In this document: positions 1 through 64,000 of the stretch, in pieces | How the letters are laid out: every line of letters starts with the position of its first letter | Numbering within the stretch: position 1 is the first letter of the stretch | Assembly: GCA_000320605.2 (NCBI GenBank) | Contig: KB445806.1 | Coordinates: 24,409-88,408 of the forward strand | DNA length: 64,000 nt | DNA from: Gelatoporia subvermispora B | Lineage: Eukaryota; Basidiomycota; Agaricomycetes; Polyporales; Gelatoporiaceae | Direction: 5' to 3' | Notes under the pieces: generated by a model | The model's database searches: none | Told to the model about the DNA's origin: nothing | Seen by the model: only the letters and a program-made list of their open reading frames with translations | Program-made: the position numbers and the translations under genes

Positions 1-625
<625 letters not shown>

Positions 626-880
626 AATGATATTCGTCGAATAGCACAGTGCGTGCTTGACCAACGCGCGCGGCGCCGAAAAACCCGAATGCGTGGCCGG
701 GCGCGAGCCGGGCGCACGCCGAAGAAGCCGGAGGGCGGGGATTGGCGGGCGGAGGAAGCCGGGGTCGGCCGGGTGACGTCTCCGGGACGCATTGGGGTGA
801 GCTCATAACTTTGCGTTGGCACGGTCCACCTCTCTCTTTCCTCACCACCGTCGTCCTCGACGCTCCTCTCCTCACAAACC

Positions 881-2726
881 ATGTTCCGCTCCGCCCTCGC
901 CCAGGTACGTCGCGTCCCCGCCCGCGCATATAGTCGCTCACATCGCCCTTGTCGTCGAGCAGTCCCGCCGCGCCGCCGCGCGCTCGGCGCGTTTCGCGTC
1001 CACCTCCGCGAAGCAGCAGACCCTCAAGGAGCGTCTCGCAGAGCTCATCCCCGTCGAGCTCGAGAACGTACGTCCTCCGTGCACTGGTGCTGTGCGTTGC
1101 TCACGTCGCATCCACAGGTAAAAGCTGCTCGTGCCGCGCACGGCAAAAAGTCGTTTGGCCCCGTCGTCGTCGACCAGCTCTACGGGTACGTCGCACACTG
1201 CGCGCACTAGCCACGTGTACTGACCGGCCTTGCAGCGGTATGCGTGGTCTCCCCGCCCTCATCTGGGAGGGCTCCGTCCTCGATGCTGGTCTGTCTCTTT
1301 TGTTCCTCCACCGACCCCTTGCTCACCCGGCGCAGAGGAGGGTATCCGCTTCCGCGGCAAGACCATCCCCGAGTGCCAGGAGCTCCTCCCCAAGGCTCCC
1401 GGCGGCCAGGAACCCCTCCCCGAGGCCCTCTTCTGGCTCCTCCTCACCGGCGAGGTCCCCACCCAGGAGCAGGTCACCGCCCTCTCCAAGGACTGGGCTG
1501 CCCGCGCCGCCATCCCCGAGTTCGTGCAGGAGATCATCGACCGCTGCCCCCCCACCCTCCACCCCATGAGCCAGTTCTCTCTGGCTGTCACCGCCGTGAG
1601 TCCGCCCCCGCACACTTGCCGCCCAATCGCCGCGCTGACCCACACTCCCCGCAGCTTAACCACGACTCGGCCTTCGCGAAGGCGTACCAGGAGGGTGTCT
1701 CCAAGAAGGAGTACTGGGGCCCGACCTTCGAGGACAGCATGGACCTGTGAGTTCGGCCGACACCCGGCGCTGCGCGGTCATGCGCGGGGACGGTGAGCTG
1801 ACGATGACGTCGTTGACAGTATTGCGAAGCTGCCCAACATCGCGGGCCGGATTTACCGCAACGTCTACGGCCAGGGCAAGCTTCCCGCGATCAACGCCGA
1901 CAAGGACTACTCGTGGAACCTGGCCAACCTGCTCGGCTTCGGCGAGTCACCCGAGTTTGTCGAGCTCATGCGTCTCTACATCACCATCCACAGGTGAGCG
2001 TACTCCGTCGGCCGCTCACCCACTCACGTGCTCACGCGTTCCGTCCAAGCGACCACGAGGGTGGCAACGTCTCGGCGCACACCGGCAAGCTCGTCGGCTC
2101 TGCCCTTTCGGACCCCTTCCTTGCGTTCGGTGCGTCGCTGAACGGTCTCGCGGGCCCGCTCCACGGCTTGGCGAACCAGGAGGTGCTGCTCTGGCTGCGC
2201 AAGATGCAGTCGAAGATTGGCGAGAACGCGTCGGATGAGGCCGTCAAGGAGTACGTCTGGTCGACGCTCAAGGGCGGCCAGGTCGTGCCCGGGTACGGCC
2301 ACGCCGTGCTGCGCAAGACGGACCCGCGGTACATGGCGCAGCGCGAGTTCGCGCTCAAGCACCTGCCCGAGGACCCGCTGTTCAAGCTCGTCGGCCAGGT
2401 GTACAACATCGTGCCCAGCATCCTGCTCGAGGCGGGCAAGGCCAAGAACCCGTGGCCGAACGTCGACGCGCACTCGGGCGTGCTCCTGACGCACTACGGC
2501 CTCACCCAGATGCAGTTCTACACCGTCCTCTTCGGTGTGTCCCGCGCGTTCGGTGTCGCCGCGCAGCTCATCTGGGACCGTGCCCTCGGCGCGCGTGAGT
2601 ACCCTCCCTGTCGTCGTGCGCGCAGAGTGCAGATATTGACGTGCTGTTCCTCCCCCAGCCCTCGAGCGCCCCAAGTCGTACTCGACCGCGGCGATCAACA
2701 AGATGTTCAAGGACAAGACTGCTTGA
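881..2726 (+). CDS. CIT1: Citrate synthase, mitochondrial
   Basis: Condenses acetyl-CoA and oxaloacetate to citrate in the mitochondrial matrix. Nine exons joined by short GT-AG introns give a 462-residue protein, close to the usual size. Exons: 881-904, 963-1067, 1118-1185, 1236-1288, 1336-1595, 1655-1746, 1820-1993, 2050-2594, 2659-2726. The N terminus ([20 protein letters not shown]) is a typical Arg/Ala/Ser matrix presequence. All catalytic residues are visible: His in GPLHGLAN, His in [15 protein letters not shown] and Asp in [10 protein letters not shown]. The protein ends [20 protein letters not shown]. The first exon codes only eight residues, so the presequence is split by an intron. 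Very secure. Confidence 0.97.
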
Positions 2727-2977
2727 GTGTGCGCTGCCTGGTGATCCCTGTGCTCGTACGGCCGCGTATGCATGTGCGTACGGAAACATAGCTAGCTACA
2801 AAAATAGACATTTTTGCATGTTGCGTCGCTCTTCGTGTGCTTATGTAAGGGAGACCAGGTAGACGCTCGGGAGCGTGTCGTTCGCCGTTGGCTAAGTACT
2901 GCCTCAAGTCTCCCGCTCGCGCTCTCCGCTACCCTCTCGACTCTGTGTTTGTTTTTCTTCTACGTACTCTGATCGAC

Positions 2978-3940
2978 ATGGCCGACGCCCGCGCACTGCT
3001 CAGAGCCAAACGACAAGAGGCCCGCGTGAACCACCCGCTCGCGGCGTACAGCGCGAGCGGGCAGCTGCGGTGCGTCGCCTGCGGCGCGGCCGTCAAGATG
3101 GCGTCCTCCTGGGAGGGCCACGTCGGGAGCAAGGCGCACCGGATGAATGTCGCGCGTCTGCGCGAGGAGGAGCGTCGTCGCGAGGAGGAGGAGCGCCGCC
3201 GCGAGGAGGAGGAGCGGCGCGCGATGAAGCGCAAGACGGAGGAGCTGGAGGGGGACGGCGATGAGGAGGGCGCGGGGCGCAAGCGGCAGAGGCTGGAAGA
3301 CCGGGAGGACGCGGATGCGGATGCGGATGAAGACGAGGATGCAGGCAACACTGCAGACGGACGCGACGCACACGCAACCTCCTCACATGCGAACGCCAAC
3401 GCACTCCCCGCGGACTTCTTCTCGGACCCCTCGCAGGTGCCGCAGCCGCGCTCTGGCGACCCCGAAGACGAAGCCGAAGACGAAGCCGGAGACGAAGACG
3501 GAAAGCAGGAGCCCGCGGCGAGAGCACCGACGCCCACGGCCGCGCAGCCCGCGTCCGCGATCGACCTCGAGTGGCTGCAGTTCCAGGAGGCGGTCGTGAA
3601 CGCGCCGGACGTGCGCGAGGCGTTCGCGCGCGCGACGGTCGCCGCGGAGCCGGTGCTCGTCGAGGGCGCGCCCGCGGGGTTCCCGCCCGCCGCGGGGCCG
3701 GCGGGGGAAGGCGCGGAGGAGGCGGAGGGGGGAGGCGAGGGCAAGGCGGGCGAGGAGGACGAGGCGGAGGTGCGCAGGAGGAGGGAGCGGGAGGACCGCG
3801 AGCTGATCATGGACCGGCTGGTGGAGGAGGAGCGCGCGCAGGAGGACGCGGATGCGCGGGTCGTGCAGCTGAAGAGCAGGCTGGAGGCGTTGCGCAAGCA
3901 GCGCGAGGCGAGGCGCGCGGCGAAGGCGGGCGCAGCGTGA
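2978..3940 (+). CDS. C2H2 zinc-finger coiled-coil protein, ZNF830/CCDC16-like
   Basis: Intronless, 320 residues. Near the N terminus a single matrin/U1-like C2H2 finger is visible, CVACGAAVKMASSWEGHVGSKAHR (written here as CVAC...HVGSKAH, about residues 28-50). A long charged Glu/Arg coiled coil (LREEERRREEEERRR) and acidic stretches follow. The C terminus has a second coiled coil with RELIMDRLVEEERAQ and LKSRLEALRKQR. This order (finger, acidic/coiled linker, C-terminal coiled coil) is that of ZNF830 proteins linked to pre-mRNA splicing. The ATG at 2978 is chosen because upstream in-frame codons read as non-conserved 5'UTR. Orthology is probable; function is by family only. Confidence 0.8.
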   Translation: MADARALLRAKRQEARVNHPLAAYSASGQLRCVACGAAVKMASSWEGHVGSKAHRMNVARLREEERRREEEERRREEEERRAMKRKTEELEGDGDEEGAGRKRQRLEDREDADADADEDEDAGNTADGRDAHATSSHANANALPADFFSDPSQVPQPRSGDPEDEAEDEAGDEDGKQEPAARAPTPTAAQPASAIDLEWLQFQEAVVNAPDVREAFARATVAAEPVLVEGAPAGFPPAAGPAGEGAEEAEGGGEGKAGEEDEAEVRRRREREDRELIMDRLVEEERAQEDADARVVQLKSRLEALRKQREARRAAKAGAA

Positions 3941-4077
3941 GCGGGCGCAGCGTGGACGGACGGGAATGTAAGCTGTAAACGTCCGGTGCGAGTAGGATAG
4001 GACGAGGACTAATGTACATGTGTGTTGTAGGTACACCGCCGAGGGCGCGATACAATATATAAAGTTCGGATGGGCTT

Positions 4078-5376
4078 TTATGCATTTGCTCTAGCACCCT
4101 CCTTCTCTCCCTCTGTCTCCTCGGAGCCCAGACCCACCCAGGATCCCCAGTCCATGCCTCTTTTGTGGAACATCGCGAGCCCCAGGATGACGGGGAGGTA
4201 CCACAGACTGGCCTGCCAGACTTTGCGCGCCTGCTTCTCGCCGCCGGCCCTCCAGAACCTCCATGCGGCCGCGGCGCAGATGCCGTTCGGGACGATGCTC
4301 GTGAGCGCGAACGCCCAGGTGGTGAGGCCGGCGAGCGGGAAGAGGACGGAGCAGATGGGGAGGAGGAGGAGCGCGTGGCGGAGGCAGACGAGCGCGTTCT
4401 TGGCCGGGTCCGTGACACAGAGCATGCGGTAGCCCGCCTGCGCGTACGACTCGCGCACGAGGTGCGAGAGCGAGTTGAAGTGCGGGAACTGCCAGCTGAA
4501 GAGCAGCATGAAGAGCGCGGCGGGCGCCAGGACCGTGTCGCCGCTGTACGCCTCGAGGGGCACACTCGAGAGGAAGGAGGGCAGGAAGGTCTCGAGCGCC
4601 TGCGAGGTGGGCAGGAGGTGCCCGCCGCAGGCGGTCCAGCCCATCAAGGGCGGCAGTCCGCCGACGACCGCCCCCACCCAGGTGTTCACGACGCTCCTCC
4701 GCTTGAGATATGTATATAGCCCGGCGTAAAGTGCGATGTTCGCGGCGCCCAAGACTGCGGTGGTGGGGTTGACCATGGTCAACAGGATCGCGGGCCCGGC
4801 GATACCGGTGGCGAGCGCAAAGCCGGCGGCGTGGACGGGGCTGATGGCGCCCCGCACGAGCGGGCGGTTGCGCGTGCGCGCCATCTGCGCGTCGAACGGG
4901 ACCTCCTGGAGCTGGTTCAGCGTGTTGGCGGCGGCGGAGCAGAGCGCGGTGCCGATCGCGGTGGAGAGGAGCACGGGGACGGTCGTCGGGAGCGGCGAGA
5001 GCGCGACGCCGGACATCGCGGTGAGCACGACGAGGACGGTCAGGCGCGACTTGGAGAGCTGGGTGTACACCTTGAGCAGCCGTCGGGCGTCGAGTGCCTC
5101 GGCTGCGCGGTAGGTGCAGGCGGACGGGAGAGGCGGGTATGCGACGGCTGCCGCCGCGGTGTGTGCTCGCGCCGGCTGCGCCCCGCGCGCAGGGGGGTTG
5201 TCCTTTCTTCGTTGGGCTGAAGGAAGTAATGCGGGGTTCAAGGAGCCATTGTGGATGAAGAACGAAGAAAAGTTGGTCGTCCTCCCGGCCAGAGTCGAGG
5301 CTGCCCGCGAGAGCGCATGGCTGCGAAGTATATGCCTTGTACAGCTGCGACAGAGGGGCGAGACGATCAAATTCAT
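4078..5376 (-). CDS. COX10: Protoheme IX farnesyltransferase (heme A synthesis)
   Basis: UbiA-family prenyltransferase of the inner mitochondrial membrane that converts heme B to heme O for cytochrome c oxidase. Single exon, 432 residues. After a long Ser/Ala/Arg presequence come KVYTQLSKSRLTVLVVLTAMSG, the first Asp-rich prenyl-diphosphate motif NTLNQLQEVPFDAQMARTRNRPL with RGAISPVHA, then YTYLKRRSVVNTWVGAVVGGLPPLMGW and FSWQFPHFNSLSHLVRESYAQAGYRML. About eight hydrophobic segments are visible. It is head-to-head with the U1-70K gene, with about 340 bp between starts. Highly secure. Confidence 0.96.
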   Translation of the reverse strand: MNLIVSPLCRSCTRHILRSHALSRAASTLAGRTTNFSSFFIHNGSLNPALLPSAQRRKDNPPARGAQPARAHTAAAAVAYPPLPSACTYRAAEALDARRLLKVYTQLSKSRLTVLVVLTAMSGVALSPLPTTVPVLLSTAIGTALCSAAANTLNQLQEVPFDAQMARTRNRPLVRGAISPVHAAGFALATGIAGPAILLTMVNPTTAVLGAANIALYAGLYTYLKRRSVVNTWVGAVVGGLPPLMGWTACGGHLLPTSQALETFLPSFLSSVPLEAYSGDTVLAPAALFMLLFSWQFPHFNSLSHLVRESYAQAGYRMLCVTDPAKNALVCLRHALLLLPICSVLFPLAGLTTWAFALTSIVPNGICAAAAWRFWRAGGEKQARKVWQASLWYLPVILGLAMFHKRGMDWGSWVGLGSEETEGEKEGARANA

Positions 5377-5716
5377 CCCTCAGGCTGCGATTAAAAACAA
5401 TAAGATAGACATCGAATAACGGACGAGGATGCTCACCTAGCTGCGTGCTCACCCGGGAGGAGCTGTGGCCCAAGTTTGTCGGAGCCAGTGAAGAGCAAGA
5501 GATCACATCCTCCCAAGAGGTATCACTTTCCCACGACCTCCTCGTTCCGCACCACCATCCTCGACGGTGGCGACGTCCCTCGCAGCGTCCTCTCCGACGT
5601 TGCACAACCCACACGCGTTGCGTCAGCCAAGTAGCGCAGCCTCTGCACTCTATTTATCCTGCCATCGCTACCAGAGATACCCCTACGTTACCTAGTTCTG
5701 CCACCAGCTACCCAAA

Positions 5717-7088
5717 ATGCCCGGAACCCACTTACTCCCCCCGAACCTGCTCAAACTCTTCGCTCCGCGTCCAGCGCTGCCCTATACACGCCCGTTGGAC
5801 AGAGACATCGACCGCGTCAGGCCGAAAAAAGTCGATGGCGTCGCTCACATCCTCGCCCAGCTCGAGGAGGACAAGACCCAAGGCATGATCAACGCCGGCC
5901 AGGGTGAAGTCATGGAGGAGGGCGAGGAGCCCACATTCACCCTTGCAGAAGAGGTGAAGCGCCAGCTACGTAGGGAGGAGAGGAAGAAGAAGAAGGAAGA
6001 GGAGTTCAAACTCGCAAAGGAGAACTGTATGTGCCATGCTTCTACTTCTTGTGCATGGACCTGACACAATCTTGCTAAATAGACAAACCGCAGGAGAACC
6101 CCGAGGTGGTTGGAGATCCGTACAAGACACTGTTCGTTGCGCATCTGGTATGTCCCATCACCACTTTTGGCGGCAGCCCCACTGATCTTTTGCAGCCCAA
6201 GCACGCGACAGAAAACGACGTACGACGAGAATTCGAACGGTTCGGTAGCCTAGAACGGGTAAGGATCGTCCGAGACAAGAGGGGGAACAGCAGGAAGTAT
6301 GCGTTTGTCGTCTTTGAGCGCGAGCGCGACATGAAAGGTACATCTCCCGCTCCCTATGCTCTGTTCACTAACCCAGCGGTATGTGTATCGTCTATTTCTT
6401 TGCTCCCCAACCTGTAGCTGCCTTCAAAAGCTCCGATGACATCGCCGTCATGGGCGCAAGAGTCCTCGTCGACGTCGAGCGCGGACGTACGGTGCGCGGA
6501 TGGAAGCCCCGCCGCCTAGGCGGAGGTCTCGGCGGCAGACCCAAACCCATCCCTCGCAGTGTGCCCCCGCCCCGCGGGGGAGGCTTCCGTGGCGGTTTCC
6601 GCGGCGGCGACCGTGGAGGTGGCTTCCGTGGCGGGCGCGGCGGCGGCTTCAGAGGCGGAGGCGAAGGCTTCGGTGGCGGCGGCGGCGGCTTCAGGGGTGT
6701 ACGGGACGACTTTGGTGGCGGCCGAGGCGACTTTGGCGGCGGCCGGGGCGGTGGATTTGGCAGAGGCGGCGGATACAGGTACGACCTTGCCCTTCAACGT
6801 GCTCGCACGGCTTCTCACCCCTCTCGCAGAGGACGTGGCGGCGGCATCGGCTTCCAAGGCGGAGGAGGGTTCGGCGGCCACGATGGTCCTAACGGCTACG
6901 GTGGTCCACCAAGTGGCCCTGGTGGATTTGGAGGTCCTCCTGGCGGCGGCAGCGGTGGTGGGTACGGCGGTCCTCCGGGAGGCGGAGGTGGGTACGGTCC
7001 TCCAGGCGGAGGCTACCGAGGCGATCTCAAGCGCGATGGGCCTCCTGGTGGGTATGACGACCGGGACGCGAAGCGTCCTCGATACTAG
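5717..7088 (+). CDS. SNP1: U1 small nuclear ribonucleoprotein 70 kDa
   Basis: Core U1 snRNP protein that binds stem-loop I of U1 snRNA during 5' splice-site recognition. Five exons (5717-6026, 6083-6147, 6196-6337, 6418-6778, 6830-7088) give 378 residues. The N-terminal U1-70K segment ([18 protein letters not shown]) is followed by a Lys/Glu helix, then an RRM with RNP2 YKTLFVAHL and RNP1 RKYAFVVFE, and the hallmark [17 protein letters not shown]. The C-terminal half is an extended Gly/Arg (RGG) tail with PPG repeats, unlike the RS/RD tail of animal U1-70K. The ATG at 5717 begins [12 protein letters not shown], consistent with the family. Confidence 0.95.
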
Positions 7089-7895
7089 CTCCTCTCTTGG
7101 TAACGTAGGGTGGTTGAGGAGGATTGCGAGGGGCAACTGCATTGGGTGGAAGGTATATATTACGCCTCGCAGGGGGCGTGTAAGTTGCAGGCTTTGTGAT
7201 ATTCCGTTTCTTCGTTTTCCCGCGGACCATTCAAGTCCGTTTGCGTCGCTGCGTAAGTATACTCCGGTGTTGTACTTATCACAGGTGATGGCGAGGCAAG
7301 TATGTATGTGATTCTGGTAGCGCAAATGTGACACTTCGCAGCGGATTTCGTCGTCGTGTCAATCTGGGAAAACAACAGCGATCCAGCTGGATAGATACCG
7401 TTCGGTCGGACTGGTGCTGCGCCTGCAAAGGTCGGTCCAGTCAGATTGACTGTATGTCTCGGTTCTAATATGCGTCATCATAAAGTACTAGCAGACTGAT
7501 CCGATCTGCGCATGAAGCCCTCACACCCTACATCGCGAATATTGAGCAAGGTCTCTCATCATAGAATAACCCGACGCGGTGAGACCTCAAAGAGCTGATT
7601 CGGTGCAGTATGAGGTCCTGTTAGTGAATGCATGCATATTTGGTATTTCTGTGTGCCTGTCAGCACCTCTTACATTGCTCTGAACGGATAGCGTCGAGGC
7701 AGGTGGTCGACCGAGGGGCACTGATCAGCGCGATCAGCATCGATGGTAGCTGGCAAGCCTGATTTGAGCCATTCACTCCATTCTTGTTCGCTTTCTACCA
7801 CCAGCTCGATTCCTTTCACATTTGTCCTCAACACTTACCCTACCTCAGAAGCAACCCGAAGACTACACTTTCGAACCTCCAGCAACCTCGCCAAC
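7089..7895 (+). other. Intergenic, no gene recognised
   Basis: About 800 bp between U1-70K and the KNH-like relict. Open frames are short and carry no recognisable motif. The last 150 bp are pyrimidine-rich, like a basidiomycete promoter/5'UTR, in front of the ATG at 7896. Confidence 0.5.
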
Positions 7896-8165
7896 ATGCG
7901 TTCCTTCACCGTCGCCGTCGTTCTCGCTTCGTCAGCCTCTGCCTACACCGTCACCTACCCCACCAACGTTACGGTACCGTCTGGTCTGCCAACGACTCCA
8001 ACAGCGCAAGGAGTCTGTCCGGCTCTCTGGATTTCTCTGGACTTATGGCGGAATGCTCGACAACGGTGCTTTCATTTGTCACCAGAAGCTCCATGCCCAG
8101 ATACTTCAGGAGAGCTAGGTGTGATGCGGAACTTATGGGCAGCTACACCAAGCAAGGCCTTCTAG
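7896..8165 (+). pseudogene. Relict of a KNH/Kre9-like secreted, probably GPI-anchored protein
   Basis: The frame opens with a clean signal peptide, MRSFTVAVVLASSASA, followed by YTVTYPTNVT. This is how the fungal Kre9/Knh1-like Ser/Thr-rich wall-protein family starts (mature Y.V.YPT). The expected continuation VWSANDSNS is present but in another reading frame. A five-base stretch (GGTAC) between ACG and CGTCTGG accounts for the shift. After that neither frame is conserved and both stop within about 60 codons. I read it as an inactivated gene fragment. It could instead be an unrecognised intron boundary or a short secreted peptide gene. Confidence 0.45.
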
Positions 8166-8677
8166 GTTCATGCGCAGCGTGAGCCTGTCAACATGCGTTA
8201 TCGGATCCTGAGCTCCTCAAGACTAGAGTCTTGGTTGGAGGCCAGGAAGAAATGGCATGCAGCCTAGAGGATAGTAAGTGGGACGTTCGAATATTTGGCT
8301 TTGTTGTAGCTCGTAGGCGCCTCCGTTCTCGCGCGGCTGACTTGATGTCTCTCACCACTCTGAAACTGCTTGGCTGTCCTCGGCGTCCCCACATGGTCTA
8401 TTCTCGTGTTTCTGATGTTCGGGACGAAGAACCGGGAGTTGAGAGTTGTATCCCCTAGCTCATTGGATCTCTATTCTGTGAAGATGATCACAAATTCGTA
8501 TGGGTTCTGTTCCAGTCCCAAATCATGCTTAGAGTGCTCGGCCATCGCACGATTCCTCTTGCGACGGACCTCGCTCTCTCTCTTTAAATAGCTCGTGCGC
8601 GGTACCGTGCACCGCCTGCGGTCTCTGCTTTCCAAATCCCCCTCGCGCTGAAGTTCTGGCTGTTCACAATTGCACGT
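8166..8677. other. Spacer, no gene recognised
   Basis: About 500 bp between the KNH-like relict and the FAD oxidoreductase. Only short unconserved frames. A TTTAAATA element at about 8581-8588 lies about 90 bp upstream of the next ATG and could serve as a TATA-like box. Confidence 0.4.
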
Positions 8678-10373
8678 ATGCCCACACAAGCTGCAGCACC
8701 GACGATGGATGGCCTCAAGTCCAATATCAAGGGCACTATCCTCACCCCCGAGTCCGGCGACGCCTACACTGCCGCGCTGCGCCGCAACTCTGATCTGTCT
8801 ATCCTCCCCGCCAAGATCATCGTGCAGCCGGTAGTCTACGAGGACGTCCCGCTAGTCATCGCGTACGCGACTGGGCAGACGCCCCCGCTCGAGATTGCCG
8901 TCAAGGGTGGTGGCGCGCATTCGTCGACGTGGGCCAGCTCAGACGGTGGCGTCGTCATTGACCTCAGCAGACTGAACAAGGTGACACTCGCCGAGGACAA
9001 GGAGTCTATCTCCGTCCAGGGCGGCGCGCTGTGGGGAGATGTGTACGAGGTTACTGCGGAGGCTGAGCTCGACGTTGTAGGCTCGTCTCTCTGGTTTGTC
9101 GGCGTCGGCGGCTTTACCCTCGGCGGAGGATACGGCCCGCTCAGCGGAGAGCATGGGCTCGCGATCGATAACTTGCTCAGCGTCACGGTTGTTCTTGCCG
9201 ATGGAAGAGTTGTGAGGGCTAGCAACGAGGAAGAGCAAGATTTATTCTGGGCTATCCGCGGCACGCCCATGGCTTCACTCTAGTGGACGCATGACACTTA
9301 TGTCCACTTCTATGAACAGGCGGTAGAGGACAATTCGGTATCGTCGTCGAGTTCGTGTTCGGGACACACCCATACGTTGGACCGTTCAGGTCTGGGGTTC
9401 TCGCGTACCCTGGAACGGAACTCGCAAACGTCTTGAACATCATCAAGGTGACTGATATGGTTTTTACGTTTCTCATGCACTACTCACAGAGGCCGCCCCC
9501 GACCTGCACGCTGCCCGTGCTCGCACAGGAATGGAGAGCCACTCAGACTCCCGCTGAACGCTGTACAATGAGCTTCTCTCGCCCAGCGCCGCACTTCAAG
9601 GTGAGCACCGTACATTTGTTGCCGGTGTCGTGCTGCAACATGAACAATCATCTAAACTGAGTATCAGCCCTCTATCGTCATCCTACCCGGCATCTTGCAC
9701 GACACGGACGGCCAGCGCTCGAAGACAGTGCTCGTGCCATTCCGAAAGGGCTTTGTCAAGCCTGTTATTGACAAGGTCACGACCGTGCCCAATTTTCTGA
9801 CCGTCTCGCATGCGGCGGATGCCTCACTCGCGACTGCTTCCAAGCGACTGGTTATCCGCGGCACGTTTTTCTCCGACTTTACCCCCGAGCTCCTCATCGG
9901 CGTCTGGGAGAAGTGGGTCGCACTCACCGAGAGCAATGAGGTGCGCGGCTCTGCCGTACTATGGGACCTTACGAGTCCTGCCAAGATCGTCGAGGTCGGC
10001 GCCTCTGACACTACGCTCAAGCTGCGCGAGCCACACTACTGGATGGCTGTGCAGGGCAGGTGCGCCATCCATCCTGTGTTCGCTCCCTCGTGTACGCACT
10101 AATCCGATTTGTATATTTGTGGACAGATCGACCACCGAGGCATCTGTCGATGCCACGAAGGACTTCGCGGCGTCGATCGTGCAGTTCGTGCGGGAGAAGA
10201 ACGCGGAGCTGTCCGGGCGCGACCTTGGGTGGTTCGTCAACCTCAGCCAGGGGAGCGAGAAGCATGAGGACGTGTTTGGAGATAGCCTGCCCCGCCTGCG
10301 CAAGATCAAGGCCAAGTACGATCCGAAGAAGTTCTGGAGCAAGGGGTTCGTGATTGAACCCCTTCTGGACTGA
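8678..10373 (+). CDS. FAD-linked oxidoreductase, BBE/PCMH type
   Basis: Berberine-bridge-enzyme-like flavoprotein. Five exons (8678-9260, 9320-9447, 9490-9600, 9668-10059, 10127-10373) give 486 residues. The PCMH FAD domain shows IAVKGGGAHSSTWASSDGGVVIDLSRL, whose His fits the covalent 8-alpha-histidyl FAD site, and VGGFTLGGGYGPLSGEHGLAIDN. There is no Cys at the usual second attachment site, so attachment is probably mono-covalent. The C terminus has the BBE-type ending LRKIKAKYDPKKFWSKGF. There is no signal peptide, so it is probably intracellular. Intron 1 needs a GC donor (GCACGC) to give AIRGGRGQFGIV. Exon 3 begins with residues that fit the family poorly, so one boundary may be wrong. 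Substrate unknown. Confidence 0.85.
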
Positions 10374-11852
10374 GCCGTCGCGCACGCTACTGTTCTGTCT
10401 ATTCGTACATTATGATGATGGCATGACACGTGAGTGTTATCGCGTAAAGTAACTTGCGTGAAGTGGTAAGCCACAGTGGCATAATCATGCGTTTAGTTCA
10501 TGTGTTTAGTATCCTACGCAGGGCATGATGTCGTGGTCGTATCGATCTGCGGATACACCGCTGACGATAACCACGCCCTTACCCTATATACCGTTCATTG
10601 GCGGGAGCATTCTGTGTCATGGCTCTAAGAGTTGCATTTCGAAGGTGACCAGGTTACTTGGAGAGCATTGCTCGCTCTGATGTAGTCAGCCAATGCTTGT
10701 GGTCGAGATGAAGTAAAACTCGGTATTTAGCCCGGCAGTCGTCTGCCACTGTGTGATATCAATGGCGCTCATGACATGCCAGGCACTGACACTCAGTGGA
10801 TCTGATTAGTACTCGCCATTGACCCTGTAGGTGGTGTACTCTCTCCCTATTGGATATCTGCCTCGTCCATCGCGCCTTAGAACAAGTACAACCCCCTCAA
10901 TCTCTGTGGCGACGCTTTTCACAACAGTTTCGGAGTTATCGCAATCTGCTCAATGCTCGGGGACCTGACGAATGACGAACTACATACCGGCATCTTACGA
11001 ACCTGACTCCTGAAGCTGAAGGCCTGACATCCCCGGTCGGTCGTAAGCCGTGCCCCACTGCTGTATCGAATCAATGAGTGGACTCGATTCTTCGATCGTG
11101 AGTCAGAACGTTGTACATACGTGTTGCTGCTCCGCGATCTTATCTCGTACATGCACGTAGCATGGCGATGAATGTGGGACGTGATTTGATGGGCCTGTAA
11201 TGATCGCCTAACGACAGGCCCGCCAATCGATCCGTCCTCTTCTCCGCGGATTTTGAGCCGTCACGCATTCTCTAAGGTCATACATGCTAACCTCAATGAT
11301 GAAGAAGGAATTCACTGTAATTCATGAGGGTTTCACAGGATCGACTGTCTGGCCACTTTCTTCTTGTATCTGACAAGCAAAGTACGAATATCTCGACTCC
11401 TCGAGTCGATGGTTGCAACTCTTTACTTGAATTCGCCTCCGTACCATCTCGCCGATACGATCTGCCCAACATTCCACCGAATATGGGCGACCTCTAACGT
11501 TACGTTGGAGGCAATGCAGCGATGGCATAACCGTCACAATGACTGATCGACCCTGGCCCCTGACTGTTACACACACCCTCGGTGCGCTTTTGTTGTTCAT
11601 CGTCAAGTGGATCCTCAAGATATGAAATCCCCCATATTTTGTTTTTCTCCGCATTAGTAGAGTTATGAGTCGGTACTGCGCGTACAAGAATTCAACAGAT
11701 GTCCTGTCGAGAAAAAATGTTCGGCAAAAAATCTTACAACATGACACCTACTCCAGTCGATGGGGCGAGAATAGCCTCTGGATTGATGGCGCTATAACCG
11801 GGGCGTTTGGGAAGGGCGACTTTTAGCAGGTGAGGGAGTCTCGATTCCTCTT
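10374..11852. other. Long intergenic region, no gene recognised
   Basis: About 1.5 kb with lower GC than its neighbours. The longest frame is 141 codons on the minus strand (11322-11747), with no motif and composition unlike neighbouring genes. Probably the 3' region of the oxidoreductase plus the long promoter of the homeodomain gene, which is common for developmental regulators. Confidence 0.45.
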
Positions 11853-12997
11853 ATGAACCTCTCCGGTTGTTCGTCCGTTGAGGAAGCGGTCGTCGTAGCC
11901 CGAACTAGCCCCTCCACCACAATGGCCCCCTTCGGTTCTTCGTCTTCATCCAATCACATTGAATCGCTCATCGATCGCCTCTCATCGAGTTTACCAGCAG
12001 ATGATGAAGATCATCGCGACATGGTACCTACTGCCACCGGAATACGCACTAAGCATCGGAAACGCTCCCGAATGACTCCCGATCAGCTGGCATACCTCGA
12101 AACCGCGTTCGCCGATACCAATAACCCCAACACACTGGCGCGACAAAGTATCGGCGCACAGTTGAATATGACCGAACGACAAGTCCAAGTGTGGTTTCAG
12201 AATAGGTAACGATGATGTTCGCGAGTTCCCTACGGAGGCTGATGCTACCAGCCGTCCCAGACGAACAAAAGAGAAGCTTCTCAATACTCGAAAAGCAGCA
12301 CCACCTCACATTATTGAACCACCTCCGGATCTGCCACCCACGCTGAGCATGGGATTTGACCGAGAGCTTGCTGGACTGCTCAATGAAAATGCGCGTAAGT
12401 TTCGCCCCTACACGCAAAAATATACCTAGCTCACGATCTTCATCAGCCGTCACGATCATATCATGTGATTACCTCTCCATTGGAACATGGCGACGTGCTT
12501 CTTCGGGGTCAGGCAAGCACGATCTCGTCGCGTACATATGCGAGCAAGCGCGATATCTCGCCTGGTTTGTCCACTCATACAGCGCAAGGCTCAAGATGGA
12601 GATCTCGTTCGACGCTATCGTCGAAGCGAAGTTCAGCAACATCTCTCCAGGTGTGGGCAAGGCCACTTTTGTCCTCTCGCATCCTCCATCGTTTTATGTC
12701 GACACCAGCGTATACACCTCCATGGTGGGCTCCTCCTGCCGCTATTGGCGACAGTGTGGAGACTGGACGGAGGCAATGCAAGCGACAGATGTCCTGCGGC
12801 ACGACCTAGTCGGGGCTGCCGCGCAGATGGCGTGCGTCGCAGAGACTGTGAATTCTAGCCTTTCAGCGGGCATCCAATTGCTCGCACCACACACTTGGGC
12901 GACGTCGTCGTATGCTGGCGCCCGTCCAGAAGACCTATATCACGATCCCTTCGGCGCTTGCCTTTACATACGATCTGATACAAAGCTCATTCAGTGA
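11853..12997 (+). CDS. Homeodomain transcription factor, basidiomycete Hom-like
   Basis: Three exons (11853-12205, 12261-12394, 12447-12997) give 345 residues. The homeodomain spans about residues 65-125: KHRKRSRMTPDQLAYLETAF, then LNMTERQVQVWFQNR, joined across intron 1 to RTKEKLLNTRK, i.e. the invariant WFQNRR. After a Pro-rich linker, a conserved C-terminal module reads DYLSIGTWRRASS, GKHDLVAYICEQARYLAWFVHS, KMEISFDAIVEAKFSN and DWTEAMQATDVLRHDL. I recognise this arrangement from agaricomycete homeobox regulators of development (Hom1/Hom2 type); which one is not decided. It is not a mating-type HD1/HD2 pair. An alternative start lies at 11922 (MAPFGSSSSSNH) in better context. Confidence 0.85.
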
Positions 12998-13268
12998 CTC
13001 ACTACACACGACGGACACGGTGCACATGTCTACACCTCTGACTGTCGGTCCGTATCCCCAAGTAGGAGGTAGTGGTATGGACCACATACCGCAGTGAGCC
13101 ACAATTGTTCAAGTCACCATCTGTCTCGTCTTGTCGTAGGTATTCAATGAATTGATCACATGTCTCGACTCTAATTTGTCGGCGCATTGCGAGATATAGC
13201 TTCGTGGATCTTCCAAATAATATTCCGTATTTATAGTACAATCACCGACAGGTCCATCCTTTCATTCC

Positions 13269-14461
13269 TTACCGCGAGAACGTTGACATCGACCGACCAC
13301 TATGATTCCCACATCAGCAACTGAGCAAAGGTCATCAGTCACAAATACGCACGTCGCTGTCTTGCGGTCGCCAGTGGCGACCTCGGTCTTGGCCCTATTG
13401 AGCACCTTCTGGAACTCGCTGACGCGGTGGCGCATGCGAGAGTGCATGTACGCCTTTGAGCACTTGATGTGGTAGTGGAGATAGTCGCGGAAGAGCTGGA
13501 TGTGGCTGATCGTTGCCTCCGCGACCGCTGCGTGCGCAAAGTGGCGGGGGAAAAGCACGAACGTCACGTAGCCGACGTCCTCCGAGTCCGTGAGCCCGGG
13601 GAGGTGCCGGATCTCGAGTGGCGGGTCACGCGTCGTGTACAGCACCTGCGGCGCGCTCTGGATCGTGGGCAGCCGCCGCGCATCGACGAATTCCTGTGAC
13701 GACCGGTGAGGCGCAAGCGCGGGACGAGCGAGAGATAAGGACGCACCTGCAGGAAGACTTTGCCGAAGATGCGGTCGGTCTCTTCGCGGAAGACGGTTGA
13801 GAAGATGACGGTGACACGGTCGGGTGACGCCTGGACGTAGATCACCTCCTCGTCGCGATAGTGAAGCGCCATGAGCTCGCCCTGGCCGCTGCCCGCCTGC
13901 TCGAGCTGTTTCTGCTCCTGGAACCCGCGCTCAAAGGGTGCCGCCAGTGCGTTCCGTTTCAGTAGGGAGAGGGACTTGATGAATGCATCGCGCTGCTCTA
14001 CGATGTGCAATACGATGAGGGAAAAGCGAATCGAGACATCCGGACATATGACGCACCGCCATCTGGAGGAAGCTGCTCGAGATCAATTTCCAAGCTAACG
14101 TTGTACTCTGGCTCAGGCGTTGCTTTGACGAGGCTGCCGTACTCCCTGCTGAGGATATCATGGACGCCGTACTTGACTAGCTCATCCCAGCAGCGGATGC
14201 TCATGGATAGCAGCAAGCTGGTCTTCCGCTCCGGAGTCGACAAGCGGAAGCGGACGCCATCAAAGTCGACAAACTGCACATCGAGAGAGGATGGCCTGCA
14301 TTATTTATATCAATGAATGACTGCTAAAGGACGGGGTCTGTTGCCACTAACTTGGCAGCCTTCTCCGCGAGCGTTGTCTGGATGATGTAGTTGTGCGACT
14401 GCGGGGAGATTAGGGAGTGTTCTTGCTGCACATCGTGCGTGCTCACCTCGAGCAGAATCAT
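13269..14461 (-). CDS. ARC35: Arp2/3 complex 34 kDa subunit
   Basis: ARPC2 subunit of the actin-nucleating Arp2/3 complex. Six exons on the minus strand (14461-14447, 14398-14352, 14295-14057, 13997-13747, 13693-13353, 13299-13269) give 307 residues, the normal size. Visible are [80 protein letters not shown] and [21 protein letters not shown]. The last two exons join KTAT to GRSMSTFSR, matching the family's short basic tail. The first exon codes only MILLE. Convergent with the homeodomain gene (271 bp apart). Confidence 0.94.
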
Positions 14462-15034
14462 GATGGGATCCGTACTACTAGATGGTTAGATGAGATAGAG
14501 TGGTAAGGGGATCTGAGTGCCTGCGGAAGACACGCTGCGAGGCGAGGTCGATGCTGCGTTGCACCGTCGCGGGTCAGGCGCCGCCAGCATCATGTATCCC
14601 TGATCTCAGATAAACGCGCTATTTCTTGACGTAACTAATATTATATTCTTCGCTAGTACTATTTATGGAGTTATACCCTCCACATTTGGTAGCATTACTT
14701 CAAGCCCAGCGTTACTGCTTACTGCGCATCAAGCACTTCCCCCAACCCATACACACGCAAAGAGTTCGTTCTACTCACGTTCTCTATTACACACTACGCT
14801 GATTGTTGGCAGCTAATGAAGTTAAATAGAGAATTTCTGGTGACGATATTCTAGAGATACTGATAGTCAATTATCGGAGTCGTGAGAGGGTCGGGGAGGC
14901 GGCGGGGAAGAGCGTGAGAAAATCCCGCGCGCGATTACCGATCTGAGAATTTCAGAGGGAAGAGAGTGGACTTCAGCCAGCTGTGTCTCCTCGAGTCCTC
15001 CTAGGTTCCTAGATATACATTGCCTCATCTCAAA
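14462..15034. promoter_or_regulatory. Shared upstream region of ARPC2 and eIF4B genes
   Basis: 573 bp between divergent starts, with no conserved frame. The middle part (about 14600-14880) is AT-rich. Inferred bidirectional promoter from gene orientation only. Confidence 0.4.
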
Positions 15035-16974
15035 ATGGGTGCGTTGGATTCGTGACGACCAGGCGACTACTAGCTTACTGTTTCCATGTCGAATCAGCTC
15101 CGAAAAAAGCACAGAAGATGTCCCTCAATGAGTTCCTGGGCGATAGCGGTGAGTTCTCGCAACCGGTATCCTAGATGTCGTACAACCATTTACAATGACT
15201 TCTTGTAAGCCCTGGGATCATGGGCGGACGAAATGGACGCACTGCCTACGGCCCGTGAGTTCTAACCCGAGATAATGACGTTGAGAATGTCACTGACATT
15301 GACCTCCAGCCTCCGGGCGGGCGGACGACAGTCGTGGCGGGCTCTCTGGCCGCCGCGACGATTACCTCTCCTCAAGGCGCAAGTAAACCTCTTCTCTACG
15401 AGTGCTGAGTGCTGACACCGCCATCACAGCTGACCGTTCCGGCCCTCCCCGCGAAGACCTGCCTCTTCCCACTGAGCCCCCCTACACTGCGTTCATTGGC
15501 AATCTGCCCTTTGACCTCACCGATGGCGACCTAGAGGATTACTTTGCTGGACAGGCCGTAAGTGGCGAGTTTTCTCGCGCCGGGGGCGCACAGGCTAGAC
15601 CTCCCTCCCTAGACCAAGTCGGTCAAGATCATCAAGGATAGAGATGATAGGCCCAAGGGATTCGGATACATAGAGTTTGCAGAACTGGACGGCCTCAAGG
15701 AGGCCCTCGCCAAGAGCGGCACGGTGCGTGCTCCCTCCCCCTTCGTATCTTCGCATCCTTAGGCCACCATTGCTTAGACCCTCGCCGGACGCACGATCCG
15801 CGTCAGCGTCGCCGAACCGCGTACGTCCCACCCATCCCTCGCGCGTGACCCGTGAGCTGACCCCCCCGCAGCGAAGGAGCGCGCCGGCTTCGGCGGTGGC
15901 TTCGACGACGACGCCAAGTTTGCAGGCCCGTGGCGGCGCGAGGGCCCACTACCCGACGTGCCTGAACGCGACGGCTCGAGGCGGCGCTTCGAGGGCGCCC
16001 CCGGGCCCGGCGCGCGCGAGCCGCCCCCGTCGTCCGTGTCTGACTCGATTTCAGACTGGCGCTCCTCCCAGCCAACCCGCCGCGCCGCACCCCCGCCCGA
16101 CGCCGGCGCTGAGGGCGCAGGCTTCCGGCGGCGCGGACCCGGGTTCCGGGATGAGGAGCGGGCGACAGGCCCTGCGGACACTGAGGAGAAGTGGACGATT
16201 GGCGGCAAGTTCAAGCCGAGCGCGCAGGAGCCGCCTGCAGGGCGGTTTGGCGGCGCGCGGCGCGGGGACATGGGTCCGCCGCGCGATGCGCAGAGCCCGC
16301 CCGAGGAGGACACCTGGCGCAAGGCCCGCCCTCTCTCGCGCAACAGCACCTCTCGTGCGTGCACCGTCCTTGTGTGTGTGTGTGTGTCTATCTGACGTGT
16401 TTTGTTTCCTCGTGCAGCAAGCAACTCGACGCCCCCCACGCCGCAGCTTGCCCGGCGCAAGCTCGAGCTCCTACCCCGCTCAAACGCCACTTCGACCGTC
16501 CCGTCCCCCCTCTCCTCGCCCAACCCGTCGGGCGCACCCGCCCCGCGCTCGAATCCTTTCGGCGCCGCCAAGTGAGTCCTATGCTTCTCTGCGACCCACA
16601 GTCCTTTGATCTGCTGCACGCCTAGGCCTGTCGACGTGACCGCGAGAGAGCAGGCCGTGACGGAGCGCCTCGAGAAGGACCGCGAGGCGATCCACGAGCG
16701 CGTGCAGCAGCATGCCATGTCGCGGACGTCTTCGCGCACCGCGTCGCAGCGACCTATCCCGCGCTCGACGCCGCCTGCCTCCGTCGTTGGCAGCCCGAAG
16801 TCCCCGCACGCCGAGCCCGCCGCGGCGCCCAAGGCCGCAGGTGTGGCCGCTGTGGTGCGGCCGTCGTTCAGCTTTGCGAAGGCTGCTGCAGGTAAGAAGA
16901 GCGAAGCAGGCGAGGACGAGGACGGCGCCGACGTGCAGGAGGTGACGGAAAAGATCGACGAAGTCCAGATATAG
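15035..16974 (+). CDS. TIF3: Eukaryotic translation initiation factor 4B
   Basis: RNA-binding stimulator of eIF4A helicase in mRNA recruitment. The protein starts MAPKKAQKMSLNEFLGD, then GSWADEMDALPTAPSGR, the fungal eIF4B signature. The RRM follows: PPYTAFIGNLPFDLTDGDLEDYF (RNP2) and DRPKGFGYIEF (RNP1). Next are DWRSSQ and KWTIGGKFKPS type repeats and a low-complexity Ser/Pro/Ala tail ending DVQEVTEKIDEVQI. About nine exons; the first carries only ATGG. The intron at 15379-15429 must use a GC-AG boundary (GCAAGT) to keep frame between YLSSR and PDRSGPPRE. A (TG)n tract sits in one intron near 16371. Confidence 0.92.
16371..16387 (+). repeat. (TG)n microsatellite in an eIF4B intron
   Basis: Seventeen bases of perfect TG alternation within the intron between the NSTS and SNSTPPTPQ exons. 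Potentially length-polymorphic. Confidence 0.8.
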
Positions 16975-18041
16975 AGCTGTGCGATCCCGCGGCGGGCTGG
17001 CTGAAAAAGGTGCCCAGTGTGTTATGTTACAGTGTGTCATGTCTGCTCTCACTTTCCACATGATGCTGTTCGTTTGTTTTCTATTTTATGTGTTGTCAAT
17101 ATGTGCCAGTGATTCCTGTTTATGCCTAGCACGCCCGGATCATGTATCATCCATATTGGCTCCTCCCCTGCCTTGTGCGGTGTTGCTTTGCGCGTCGCAA
17201 GAGTACTTTGAAGTACTTTAGAATTGCACACCATACGTTACTCGCTGACTTGTCGCCTGCGGTCGGAGCAAACTGTAAATACTTTGCGCTAAGGCTTTCT
17301 AAAGAAGTCAGATTTAAACAGTTCCATAACCCTCGCTGCCTCTGGCCAAGGGTCTTCGGAGAGATCGACGTGAACGGATTGTTCGCCAACCCCGTGCATC
17401 CCTTCGTCTTCGCTTTTATGGTTTCCCACGTTCCCATTCGCCGGCTGAAACCGTCACGTCTGTCTTTCCCGCACGTGATGTTCTTAGCGTTCTATCCTTG
17501 TGCATGTATGCTACACCCAGGGAAGTTGCACTGCCCTCAGTAGTCGTGCATGGAAGGTGTATCAGCATTTCCTCGTCCATCCGAAGACGTTCGACTTTGA
17601 AAAGATAAACACCGCGCTGGCCTCTTACTTGTGCTTGATTACAGTGCTTTCACGTGACACGACCCTGCAAAGCCCCCCCAACAACGGTGAGGCCGGGTCA
17701 AATTATGTTCGTACAAGAACACAAGAACCCTCGTCGAGTAAGTCAATTCTGCGGGTGGTTAGGCTTTTGAGACGGCGTGGCATTAGGACGTGCTCAGAGT
17801 GGTGGCAATTTCTATCTGCCTGAGCTGAGCGACAATACTCGTAAGATTTCCAGCCTTTACCGGACGTACGACTCTCAATGCAAGCACCCAGCGAGCAAAT
17901 CCTCAGCAGATTACAACATTGTTCAGCTGCCTGGTGTGGTGTGCAGTCTCCTTTGCATGCGCCCCCAGGACGCTGCGGTGTAGAAATGTCCAGACGGATG
18001 CATTCTATCTGCCCTTGGGTAATACACATAATGCGATTCAA
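16975..18041. other. Convergent intergenic region, no gene recognised
   Basis: About 1.07 kb between the 3' ends of eIF4B and COX12. Several unrelated short frames, none with a motif or plausible exon structure. No RNA gene seen. Confidence 0.45.
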
Positions 18042-18610
18042 TCAGGGCTCAAGCGACGCGGGGAAAGTGCCGCTGTCGCGCTGCTCGTCCCACTTGCTGA
18101 TCTGAGGAAGAGGCGGAAACCCGTGAGACAAACGAGAGCGGAGCAAAATTGGCCCAACTCACCCATTCATCTGCGAGTAATACGCAGGAGGAAGAGACAG
18201 ATGACGCACTTAGTTCAGTCCTCGAACAGTAAATAGGTCACCTACTCGGGCACAGGGAGTTGTACGCCCGCTTGAACTGCTTGCAGGGAGCGTAGTCCTC
18301 GCCCTTGGCAGCGATGCACTTGAAGTAGTCGGTGTAGTTTTGGAAGCTAGAGGTGGGGTGAGGTTATACCGGAGGAGAGGTGCAACGGCCGCGGTGAACG
18401 TACCAGTGCCTCGTCTGGTTGGTGTTGGGGAAGCGGGCTGGCGAAGGCGTTGCGTCAGAAATACGACGAAAGGGGGCACCCGATTTGAACCGCACCGTCG
18501 AAGCCGGCAGTCTGGAGCACGTACTTGCTACAAGTGCAGAAGAAAATGTCAATAATCAGATAAAATGGGGAATGGCTGCGCACAAACCTCTGGAGGTCAG
18601 AGTCGGACAT
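18042..18610 (-). CDS. COX12: Cytochrome c oxidase subunit 6b (VIb)
   Basis: Intermembrane-space subunit of respiratory complex IV. Assembled from six exons (18610-18588, 18527-18496, 18437-18404, 18346-18246, 18170-18163, 18101-18042), giving 85 residues: MSDSDLQSKYVLQTAGFD, then ARFPNTNQTRHCFQNYTDYFKC, KGEDYAPCKQFKRAYNSLC, PNEW and ISKWDEQRDSGTFPASLEP. The CHCH fold cysteines are complete (CX9C and CX10C). One exon is only 8 nt and supplies the NEW codons. Translating without it loses the conserved LCPNEW-IxKWDEQR join, which supports the model. The gene would be missed by ORF length alone. Confidence 0.94.
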
Positions 18611-18814
18611 GGCTGGCGATGGGATGGGTATGACGAGGGGAAAGAGGAAGAGGACGGGCGCGGCAGGTTGACCAGCGCCCGCGGCGGAAGGCGGCGGAAA
18701 CTCGCGCGCACCGGCCGAGTCCAGCCATCGTCCAGCTCTCTCTCCTCCCCTCCAGACTCTCGCCCCTGCCTCTTCCATCTCAAATTCACACCACTTAATT
18801 CTCACCCAACCATC

Positions 18815-20202
18815 ATGGACGCGCTCAAGGCAGAGATCGCCCTGAAGCGCAAAGCCATCCAGGAAGACCCCGTCCTCAATGGCGCGCGGCCGACAAAGTA
18901 CATGCGTCGCGGCGAGCTCGAGCGGCTCAAGGAGGAGCAGGAGCGCAAGGAGCGCGAAGAGAAGGAGGCCCGCGAACGCGAGGAGCGCGAGCGCAAAGAG
19001 CGCGAAGAAGAGGAGCGCAGGCGGCAGCGGGCCAAGTCCAAAGTGAGCCCCCCGTGCCAATCTCAGAGTAGCAAGGCTGATGCGGCATTGGAGAGTAGAC
19101 AATATCCTCCCGCGGCTCTACCATGTCTCCTCACCCAGAAAGCCTGAGTGTGCGCGGCTCGCCTGTGCCCGAGTCCTCGTTCAATATCTCCAATGAGGAG
19201 ACGATCCGCCGGCTGCGCGCAAAGGGCCAGCCCATCCGCCTCTTTGGCGAGTCGGACAAAGAGCGCCGCCTCCGCCTACGTGCGCTCGAGCTGATTGAGG
19301 AAAAGGACCACGAGCGCCACGGCGGTCAGAACGACTTCAAGAAGGCCCTCGAGGACGTGGAGAATGTGGAACGCCTGCTCAAGGACAAGCGCGCCAAGGA
19401 AGAAGAGACCAAGGACAAGGGGAAGAAGAAGGAGGGCAAGGAGGGCGGTGCAGATACTGCAGAGGTACTAGACTTAGGCCTCGTCAAGGCAGACCCCGAC
19501 AAGCTGTACCCACTCATATACCATGCGCTCAAGAGGACGCTCAAGGAATGGGAAGAGTGGATGGACGAGAGGCCCGGTATGTCCTCCTCGCTTTATTGCC
19601 ATGATGAACTTATGCTCACTTTGACTGTAGAATCTGTCAAGCGTACTACGCAGGGAAAGCTCGCCGCTGCAACGCAGCGACAATCTGCCGAATACCTCAA
19701 ACCCCTCTTCAAACTGTTACGCTCAAGGGTGCGATGATCCATTAAAGTGCAGGCTAAGCCACACGGAGACTAACGTCGGTCGTGCAGAACCTCCCGCCTG
19801 ACATGCTTGCCCGCATCGCTGAGATTGTCCACCACATGCAAAAGCGGCAGTACCAGAGAGCCAACGACTCCTACCTCCGTCTCTCTATTGGCAATGCACC
19901 TTGGCCGATCGGTGTAACCATGGTTGGGTTAGTAGTTGCTTTGCGTTAACTGCAAGACTCTTCCTGACGCGCACGGTTTTTGTCCAGTATCCACGAACGT
20001 TCAGCACGAGAAAAGATTTCCGCCGACCAGGTCGCTCACGTCCTGAACGACGAGGTCAGCCGGAAGTACATCCAGAGTCTCAAACGGTCCGTTTCCTTCT
20101 TGGATAGCAGCTATTTGTCTCCATGCTCACGAACCTCCCAGGTTGTTGACCTTCTCGCAAACGAAATATCCCCCGGACGATGCTACGCAATTGATGGGAT
20201 AG
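18815..20202 (+). CDS. PRP18: Pre-mRNA-splicing factor 18
   Basis: U5-associated factor for the second step of splicing. Six exons (18815-19042, 19099-19576, 19631-19728, 19788-19927, 19988-20086, 20142-20202) give 367 residues. Visible in order: MDALKAEIALKRKAIQEDPV, a Glu/Arg coiled coil, the PRP4-like motif NISNEETIRRLRAKGQPIRLFGE with DKERRLRLRALEL, and the Prp18 helical domain with [54 protein letters not shown] and DEVSRKYIQSLKRLLTF. It is divergent from COX12 (204 bp apart) and convergent with JJJ1 (about 120 bp). Confidence 0.95.
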
Positions 20203-20322
20203 TCGTCCGCTCACGTGCGCCGACTCTACTTCTTCGTTTCCTTGTATCATGCATGTTGTATAACGTAGTCCTGGGTAATCTAGTGTGGAGTGTGGAGATT
20301 CTACCGACGCCCATCTGTCTTG

Positions 20323-22413
20323 TCACCTCTTTCCCTTCTTGCCCTTCTTCGTACCTCGCGGCTCGTCACTGGCACCAGGCGCCGCCGCATGTCCGGTTGC
20401 ATTTATATGTGCGAACAGTTTCGTCCGGCTATCAAATTCAGCTTGGCAGATATTGCATCGCTATGCGTCTCCTATTAGCTCATGTACGACACGAAGTATC
20501 CGGACGACTCACCTGTTTTGCCTGTGTGTCTTCCCCGCGCGCCTTCTTCTCCGCTTCCTTTGCTCGCCGCTTGTCCCGTTTTGAGATCTGTGGCAGTGCG
20601 GTTTGCTCAGGTTCTTCTGCGGGTGTGTCCGCTGCAGGGGTGCTATCCCGCGTATTCTCCCCACTGCCAAGTTTTAAGGACTGCATGTGTTGCAGATCCT
20701 CGAGCTCTTCCTCTGGCCGGCGGGCCTTGGCCTTCCTCGCCGTTCTGGGCACGAACTCTGGCGAGGAGGCCCTCGATTTCTTCTTTTTCCTCGATCGCGA
20801 TTGCCTGCTGAACTCGTCCTCATCCTCGATCGCAGCCTCTTGCTGCTCTTCATCGTCCGCTCCGGGTTCCTCCGCAGCGTGCTGTTCCGCTATGCGATCA
20901 TGTGCATGATCCACCACTTCGGCATTATCCTCCTCATCCCCACTTTCCTCCCCTCCCTCCTCGACACCCTCCGCATGCTCCCCCGCACCCAACCCCAACC
21001 CCAGCACCTCCTCCTCCTCCTGCATCTGCCTCTTCAGCGCCTCCACCGCCTTCAGGTGCTTCTTGCTGCGCTCGTGGCTGTCCCACGCCGCCTCGCTTCG
21101 AAACGACTTGCCGCACGCGACGCACTCCCACTCCTCCTCGTCCGCGCCCTCCGCCGCGGCCCACTTCAGGTCCGCGTCCGCATCGTCCGCGCGCGCGGCC
21201 TGCTGCCACGCCTGCGGGACGAACGACGCGGGCGCGGCGGGGGTGCGCGCGCCGGAGCCGGAGGGCGCAGGGGGTTGGGCGGAGGGCGACGAAGCCGAAG
21301 CGGCGGCTTGGCGCGCGAGGTGCGCCTTGTAGCGCGGGTCGCGTTTGCGGAGGAACATCGCGAGGGACTGTCGCACGCGCACATTCAGCATCCCGCCCCA
21401 CTGCACAGGCCGTCGAAGGGGAAGGGAGAGAAACACGCACGCGCACGGTCTCGTTGTACTCCTTGCGCGCATCGTCGCGCGCCTTCTTGTTGTCGCGCTC
21501 CATGAGCCGGCGCACGCGGCGGTCCGGCGCCTCGGAGACGTTCCACTGGTCCGTCCACGCGAAGTCCTTGTGCGTCGCGAAGTTGAGCCAGAAGTTGTAG
21601 AACGTGCGCGCGGCCGCAGCGTCTGCGCCTTTGGCGGGCGGCGCCCACGGCCACGTCGAGTCCCCGAAGGACGGCAGCGGCGTCGGGTCGTACAGCGTCT
21701 CGTCGTGTGCGAGCCGCGCGAAGAGGTTGCGGTAGATCGTGAAGAAGCTCTGTGGGGCGCCAAAGAGAGGCAAAGATGAGGGCGTGAGCAGGGCGCGGTG
21801 GGGGAGGGGCGCGGCGTCCTACGTTGTCGGTGTCGTCAAACCCGGAGTAGATCGACGAGTCGAAGAACTGCGCGAGGTGCCGCACGGTCAGGCCGCGGTC
21901 GCGCGCACGCGGCGGCGGCGCGCCCCGCTTGATGTCTTCAAAGACCGTCTGTGCATCGGGTTCAGGGGCGAGGGATGCCCGGTGGCTGTCGTACCACGCC
22001 CTCTCCTACTTGGGTGGGTCGAGTATAAGTGCATGTACCGCAAATCGCCCGGCGTAGACTTACTTGTTCATCACTAAGGACCTGGGTGTGGGGTCACGAA
22101 ATGTCAAAGGACGCATATGTGGAGGGACGTACTTCATATGCCTGCTGCAGCGTCGCAAATCGCTTGGTGGCAGCCTCCGTGTCGTCATGATTTTTGTCTG
22201 GGTGGTGTATAAGGGCTAGCCGGCGGAAAGAGCGCTACAGGCAAACATTTAGAGTCAGAGACCACACACGCCTACGACACTTAGACTTACCCTGATCTCG
22301 TCCTGCGTAGCGGATTCATCCACCTCTAGTAGAGCGTAGTAATCTGATACAGCCGATCCCGCATCCTGCTCCGTCTCTCCAGACGGTTGGCCCGTAGATG
22401 CGTTCGCACCCAT
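20323..22413 (-). CDS. JJJ1: DnaJ-domain and C2H2 zinc-finger protein (DNAJC21/Jjj1)
   Basis: Hsp40 co-chaperone that acts with Hsp70 and Rei1 in late cytoplasmic 60S maturation (release of Arx1). The J domain reads [36 protein letters not shown] (HPD present) and [25 protein letters not shown]. The Jjj1-specific middle follows: [49 protein letters not shown] and [27 protein letters not shown]. Two C2H2 fingers are seen, [25 protein letters not shown] and a C-terminal [23 protein letters not shown] carried by a separate last exon after an intron near 20480. Between them is a long acidic/basic linker. Ends [10 protein letters not shown]. Confidence 0.93.
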
Positions 22414-22667
22414 GACGCTGCTCTTGTGCGTGCTGTTCGTTCAAACCGTAGGAAATACGAACAAGCAAGCCCTGCGCCTCACAGAAGGAAAAAGACAGGA
22501 AAACCAGAGAACCGCGGTGTAAGCTGGTGCGAGCAGAAAGTTGTCTGCCCTCCGGCTCCGCCACCGATCGCGGTCTCGCACGTGACTCGGATTTCTTGCT
22601 CGCCCCGGCGTTTGCGAAGTTCGACCCAGCATTAGCAGCCACTCGCCCAGGCTTTTCCTTCCCAACC

Positions 22668-23205
22668 ATGTCTAGTTTCTTGGGTTCTCTCTCCAGCGGC
22701 TCGGCCCCTGGCTCTGCTCCTCAAGGTAGCGTCCGAAAGCCTGCGTTTGGATCAAGGAAGGCCGCTGACTGATTGCTAGACATGAACGCGCGCAAGGAGG
22801 CGATCATGGAGTCTGTGCGCCAGCAGATGGCATTAGACAATGTGCAGGAGCTCCTTAACGTATGTTGACCCCGTAAATGCTTGGTGTATAGGCTGTGCGT
22901 TTATGCTTCCTTCTGTACTAGAAAATGAACGAAAAGTGCTTCCTGAAGTGCGTCACGAAGCCCTCGACGTCGTTGTCCAGCTCGGAGGAGGTCCGTCAGC
23001 TCTGGTTGCCCCTATGCGCCCGGTTATATGCATACTGATGCTGCGCCTCCCTCAGACATGTTTGGAGCGATGCCTGCATCGTTATATGGAGACATGTGTG
23101 TGATTTGTACTCGAGGGAGCATACGCCGCTGACACCCCGTTCGTCCCAGTCAACATTGTGAGCAGGACGTACGTATCACGTATCAGCAAGGAGAAACCTA
23201 TGTAA
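22668..23205 (+). CDS. TIM13: Mitochondrial inner-membrane translocase chaperone Tim13
   Basis: Small Tim chaperone of the intermembrane space, working with Tim8. Exons 22668-22725 and 22780-22859 are followed by three more, giving MSSFLGSLSSGSAPGSAPQD, MNARKEAIMESVRQQMALDNVQELLN, KMNEKCFLKCVTKPSTSLSSSEE, TCLERCLHRYMET and FNIVSRTYVSRISKEKPM. The twin CX3C motifs (CFLKC and CLERC) are both present and sit on different exons. About 95 residues, normal for the family. Divergent from JJJ1 with about 255 bp between starts. Confidence 0.94.
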
Positions 23206-24848
23206 AATATCCTTGCTGCATGGTGTCGCCATATCTATCTCGGTCGTTGGCGTACCGCACGACCTGACTCTATCGGGACCGACGGATACCGTTTCGCATC
23301 CATCGGCGCAATGCGTGGCGTGCTCCGAAGCCATATAACAGCTTGATCATGTTGCGAACGACATGATGTTTGATTATCAATTCTTGGGTCGGCCAGATGC
23401 GTCAGGAGCTCTGCGGCTTGGCTTTGTTGGAAGGAAAGTTGATGGCCAGAGGCGCGGTACGCGTGATCAGTGCCCTTGTAGATGAACTGTGAGTTCGGCA
23501 GTACATCTCGCCCACACTGACACTAGATATGCCAGTGATAATGCGAACGAGTCGTACTGACCAGAGCACAGCTAGCTCATTGCGACTTGTCGCTTGACAA
23601 TATTGTATCTCCTTCGCGCATGCCGAACGGGGTTTGCGATCGCGCAAGGGTTAGGTTCACTTGATGACGACTCTTCGCCGATGCACCACGCTCTGTCATC
23701 TGTCACCTGTCACGGAGAAGCATCATTATGGCGTACCTCGCCCTTTATAGGAAGGAGAGTTGCCACAATGGGCGATTCTCCTCGGTTTGACACATCTTGG
23801 CCTAATGGTGACATCATCGCCCTACCCGAGAAGCAGACACTTGATCGGTAGCATGGGATCGGCCGACGCCTGTTAGATATAAGTAGCTTTGTCGACTCAG
23901 CACTCGTCCGACTTCTCTCTTCCCGTCTCTTGTTCCCCCTCTGCTCTTGTATTTATGCCTCCGACTCGCGCACGCCCCCGCACCATGGGGACCACTGTCA
24001 CGGTACCTTTGCTAGTGTCATGAAACCCTGTAACTGCTCAGATCGACGGACACGCTTTTTTAGTATATCTGCCACAATTGCTCAAGGTCTACAGTGCGTT
24101 CATTCCGGCCCTGCTTCATGCGTAATCGAGACACGTCTTCCTGAAGCACAGGCCATTGTTCGCGCGTTTACCTGAACATTGGACGGGCGAGATTAAAATG
24201 AATCCACCAAATTGATACATCTTGCACCAAGGTACAGAGGCTTCCGACAGAGGCTGATTCCCGACGGTACTCGACACTCAAGCCTACGCATCGTTCACGA
24301 AGTCTCGTCATTGTCAATCTCTCGCTGTACTGGGTGCCACCATCCCTTCACGGACAGATTGATGTGTACTCTTCTCGTCTGGTGTCTCCTCAACCTCTGT
24401 TTCTCGGAGACACGACACTGGAAGTTCTCAGCCAGCCGATTGATCGCTGGCAATGGAGGATTCTGGAAAAGTGCATGTCTCTTTTGCTTGACACTGGTAA
24501 TGGCACACTCGACTTATTTGACTGGGGAATTGATCCGGAATACTCTCGATAACGGTCCTTGATTCATAACACCAGATGGCCTCAGCCGGCCACGATAACG
24601 TTCTGTCTTTCACTCAAGGAACTATTTTACTATACTGCCATGGTTATTGATTGTTACGGGACGCATGGAGGTATGTTAGACAGGTCGTTAATTTTGTTTG
24701 TGTGCTGAACCTTCTGTGTCATTACGTCAAATGGCTGAGCAGGTGGATTTATCCTCGTGCTGGCAGACTTCATGCGAGCTCTTTGCAGGATTCAGAGATC
24801 GGTGCGTCAATTACGGGTCATGACCTTCCTGCAAGAACATCTAACATG
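23206..24848. other. Gene-poor region, no gene named
   Basis: About 1.6 kb. There is a TATA-like ATATAAG at about 23878 followed by a pyrimidine-rich leader and an ATG near 23955, which looks like a promoter and start, but the frame closes after about 22 codons. A 72-codon frame at 24334-24552 (LFLGDTTLEVLSQPIDRWQW, then DLFDWGIDPEYSR) has protein-like composition but I recognise no family. It may be a decayed gene. Confidence 0.35.
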
Positions 24849-24950
24849 TCTCTGTTAGTATATCGGTTAGTACACGCGCCTGTCACTGCGTCGGGGAGTC
24901 GAACCCCGGCTTGGACGCGCGAAAGCGGGGTTCGACTCCCCGACAGAGAG
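24849..24950 (+). tRNA. tRNA-Asp(GUC) with a 30-nt intron
   Basis: Full cloverleaf. The acceptor stem pairs 24849-24855 (TCTCTGT) with 24943-24949 (ACAGAGA), with discriminator G at 24950. The D arm is at 24858-24873 with the GG pair in its loop. The anticodon stem is CGCGC/GCGCG (24875-24879 and 24917-24921), the anticodon GTC at 24882-24884, and the T stem CGGGG/CCCCG around loop TTCGACT. Mature length is 72 nt, as expected. The intron is 24886-24915, at the canonical position one base 3' of the anticodon. Eighteen bases of the intron (24890-24907) are the exact reverse complement of 24927-24944, i.e. of the tRNA's own T arm and start of the 3' acceptor strand. Confidence 0.92.
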
Positions 24951-24954
24951 TATA

Positions 24955-24959
24955 TTTTT
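24955..24959 (+). terminator. RNA polymerase III terminator of tRNA-Asp
   Basis: Run of five T residues four bases after the discriminator base, as expected for Pol III termination. Confidence 0.8.
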
Positions 24960-26739
24960 GCCCTTTAGTACGACACTCATTCCGAGAATGAATACCTAGC
25001 ACAGATGGTACAAATTATGACTATGTCGATTCGATCTCCGCGTTCTGGGGACGAAATGAAGGACAGTTTATACGGGGTTTACGCTTGATGCATTAACTTC
25101 ACTGTGGTAGGCAAGAGGTGCACACTGGTGTTTGTCCTGTAAAAAGTAAGTCCATGCTGGACAATGAGGGGATGAAATGTAACACGATACATAGCGAGAT
25201 GTTTTATATTCAGGAAATCTTGTGATGAGATAAAATACAATGTTTAGCGAGACATTTTGTTTGGGAAATGCGGAAGCAAAATCAAAGACGGTGCATTGGA
25301 ATGGCTTGCTACTACAAACTGTATACATTTGTCTGGGGAATGCAGGGGAGAAATGAGAGATGTTGCCCAGCGAAGTGTTCGATGCACGCAATGCGAGGCG
25401 GAAGCGAGGACGGAACATACAAACAAATTGTTGCTACAAAATGCAAGGATTAGCATAAGTAGGTACAAGCGAGACGGGGAATTAAGCATGCACAGACTGA
25501 TAGAAGGGAATACAAGCGAGACGAGGGATTAAGCGTACACAGACTGGTACAAGACTTGAAGGAGGTACAAGCTAGAAATAACACTCCATGCGAGGGAGAC
25601 GGGGACGCCAGAGGGACGAGGGTTAGAGACAGCATCAATATCGTGGAGGAACAGAAGGCGTACTTCAAAGGCCCGCCTCGGTAGCTGCTAGCTAGCTCGG
25701 CTAGCTGGGCGCTGTCCGTAACGGGCATCGGAGTCGAGGGCTAGGCGAGGAGGATTGGGCTCGTTACTGTTAGGCTGAACGCGGACATGACGGGCGAGGG
25801 AACCGGGTCGGGGGACCCGCTACTAGCGTTGGTGCGCCCAAGAGTACAGGAGGTCGCTATCGATGTAATCCACGAGATGTCCCAAACGGGAAGCGTAGGC
25901 AATGTATCGTTACACTGTCGACTTGCATTCCGGATACTGTCGCAGTGACATGTATGTCGAGAAATGGCAGGGACTCGATGCACTGTGCGCTGCTTACTGA
26001 CAGAGCCTCAGCAGAAAGGGGAGTTAGAGAGCAGAGGTCGCAGATGATGTATGATGATATGCGCGAGCTATTTGAACGTCTATATCAACGTGGCTTCAAC
26101 AGCAAGGATTTGGGCAACAAATCCGACAGACCATTATTCTGCCAGCAGTTTTGAAACGCGGTTCTGTGTGCCAAATCAAAATCGATCCCGTCGAGCAGGG
26201 GAACCGCACAGCTGTTGACCGCCACATAGACCTCGAAATTTCGATATCAAAATCTGCTCTAGTAGGTTCGAGTTTGCGACTAAGCTTCATCCAGTTCGCA
26301 CTCATAGAGCAGCTATCAACGATGCCCTAAGTCACACGCTCTCATGATATTGAGTAGAATTATGTTATTGTATCTAGCCACTCACGTCATAACAGGGTAT
26401 TCTCGTGAGTCGTTGTTCTGTTGACTGTCGCGTTTTTGCGTCCCATACCGTGTTATCACTGTCATACCTGTTGCTGTCATCACCTTCACCTTCAAGAATT
26501 ACTCTCGCTATCCACGGTAATTCGTAGTCGTATACTCAGCTTTCTGGTTCCGGGATAACGATGCGCCGCAGCGCTTGCCACGTTCAGCTATTAAAGCGGA
26601 ATGTGCACGATTTGACAACTTGTGGAGGGTCAGCGCTAGTTTAACGGGCTTGCGTGCGGCGAATATGCAACATCAGCTTGTCATGAACCGCACAACCAAG
26701 ACTTGCTAGACGCCGCTGCGGCGAAGATGTCGGGACCAG
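24960..26739. other. Gene-poor region with short degenerate repeats
   Basis: No gene recognised. Around 25455-25560 a motif of about 53 bp (TACAAGCGAGACG, then GATTAAGC, then ACACAGACTG) occurs twice in tandem with mismatches. Purine-rich low-complexity sequence lies around 25300-25700. Composition is closer to decayed repeat than to coding DNA. Confidence 0.4.
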
Positions 26740-27649
26740 GAAGGTGTGATGCAAGTCACGTATCACGTTTCGAAGCGCGCTACGTGACCCTTGTGCACTG
26801 TGGCGGCGAGCCATCCACACTCGTTCCCCCTCACCGTCTCGCCTCGTACGACTCTCTGGGAGCCAGAAAAAGCTACCCCACACTAAAACTTCGGAAGTCA
26901 GTGCCCCATGTCCGCTAGGTGAGCCAACTTCATCGGGTGATGTCGTTGAAGTAGTCGCCTCTTGGTTGGACACTTGCTCAAATCCTTGCGCACAGGATGC
27001 GCTCGTATGATTCTCAAGCATTATAATCGTACCAGCGAATCGCAATATGTTGGTAATGTTGTCGAAACATCTTCGGATTGTGAGACATTACGAGGTTCGA
27101 GTTTGAGAGCTTGAAGCGTTGGTCCCCTGCCACGATGATCGGCAGCGAGCCTGAGTCTTACGCGTCAGTCAATACTCAGCCAAAGCCGAACATCCTCCGA
27201 GTGTGCGTCTAGATATAGTTCGTGTGCGAAGTCTCGCTAGGTCTCGGCATGCAGGATCTGAATATTACCCATCGTGCGTATAGGAGATAGCAATAAGGCC
27301 GCGAATGCTGAGCCTGACGTCCGCTATGGCAACGCGATAGCAGCAATGCGGGGCACGTCAAGAGTGAAATTTTCGCGCGAAGAAAACTACGAAGGGAGGG
27401 CGAAGCAGATCTGAGGGCGCTAGATGGGACGTTGGTAATTGCTGTCGGAGGTAATAATGCGTGCCGAATCTTCGTCGCGTCAGGATGCGCACTAGATTCA
27501 CGACAATCAAGTGCAGCAGGAACATGCTTGTGCTCGATTCGCGCACGCCCTTGTTTTATCGATGAGAGATGAACGAATCAATGGCAGCGTGACGCGACGC
27601 ACCTACTAACATCAGCTTCTGGAGTGCACAGAACATCCTGGATCATCCC

Positions 27650-27760
27650 ACGCTCGTTGGACCAACTCCGCGACTTGCGGCGCTACGAAGCTCCCAGCTG
27701 GACCCGTGGAAAGAGAAGTCATGAATCAGCGGGCGTGTCCGCACATAAACTGAAAGTTTT
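27650..27760 (+). promoter_or_regulatory. Conserved upstream block of array gene A
   Basis: A block running from CGCTCGTTGGACCAACTCCG through GACTTGCGGCGCTACG and CAGCTGGACCCGTGGAAAGAG to a CACATAA element about 60 bp before the ATG is kept almost unchanged in all four units. Flanking non-coding DNA is less conserved, so this is probably the core promoter, with CATAA as the TATA-like box. Confidence 0.5.
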
Positions 27761-27811
27761 CGCTAGCCCTACCCCCAGATTCCCTCGTCGAGAACCTCTC
27801 CTATCTCCGAT

Positions 27812-30035
27812 ATGGATTACAGCCCGTACCCCATCGATTCATCGAGCGCGACGTCCATGGTCCCCGCTGCGATACAATACCTACCTCTTCCATTTCCACA
27901 ATGTCATAGTTATTACGTGCCCCATGGCGTCGATGAGCTCTTGCGATACCCTCCACCCAGAATCTCAAAATACGCACGAGGTGAAGCGATAGATCTATAT
28001 GAAACGCCCATCCAGGTGAGAATTTTACATGTAGCATGGCATTGAACAGACACGTCGTCGATCAGCGTTGTCTGTCGTTTGCAATACGGCAACCGACGGA
28101 CAGCGCAACGATACAGCTGCTCTCGACAGATTGGCGAGGTTCCATTTCATGTATTGTACTGACGAGCGCGCTCCAAGACGAATATCCCGTACATTCTGCC
28201 TAGCCCTCAAGCTGGACAATTTGTCCATGATACGGCTCAGTACCTCCAAGGTACTGAACAATCTGAAGTAATAAATGTACCCATCGCGGGATTATCCCAG
28301 TGGATTCAACCCGTGCAACACGAGGTCAGTTACACTTCTTCATTGTCCAGTAGCAGCCGTACTGAGAGAGTAGTCCAAGGATCAGCTTGAGCTTCTCAGT
28401 AGTACGCCAGAGGCCTGCTTTTCCAGTACCACGTACGAGCCAATGCACTCTACGCCTTCATACAACGCACCAGATGCCCTATCCTCCAATACCACGTACG
28501 AGCCAACGTACTCCACGCCGTCAGACAACACGGCAGAGTATGATGTGTCAATGCATATGGCCCCAGCATACGGTATGTCTGAGTACATGCAAAGTACGTG
28601 TACTCGCACGCGTACAACGTTCCATCCAATAATGTTGTGACGTACTTCCCAATCTCAGACATAGATTACCTTGTCTCCAATGGCGCTGACACGTGGCCAT
28701 ACAATACGTCTATGCCGGCGTACATCCCGGAAATGCCCAGCGCCCACAGCGATACTCAGGGTATGCATGTCCACGGATGTATGCTTGCTCGCTTAAGATG
28801 ACACTGCTACGCATCTCAGGTATGGGGCTCTTGGCCAACAACGACGGCATGCCGATGTACGGCGCGTCCATGGGGACATATGCCGAGCAGAGGTACACCA
28901 GCCCGACATGTGGGGAGCCAAAGTACTCCAGGCCGACGCCCGTCGCTCCAAGCGACACACGGGACATGTGCATGCCGATGTCGCAGGCGCCGCCAGACAA
29001 CACGGAGCTGTGCAGTATCCCCATGGCCACGCAGGGTACGTGTATCCGTGCACCTTCAATTCGATCATGATGCGATACGCCCCAGACGTAGGGCAGTTCG
29101 TTCTCACCAGCAACATGCTACCGTACGACGTGTCCATGTCGGTCGACATTGTGTCGGCATATGATGCGCCACTGTACACCGGACCGGTGCCCAACGCACA
29201 AGGTGTGATGCAAGGTATGTGTATGCACAGTGGCACGCAGTCACACTGATGAACGTGGCGACGCACCTCAGACATGGGACAACTCATCCCCAGTAGCGTG
29301 GCTTACCCCACGGATGCGAGCCAACCCGCCCCGAGTACAAGTTTGCCGCGTGAAGATACAGAGCCCGTTGAGCCGTCATCTGGCCCAATGCGCGAGAATC
29401 GACGACAGATGCGACAGAAAACCGGCTCGAAGAGAAAAAAGTCGAAGGACCAGCGCGCCGCTGCCGACCCGAACACCAATCCGTCGTGTGGCAATGGTTC
29501 CGGTATGGCACTAGTACTCTTCCTCCATCAGCGACATGAACAGGCTGATACTGATACTCACAGGCTCATCAACGAGAGAGGATGAAGGAGACGGCCCTAG
29601 GCAATATGATGCATGTACATCTTGGGGGTATGCCCGATGGGCTCCCCCGCCTGAGCCCAAACAGCGAGCTGGCGGGTCGTGTCTTCCGTGCTCGGAAAGG
29701 GCCAAGAGGTGCACTGGGAAGAAGAACTCGGGACAGCCTTGCCCGTAAGTCAGCTTTCAATTTATACGTGCAACCGGTCCCTGCCGCTACAGCAGAGCAT
29801 TCCCATTGCAGAATGCTCTTCGGTAGTTCTTCGGGCCCGCAGAGCTGAGTGGGCACTAACGGCTCGAGAGTGCCCGACATTGCACGCGCTGGCATTCTCG
29901 TATCTCCGGGCTTCCGTTATTGTTCTCGGCAGCGGTTTGTGAATGTACTGACACAAGACCTGTAGGGAGTGCATTGAGAAGAAGACTGTCCCGAGGTGCC
30001 GGTGGGAGCCCACCTTAGCTGAAGTACGGGTGTGA
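27812..30035 (+). CDS. Array gene A: mini-exon protein with C-terminal Zn2Cys6 cluster
   Basis: I do not recognise an existing family name. Exon 1 (27812-28015) begins MDYSPYPIDSSS and contains VDELLRYPPPRISKYARGE. Exon 2 is about 28178-28324, and exon 3 ends at 28593 (its start is uncertain). Exons 28659-28760, 28820-29035, 29086-29214 and 29272-29502 are all phase 1-1 and multiples of three, mostly opening with D(I/M/V)G or GMG and ending in Gln; they are rich in Tyr, Pro, Met, Thr and Asn. Exon 29564-29744 carries CLPCSERAKRC and NSGQPC; after a 221-nt intron, 29966-30035 gives PECIEKKTVPRCRW and the stop. Spliced, this is CX2CX6CX9CX2CX8C, a complete fungal Zn2Cys6 pattern ending about 12 residues from the C terminus. 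Before it is a Lys/Arg-rich NLS-like segment. Probable nuclear DNA-binding protein, by inference. Confidence 0.72.
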
Positions 30036-31699
30036 ACGCCGCGGTCACAAGGTTCGTACGAGCTACGTCTTCGTAATGCGCACTTGCAAACTCACTCCAT
30101 CCTGCTGTGTCGATGATCTGTGCATTGCGTTGTTGATACCTTGTGTAGTCTCTTCCCTCTCGCGAATCTCCGCATTCATTCTTCATTCCGTGCGAGTTTT
30201 CAGTGTATATGTGGCGCTGTGATTCTAGACGGATGGGCTCCTTGATCAACAAGCGTTGTGACCTTTGCCTGGGTCGTAGATGGTATAGATGATAGACCAA
30301 AGTTTATACAGACGCAGAGAGCCTTGATGCATTTACATCTGCATCGCCGCTACGGCACGTAGCTGTCGAGACTCGGGAGCTGATCGGGATCATCGCTCGG
30401 ATCGGAGTTCGTACTTATTTCCCACGGGATCTAAAGTCATCCCGACCAACTTATGATGCTTTCCCTTGGTTGCGCAGGACGAGAATGGTTTGAAACTTGC
30501 GGAGATCTATGAGAAGCTTGAGAAGTAGGACTGCCACCGTTTGACTGTCCACCATTGACTGGCCAGCGCTGAGAAAAGCAGTGAAAATGTAAGAGCTGAC
30601 AGGTCTAAGGTTTCACGCTTCTCAAGACTCATTCACAGACAACAACAGTAGGCTAGGATCGATGGCATTCGCATGCATTCATGTCCTTGCCTCCGACGTC
30701 TACTCGATGTTCTCTATACCTGCGGAGGATCGAGTGTCATCGCATCGAGGCAGAGCTCTGTGCTTCGGCAAGTGTGATGCCGGTTACATCATGCTTCGAA
30801 TGCGCACCACGTGACCCCATGCCACACTCAACAAGCCACACTTGTTCATCTTGTAGCGACGACTCGCCCATGACACTCGTTCCCCCTCATCGTCTTTCGC
30901 CCTCTACGACTATCTGAATACTAATAATGGCTGGTCTTCGTCCAAAGATTGGGAATGAGCGGCACATGTCCGCTAGATGTACTCAACTTCACTAGGTGAC
31001 GTCGAAGCAGTCATCCGAGTCCAAGGCTTGCTCAATTTCTTGCACACAGGACGCGTCGAAGTGATTCACAAGCACGAATTTCCAAAAAAACGTACATAGT
31101 CATCCATGCTGTCGCCCCGCGCTGAGGTATCCTGGCATTGTGTGATTTCGTAGGCCTGCAGTCTGAGGGTGAGACGCGAGCCCTAGCCACGATGATCGGC
31201 AGCAAGCGTAAGTCCTGCGCGTCAGCCGGCGTTCAGCCAGAGCCGAACATCTACCGAATCTGCGTCTATCGATGTAGACCGTGTGTAAGGTCGCACTGGG
31301 CCTCGGCATGGAGGACCTGAATGCTGCCCATCGTTCGCGTAGGAGATGGTGGGAAGTCCGTGAACGTTGAACCTATTCTTCGCTGTTGCAACACGCTGGC
31401 AGCAACACGGCGCGCGTTAATGGGTAGAATATTCAGTGTAGAAAACTACAAAAGGAGGTCGAAGCGAGTTTGAGAGCGCCAGGTGGGACGTTGTAATTGC
31501 TGTCGGAGTTCAATGAGGCGTGCCGAAGCTACGTCGCGTCACTAGAATCAGAACATCCAAGTGCAACAGGAACATCCTTGTGCTTGATTCGCTCATGGCC
31601 TTGTTCTATCGATGAGAGATGCACCAATCAATGACAGCGTGACGCTGCGCACCCACCTGCATCAGCTTCTGGAGTGCAGAGGACTCCCTGAAACATCTC

Positions 31700-31810
31700 A
31701 CGCTCGCTGGACCAACTCCGTGACTTGCGGCGCTACGGAGCTCCAGCTGGACCCGTGGAAAGAGAATCCAGGGATCGACGGATGTGCCCGCACATAAGTT
31801 GAAATTTTCG
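31700..31810 (+). promoter_or_regulatory. Conserved upstream block of array gene B
   Basis: Same block as upstream of gene A: GGACCAACTCCG, GACTTGCGGCGCTACGGAGC, CAGCTGGACCCGTGGAAAGAG, then CACATAAG about 65 bp before the ATG. Confidence 0.5.
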
Positions 31811-31856
31811 TCGGCCTGACCTCCAGATCCCCTCGTCGTGAACCCCTCCCATCCCC

Positions 31857-34419
31857 ATGATGAGTTATCACACGTACCCAGTCGACCCCTCGAGCACGGC
31901 CTCCGTGGTCCCTTCGGGGATACAATACTTCCCCATTCCGCCCTTCCGGCGTCATAGTACTTACATTGCGCATAGCGTCGATGACATACTGCGATATCCT
32001 CCTCCGAGCATATCGACGTATTCGCGGCGTCATGTAACATCTCTATATGAAAGGCCTATTCGGGTGAGACCACATCGTTCAGCGTAATGATCGTCGAATA
32101 CAAACCTACTGACGTTGGCTGTCGATTGCGGTGTAGTGATCGACAGGCAGCGTTGTGATGAGGCTTCTTCGGAAACTTGACTGTCTGCAGGGCGGAGTCT
32201 CTGAAGAGACACGCGCCTCTTCTCCAACACGACGCTAATCAGTTTGTCTTTAGACCGACTCTGCGTATAGCTTTCCAGCCGAACAATATGTCGGCGATGC
32301 AGCTCAATACCTTCCGGGTACTGAACAATGCGAAAACGTAGATGCACTCCTTGTGGGGTCACTCCAAACGGAGTATACCGTGCAAATGGAGGTCAGTTAC
32401 ACTTTTCCATTGCCCGGTAGCAACCGTACTGAACTAGCGATCCAAGGTTCGATCCAAAGTTGAAACGGGACCCATCAACGGTGCGCAGCAGGCGCCTGAT
32501 CTTCGCCATTCGAGCTGGCCGGCATATGACCAGCTCCAATCTAACATGACCCCGTGTGATGCAGCAGAGGACAACATACCTGACTACAGTGCGGCAACAT
32601 ATGCAGCACCATTGTACAATACATCGGTGTATGAACAGGGTACGTACGTCCTCGGAGACGCTCAATGTCAATCGATACAAGTTATGACGTACCTTAGGAA
32701 CAGATCAATTTGTCCCCGACGGTGGTATGGTACCACACAACACACCCATGCCATACGTTACGACGGCGTATCAAGTGCCAATGAACACCATAGCGATGCC
32801 CGGCATCCCCTATGACATGCATAGTATGTATACCCAGATACACACATCCCCGCTCGGTCTTGTGATGCGCTTTGAGCATAGGCCAACATCTCTCCAACCA
32901 TGATGACGCGGCCCCGCACGACACGGCGGAACACTACGCGCCGGAGTACAGTGCGACAACATATCCGGCGCCGATGGCCAACGCACCAGTGTACACACCG
33001 GGTACGTCCGTCCTCAAGCTTGCATGAGGTCGATCGATTCAGTTAGGACACACCTTAGTCACAGATCAATTTGCTGCTGACAGCAGTGTGTTGCTGTATA
33101 ACACATCTATGCTGTACAGTGCGACAATGTATCAGGTGCCAACGCACACCTTGGGAATGCCCGACGCTCTCGGTGATATGCAGGGTATGTGTGTCCACAG
33201 ATACGCACATCCTCACTTGATAATCTTGTGGTGCACTTTAGACATAGGGCAATGCCTTCCCAATCACGATCTATTTCCGGAAAACCCGCATGTGTCGGGC
33301 CACATCGCATCGGCATATGGCGCACCTCCAGATGATACGGGGGTGTACGACATCCCGGATGCTATGCAGGGTGCGTATGTCCCCAGATGCGCGCAGTTCA
33401 CCTGATGATGTTGTGATGCGCCTAAGATGTGGGTCAGGTCGCTCCAAACAACGGCGAGCAGATGCTCAGTACGTATGAACCTGTATACGATGCGCCGGCG
33501 TACACCGGATCAACGTACCAAATGTCCATGGCCATTGGACAGACGTACCAAGGGCCGATGGGTACTATGGCCATGCCTAACGCACCCGGAGGTGCGCATG
33601 GTACGTGTTTCCATAGTCGCACGTAGTGCTTGAAATGATATGACGCACCTCAGGAATGGACCAGGCTGGCCTCGATAGCATAACATGCCCCTTACGAACG
33701 GGTCAACTTGGCCCAAGTGCGAGTTCCCTGCAAGAGTGGGTACCGGTTGAGCCATCTTCGGGACCTGTCCGCCAGAAGCGGCAGCGACGAGGGAACACTG
33801 GGTCAAAGACGAAGGAAAAGGGAAAAGCGCGGCAAGGTCACCTTAGCCCTGCTGGCCCGAGCCCAGCTTCGTCCAGCGATAGTGGTTACGGTACGGCGCT
33901 GGCGCTGGCGCACTTCTATCAGCCCAGCTCAAGTAGACTTATGATAACACTCACAGGTTCCGTGTCACCGTCAACGTCGAATCTTAAATCCGAGGACAAA
34001 CCTGGGCAGCCTTTCGACCAGTCTATGTCGTGGGGACCATATGTCCCTCCGCCTGATCAGAGGCAGCGACGAGGGTGGTCCTGTCTCGAGTGCGGCGAGA
34101 GAGCAAAAAAATGCACCGGGAACAGGAGCACGGGAGAGCCTTGCCCGTAAGTCATCTCTCGATTTATACACATGGTCATGCCTCGCCGTAGTACTGCCGC
34201 AGAGCATGCCACTTGAGGATGTTTGCTCGGCAGTTCTTCGGCCGTGCGGTGGGGAGCAGTTCAAGCGTATCCGACGCTGCGCAGGCCACCTTCCTTGCTA
34301 TTTCCGAACTTGATTTTTCTCAGCGGTGTACTGATAAAGGGCCCTATAGGGAATGCCGCAAGAGGGGAACCCCGTTGTTGTGTCGATATGAACCCACCTT
34401 GGATGAACGCCAGATATGA
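31857..34419 (+). CDS. Array gene B: mini-exon protein with C-terminal Zn2Cys6 cluster
   Basis: Paralog of gene A. Exon 1 begins MMSYHTYPVDPSS and has VDDILRYPPPSISTYS, aligned with VDELLRYPPP of gene A. At least six repeat-type mini-exons follow, for example around 32700-32830 (DQFVPDGG), 33060-33186 (DQFAADSS, ending GDMQ), 33239-33371 (DIGQCLPNHD, ending DAMQ) and 33427-33600 (DVGQVAPNNG). The VPVEPSSGPVRQKRQRR segment is the counterpart of VEPSSGPMRENRRQ in A. Exon 33957-34146 carries CLECGERAKKC and STGEPC; exon 34350-34419 gives PECRKRGTPLLCRYE and the stop. The cysteine spacing is identical to A. Two consecutive ATGs start the frame; the second aligns with A. Inner exon limits are partly uncertain. 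Confidence 0.68.
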
Positions 34420-35970
34420 ATGCACCGCCATCCGTTCACTTCGGCTGCCTGCGTACTGCGTCAACTATACCCCTCGTGAAGACTTCCCATCCGCGTCTGT
34501 CCCCGAGTCACCTCTTGCGTTCTTCATGGCGTCCTTGGAGGTTCCCATTTGCGTCGCATTTTGTCGAATGTTTGTGTGTCGATAACTTGATACAAATGAA
34601 CGATACCCTTGTTTGAGAGCGTTGTGGATGTCAAAAAGATGAATGAACAACGTGGTTGGAGCCTAGACAGAGGTCCTTGAGCATCTGCGTCCCCGCCATG
34701 GTCATGGAGGCTTATGGTGATCGGAAGCCAATCATAGGCCTTGCGGCTTTGGGCGGAATTCACACGCTCACATCTCACTGAGAGCCAGTGCCACATATTA
34801 TTCCCACGGATCTACTGTACATCATGCAGCCAGCAGTAACGTTCTCACTTTCCTTCATTCTGCGCCCATACTTGCTTTCACAGCAAGTAACTGCTTGTGG
34901 CATGCACCATACTCCCAGAAAAATGAGGTGTAGTGACTTCTCTCAGAGTCCCGGAGTCCCCTGTCGTCGACTTTATTGCCTTTTAGAGCAAGATACGATC
35001 ATCGGAAGCACAGAAGCAGGTCTCGGAATACGTTCGAAATGGCAGGCATGTGTCTTGGTCACGGTTAACGACATCTTACGCATGATGCAGGAACTCTGTA
35101 TTTGCCTGTGGACACTCCCCACCCATCCCTGCTCCACCATAGCTCTATGAGTGGTGTGTCGAGGTTCATGCATCATATACCAAATACCTAAGGCAGCAGG
35201 GAATATAAGCTGGTCTATATTCCCTGAGACTCGGGCGCATCCGTCATTCTTCAATTTACTTATGCTGGTAAACGCGCTTTGCTAAAGAATACACTTTCGC
35301 GCTTCAGGTTGACTAACGACACAACTGACCGAGTGTTTAAGGCACTCGAATATCTCTCCCGATATTCTCAGATCAATGTAGATGGTCGCGCGGTGCACGA
35401 CTTCGTACATCTGGTTTGATAGGCCAGGCCATAGAAGCATTGGCCAAACGTATCTCGCCTGTGACACCGCATGCTTCTTTTGCGCAGACAACGGCGGTTT
35501 AATGTGTCCCTTGCCAATAAACTTATTCACGGATTGCACTTCGTTCCGCGACAAACATCACAAGGCAACAATCCTCGGTCTTCTTTGACGCGTTCCCGAT
35601 GCTAGTGACTTTGGCAGACTCGTCTGGGGTGGCATTTCAATTTGTTGCTTCAGCTGCTGTGTTTTGAGATCTGACTAAGACTCCATAGGACGATATGAAT
35701 TTTCAAGATATGCCACTTCTGCCTTGCAATAGTCCAGTGGGTTGCAAGAGTGGTCGTGTTCATTACCTCGCCAAACTATGGAGGTGATCGAATTCTATCA
35801 CCGCTAGTCGTCAGGCCATGACTGTCTTCTGTCCTGGACAGCCTGAGTGAGCCTGACATTATGGCGCTTCATTGCCGATTTGCATCGCTTGACTATGATG
35901 CATATTTTGAGGATCGCTGACCAAGGTCGTAATAGCGCAAAGTTGAGATCTCTCAGATCCCGGCCACTGT
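34420..35970. other. Spacer within unit B, no gene recognised
   Basis: The first 400 bp (to about 34870) recur downstream of gene B' at about 43990-44390 and, inverted, near 63170-63240. The rest is unique low-GC DNA with no recognisable gene. Confidence 0.45.
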
Positions 35971-36889
35971 GATGCAGGTCACGTGCCGCGCTTCGACTCA
36001 TGCGCGCTACGTGAGCTCACGCGCACGGCGCACGCCACACTCGTTCATGTTGTGGCAAGGAACTGCATCTCCATCTGCCCCCCCGTCATATCTCGCCCTC
36101 TACAACTGGCTAGAAGCTGAGATCAGCTGGATGCCAACATCGGCCTGCGAATGAACAGCTCGCATCCGCTGTGTGTGCTCAACACTAGGTGACATCGAAT
36201 TAGTCATCTCTCGAGCGGAGACCTACTCGAATTTTGCACGCAGGGCGAGTCGGAACCGCCACGATGATGCTCAACGCCTCACTCACATATGGCAACGCAA
36301 ACAAGGACTCCATTCCGTTGAGCCGGATCATCAAGTCGTAGAGTAAAGTTTACAGGATTGAATTTCTGGACGCTGGGCTCTAGCCACGATGATCGGCGGC
36401 GAGCCTGAGCCCTACTCGTTGAACCAGCGTTCAGCTAAAGCCGAGCACCTACGGCTTCTGTACCTGCGCACAGGCCTTGTGTGAAGGCCCGCCTGGATCT
36501 CGGCATGGGAACCTAAGTGCAACTAGTTATTTGCGAAGTAGATAGTGAGAACTTGATGAGCTCGAAGGGCTCTTGTTCGCAGTCACGGCACCCGATATGC
36601 CAGATGGCGAGGCCCTCGGACAAATGGACTTGCGAGGCGGAGGGCGAAAGTTGGGGGAGCCCAGAATGAGATGTTGGCCCGGGCTGCCACATATTAACGA
36701 TGAATGCCGAATGTTCGCTGCGTCAGGACGCGCACCAGATCCACAAGGTTCAAGTCTACCAGGAATGTCCTTCTGCTTGATTCGCGCATGCCCTTGTTCT
36801 ATCGACGAGAGACGAAACAATGACAGCGCGACGCGACGCACCCACCTGCATCAGCTTCTAGAGTGCAGAGATTATCCTGAATCATCCCA

Positions 36890-37000
36890 CGCTCGTTGGA
36901 CCAACTCCGCGACTTGCGGCGCTACGGAGCTCCCAGCTGGACCCGTGGAAAGAGAAGCCATGAATCGACGGGCGTGCCCGCACATAAGCTGAAATTTTTC
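36890..37000 (+). promoter_or_regulatory. Conserved upstream block of array gene A'
   Basis: Same GGACCAACTCCG, GACTTGCGGCGCTACGGAGC and CCCGTGGAAAGAG sequence followed by CACATAAG, about 70 bp before the ATG at 37050. Confidence 0.5.
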
Positions 37001-37049
37001 GCTGGCTCGACCCTTCACCCCCTCGTCGTGAACCTCTCCCACCTCCGAA

Positions 37050-39204
37050 ATGGATCACAGTCCATACCCATTCGACTCATCGAGTGCGATGTTCATGGTC
37101 CCTGCGGGGATACAAGACTTGCCCACCTCGGTTCCCCATCGTCGTAGTTGTTACGTGCCCCATAGCGTTGACGAACTGTTGCGATATCCTCCGCCGAAGA
37201 TCTCAAAATACGCACGAGGTGAAGCAATGAATCTATTTGAAACACCCATCCAGGTGAGGAGTTCAAGTGCAGCACGGCAGCAAACAGGGACGACGTCATT
37301 CAACGTTGTCTGTCGTTGGCGATCCAACAGCCGACAGACACCGTAGCGGCTCAGCTGCTCTTGGAAGATTGGCGATGTGCGGGGGCACAAAATCTCTAGA
37401 AAAGCAAGCCATCTGAGGCATTGTACTGATGAGCGTATCTAAAGATGAACAACCCGAATAATCAGTATAGCCCTCCAGCCGGAGAATATGTCCATGAGAC
37501 GACTCAGTACCTCCAAGGTACTGAACAACTTGAAGCCATAGATGCACCCGTCGCAGGGTTGTCCCAGTGGATTCAACCCGTACGACACGAGGTCAGTTAC
37601 ACCTCCTCGTTGTCCAGTAGCAGCCGTACTGAGAGCAACCCAAGGACCAGCCTGGACCTCTCAGTAGCATGCAAGAGGCCCAGTTCCCCAGCACCACGTA
37701 CGAGCCAATGTATTCTACGCCGTCGTACTCCACGGCAGAGGATGATATGTCAATGTATATGGCCGGCATGTCTGAGTTCATGCAAGGTACGTGTACTCGC
37801 ATACATACAGAGTCCCATCTAATAATGCTGCGACGTATTTGCCCATCTCAGACATGGATAACCTGGTCTCCAATGGCGGTGACACGTGGCTATACAACAC
37901 GTCTATGCCAGCGTACACCCCGGAAACGCCCAGCGCCCACAGCGATACTCAGGGTACGCATGTCCACGGATGTACGCTCGCTCACTTAAGATGACACTGC
38001 TACGCATCTCAGGTATGCAACCCTTGGCCAACAACAACGGCATGGTGGTGTACGGCGCGTCCATGGGGACATATACCGAGCCGGGGTACACCAGCCCGAC
38101 ATGTGGGGAACCAGAGTACTCCACGCCGATATACGTCACCCCGGGCGACACACAGTTCATGCCGGTGTCGCAGGCGCTGCCAATTAACACACAGCTGTTC
38201 AGTATTCCCGGTGCTACGCAGGGTACGTGTGTCCACGGATGCACACATTCGATTCGGTCATGATGTGATAAGACCCAGATGTAGGGCAACTTGTTCCCAA
38301 CAGCGGCATGCTGCCGTACAACGTGTCCACGTCGATCGACATTGTGTCGGCATATGATGCGCCACTGTATACCGGACCGGTGCCCAACGCACAAGGCGAT
38401 ATGCAAGGTACGTGTATGCACAGTGGCACGCACGCGCAGTTACACTGATTAACGTGGCGACGCACCTCAGATATGGGACAGCTCATCCCCACAAGCGTGG
38501 CTGGCCCATCGGGTACGAACCAACCCGCCCTGAGCACGAGTTGGCCCCGTGAAGATCCAGAGCCCATTGAGCCGTCATCTGGCCCAATGCGCGAGAATCG
38601 ACGGCAGAGGCGACGAAAGACCGGCTCGAAGACAAAAAAGTCGAAGGATCGGCGCGCCGCTGCCGACCCGAGCACCAATTCGCAGAGTGTGAATGGTTCC
38701 GGTATGGCGCTAGCACTCTTCCTCAGTAAGCGAAACGAACAGGCTGATACTGATGCTCACAGGCTCATCAACGAAAGAAGGCGAACGAGACGGCCCTAGG
38801 CAATACGACGCAAGTACATCTTGGGGGCATCCCCGGTGGCCTCCCCCGCCTGAGCTCAAACAGCGAGCTGGCGGGTCATGTCTTCCGTGCTCGGAAAGGG
38901 CCAAGAGGTGCACTGGGAAGAAGAACTCGGGACGGCCTTGCCCGTAAGTCAGCTTTCAATTTATACGTGCGACCGGTCCCTGCCGCTACAGCAGAGCATA
39001 TCGGGCTCGCAGAGCTGAGCGGGTACAAACGGCTCAAGAGTGCCCGACATTGCACGGGCCGGCATTCCCGTATCTCCGGGCTTTCGTTATTGTCATCGCT
39101 GGCGGTTTGTGACGTGCTGACGAAGGATCTGTAGGGAGTGCATTGAGAAGAAAACGGTCCCGAGGTGCCGGTGGGAGCCCACCTTAGCTGAAGCACGGGT
39201 GTGA
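37050..39204 (+). CDS. Array gene A': close paralog of gene A, Zn2Cys6 at C terminus
   Basis: Exon 1 (37050-37253) gives MDHSPYPFDSSS and VDELLRYPPPKISKYARGE, the same 68-codon length as in gene A. Later mini-exons match A almost codon for codon, for example DMDNLVSNGGDTWLYNTSMP, GMQPLANNNGMVVYGASMGT and DVGQLVPNSGMLPYNVSTS. The zinc exon ends CLPCSERAKRC, NSGRPC; the last exon (to 39204) gives PECIEKKTVPRCRW and the stop. Exon 3 is shorter than in A (one YSTPS repeat deleted) and its 5' junction is unclear in both copies. The gene lies entirely before the N gap. Confidence 0.7.
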
Positions 39205-39320
39205 ACGTCGTGGTCACAAGATTCGGACGAGCTACGTTGTCGTAATGCGCACTTGCATACCCACTCCATCTTTTTGTTCCTATGATCTGCGCACTGCGTT
39301 GTTGATACCTTGTGTAGCCT
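39053..39320 (+). repeat. 268-bp segment identical to 39899-40166 (gap flank)
   Basis: The sequence ending at the first N and the sequence starting after the last N are the same 268 bases with no difference seen. The segment includes the last exon of gene A'. Most likely an unmerged contig overlap. Confidence 0.85.
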
Positions 39321-39898
39321 NNNNNNNNNNNNNNNNNNNNNNNNNNNNNNNNNNNNNNNNNNNNNNNNNNNNNNNNNNNNNNNNNNNNNNNNNNNNNNNN
39401 NNNNNNNNNNNNNNNNNNNNNNNNNNNNNNNNNNNNNNNNNNNNNNNNNNNNNNNNNNNNNNNNNNNNNNNNNNNNNNNNNNNNNNNNNNNNNNNNNNNN
39501 NNNNNNNNNNNNNNNNNNNNNNNNNNNNNNNNNNNNNNNNNNNNNNNNNNNNNNNNNNNNNNNNNNNNNNNNNNNNNNNNNNNNNNNNNNNNNNNNNNNN
39601 NNNNNNNNNNNNNNNNNNNNNNNNNNNNNNNNNNNNNNNNNNNNNNNNNNNNNNNNNNNNNNNNNNNNNNNNNNNNNNNNNNNNNNNNNNNNNNNNNNNN
39701 NNNNNNNNNNNNNNNNNNNNNNNNNNNNNNNNNNNNNNNNNNNNNNNNNNNNNNNNNNNNNNNNNNNNNNNNNNNNNNNNNNNNNNNNNNNNNNNNNNNN
39801 NNNNNNNNNNNNNNNNNNNNNNNNNNNNNNNNNNNNNNNNNNNNNNNNNNNNNNNNNNNNNNNNNNNNNNNNNNNNNNNNNNNNNNNNNNNNNNNNNN
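39321..39898. other. Assembly gap (578 N)
   Basis: Run of N. Any open frame spanning it is meaningless. Confidence 1.
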
Positions 39899-40166
39899 CA
39901 CGGGCCGGCATTCCCGTATCTCCGGGCTTTCGTTATTGTCATCGCTGGCGGTTTGTGACGTGCTGACGAAGGATCTGTAGGGAGTGCATTGAGAAGAAAA
40001 CGGTCCCGAGGTGCCGGTGGGAGCCCACCTTAGCTGAAGCACGGGTGTGAACGTCGTGGTCACAAGATTCGGACGAGCTACGTTGTCGTAATGCGCACTT
40101 GCATACCCACTCCATCTTTTTGTTCCTATGATCTGCGCACTGCGTTGTTGATACCTTGTGTAGCCT
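39899..40166 (+). repeat. Second copy of the 268-bp gap flank
   Basis: Exact repeat of 39053-39320. It contains an orphan copy of the last Zn2Cys6 exon, which should not be annotated as a separate gene. Confidence 0.85.
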
Positions 40167-41696
40167 CTTCCCTCTCGCGAATCTCCGCATTCATTCTTCA
40201 CCCCGTGCGAGTTTGCTGTGTATATGTAGCGCTGTTGTTCTAGACGGATGGGCTCCTTGTTCAACAAGCGTTGTGGTCTTTGTCTGAGTCATAGATGGCA
40301 TAGACGATAGACCGACGTCTATGCAGACGTGGAGAGCCCGGATGCATCTACATCTGCATCGCTGCTACAGCTCGTAGCCGTCGAGACTCGTGAGCTGATC
40401 GGGATCGTGCTTCGCTCGGATCGGAGTTCGTACTTAGTTCCCACGGGATCTAAAGTCATCCCAGCCAACTTATGATGCTTTGTCTCGGTTTCGCAGCACA
40501 AGAATGGCTGGAAACTTGTGGACACTTACGAAAAGCTTAAGAAGTATGATCGCCACTTTTTGGCTGTCCATCATTGACTGGCCAGCGCTGAGAAAAGCAG
40601 TGAGAATGTAAAAGCTCATTCATAGACAGTCACAATGGCCTAGGATCGACGGCGTTCGCATGCATCCATGTCCTGGCCTCCGACCTCTACCACATGTCCT
40701 CTATACCTGCGGGGTATCGAGTATCATCGCATCGAGGCAGAATTCTATGCTTCGGCAAATGTGATGTCGGGCACATCATGCTTCGAATTCGCGCCACGTG
40801 ACCCCACGCCTCACTCAACAAGCCACACTTTGTTCATCTTGTAGAGATGAACCACCCATGACACTCGTTCCCCCTCATTGTATTGTGCCCTCTACGACTC
40901 GCTGAATACTAAGGATGGCTGGTATTTGTCAAACGATTGAGGATGAGCGTCACATGTCCGCTACATGTACTCGATTTCACCAGGTGACGTCGAAGCAATC
41001 ACGTATTAGTCGAAGGCTTGCTCAAATACTTGCATCCAGGAGTCGTTGGCTGGATGTTCAAGCACGAATATCCAAACAACGTGGCGCCACACGCTCATCC
41101 GTGTTGTCGGCCCGCGCTGAGGTATCCTGGCGTTGTGTAATTTCGTGGGCCTGCAGTTTGAGAGTCTGAGACGCTGGGCCCTAGCCACGATGATCGGCAG
41201 CGAGCTTAGGCCCTACGCGTCAGCCAGCGTTCAGTCAGAACCGAACACTCACCGACTTTGCATCTTTAGATATAGACCGTGTGTCAAGTCGCGCCTGGGC
41301 CTCGGCATGCAAGACCTGGATGTCGCCCATCGTTCGCGTAGGAGATTGCGAGGAGGCCATGAACGCTGAGCCTACTGTCCGCGATGGCGGTAGTACAGCG
41401 CGCGTCAACGAGTGAAATCCTGGAGTATAAAACTTTGCGAAAGGAGGGCGAAGCGAGTTTGAGATGCCAGATGGGACGTTGGAATCGCTGCCGCAGTTTA
41501 ATGAAGCGTGTCGAATCTACGTCGCATCAGGACGTGCACCAGAATCAGACAATCCAAGTGCACCAGGAACACCCTTGTGCTTGATTCGCTCATGGCCTTG
41601 TTCTATCGATGAGAGATGCACCAATCAATGACAGCGTGACGCTGCGCACCCACCTGCATCAACTTCTGGATTGTAGAGGACTCCCTAAAGCGTCTC

Positions 41697-41810
41697 ACGC
41701 TCGTTGGACCAACTCCGCGACTTGCGGCGCTACGGAGCTCCAGCTGGACCCGTGGAAAGAGAATCCAGGAATCGACGGATGTGCCCGCACATAAGTTGAA
41801 AATTTTATCG
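41697..41810 (+). promoter_or_regulatory. Conserved upstream block of array gene B'
   Basis: Same GGACCAACTCCG, GACTTGCGGCGCTACGGAGC and CCCGTGGAAAGAG series and CACATAAG element, about 65 bp before the ATG at 41854. Confidence 0.5.
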
Positions 41811-41853
41811 GCCTGACCTCCAGATCCCCTCGTCGTGAACCCCTCCCATCCTC

Positions 41854-43974
41854 ATGATGAGTTATCATACGTACCCAGTCAACTCCTCGAGCACGGTCTC
41901 CGTAGTCCCTGCGAGGACACAACGCTTCCCTAATCCGCCTTTTCGGCGTCATCATCTTTACATCGCACATAGCGTCGATGACCTACTACGATATCCTCCT
42001 CCGAGTATATCGACATATTCGCAGCGTCATGTGACGTCTCTATATGAGAGGCCTGTTCAGGTAAGAAAACAGCGTTCAGCGTGATGATCAGTCAAACACA
42101 AAACCTACTGGCATTGGCTATCGATTGTGATGTGGTGATCGACAAGCGGTGTTCCGATGAGGCTTCCTCGGTAGGTTGGCTGTCTATAGGGAGGAATCTC
42201 TGCCTGAGAAAACACGCGCCTCTTCTCTAACATGATGCTAATCAGTTTGTCTTCAGACCGACCTTGCGTATAGTTTCGCAGCCGAACATTACGTCGGCGA
42301 CGCAGCTCAGCACCTTCAGGGTATCAAACAATCGGGAACCGTGGATGCACTCCTTGCGAGGTCACTCCAAACGGAGTATACCGTGCAAACGGAGGTCAGT
42401 TACACTTTTCCGTTGCTTAGTAGCGACCGTACTGAACTAGTGATCCAAGGTTCAAACGGGGCCATCAACGGCGTGCAGCAGGCGCCGGATCTTCGCCATT
42501 CGAGCTGGCCGGCATACGACGAACTCCAGTCCAACATGATCCCGTATAATGCAGCAGAGAACAGCATACCTGAATACAGTGCGGCAGAATATACAGCACC
42601 AATGTACAATATATCGGGGCATGGACAGGGTTCGTACGTCTACAGGACGCTCAATGTCATTTGATACATCATACAAGTTATGATGCACCTTGGGCACAGA
42701 TCAATTTGTCCCCGACGGTGGTATCTTACCAAACAACACACCCACGCCATATGTTACGACGGCGTATCCGGCGCCAATGAACACCATAGCGATGCCCAGC
42801 ATCCCTTATGACATGGGTGGTACGTGTACCCAGATACACACATCCCTACTCAGTCTTGTGATACGCGTTGAGCATAGGCCAACATCCCTTCAACCACGAC
42901 CACGTGGCCCCGCATGACATGGCCCTGCACAGCACGGCGGAACACCATGCGCCGGAGTACAATGCGACAACATATCCGGCGCCAATGGGCAGCGCACCAG
43001 TGTACACAGCGGGTACGCCCGTCCTCAAGCTCGCATGATGTTGTTCGATTCAAGTTATGACATACCTTAGTCATAGATCAATTTGCTGCCGACAGCAGTG
43101 TGTTGCCGTATAACGCATCCATGTCGTACAGTGCGACAGTTTATCAGGTGCCCACGCACACCTTGGAAATGCCCGGCGGCATGCGGGGTATGTGTATCCA
43201 CATTCACGCATATCCTCCTTTGATAATCTTGTGATGCGCTTTCGACATAGGGCAGTACCCCCTCAATCACGATGTGTTTCCGGAAGGCCCGCATGCGTCG
43301 GGCTACATCGCACTGCCGTATGGTGCACCTCTAGATACCACGTGGATGTTCGACATTCCGGGTGCTACGCAGGGTGCGTATGTCCAGAGAGACGCACAGT
43401 TCACCTGATAACATTGTGATGCGTCTTAGACGTAGGCCAAGTCGCTCCTGACAACGGTGGGCAGATGTTCAGTACGTCTGAGCCTGTATGCGATGCGCCG
43501 GCGTACACCAGGCCAACGTACCAAACGTCCATGGACACTGGACAGACGTACCAAGGGCCGATGGGCACTATGGCCATGCCGAACGCACCCGGAGGTGCGC
43601 ACGGTACGTGTTCCCATAGTCGCACGTAGTGCATGAAAATGATATGACGCACCTCAGGAATGGACCAGCCTGGCCTCGAAAGTATAACACGCCCCTTACG
43701 AACGGGTCAACTTGGCCCGAGTGCGAGTTCCCTGCAAGAGTGGGCACCGGTTGAGCCATCTTCAGGACCAGTCCACCAGAGGCGGCGGCAGCAACGGCGG
43801 GACACAGGCTCGAAGGCGAAGGGAAAGGGAAAAGTGCGGCAAGGTCACCTTAGCCCTGCTGGCCCGAGCCCAGCTTCGTCCAGCGATAGTGGTTACGGTA
43901 CGGCACTGGCGCACTTCTATCAAGTGAGCTCAGGTAAACTCATGATAACACTCACCGATACCGCGTCGCCGTGA
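41854..43974 (+). CDS. Array gene B': truncated paralog of gene B without Zn2Cys6
   Basis: Begins MMSYHTYPVNSSS with VDDLLRYPPPSISTYS. Mini-exons DQFVPDGG, DQFAADSS, and DVGQVAPDNGGQ match gene B. Over about 42341-42625 the frame TVQTEVSYTFPLLSS to NISGHGQ is open throughout, so the corresponding stretch is probably exonic in other copies too. It then follows B through VEPSSGPVHQRRRQQRR and GYGTALAHFYQ but stops at 43974. The acceptor before the zinc exon (CTCACAG in B) is changed to CTCACCG, and about 480 bp carrying both zinc exons are missing. Either a decaying copy or a natural variant lacking the DNA-binding part. Confidence 0.62.
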
Positions 43975-44575
43975 ACGTCGAATCTTGCCATATCCTTCGT
44001 GAAGTCTTCCCATCCGCATCTGTCCCCGAGTCACCTCTTGCGTTCTTCATGGCGTCCTCGGAGGTTCCCCTTTGCGTTGCGTTTTGTCGAATGTTTGTGT
44101 AGAGATACAAATGAACGATACCCTTGTTTGGGAGCGTTGTAGATGTCCAAAAGATAGATGAATGACGTGGTTGGAGCCTAGATAGAAGTCCTTGAGCATC
44201 TGCGTCCCAGCCATGGTCGTGGAGGCTCATGGTAATCGGAAGCCAATCATAGGCCTTGCGGCTTCAGGCAGATTTCTCACGCTCACATCTCACTGAGCCA
44301 GTGGCCCCTGAGTGCCACATAATATTCCATCGCTTTCCTTAATTCTGCAACCACACTTGCTTTCACAGTAAGTAACTACTTGGACCATGCATCAGACTTG
44401 AGAAGAAGTATGAGAAATATTAAAGGTGCTGTCGATCGGCACCCTTGATAGACAGAATTAGGGAAAGCGGAGAGGAGTGACTCAGAGAGAACATAAACCC
44501 GGGTTTCTTGGCAGCTAGGGGTATCAAGGCAAACCAGCTCGCGCGCGGGCCATTGTGTATCACGAGTGGCATGTG
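43975..44575. other. 3' flank of array gene B', no gene recognised
   Basis: Up to about 44390 it matches the 3' flank of gene B; the rest separates the array from DOC1. No gene recognised. Confidence 0.45.
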
Positions 44576-45522
44576 TTATCGTATACACTCATACATCTTG
44601 AAAGGCGGTGAGACGAATGGAAACGGATCCTCGGCGTCAGATATATCCCTAGTTACGAATGTCAGCTCCCATTATTCGCTGACGAATGGAGTGTACGCAC
44701 CCCAATGGACCCAACACGCGTAGCCCTCTCACGTGTGTATCCTTTCCATTCATATGATTCGACAAAATGATCACTTGCAGGATGTACGCATGAATTGGGA
44801 TGCTGCATACGACATCAGTACCGAGCACTCGCTAACAGCCAAGAGGCCACAGAGGGGACCCACAAGCCGTCACCGTCCTCATTCGGTTCCGCAGAGACAT
44901 CAAACGTGATCCACCCGTCGGGCTTCTCGAGTGTCACAATCCGCACATCTTGCATGTCGCTTGGGCCCGTCCCTGCGCGGACGGCGATGGTTGCAGGCGT
45001 GTAGGAATCATCGGCACGGTAGCTGAGATATATGCTAACTTTCTGCAATGGCAATGCGCATGGGATATTCACATGATTGCGACAAGATTAGGACGGAAGA
45101 CGCCTTGACAACATACCTGGATGGCTACCTTGCGAGGAAACTCAAGCGTGATGAAGTGCGGCTGAGGTCCGTCAGAGCTATGCGACTACCAACTTAGCAT
45201 TGGACGAGTAAAATGCATCGAGTGAATGTGACAAGAGGACGTACTGCCAGAACGTGTCTGGATTGCTATCTCGTAGACACTCCGGACCAAATCCGAACTT
45301 GTACGATGAGACAGACCACTTGGCGAGGCAGCCGATGTCGGGCCAATCCAAGAGAGGGGGCTTGGGTCCTTCATATGTCAGCGGTTGTCAGATACAGTCC
45401 AAGTAAAGTGCGCGCGCGGGACTGAATGCACCGGGATGGATGATGGGTCCTGCGGCTTCTACAGGTACTGGCGCGGTAGTGCTATATGGAAGCCCCGGCG
45501 GGACAGCGACGTTGACGGACAT
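44576..45522 (-). CDS. DOC1: Anaphase-promoting complex subunit 10 (DOC domain)
   Basis: Processivity and D-box receptor subunit of the APC/C ubiquitin ligase. Minus-strand exons spliced by conservation: MSVNVAVPPGLPYSTTAP, a join to DWPDIGCLAKWSVSSYKFGFGPECLRD, then FWQ to SDGPQPHFITLEFPRKVAIQ, KVSIYLSYRADDSYTPATIAVRAGTG, DMQDVRIVTLEKPDGWITFDV, IPIHAYILQVIILSNHMNGKDTHVRGLRVLGP and a short last exon. The protein ends MYECIR: the terminal Ile-Arg is the IR tail by which APC10 docks on Cdc27, which supports the last exon. Intron boundaries are all GT-AG. Confidence 0.94.
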
Positions 45523-45741
45523 CTGTTGCACAGAGGATAACAGTATCAAGGCTGAGAGTAGAATCGCAAGTGAGAGCTAGTAATACAAATCTGAAAACAG
45601 GATGTGGGCGTAGGATCCAGGAAGGAGGTGAAGCCGCGAGTTCACATTGCACAAGTCGCGACGTGTGGTGGGTGTCCGGCTGTGCGGTCCGGTACGCGTC
45701 GACTGGAATTTGATCGCTCGTGTGGCTTGCTTGCTACGATC

Positions 45742-47428
45742 ATGTCCTCAAATTCAGTAGGCGATTTCCCTTCGCTTCAATACGAGTCAACTCTGACCTA
45801 AGACTCATAGGAAAATGGAACGAGTTCAGGAAGTGCAGGCAGTTCCACATCCAAACTGCCGCTGCAAGATTACACCCGCTACGGACGGCAGTTGATTCTA
45901 AGCGAGCTGGGCCTCCCGGGTCTGTATCTCGCCACAAAATATGACCAGGAAGTCGGAGCTTATGGATCCGACAGGTCAGTTGAAGCTGCATGATGCATCC
46001 GTCGTTGTAGTGGGCGCGGGGGGACTAGGATGTCCTGCTCTCCAGTATCTCGCCGCGGCCGGCGTCGGTACGTACTTCTTTACATCTGCTCTGCATTATG
46101 CAAGTTATGCTGTGATTGTCTAGGCAGAATAGGAGTCATTGACCATGACTATGTTGAGCTCTCAAACCTCCAACGGCAGGTCTTGCACACCGAAGCACGG
46201 ATCGGGATGCCAAAAGCCCTGTCTGCCGCAGAGGCAATCAAGCAGTACGCGAAGAATCTGCAATATTTCTCATCCTCCCGCTCACTCTCCTTACACCAGA
46301 ATAAACCACACCGTGCACGTGCACCCCGTCGTCGTCGCACTCACGTCTTCTAACGCCGAGTCCCTCCTATCGGGGTACGACCTCATCCTCGACTGCACGG
46401 ACAACCTGCCCGCGCGATACCTCCTCTCGGACGTCGCCGTGCGACTCGGGCGCCCGCTCGTGAGCGGCGCGGCGCAGCAACTCGTCGGGCAGCTCTGCAC
46501 GTACCACCTCCCGCTCGCGGAGGGCGCGGGGCGCGGGCCTTGCTTCCGGTGCCTCTTCCCGCGCCCGCCCGCGCCGGACCTCGCGGGCAGCTGCGCAGAG
46601 CTGGGCATCCTCGGCGCGGTCACGGGCGTCGTCGGCACGCTGCAGGCCGTCGAGGCGATCAAGCTCATCACGGGCACGCACGGTGCGTCCGCGCAGCGCG
46701 GTAGAGACGGGGGCTGATGAGCTGATGAGAGCGCAGATGGCAAGCCGACGCTACTGATGTACTCGGCCCTCGGCACGCCGCCGTTCCGCAATGTGACCCT
46801 GCGCGCGCGCCGCCCGACATGTCCCGCGTGCGGGGACGAGGGCGAGAGGGTCGGCGCGATTTCGGAGACGGATTATGTCGCATTCTGCGGGGGTGAGCGG
46901 CCGGATTGGGTCTCGCGGGGTCTCGCGAACGACTCTGCGGACACGCGAATACGTGCGAAGGTGAGCACCCGCACCACCCAAGGAGTTATCAATTTACTCA
47001 GAGCTGCTCTTGCCAGGAATTGGACGCCGTCCTACGCGAACGAGCGAATGTGCAGCTGATTGATGTGCGACCAGCTGTGGAGTTTGGGATTTGCCACATT
47101 CCTGGGTCAATTAGTATGTCCCTCACCCATTGGCATGTCGAATCTGCGCCACTAACGACCACCACCAGACGTGCCAGTTAAAGAACTCGTTGCAAATCCA
47201 GCGGATTATGTGGACTCTAATGGCAGGCCAGTCCTGCCTGACGCAGGGCAGGCAGAGAGACCACAGTCAGATCCACCAGAGACATATGTCATCTGCCGTC
47301 TGGGCAACGACTCGCAGATCGCGGTCGACGCCCTGCGGAGCGCAGGCGCAAAGGGCATTGTCAAAGATCTCGTAGGAGGGCTGCGTGCCTGGGCGCACGA
47401 CGTAGACCAAACATTCCCTGTATACTAA
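45742..47428 (+). CDS. UBA4: Adenylyltransferase and sulfurtransferase Uba4 (MOCS3)
   Basis: E1-like enzyme that activates Urm1 for tRNA thiolation and urmylation. The first exon gives only MSSNS; a 57-nt intron joins it to [10 protein letters not shown] and then [21 protein letters not shown]. The adenylation domain shows [34 protein letters not shown] and [18 protein letters not shown]. Zinc cysteines are CFRC and CPAC. The E1 catalytic Cys fits [14 protein letters not shown] (the family has NCA-GGVLG). The C-terminal rhodanese domain has [21 protein letters not shown] and active-site Cys in [11 protein letters not shown], ending [22 protein letters not shown]. It is divergent from DOC1 (219 bp apart) and convergent with ALG12, 96 bp apart. 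Confidence 0.94.
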
Positions 47429-47524
47429 CCGGCTATCGAGCTGCAGCACAGCACGTACACTATCTTCTCGCGCCAAGCTCCGATTCACTCAGACCGTGAT
47501 ATTCCCCTTCCACGCGACCTAGCG

Positions 47525-49493
47525 CTACAGCCCCCGCCGCTCGAGGATGACCAGCTGCGGGCTACGCACCATCTCCAGTACGTGCGTCGCAGCGCCCAGC
47601 AACCCACCCTTGAGCGCTCCCCCGTTGACGTGCCAATGCTCAAACCCCTCTACGGCGGCCACCGCCCTCCACGCGCCGGAGCGCTCCAGCGCCGCCGCGG
47701 CATCTACCTCCGCGATCGCGTGCGTGATGGCGCGTGCAGCGCTCAGCGCGACGGGCGCGATGTTCTCCGTTTTGTTGTACACCCAGTCGTACCGGTCCGC
47801 AGGCGGCCACAGCGCGCGGGCGCGGCACAGATTCTTGAGGTGCGGCGGCGCGTGCGTGTGCAGGAAGAGCGATGCGCCGGTCTGTGCGGCGAGGTTCGAT
47901 ATGTGCACGTGCACTGGCGGGGGTCAGGTTAGCTTGTCGCAAGGATCCCGAGTGCAGAGCATGTGCGGCGCACCGTGGTCGTGCGTGCTGTACTTCTCGT
48001 TGAAGAGTGCGAGTGCCGCTCCGCCGGGGTAGTTCGCGATGGAGGCGCGCGTATGGACGAATGTCACGAGGCAGTTCCCAGCGAGCAGCCCTGCGACGGC
48101 GAGGAAGCATAGTCGGCCAAACCGTGTGCCTTTCCTCCGAGAGATCCTAGAAGCTCTCGTAAGACATTACTATTGAAGTGGGGCTCACCGGACTTACAAC
48201 CATGTTGCACCTCGTGCAGCTGCAACGTTGAATAAGGGTACAACATATACGACGAAGCGCCATTCTTTGTGCCCGAGTCCGCTGATGAGCCCGAGGAACG
48301 TCAGCGCCGGCAGCAGAATAGCGCGAATACGCCCGTCGACGATAAATCCGACCATAGAGAGCGGAAATGCGGAGAGCAGGAGCTTGGGCACGTGGACTGT
48401 GAAGTACTCGTGGAAGGGTGAGACCTGGCAAGGCGCAAGTGAGTTACGCGCTGGGCGGTGAGGAATCGTCGAGACACTCACTCCCCACTCGGAGCTCTTC
48501 CCTTGAAAGACATTGAAGTATAAACCGTACAGTTCAGGCCAGAGCGGCCACTGTTTCCAGAAATACGAGTCGACACTGATCGTCAGTGCTAGCAGTTGTT
48601 ACGGTGAGCGTAACTCGCTGCAGACAAAGGGAGCGATACATACCTGCGGACATCAGCCCGGATACGAGCCCTGTCTTGATAACGGCCCAGAAGCTGGCAT
48701 ACCCACGCACGAGAGACTGTAGAACGAGAGGTGCAAGGAGCAGCACCACTTCTGCACGGAACACGACAGCTGTGAACGTGAGCAGCGCGATCATAGCCAG
48801 TATGCTCCATTGCGACGGTCTGGTAGAGTTCGGGGCGCGGTTCACGAGTGCACAGAGCGCAACATTCACTTGCTGGAGTGTCAGCAGGTGGGGAGTCCCC
48901 GAATAGTCACGAAGCTGGTCGGCGTACCCGGGAACAGCGCGAACATGTTGGGGAGTGTCCGGCCTATCCAGAAGGGTAGATGGAACTGCGTGCATGTGAG
49001 CAATGCAAACAGCGTGCTCGTCGGGCCCCCGAAGCGGCGCGATACTGCACGCCGGAGGAAGCAGAGGCCGAGGGTGTTGGTAGACGCTAGCACGAGCCGG
49101 ACTGTGGTGCTCCGTGAGTCGCAACGCGCATACATATACTGAATGAGACGAACCGACGACTTGCAAGTCGGATTTGTCGCGCACGAGGCCATACATACAA
49201 GCGAGCCGGATGGCGGGCTGCGCGAGCCAGGCGAGGAGGACGCTCCCGACGAACGTCCGCGGGACTGCGCCGGGGAACACGTTGTGGTCATACTTGGCAC
49301 GTCAAGACACCTTACGGGGCGGCGACAAGAGGATATATGCGCGCACATTGGGCAGGGCGGCGGGGCGCACGCCGTACATGAGCACGTCGTGCGTCGCGTG
49401 CAGGTTGAAGCTCTCCTCGACCTTCGAGTACGGCGCAAGCAGGACGTGGGCCCATGTCGTGGCAAATATGACGACGTCTAGTGCTGTGCTCAT
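47525..49493 (-). CDS. ALG12: Dolichyl-P-Man:Man7GlcNAc2-PP-dolichol alpha-1,6-mannosyltransferase
   Basis: ER-membrane GT22 enzyme adding the eighth mannose of the N-glycan precursor. Minus-strand exons give ALDVVIFATTWAHVLLAPYS, KVEESFNLHATHDVLMYG (the GT22 loop signature), YDHNVFPGAVPRTFVGSV, VRLVLASTNTLGLCFLRRAVSRRFGG, FHLPFWIGRTLPNMFALFP, a hydrophobic exon with LLTFTAVVFRAEVVLLLAPL, VDSYFWKQWPLWPELYGLYFNVFQGKSSEWG, then the C-terminal exons ending LVILERRGL. The start at 49493 (MSTALDV) is chosen because the nine residues upstream look non-conserved. An alternative start is at 49520. Confidence 0.92.
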
Positions 49494-49891
49494 TGTATGT
49501 GATGCATGAATACGAGGCACGCAGGCTCTGGTCTGTCAGGAAAAAGCGAGCGATAGGTGTAGTTGTGTAGCAAGTGGCAGCACCATGCACGTCGAGCGCG
49601 GAAGTACAATCGCGACTGGGCGCTTCCGCGTGGATGAGGCCTATGAGGTTCGGATGCAAGCACTTGGAATCTCGCGTCCCTTCTCACTGCAAATAAGAGT
49701 ACAAGCAGCCATGCAATGGCACATATAGCATAGCAGACAGCACAAGAAAACATGCTAGTAGTGCAGGGGTACGTAAGTAGATGCAATGCAGTTGTCCGTC
49801 CTATCGAGTCGTAAGAAATCCATCCGAGTCCGTCGTCGCGCGTGAGTCTGATCTAAATATAGCGCGTCAGACGCAGCAAGCCCACGCTGGT

Positions 49892-50652
49892 TTACGCCAG
49901 GACGAGCCACGCTCCACCGAGCACACCCACGAGCGTGCCCGCAGCCATGCCGAACCACCTGTGCTCGAGCGAGAGGGGTGCTGGCGCCGCTGCGTTGGTC
50001 GTCGCGGGGACAGTGTTGGTGCCGATGAGGCTGAGCCACTGGCTGTACTGCAGGATCGTGCCGGCGGTCGTCGAGTGCGTGAGCGCTGCGGGGGACGTGG
50101 GCGTGAAGATTGCCGTTAGCGCGACGGTGTCACCTGCGGCGGCCGATTGTCAGTGCGTGCGGAGGTAATGGGATTGGGAGGCAGACGTACCGTTGCCGTC
50201 GGTCGTGGTGTAAGTGTACACAGTAGGCTCCTGCACCGCGGGCGTCGGGGGCGGGGCGCCGACAGGGCCCTGCTGCACCTGCTGGGCTGCGGGCGTCGTT
50301 GGAACGGCAGCGGCGGCGGGAGTGGAAACTGCGGGAGTGGACAAGGCGGGAGTGGACAGGGCAGTCGTAGATGGGCCCGTGATGGTCTCTCTGTAGCCTG
50401 ATCAGCGCTGCACATCCTCGACGACAACGACAACATATGTACGCACAGAATCTCCGTAGTCGGAATGAGGAGGACTGGGTCCGTAGTAATGACTTCGACG
50501 ACGGTCTCGCCAAGGCTACACAAGATGACCGAGTTAGTTAGGTGAGGGGGATGAGTAACATGGGCGACTCACTCGTCGGTGGTCGTGATCGTCTGGCCGA
50601 GGACAGACAGCACCCCGAGGGCGAGGGCGGAGATGAGCACAGATAGCCGCAT
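49892..50652 (-). CDS. Small secreted Ser/Thr/Pro-rich protein with hydrophobic C terminus
   Basis: No family recognised. It begins with a signal peptide (MRLSVLISALALGVLSVLGQ), then TITTTDD, LGETVVEVITTDPVLLIPTTEIL and a long Thr/Ser/Ala/Pro stretch (TALSTPALSTPAVSTPAAAAV) likely to be O-mannosylated. It ends TILQYSQWLSLIGTNTVPA, then LSLEHRWFGMAAGTLVGVLGGAWLVLA. The final 17 or so residues are hydrophobic with no basic tail, as in a GPI-attachment signal or short membrane anchor. About three introns; exact boundaries in the middle are less certain. Divergent from OLA1 (about 380 bp). Confidence 0.72.
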
Positions 50653-51029
50653 ACTGGTGAGCGGTGGTGGTGAGGAGGGCGTCGGGGACGGTGCGGAGGG
50701 AACCTGAGGATTGTCCCAGCTATTCTTGCCTGCGTACCAATTCGTCCGCCACAGTTTCTCGCTCCAGCTGCGGGCGGCACGCCCGGCAGTGACACAGCAT
50801 GCGTGACTTGGCGTCACAAAATATGCAGAATTCAAAGTCCGACGATGCATTTGGGCGAATGGCGGATCGCGATACACGATCGATGGTGTTTTCGCAGCTT
50901 TTTCGTCTTCGCTGCAGCGCACCATCGTCCCCGTCCCCCTCCTTTCCCTTCTACCCCTCCCTCTCCCTCCACCCATCCCTTAGGCACTTTTCTACATCTC
51001 TTCCAGTAGCTGCGAAAAAGGCCAAGAAG

Positions 51030-53006
51030 ATGCCCCCCAAGAAAGCCGCTCAGGAGAAGAAGGCCCTCCTCGGCAGGCCCGGTAACAATCTCAAGATTGG
51101 TATCGTAGGTCTGTTTCATTTGACTGCCGCAAAGATATCTGCTTCACCTTGTTTTTTTTTCTGTAGGCCTACCAAACGTAGGGAAATCTTCATTCTTCAA
51201 CGTCCTCTCCAAGACCGGTATGTCTCTTCGCGCGTAGTAGTCGCGCGCCCTTCTGATCGTCCTACCAGACTTGGGCATTGCGAGAAACTTTCCCTATGCG
51301 ACTATCGACCCTGAGGTGCGTTCATAACATCCGCTTTGATTTACCTACCCTCAACCGTAATGATCTGGTGGACGCATAGGAAGCACGCGTCCCCGTCCCC
51401 GACGCGCGCTTCGAATGGCTCTGCGAGACCTACAAGCCCGCATCACGCGTGCCTGCCTTCCTCACCTGCATCGACATTGCCGGTCTCACTGCAGGCGCGT
51501 CAACCGGCGCGGGTCTCGGCAATGCCTTCTTGTCGCACGTCCGCGCCGTCGACGGTATCTTCCAGGTTGTCCGCGCGTTCGATGACGCGGAGGTGACCCA
51601 CGTCGAGGGCGACGTCGACCCGCTCCGCGACATGGAGATCATCAGCACCGAGCTCCGCCTCAAGGACATCGAGTGGGTCGAGAAGCACCTTGATGGCCTC
51701 AAGAAGAGCGGCCGTTCGCTCGGCAACAACAGCCTGGCGGACAAGGCCAAGAAGGAGGAGATTGCCACCGTGGAGAAGATGTACAAGGTCTTGACCGTCG
51801 AGAACAAGGACATCCGCAAGGCGGAGTGGACGAATAGAGAGGTGCGCGTTAGTTTCTTTCACTTTGCTCCATATTTGGCCCCTTGGACTTCAGTTCTTGG
51901 TCAATATTCACCGTTCATATGATGATAAAGAGTACATTACTCGATCTAACCCAGCTCGTCGAGGAGGGAGTAACGCCCCATCCACTGAGATACTGTTTTT
52001 ATCTGACTTTAGATTTCTACATGTTCCCCTCTGAGATATCTGTCAATGTTGTGACTTGTTACTGACATGTTCTGCAATTTCCAGGTGATTACTGCTCTCC
52101 CCAATCCGATGCATAGAACATTCGATTCCATTGTGATGACAAAGAGCCCAAGGCTCGATTAACCCAGCTCGCCGAGGCGGGAGTAACGCCCCAAATGCCC
52201 ATGAGATAATCTTTCCATCTGACCCTCCATCCCCTTATCCCATTTACTCTCCTCACCGTCCCACGATCGTACTAACCTCCTCCCCAAGATCGACGTCGTT
52301 AACGGGCTGCAACTGCTGACCGCGAAGCCGGTGACGTACCTCGTGAACCTGAGCGAGCGGGACTACATCCGGAAAAAGAACAAGTGGCTCCCGAAGATCA
52401 AGGCGTGGATCGACGAGCACAACCCGGGCGACCCGCTCATCCCCTTCTCCGTTGCCCTCGAGGAGCGCCTCGAGGCAATGGAACCCGAGGAGCGCGAGGA
52501 GGAGCAGAAGAAGATCGGCGCGGTCAGCGCACTGCCGAAGATCACTACTGCGGGTTACGCCAGTCTCGATGTGCGTCTTCATTGTGATGCTCCGCCTGAA
52601 ACCCGTACTGACAGAGGATATAGCTGATTCGCTACTTCACGTGTGGGCCGGACGAGGTGCGCGCTTGGACGATTCGACGCGGTACGAAGGCGCCACAAGC
52701 AGCCGGTGTCATCCAGTGAGTACCATCCTGTAAGTCTGCTATCGCGCTTTGCTAATCGTTGCTCGTGTGCTAGCACGGACTTCGAGAACAAGTTCGTCTG
52801 CGGTGAGATCATGGCCTATGAGGACCTGCGCGAGCACGGCAGCGAATCGGCCGTCAAGGCTGCGGGCAAGCTGCGGCAGCAGGGCAAACCCTACGAGAGT
52901 AAGTCCCGCTCTTCTCTTTCAAGTCGCTCTTTCAGACAATTGTTGATATATTCGCCGCTTTACAGTGCAAGACGGCGACATCGCGTACTGGAAGGCGGGC
53001 ATTTAA
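51030..53006 (+). CDS. OLA1: Obg-like ATPase 1
   Basis: Ribosome-associated YchF/Ola1 P-loop ATPase implicated in translation and stress responses. Begins [26 protein letters not shown], then [16 protein letters not shown] (G1), [16 protein letters not shown] (G2), [25 protein letters not shown] (G3) and a coiled-coil insert ([19 protein letters not shown]). NLSERDY stands where GTPases have NKxD, the Ola1 feature that favours ATP. The TGS domain has [48 protein letters not shown] and ends [13 protein letters not shown]. One intron (51842-52288) is several times longer than the others and holds two candidate snoRNAs. Confidence 0.96.
51919..52006 (+). ncRNA. Candidate box C/D snoRNA, copy 1, in OLA1 intron
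   Basis: Box C ATGATGA at 51919-51925 and box D CTGA at 52003-52006, giving about 88 nt. In between is AACCCAGCTC (51948-51957), directly followed after one base by a CUGA-like TCGA that could be box D'. That element is complementary to the conserved LSU rRNA stretch GAGCUGGGUU. The fifth base before the putative D' box faces the C of GAGC, which corresponds to the yeast 25S Cm2948 site guided by snR69, as far as I recall. The core is nearly identical in copy 2, while surrounding intron DNA is not. No clear terminal stem, so not certain. Confidence 0.55.
52133..52222 (+). ncRNA. Candidate box C/D snoRNA, copy 2, in OLA1 intron
   Basis: Box C GTGATGA at 52133-52139 and box D CTGA at 52219-52222, about 90 nt. 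It shares with copy 1 the ACCCAGCTCG guide and the following CGAGG, GGGAGTAACGCCCC block. The D'-like box is CCGA, closer to CUGA than in copy 1. Same predicted LSU rRNA target. The two copies are 214 bp apart in the same intron, so they probably arose by local duplication. Confidence 0.55.
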
Positions 53007-53488
53007 ACTAGGCGGTGACTCGGCTGGGGTGCTCTGGGTGACTTTGTAGACGGCTAGTGTATGTTCCGCGTGTAGGTTACAATAACAAGAAGTGGTACAT
53101 CCATTTGACATGCGAGCGAGGGCGATTATTGCCTATCGCTGGAGCTGGATATCGTGAGAGTCCAAACTGAAGCGTTGGTTGCACGTGTAGACGCCCGTGC
53201 ACGATCAGTGCAAGCGTTCTGGCGTTCAGCCACAATGACATGTACTAGTGCTGCTAGTATTCTCCTTTGTTTAGCACTACTTGCTTGATGACTCGCACTC
53301 TGAGTTGATTCCGGACTACACTGAGCTAGTCACGCTCCGACAATCCTGTAGATCACCGTGTTCACCGCGAACATCGCGTCAACTTCCTGCCCACTGCCCA
53401 GCGGATGTAATATCCGCCCCGGTGTGGCACGAGCTTCAAATCTCCCGCTGAGCCAAACGAACGTTCTCACCACACCAACGGGACCACA
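53007..53488. other. Spacer between OLA1 and MED25, no gene recognised
   Basis: About 480 bp containing the OLA1 3'UTR and MED25 promoter. Only short unconserved frames. Confidence 0.5.
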
Positions 53489-56400
53489 ATGGCGAGCCCA
53501 GAAGTGCTCGCAGTCGCATGCGTGGTCGACTCCTCGCTGAGCGTCGCCACGGAATGGGGGACGGTCATGTCCGAGTACATCATCCCGATGCTGCAGCGCC
53601 TCGGGGAGCACTACACCAACCGCCAGGTGCGCCCGCCGCCATGTTCGCATCGCGTCAGGCTCTGACCTATACCGTGAACTTTGTCCACTGTACGCAGTTC
53701 AGGATTTCGGTCGTCACGTACGCCACGGCGGAGACGCGCCCGACGCCGCTCGTGAGCAAGCTCTTCTTCGGGCCGCCGCAGTTGATCGTGCATGCTATGC
53801 GCGAGGAGCCCGGGAAGATAGGCGTCGGGCACACGGGCACGGGCGGAGGGCGGGGGACGGCCGCGCTCGAAGGGCTCGTCGCCGCGATCGAGGTGCGTCC
53901 TTGCAGAGTGCTCCCCCATCTTCGGTACTGACCGCCGACTGGGTAGTTCTTCGATGCGTTACGGGGAACCATGGATGTGAGTACGCGACCTCTGTGGTGG
54001 CAAAAAAAGTGCTGATATAGGTAGGTGCTGGCGAGCTATCTGGTGCATGTTGCCGCGACACCGCCGGATGCGTCGGAACGGCCCTCATGGAATATGTCGC
54101 CAGGCATGGACTCCGCCAGCTGGGACACCTTACCGTCAGAACTACGCAGAGTGCGCCTCCACAATTAACTTGGAGAATTGAGAATTGAATCATGACTCCT
54201 TCCGCTGGGATCACAGAGGGATATCCACTATAGCAATATCCTACTACGGCAACTTCCGCGGTTCCCGGAGCTTTACGCGGCGGTGCGTCCTTGCATCTTC
54301 TATTCAGTTTACAGCGGTTCTGAGAAGTCTCTCGGCAGGCAGCAGCAGGCGCGACACAGAACCCTTGGTTCTCTGTCCGACCACAGCACAACTTGCACCT
54401 CGCCGGATGGCCTGCCCCTCAAGCGAAAGGTCCGCTAGATATGTACCCCATCCCAGTTCTTACGCTGACCATGTGAACTAGTAACGAACGTAAAGCGCTC
54501 GGGGGAAGGGTCTACAGGTGTAAACGGCAGTCCAGAATCCAAGCGTCAGCGCATCGCCTCGCAAGCTTCTCCCAAACCTAATAACGCCACCCCTCCCACT
54601 GCCCCCGCCTCTACTGCAGCCTCCGCGTCTGTCCCCCTTGCACCTCCCCCATCCAACCCGACTATGCAAACCAGTCCCGCAATCGCACCCGCACCCGGCC
54701 CAAACACTGCCGCAGGCCCCGTCCCTGGACGACAGCAGCCCATGCCCGAGGCAGTCCTGCAGGTCATCGAAGGCCAGATCGCGCAGAAGACGCAGCAGGC
54801 GCAGGCGGCGGACGCCGCGGGGCGCGGCGCGGAGGCCGCGCAGATCCGCGTGGCGATGAACCCGCTGCTCGCGCAGCGCAACAAGATCAGGCAGTGGCTC
54901 GAGATGCGCCGCGTTGCGCAGGCCGCGCAGGCCGCCGCGGGGCAGAAGCCCCCTCCAGGCACGGCGCAGGCGATGCAGCCAGCGGCGGAACCCCCCGCGG
55001 CGCAGATGGCGAGTTCGACGTCAGCACCGCAGCTGCAGCCGCAGCCGCCCACTGCAGTCGGGGCGGGGGCGGGCGAGATGTCGGCGTTCGCGGAAATCCC
55101 GAAGAGCGAGTCCGTCCCGGCGGTGCCCGCGCAGACGCATCTCGGTGCGCCCTTTGCACCTGGCACGGCGGCAGGCGGCGTGCTGCAGAAGAGTCCCGCG
55201 GGGCTGCAGGTCCCGGCCGCGATGAATGCGCAGTTACTGAAGCTCGTCGAGCAGCGCAACCGCGGGGCGCAAATTAGCGGGGCGCCGGTGGACGCGGGGG
55301 TGGCCGCGGCCGCTGCAGCGGGAAATGCAGGGCTGAAACCGCAGCCCCCCACCCAAGGGATGCAGATTGTGTGGCAGGGCGTGTTCCAGTGGACCGGGTT
55401 CGATGCGGCAACGAGCCAAAGCAAGGACGTGCAGACGCATGTTGTCGTCTCCGCGAGCAGCAGTCTGGAGTCAATGTGGGCACAATAACGTCCACGTCGT
55501 AAGGAGAAGTTGGGCTAACATGGACCGCGCAGGCGACCTAATACATGGCCTACGCAGATGACGCTGAGCCCTTGTAAGGAGCCGACGGTGCCGCTGCCCG
55601 TCCTGCAGGACTGGATCAAGCGGCACAACTGCCAGCTGATTCAGGTGCACACCCCACCGGTCGTCGCGGACCCCAAGACGAATGACGACTCCTTCGTCGG
55701 GCTTGCGCGCCTGCTCCATGAGAAAAGCATCGTACGTCCATATCCTCTCCCCCACCTCTCTCCCGCCTTACTCTTCCCCCCATTAGTACGCCCTCGCAGG
55801 CTGGACCGGCGCAAGCGGGCAGATCGAGAACCGCATGCTGCTTGTCGCAGTGAAGTCGAACCAGATCATCGGTGCGTGCGCGCCCGCCGCAATCACGGAG
55901 CTGCCGAAGGCGGAGCTGCTCGGGCTACCCGCGGGGCAGCTCCCTGCGCCAGTCGTCGCAATGCTCTCGCGCCTCAGCGCGGAGCAGCAGCGCCAGCTCG
56001 CGGAGATGCCCGTCGAGCGCCGCATGCACGCGATCCGCGCGATGTGGGTCCGCCAGCAGCAGCTTGTGCAGCAGCGCCAGCAGCAGGCACAGGCGCAGGC
56101 ACAGGGCCAACAACCCGTACCCAACCTCAATCCTGTCCAGCAGCAGCAGCAACAGCAACAACAACAACAGCAACATGCACAGCAGCAACAGCAGCAGTCC
56201 TTGCAAGCTCAACAACAGGCGATGCTACAGCAGCCGTCGCACATGGTGCAGCCGCAGCTCAGTGGAAGCAGCAATGGTGGCGCGCCGCCGCTGAACATGG
56301 CACCGGGCGCGCTGCAGCCGTTCGTGAACGGGCAGCCGCCCAACCTCAGCGCGGTGCTCGGCTCGTATATCACGCAGGCCGCGCCGAACCCCGCGCAGGC

Positions 56401-56671
56401 GCAGGGTATTCCCGGTGGCGGGCAAGGCATGCAGGGCATGAACCCAGCAGCAATGCTCAACTTTGGACTGGGGCAGGGCCTGCAGGGCATGGGCGCGGGT
56501 ATGGGGGGTGGTATGGGCATGGGGCAGATGCCGGGGCCGGTGGGCGGCGGGATGCACAGGCGGACGCCGAGTGCGGGGAATGCGCCGGGCGGGCTGAGCT
56601 ATGAGATGCTTCAGTCGTTCGCGCAGCGGAACCCGGACGGCTCTGGAGGCGGAGGTGCGGGGATGGGCTGA
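53489..56671 (+). CDS. MED25: Mediator of RNA polymerase II subunit 25
   Basis: The N-terminal von Willebrand A domain of Med25 starts MASPEVLAVACVVDSSLSVATEW (MIDAS DxSxS present) and continues YIIPMLQRLGEHYTNRQ, FRISVVTYATAETRPTPLVSKLFFGPP, GHTGTGGGRGTAALEGLVAAIE, FFDALRGTMD, VLASYLVHVAATPPD and ILLRQLPRFPELYAA, then NPWFSVRPQHNLHLAGWPA. A Pro/Ala/Gln-rich linker leads to an ACID/PTOV-like domain: MQIVWQGVFQWTGFDAAT, LPVLQDWIKRHNCQLIQV, LARLLHEKSI and MLLVAVKSNQIIGACAP. The C terminus is Gln-rich then Gly/Met-rich. About eleven exons and 850-900 residues; boundaries around 54130-54560 are less certain. Basidiomycete Med25 with both domains. Confidence 0.85.
56133..56220 (+). repeat. CAG/CAA repeat encoding polyglutamine in MED25
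   Basis: Run of CAG and CAA codons after NLNPV, about 11 consecutive Gln, then HA, then six more with a few interruptions. Mixed CAG/CAA usage limits replication slippage. PolyQ is common in Mediator tail subunits. Confidence 0.85.
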
Positions 56672-56881
56672 ATGAGATGTTGGATTCTGCTAAGCCGGTG
56701 GGACCAGAACGAAATACAGATGCATTGCGGATGGACGAAGCACACAATATTGTACAATAACATTGCTTAGGATGATACACTGCTACATTGCCTGCGGGGC
56801 AGAAACAGGTAATGTTGTTCCAGCACTAACGACATACTACTTCTGTCTGCGGACTTTCGTCTCGGGCACGAGCGCTCGCAC

Positions 56882-57839
56882 TCATGGTGCTGGGGCGCTG
56901 TAGTTGCCGTCGCCCATGCCCTGGATCTTTTCGTGGTCTGCGAGGTTGGCTCGTGCCTCATACACGGTGATCACCGGTTCAGTCTTGCGCTGTCGAACGA
57001 TTAGAAGGTCCGGACACTGAGTCTCCATCAAGAGCAAGAAACCATAGTTACCTCGCTCCACTGGCCCAGGAAGCCGATGTAATAAATTCGGGTGGTATCC
57101 GCGCCTTGGGACGCTGGGAAGAACAGCGTCACAGATCTCACGTTCGGGAACTTTGCGGGCCTGGGGGCGGGCGGTGAGGAGTCGAGGACGAGGGTCAGGA
57201 CGCGGCGTGCTGGGCGTACATCACGTGGTACTCCCCGACGTCTCTGCTCTGTGCAACGGTAAACTCTTGCGTGGGCTTGAGGTCGGCAATATCAGAAAAA
57301 TCGAGGTTCTCGATGTTGTTGTACTGCGTGTGGGAGCGGGGGCTCAGTGCGGCGGCGCGGAGAGCAAATGTGGGGCGGGGTACGGACCAGTGCGACTTTG
57401 ACGGGGGTCTGGTCGCTCGGGCCCGCCTTGAGCAGCAGCGCGCGCAGCTTCACCGAGCCCGTGAACGGCACGCGCACAATCCTGTCCACACACGAGCGCA
57501 TGCTCGTACAGCAGAACGGGCGCAAAGCTTAGCAGGCGTACTCACAACTGATCGTCGGCATCCGACTCTAGGAACTGCAGCCACATTCGTTATTGTGCCT
57601 TCACGTCCGGACGTCCCAACCAGAGACGGGGTGCTCACCGTGCCCTCGTCGGTGCGCTCGTGCCAGGGCTTGATGACCTCCGCGCCGGTGCCAGGGGCGG
57701 CGGCGTTGAGCGCGACGACGTTCGCGCGGTCGATGCGCGCGAAGAGGTTGTCGCGCGGGCCGACGCCCTCGGGCATGTCGTGGTCGTGCCCGTGGCTCTC
57801 GTCGTGGCAGCCGTTTCCGTGGTCGTGGTTGTGCGACAT
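56882..57839 (-). CDS. PITH-domain protein
   Basis: Minus-strand exons give MSHNHDHGNGCHDESHGHDHD (a His-rich metal-binding-like leader), NLFARIDRANVVALNAAAPGTGAEVIKPW, FLESDADDQL, IVRVPFTGSVKLRALLLKAGPSDQTPVKVAL, YNNIENLDFSDIADLKPTQEFTVAQ, KFPNVRSVTLFFPASQGADTTRIYYIGFLGQWSE and a last exon with EPVITVYEARANLADHEKIQGMGDGNY. This is the PITH fold shared with the C-terminal domain of thioredoxin-like TXNL1, here without the thioredoxin domain, as in PITHD1. The family binds the 26S proteasome in the TXNL1 case; function here is unknown. Convergent with MED25. Confidence 0.9.
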
Positions 57840-58785
57840 CGAGGTCTAGCAATGGCAGCAGAAAGAAAGGACAATCTCAGCGAGAGTTACAGCTCCAGCT
57901 TTGAATCAATGGGATGCGGAAGTGGAGAGGATGGCGCCTCGGCAGGCTTTCGGCCCGCTGCGACCAAACATGCGCATACAACGCGATCGCGGCTATAAAT
58001 TTCTAAAATCTGAGCCCAGCGACAGATGTCTTGCTCAGTTTCTTGCTCGCGAAGATTTACTCAACGCCCTGCTTGTCGTGAGTATCCATTCTACTTGACT
58101 TTGCATGATGGTACTTGTAATTTGCGTTCGAGGATCCCCGGCCTCATACCAAAGGGGCGCACTCGCCTGTGTGCCCTGGGGTCGGGGGTGTGAGACAACT
58201 TCAATTTTGCTGATCCTCTGTCTGTTTCTTTATGAGCTCGACTGACCACCTCATCATTCTTCAGGTACTCGCGATCTTCGTTTGCAGTAACTTGAACGGA
58301 GCGGCGGTGTATGGAGCTAGTTACCGATTACCACATGTACCTTAGACCATATGTATATATACCGATGTCATTGAGTGAACATCGAGATGCCTCATCAACA
58401 TGTTAAGCTGCACCTCTGAGCTTGAGAAATGCGATAAGTCAATTGATTGTGCAATGTATCAACGAGTCCGTGGTCGTAGGTACATGCCAGCATTAGTAGA
58501 GAGCGAGGATAAAGTCCGTGGTGTGTCACTAAGTGGTAGGATGTAGCGTAATGTGTAAAGAATGGAAAGAGTTGGGCAGGCGAGCCGGGCAGCAGTATAG
58601 TGCAGTATGCAACAGGACAGACAGACACTCGTGAATCACAGCGTAGCAGGGGACAGCAATGCGCGGGCGTGGACAGGAACGGGACTGGGCATGGGCGTAT
58701 GGGACACGCCAAAGGGCCAGGGCAGAGGCATAGCGTGGGCACAAAGAGATAGTAGCAGCGAGGATAGAGGCAGCAGCGCAGCGCG
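57840..58785. other. Intergenic, no gene recognised
   Basis: About 950 bp from the promoter of the PITH gene to the 3' end of the Ras-family gene. The first 200 bp are AT-richer and probably promoter. No conserved frame or RNA gene seen. Confidence 0.45.
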
Positions 58786-59611
58786 TTACATGACGATGCA
58801 GACGTCGCGCTTGCGCTGCCGCTTCTGCGCGGTGCGCGAGTAGCGCTTGCGCATCTGGCGGACGAGGTCCTCGAACGGGTCCGAGACGTGCCAGTTGCGC
58901 TTCGCGGACGTCTCGTACACGGGGTGGCCCCAGCGCTGGACGAGGTCTTGCACCGCGGCGCGGGACACCTCGCGCTCGTGTGCCTGCGAGCATCGGAATC
59001 AGCGTGGGAGGTCGGGTGAGCAGGCGAAGAGACGTACGAGGTCCATCTTGGTGCCGACTATCACAATCGGGACGTCCTGCGAGGTGTGAAAACCCTTTAG
59101 GGATTGTGTAGAAACAGAACGGATAGCGTACCATGCCCTTGGTCTGGTATATCTGGTGACGGATGAGGTCGAGTGCTCTGAGGCTGCTCTCGTCGATCAA
59201 GCTGCTCTCGGACATGAGAAAGTATTACGAGACCTGCACGGTCGATGTGCTCACCTGAACACGAGTATGAAGCCTTGGCCGAACTTGATGTGCCCCTCGT
59301 TGAGGCCCGTGAACTGCTCCGTGCCGGGCGTGTCTAGGATGTTCAGCTAGACGGGATTCAGCCGACGCTCGCGGCGCAGTCATGTCTCGCACACACCAGA
59401 CAGCGTTCATGGTCAATTTCTGCGTCGCAGCGGTACTCCTCTGCGGGTGAAGGATGAGAACAAGGCACATCGCGGGGCGAGTGGACGCACCTTCGATAGT
59501 GGGATTGTACTGCTCGAGGAATTCATTACGGCCCCAGCGGACGGTGAGGGCGGACTTGCCGACGCCTCCGGCGCCGAGGACGACGGCGTTGAAGGTGTCG
59601 AGCTTGGGCAT
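58786..59611 (-). CDS. Ras-family small GTPase (Rap/Rsr1-like)
   Basis: Begins [26 protein letters not shown] (G1), then [12 protein letters not shown] (effector/G2). Spliced exons continue [77 protein letters not shown] (G4), [31 protein letters not shown] (G5) and [24 protein letters not shown], ending in the CAAX box CIVM after a polybasic stretch, so probably farnesylated and plasma-membrane bound. G3 is DTPGTEQ instead of DTAGTEQ and G4 is TKMD instead of NKxD. Both departures are notable. Rap/Rsr1 is the nearest class I can name; confidence in the subfamily is modest. Confidence 0.88.
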
Positions 59612-60129
59612 CGCATGAAGCGCACAGGGCTATCGCGGCTCGGAGGGTTTATAGCGGGACGCACGACATAGAAGAGACCGTGTCCGGTCGCAGGCCGAAG
59701 GTTGCGAATCGCTGGAGAGGCGGCTCGCTGGAGGGAGTGTGTCTGGGATGGTATCCTGTGCTCGGGCAGGGCATGCGCACGGTGCTCGTCCTCGCGCTCG
59801 TCCCCGCGCTCGCGGTATCTGAGGGAACCGTCTCCGCCACTCGATCCGGCGGCTCCGGAAACACACACGGCCCCGCGTGCGCGTCGAGGTAACAAAAATG
59901 GGGAAAATGTTTAGAACATAGGCCGCGAGGGCGAAAGAGTGTAGAGGAGTATACAGCGCTGGTAAGAGGAGTGGGGAGGTGTGCATACACCAGTGGTAAA
60001 TTATCTGCAGTGCCACAATCGCGATGAGGGATCGAGCTCGTCGCCGCCGGCGTCCAGGCGCCTCCCCGACCGCTCTTGGCCACCTCCCTTCATTTCCCTC
60101 GTCGTCCTCGCTGCACGCGTTTGGGTACG
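59612..60129. promoter_or_regulatory. Shared upstream region of the Ras-family and cyclophilin genes
   Basis: 518 bp between divergent starts, with no conserved frame. Bidirectional promoter inferred from orientation. Confidence 0.4.
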
Positions 60130-61650
60130 ATGGTTCGGCCTCGCGTCTTCTTCGACGTCGCCATCGACGGTGAGCCCGCCGGTAGGATCATCTTCGAGCT
60201 CTTCAACGACACCGCGCCCAAGACATGCGAAAAGTGGGTATGCGCGCTGCACCACGCTCGCCGACGATGCGCTCACCTGTCGCGCACACTCTAGCTTCCG
60301 TGCGCTGTGCACCGGCGAGAAGGGCCTCTCTCCGCTTTCTCAGCGCCCGCTGTACTACAAGGACAGCATCGTTCACCGGTCGATCAAGGACTTTATGATC
60401 CAGGGCGGAGGTGTGTTCCCTTTCGCAGCGAAGCTCAAACTTTACACCGCCCGGCGCGCAGCAACAGATGGGGTAGAAGGGGCCGGCACGCACATCGAGC
60501 CTTTCAACGTCCAGACACTGCACTATCTAGCGCATATAGCTGCTACGTCGAGATCTTGAGCCAAGAGCGCGTTTGGTGCTGCTTCTGTGGCGGTCTGCGG
60601 CTTTGAAATGTGCTGTGCGCTCACCCGTTACATACAGATTTTACCAAGCGGAATGGCATGGGCGGCGAGTCAATATACGGGGGCACATTTGCGGATGAGG
60701 ACCTCGAGCGGCCGCTGGACGCGGCTGGGTATGTCCTTTTCCCGCCTCTTATCCCTCCCCCTCGCCAGATTCACTCACTGACCTCCCCCTCCTGCGTTCA
60801 GGCTACTCTGCATGGCGAACAAGGGCCCAAACACAAACGGCTCGCAGTTCTTCGTCACCCTGCGCGCGTGCCCGCACCTGAACGGGAAACACGTCGTGTT
60901 CGGGCGCGTCATCCGCGGGGCGGACGTCGTCGAGAAGATCGCGGACGTCCCCGTGGATGAGAAGGACCGCCCGCGCGTCCCCGTCGCCATCGCCAACTGC
61001 GGCGAGCTCGTCCTCCGCGCAAAGGCACAGCCCGCCGAGGCACAAGGTACGCACATCCGAGGCACTTGCTCCAATCTGGTCTCCTGACCAGCTCGATTTT
61101 ATCTTGTGGCGAATTTGTAGCGAGAGCAGCCAAGTCTGGCTCGGAGAGCGCGTCAGACGACGAGCGGCAGCACCGCAATAAGAAGCGCCATCGGTCGCAC
61201 CATTCCCGCTCCCCCTCGCGTCCCCGTTCGCGCTCTCGCTCGCGGAGCCCTGCGCGGGACAACTCAGATGATGAGCGCGAGCGGCGGCGCAAGCACAAGA
61301 AGAGCAAGCGCAAGCACCGCAAGGACAAGGAGAAGGAGAATGAAAAAGATCGCCACCGGTCCCGGTCGCCGTCGCGCGCGCGCTCGCCCGAGCAGCGTGA
61401 GCCGGAAGAGGAGACGGAGGAGCAGTATGACGCGCGGCTCGAGCGTGAGGAGCAGGAGCGCCTCGAGGCCGAGCGCCGCCGCGAGCTCGAGCGGCTGAAA
61501 AAGCTCGAGGAGGCTGCGCAGACTAAGAATGGTGTGAGGTTCAAAGGTGCGTTTGGTAATTTGTGCGAGCGTCCGGCGGAGGCTGATGCGTGTGTGTTAG
61601 GGCGCGGGAGGATGAAATATATCGACCCAGAACTGCATCGGCGGGATTAA
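60130..61650 (+). CDS. Cyclophilin-type peptidyl-prolyl isomerase with RS-rich tail
   Basis: Nuclear-type cyclophilin (PPIG/SR-cyclophilin-like). Exons: [107 protein letters not shown] and [21 protein letters not shown]. Catalytic residues are mostly kept (Phe and Gln in FMIQGG, QFF), but the active-site Arg of HRVIKxF is Arg in HRSIKDF. The CyP domain is followed by an Arg/Ser-rich domain ([18 protein letters not shown]), a Lys-rich part and a Glu/Arg coiled coil, then a final short exon [16 protein letters not shown]. Presumably spliceosome-associated. Confidence 0.93.
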
Positions 61651-62083
61651 TTGTGTGTGCCGGCGTTGTGCGTCTTGGAATTTCAGGGTTATCTGTTGTG
61701 TGTCATTTGTGCTCAAATATTACCGTTTGCGCATTATAACTTTCATCGGCCTGTAAGGTGAGACGCTCGGCAGACAACCATCCATCGCTATGCCGTACGT
61801 CTGTTCTCCTTGTGTCTCGAGGCTCGTGTGGCACGTGGCTCTCAAGCCACTGGCATCATCACAGCGCGCCGTCCGACTCGATGTCTAAATCCTTGTCCGC
61901 CTTGAGCCATAGACAGCCATCAACGTCATTCATGCGAAAGATTTTGCGCAGATCAAATATGCTAGTCTCCGGAGAACACCTGGCACTGAGTCGTGTTCCT
62001 GCTACACAACGGGCTGGACTATTTATCTACACCCCTCCTTTGCACTCCCTACGAATACTTTTCGATACACGCGGTCCCATATC
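61651..62083. other. Spacer, no gene recognised
   Basis: About 430 bp between the cyclophilin gene and the hydrolase relict. Nothing conserved. Confidence 0.45.
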
Positions 62084-62895
62084 ATGTTTACTAGGTCCGC
62101 CTTCAAACCTTCAACAGTTACTTTCGATTATCCCGGGTGCTCAATATCGGGATTGAAAGCCCTGGCAAAGGGCTACATACCCTCAACAGAGTTGAATTCT
62201 TCGTCTGACCTGATATTGATCTTTGCGCATTGTGCCGGCTCGCGTAGGTTCTTAAATCCCCACACGTGCTTGGCTTATGGCCTTTCGGACAGATAAAGAG
62301 GCATGGGAGCCCGTGATCGAAAGCTTGTTGGCTTTGACGATCGGTGATTCCTCCTTAGAGAAACACGTGTCCCTCATTCGCGAGGCATGGTCTCTTGAGT
62401 GGCAGCATCATGGGGAGTCTGCAGCGCTGAACCACTCCGTCCTCGCGAACCATCCTCCGGGGGTGTGTGAGTCGTATGCTGTCCGTCATGCTACTCTCTT
62501 CTCACCCTTACTTTGGGTAGCTGTGTACAAATGGGCGGCAGCTATACGCCATTTTGTCCTGCAGAAGAGACGGGATGGGCGCCGTGTCGTCGGTATCGGC
62601 CATTCTGCCGAAGCATGCGCTATGTAAGTAAATTAGTACGGATCTGGCTTTCACAATTTCACACTGGACCTACCTGGTACATTGCTCCAGCTTGCATTCT
62701 ATGATGTAGATGTCGTCGGATGTCCCGATACTATACGCCGCCATCGTACTCGTCGAGGACTCCCTCGCTCACCGAGCAGTCTGGAGAGATGAAGACGCAT
62801 TTATACGCCGAGACCTGGATGTCATGATGGCAGCATTGGAGAAGCGACGTGATCAACAGAAACGTATACTCGTTAGCCTCCTGCAATCTATGTAA
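62084..62895 (+). pseudogene. Alpha/beta-hydrolase, degenerate or truncated
   Basis: The start resembles basidiomycete alpha/beta-hydrolases. DLILIFAHCAGS joins over an intron (62244-62292) to HKEAWEPVIESLLAL, then VSLIREAWSLEWQHHGESAALN. A second intron (62469-62518, donor GTGAGT) joins PPGVS to VYKWAAAIRHFVLQKRRDGRRVVGIGHSAEACAM. The nucleophile elbow should be GHSMG or similar but reads GHSAE, so the final Gly is gone. After that no splice keeps frame with the following segment (ILYAAIVLVEDSL, EKRRDQQKRILVSL), which still resembles the family. The usual HAHFPH-like C-terminal part with the catalytic His is absent. Likely inactive. A sequencing or assembly error is possible near 62625-62715. 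Confidence 0.55.
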
Positions 62896-63169
62896 TAATT
62901 CGCAAGATTAGCTACTAATGTTCTCTCACTGGTGCTCACCGCTTTCATAGACTAAATAGCCTATGTGGGTCTACGGGCACGAACCGCAGGGGAGGTGTGG
63001 CATCCCTACATACTTCTCATACTACTATTCGACTCTTATGCGTGTTTCAGGCTGTTATATGCTGCGAACAGCAATTACTGTGAAGTCGCAGAATGGAGGG
63101 AAGTCACGGTAGGACTCGATTCAGACCCCGTGGGAATGTGTGGCGGCACTGAGGCCAATGAGGTGTGAG

Positions 63170-63535
63170 CGTGTGAACTCCGCCGGAAGCCGCAAGGTCT
63201 ATGATTGGGTTCCGATTACCATGAGCCTCCACGACCATGGCGGGGATGCATCCGGGCTTCCCATGTCTGCATAGACGTCGGTCTATCGTCTATATCATCT
63301 ATGACTCAAGAGAAGATCACAACGCTTGTTAATCGAGAAGCCCATCCGTCTAGAACAACAGCGCTACATATACACAGAAAACTCGCACGGGGTGAAGAAT
63401 GAATGCGGAGATTCGCGAGAGGCTACACAAGGTATCAACAACGCAGTGCGCAGATCATAGGAACAAAAAGTAGGAGCGGGCATGCAAGTGCGCATTACGA
63501 CAACGTAGCTCGTCCGAATCTTGTGACCACGGCGT
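63170..63535 (-). repeat. Inverted copy of array 3' flanks
   Basis: Reverse complement of sequence found downstream of genes B and B' (near 34690-34760 and 44215-44285, the CATGG-TCGTGGAGGCT region) joined to sequence found downstream of gene A' (about 39205-39320 and 40160-40330). It places a fifth array copy in opposite orientation. Confidence 0.75.
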
Positions 63536-64000
63536 TCACACCCGTGCTTCAGCTAAGGTGGGCTCCCACCGGCACCTCGGGACCGTTTTCTTCTCAATGC
63601 ACTCCCTACAGATCCTTCGTCAGCACGTTCACAAATCGCCACCGATAACAATAACGAAAGTCCAGAGATACGGGAATGCCGGCCCGTGCAATGTCGGGCA
63701 CTCTTGAGCCGTTAGTACCCACTCAGCTCTGCGAGCCCGATATGCTCTGCTGTAGCGGCAGGGACCGGTCGCACGTATAAATTGAAAGCTGACTTACGGG
63801 CAAGGCTGTCCCGAGTTCTTCTTCCCAGTGCACCTCTTGGCCCTTTCCGAGCACGGAAGACATGACCCGCCAGCTCGCTGTTTGAGCTCAGGCGGGGGAG
63901 GCCACCGGGGATGCCCCCAAGATGTACTTGCGTCGTATTGCCTAGGGCCGTCTCGTTCGCCTTCTTTCGTTGATGAGCCTGTGAGCATCAGTATCAGCCT
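63536..64000 (-). CDS. Array gene E: inverted fifth copy, last two exons only (continues outside window)
   Basis: Minus strand. The exon entering at the window edge carries GSSTKEGERDGPRQYD, APPPELKQ-type linker, CLPCSERAKRC and NSGQPC up to about 63800. After an intron the last exon gives PECIEKKTVPRCRW and the stop at 63536. The coding part is nearly identical to gene A'. It shares with A' a shortened intron relative to gene A. The 5' part lies beyond the window. Confidence 0.75.

Follow-up and report, generated by a model that had tools for sequence, protein, structure and literature searches.

Among described Zn2Cys6 proteins, LEU3 and PUT3 carry N-terminal clusters. A C-terminal position has been described as well: going by the title of Anderson et al. 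1995 (cited in PMC2447501), the C-terminal Zn2Cys6 cluster of UME6 binds URS1, while the authors of the work on PacX likened its C-terminal Zn2Cys6 cluster to Ume6 and Czf1 (PMC4832277). In Pleurotus ostreatus, as set out in PMC7295025, 4 of 66 zinc-cluster proteins have a C-terminal cluster, where C-terminal means the last third of the protein.

The earlier note on the 64,000-nucleotide stretch of Gelatoporia subvermispora B analysed here (the window; C16:24409-88408 in the 37.7 Mb and 52 contigs that we searched) had drawn attention to three genes, A, B and A', said to end in a CX2CX6CX9CX2CX8C pattern behind a Tyr/Pro/Met-rich body. We built gene models by hand from GT-AG sites and from comparison of the copies, keeping frames and phases in view while drawing. 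On the forward strand, the predicted spliced models are A (27812..30035; nine exons, 497 aa), B (31857..34419; 11 exons, 551 aa; the start reads ATGATG, giving 31857 or 31860) and A' (37050..39204; nine exons, 471 aa), all of which are open, with GT-AG introns throughout, the shortest being 50 bases. The motif C..C.{6}C.{5,12}C..C.{6,8}C matches residues 454-486 of 497 in A, 508-540 of 551 in B and 428-460 of 471 in A', leaving 11 residues from the last Cys to the stop, and the full pattern described in the note was found in all three. In A, the first zinc exon (29564..29744) carries Cys1-Cys4 and the second (29966..30035) carries Cys5, Cys6 and the stop, the cluster being cut between Cys4 and Cys5 by an intron of 221 bases (29745..29965). 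The zinc exons of B (33957-34146 and 34350-34419) and of A' (38763-38943 and 39135-39204) are predicted to be split at the same codon, CC/G of the Pro after Cys4, as the note had it.

Two further copies in the window are incomplete. B' (41854..43897, forward strand) is open for nine exons (466 codons) with the zinc exons deleted, positions 33986-34466 of B having no counterpart in it, and it is a possible regulator without a DNA-binding part. If its last donor is left unused, the frame (41854-43974) reads on to a stop at 43974. Of A'' (63536..63978, reverse strand), just the two zinc exons are visible (63978-63798 and 63605-63536), the remainder falling inside an N gap beyond the window.

Outside the window there are predicted models for A''' (near C16:107.6-109.8 kb, reverse strand; 483 aa) and for C (near C16:762.8-764.6 kb; 402 aa), the latter 36-37% identical to other members. 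Genome searches with C-terminal pieces of the family added E, on contig C15 (five exons, 307 aa), and D, on contig C38 (257 or 247 residues, depending on the choice of second intron). In all seven members with open models (A, A', A''', B, C, D and E) the six-Cys arrangement is intron-split and C-terminal, with the stop 6 codons (D) or 11 codons (the others) past Cys6; the six Cys thus fall within the last ~45 residues, in keeping with the extreme C-terminal position first proposed. Pfam gave no match to fungal_trans (PF04082) in A, B, C, D or E, and A minus its last 60 residues contains 6.9% Y, 11.9% P and 5.3% M, so that both the lack of a fungal_trans-type domain and the composition of the body were borne out.

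These members are tied together by more than the cluster. E, B and C have a common FD-x3-SWG ahead of it, and exon phases, in models drawn with frames in view, agree across members: 0-0, 0-0, 0-1, then a run of phase 1-1 exons, then 1-2 and 2-0. The number of phase 1-1 exons ranges from zero (D, E) through one (C) and four (A, A', A''') to six (B). D is the least certain member, being tied to the others by its cluster and by these phases, and its second intron has 32 bases in the first model, too short to be likely (that of E has 42). A frame-keeping donor 30 bases upstream would give 62 bases and 247 residues; the N-terminal half of D is therefore uncertain, while its zinc exons are independent of the choice. 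A further match, at C8:1609127-1609249, is a relic-like zinc exon with a retroelement-like frame nearby; judged by eye to be decayed, it was left out of the count.

We consider it probable that these genes encode lineage-restricted Zn2Cys6 regulators with a cluster at the extreme C terminus, a modular body, a history of A-B duplication and a shared promoter block containing CGG-N6-CCG. In such proteins, the cluster would be the DNA-binding end, the basic stretch ahead of it would probably serve nuclear import and DNA contact, and the Tyr/Pro/Met/Ser-rich body, made up in part of phase 1-1 exon modules, would probably provide activation or contacts with other proteins. The CGG-N6-CCG in the block common to most members would be where a Zn2Cys6 dimer acts, plausibly one formed by family proteins, and the array would grow by duplication of A-B pairs and by the addition of phase 1-1 body exons. 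From the DNA sequence we infer splicing, zinc binding, DNA binding, activation, dimerisation and self-regulation alike; our best reading is of a family of transcription factors that evolve fast and perhaps regulate one another.

The case for such wiring comes from a block of ~210 bp, which in the window lies on the forward strand upstream of A (27538..27759), B (31588..31808), A' (36781..36998) and B' (41585..41805), with a CGG-N6-CCG dyad at 27730-27741, 31779-31790, 36969-36980 and 41776-41787, respectively. Used as the query of a genome search, the B' block gave eight matches genome-wide at 75-95%: B', A (at C16:51946-52167), B, A', A''', a gap edge, C and E. The block of E returned the same eight places, namely its own, that of C (74%) and six others (77-79%), and with neither query was the block found in the genome away from family members or the gap edge. 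Since A and C are nearly saturated at synonymous sites (dS 1.65), selection probably maintains the block. We think it unlikely to be protein-coding, given the one-base length differences between copies in the alignment.

The CGG-N6-CCG dyad is present in all eight blocks, with six different spacers, and in the seven copies showing an ATG it starts 78-91 bp before it, a few bases ahead of a TATA-like CATAA. A second dyad, CCG-N7-CGG, occurs in seven of the eight (not C). Neither is found within 1 kb upstream of D, which is without the shared block. Of 20,000 column shuffles, a test made after the dyad had been seen, 9 produced a conserved CGG-N6-CCG and 473 a conserved CGG/CCG dyad of whatever kind, and the dyad is in itself common, with 42 occurrences in the window against 27.7 expected. 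Ppr1 and UaY sites are described as having a six-base spacing (PMC4832277), and the invariant dyad is suggestive of a Zn2Cys6 site. It points to a dimeric Zn2Cys6 protein at the family promoters; that this protein is the family itself is an attractive, unproven idea.

Nearly evenly poised, in our judgement, is the alternative that the family regulates other genes, its shared promoter being driven by an unrelated Zn2Cys6 factor with no self-regulation. The genome contains at least 24 other Zn_clus matches, any of which could explain the dyad, and a member without the block, D, is what such an arrangement would allow; the confinement of the block to the family fits a family-internal role better, yet is compatible with an unrelated factor too. 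At the other extreme, we think it unlikely that the genes form a self-contained circuit, in which family factors bind the CGG-N6-CCG in their own promoter. In such a circuit, output would be tuned by copy number and by added body exon modules, B', its cluster lost, could act as a natural inhibitor, and retention of the Cys4-Cys5 intron would contribute a protein without a complete cluster.

Calling the domain Zn2Cys6 depends in part on its spacing, which is CX2CX6CX9CX2C followed by X8C (A, A', A''', B, C) or X6C (D, E), so that all seven members with open models have the Zn_clus (PF00172) pattern CX2CX6CX5-12CX2CX6-8C, the form in which the Zn2Cys6 spacing is given in PMC7295025. Basic residues lie between Cys2 and Cys3 (SERAKR, GERAKK, GKRKKK, FRRKRQ), two of six in E (TDTGRK), and in an alignment of the C-terminal ends of C, A, A', B, E and D the only invariant columns are the six Cys and two Gly. 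Relative to Pfam's curated cut-off for Zn_clus of 21 bits, D scores above it both whole (22.3 bits) and as a piece (26.8), and E passes as a 53-residue C-terminal piece (21.6) and stays below when whole (16.2). B (12.5 whole, 17.7 as a piece) and C (11.9 and 16.5) are below the cut-off, and Pfam gave no Zn_clus match in whole A or in an A'''-type piece. A profile of A, A', A''', B and C matched E with a probability of 95.6 (E 1.1e-8) and D with a probability of 81.1 (hhalign; E 1.2e-5), each E-value being that of a single comparison. The domain of the window genes is thus named from its relatives E and D together with the spacing, its own score being insufficient, and the family cluster is most likely Zn2Cys6.

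We find it improbable that the C terminus is instead another zinc module, of treble-clef or knuckle type, built on two CX2C pairs and binding protein or RNA. What speaks for such a module is that DUF4379 (PF14311), a probable treble clef, scores near Zn_clus on the pieces of C (15.1 bits) and B (14.9), exceeds it on whole C (13.7) and reaches 10.4 on whole B, and that a search of the PDB with the profile placed the ribosomal protein mS40 first (E 0.012), followed by LEU3 (0.46), CYP1 and PUT3, none of them below 0.001. On the Zn2Cys6 side, the end of C as a single sequence best matched LEU3 (2er8; E 0.42) and then PUT3 (1ajy; E 1.3), neither match being significant. However, every DUF4379 score is below the curated cut-off of 24.5 bits, DUF4379 spans the two CX2C pairs only, whereas Cys3 and Cys6 are likewise invariant and at Zn2Cys6 spacing, and the model matched by D and by the piece of E is Zn_clus, not DUF4379. 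Counting against the Zn2Cys6 reading, only 6-11 residues lie past the cluster and no dimerisation part is known, whereas classical members have a linker and a coil after it.

The family appears to be growing. The genes run A B A' B' along one strand, while on the opposite strand A''' is followed by a B-type upstream block, an order suggestive of whole A-B pairs having been copied, in agreement with the view that the locus is expanding. B has an internal duplication of ~390 bp (66%) that runs across exons and introns and is direct evidence for module addition. An N gap of 17,091 bases (C16:88409-105499), which begins at the window's end, interrupts A'' and has a B-type upstream block at its far edge, so more copies than those counted here probably exist. 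Within the window, a second N gap (39321-39898, 578 bases) lies between exact 268-base duplicates (39053-39320 and 39899-40166). Two assembly pieces probably overlap here without having been merged, so that the second 3' end of A' is probably an artefact of the assembly.

Several observations bear on whether the genes are real. Between close copies, non-zero differences in exon length are multiples of three in 9 of 9 cases over four pairs (introns, 11 of 18), in pairs that are not independent and models drawn with the frame in view. The dN/dS ratios (bootstrap intervals) are 0.43 (0.32-0.59) for A-A', 0.46 (0.34-0.65) for A-A''', 0.55 (0.36-0.81) for A'-A''' and 0.49 (0.35-0.69) for B-B', all intervals lying below 1. 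Among the A copies, constraint is weakest in the body (0.55-0.77), exons 1-2 having ratios of 0.23-0.34. A' and A''' differ at one base in their aligned zinc exons, which suggests recent exchange. A and A' are 84.5% identical in exons and 84.4% in introns, and this near-equality in close copies implies that the family proteins change fast.

That same equal divergence is also what would be expected if the models were wrong or the genes dead, the cysteine exons remaining unjoined in vivo and the array being decaying duplicate DNA. Such a state would likewise suit exon joins that are predicted, a B' without zinc exons, the relic on contig C8, the 32-base intron in the first model of D, and a protein database that gave back no family protein of the genome itself. 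We nevertheless judge it highly improbable, in view of seven members whose frames stay open through their 5-11 exons, of dN/dS intervals that lie under 1, of exon lengths that differ in threes and of exon phases shared by all members.

The intron that cuts the cluster has 191-221 bases, except in D (76), and an intron directly after Cys4 was present in none of the eight other Zn_clus matches examined (8 of 24 in the genome). Elsewhere, at C7:640191 and C7:651016, two near-identical Zn_clus genes lie ~11 kb apart in opposite orientation, another recent duplication. We compared introns by counting matches against the largest of 20 shuffles. For the last intron these are 127/100 (A-B), 132/96 (A-C), 116/91 (B-C) and 89/88 (C-E), with A-E at 79 matches against a shuffled mean of 80. 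The first intron gave 78/76 (A-B) and 67/65 (A-E), with A-C, B-C and C-E below their shuffles, and both intron 2 and the one preceding the zinc exons exceeded shuffles in each of the three pairings among A, B and C. Since other introns likewise stand above shuffles, the last is not special in its conservation. A hairpin in it was dropped as a family feature, being strong in C only (z -5.2; A -1.9, E -1.2) and missing in B (-0.6) and A' (-0.3), and Rfam found no RNA element at E 1 in 27000-45000.

Least likely of all, with negligible probability, is that a longer downstream exon places the cluster early or midway in an ordinary Zn2Cys6 regulator, an outcome that the earlier note had named as refuting its reading and that many introns and predicted splicing could permit. 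Arguing against it are the stop so soon after Cys6 in every open-model member, the lack of fungal_trans matches, and the distance of 1.5-2.4 kb from A, B and A' to the upstream block of the unit that follows.

C-terminal Zn2Cys6 factors seem few. Here, a series from five to 11 exons in a single genome allows the growth of a regulator body by exon modules to be traced gene by gene. The upstream block, found at this family alone and with a variable spacer in its CGG dyad, would make it inexpensive to ask whether a family of transcription factors expands while under its own control. The intron within the cluster keeps the domain out of sight of searches made exon by exon, and comparable genes of other fungi may be missed in the same way.

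Searches for relatives were carried out in a protein database of 5.8 billion. C alone gave no relative at E 1e-3 among 3193 candidates, and an alignment of A, A', A''', B and C none at E 1 among 7415. These searches, which covered A, A', A''', B and C, need shared words and like lengths, and introns spoil predicted proteins; no family protein was returned even from the genome itself. The COX10 of the window, used as a control, returned 2914 proteins (the best named among the 120 listed being that of Obba rivulosa, a polypore of Gelatoporiaceae, at 77%), and the database thus holds fungal proteins. In the literature searched, we found no published report on this family, on its exon modules or on the upstream block that its members share.

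UME6 is a single gene with a known target and partners, unlike the family. LEU3 resembles the family in having nine residues between Cys3 and Cys4. Among proteins with a cluster towards the C terminus, PacX of Aspergillus nidulans is like the family in this position, in being lineage-restricted and in that the part of its description available to us makes no mention of fungal_trans. It differs in that its cluster lies at 445-472 of 661, with some 190 residues after it, and, by description, in having an N-terminal coiled coil and in being a single gene of Leotiomyceta (PMC4832277). UME6 of Saccharomyces cerevisiae shares with the family a C-terminal Zn2Cys6 cluster (by description, PMC2447501) and Czf1 of Candida albicans a cluster towards the C terminus (by description, PMC4832277), and PoZCP14, 16, 22 and 55 of Pleurotus ostreatus are mushroom proteins described as having the cluster in the last third, PoZCP55 differing in that it has septin domains as well (PMC7295025). 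The statement in the earlier note that no described family has this architecture is therefore contradicted by the C-terminal clusters of PacX, Ume6, Czf1 and the four Pleurotus proteins, and its claim of an undescribed system would hold for the family and not for the position of the cluster: the family itself, modular, array-forming and with an upstream block of its own, appears undescribed, whereas the domain is an established one and its position, though unusual, has precedents.
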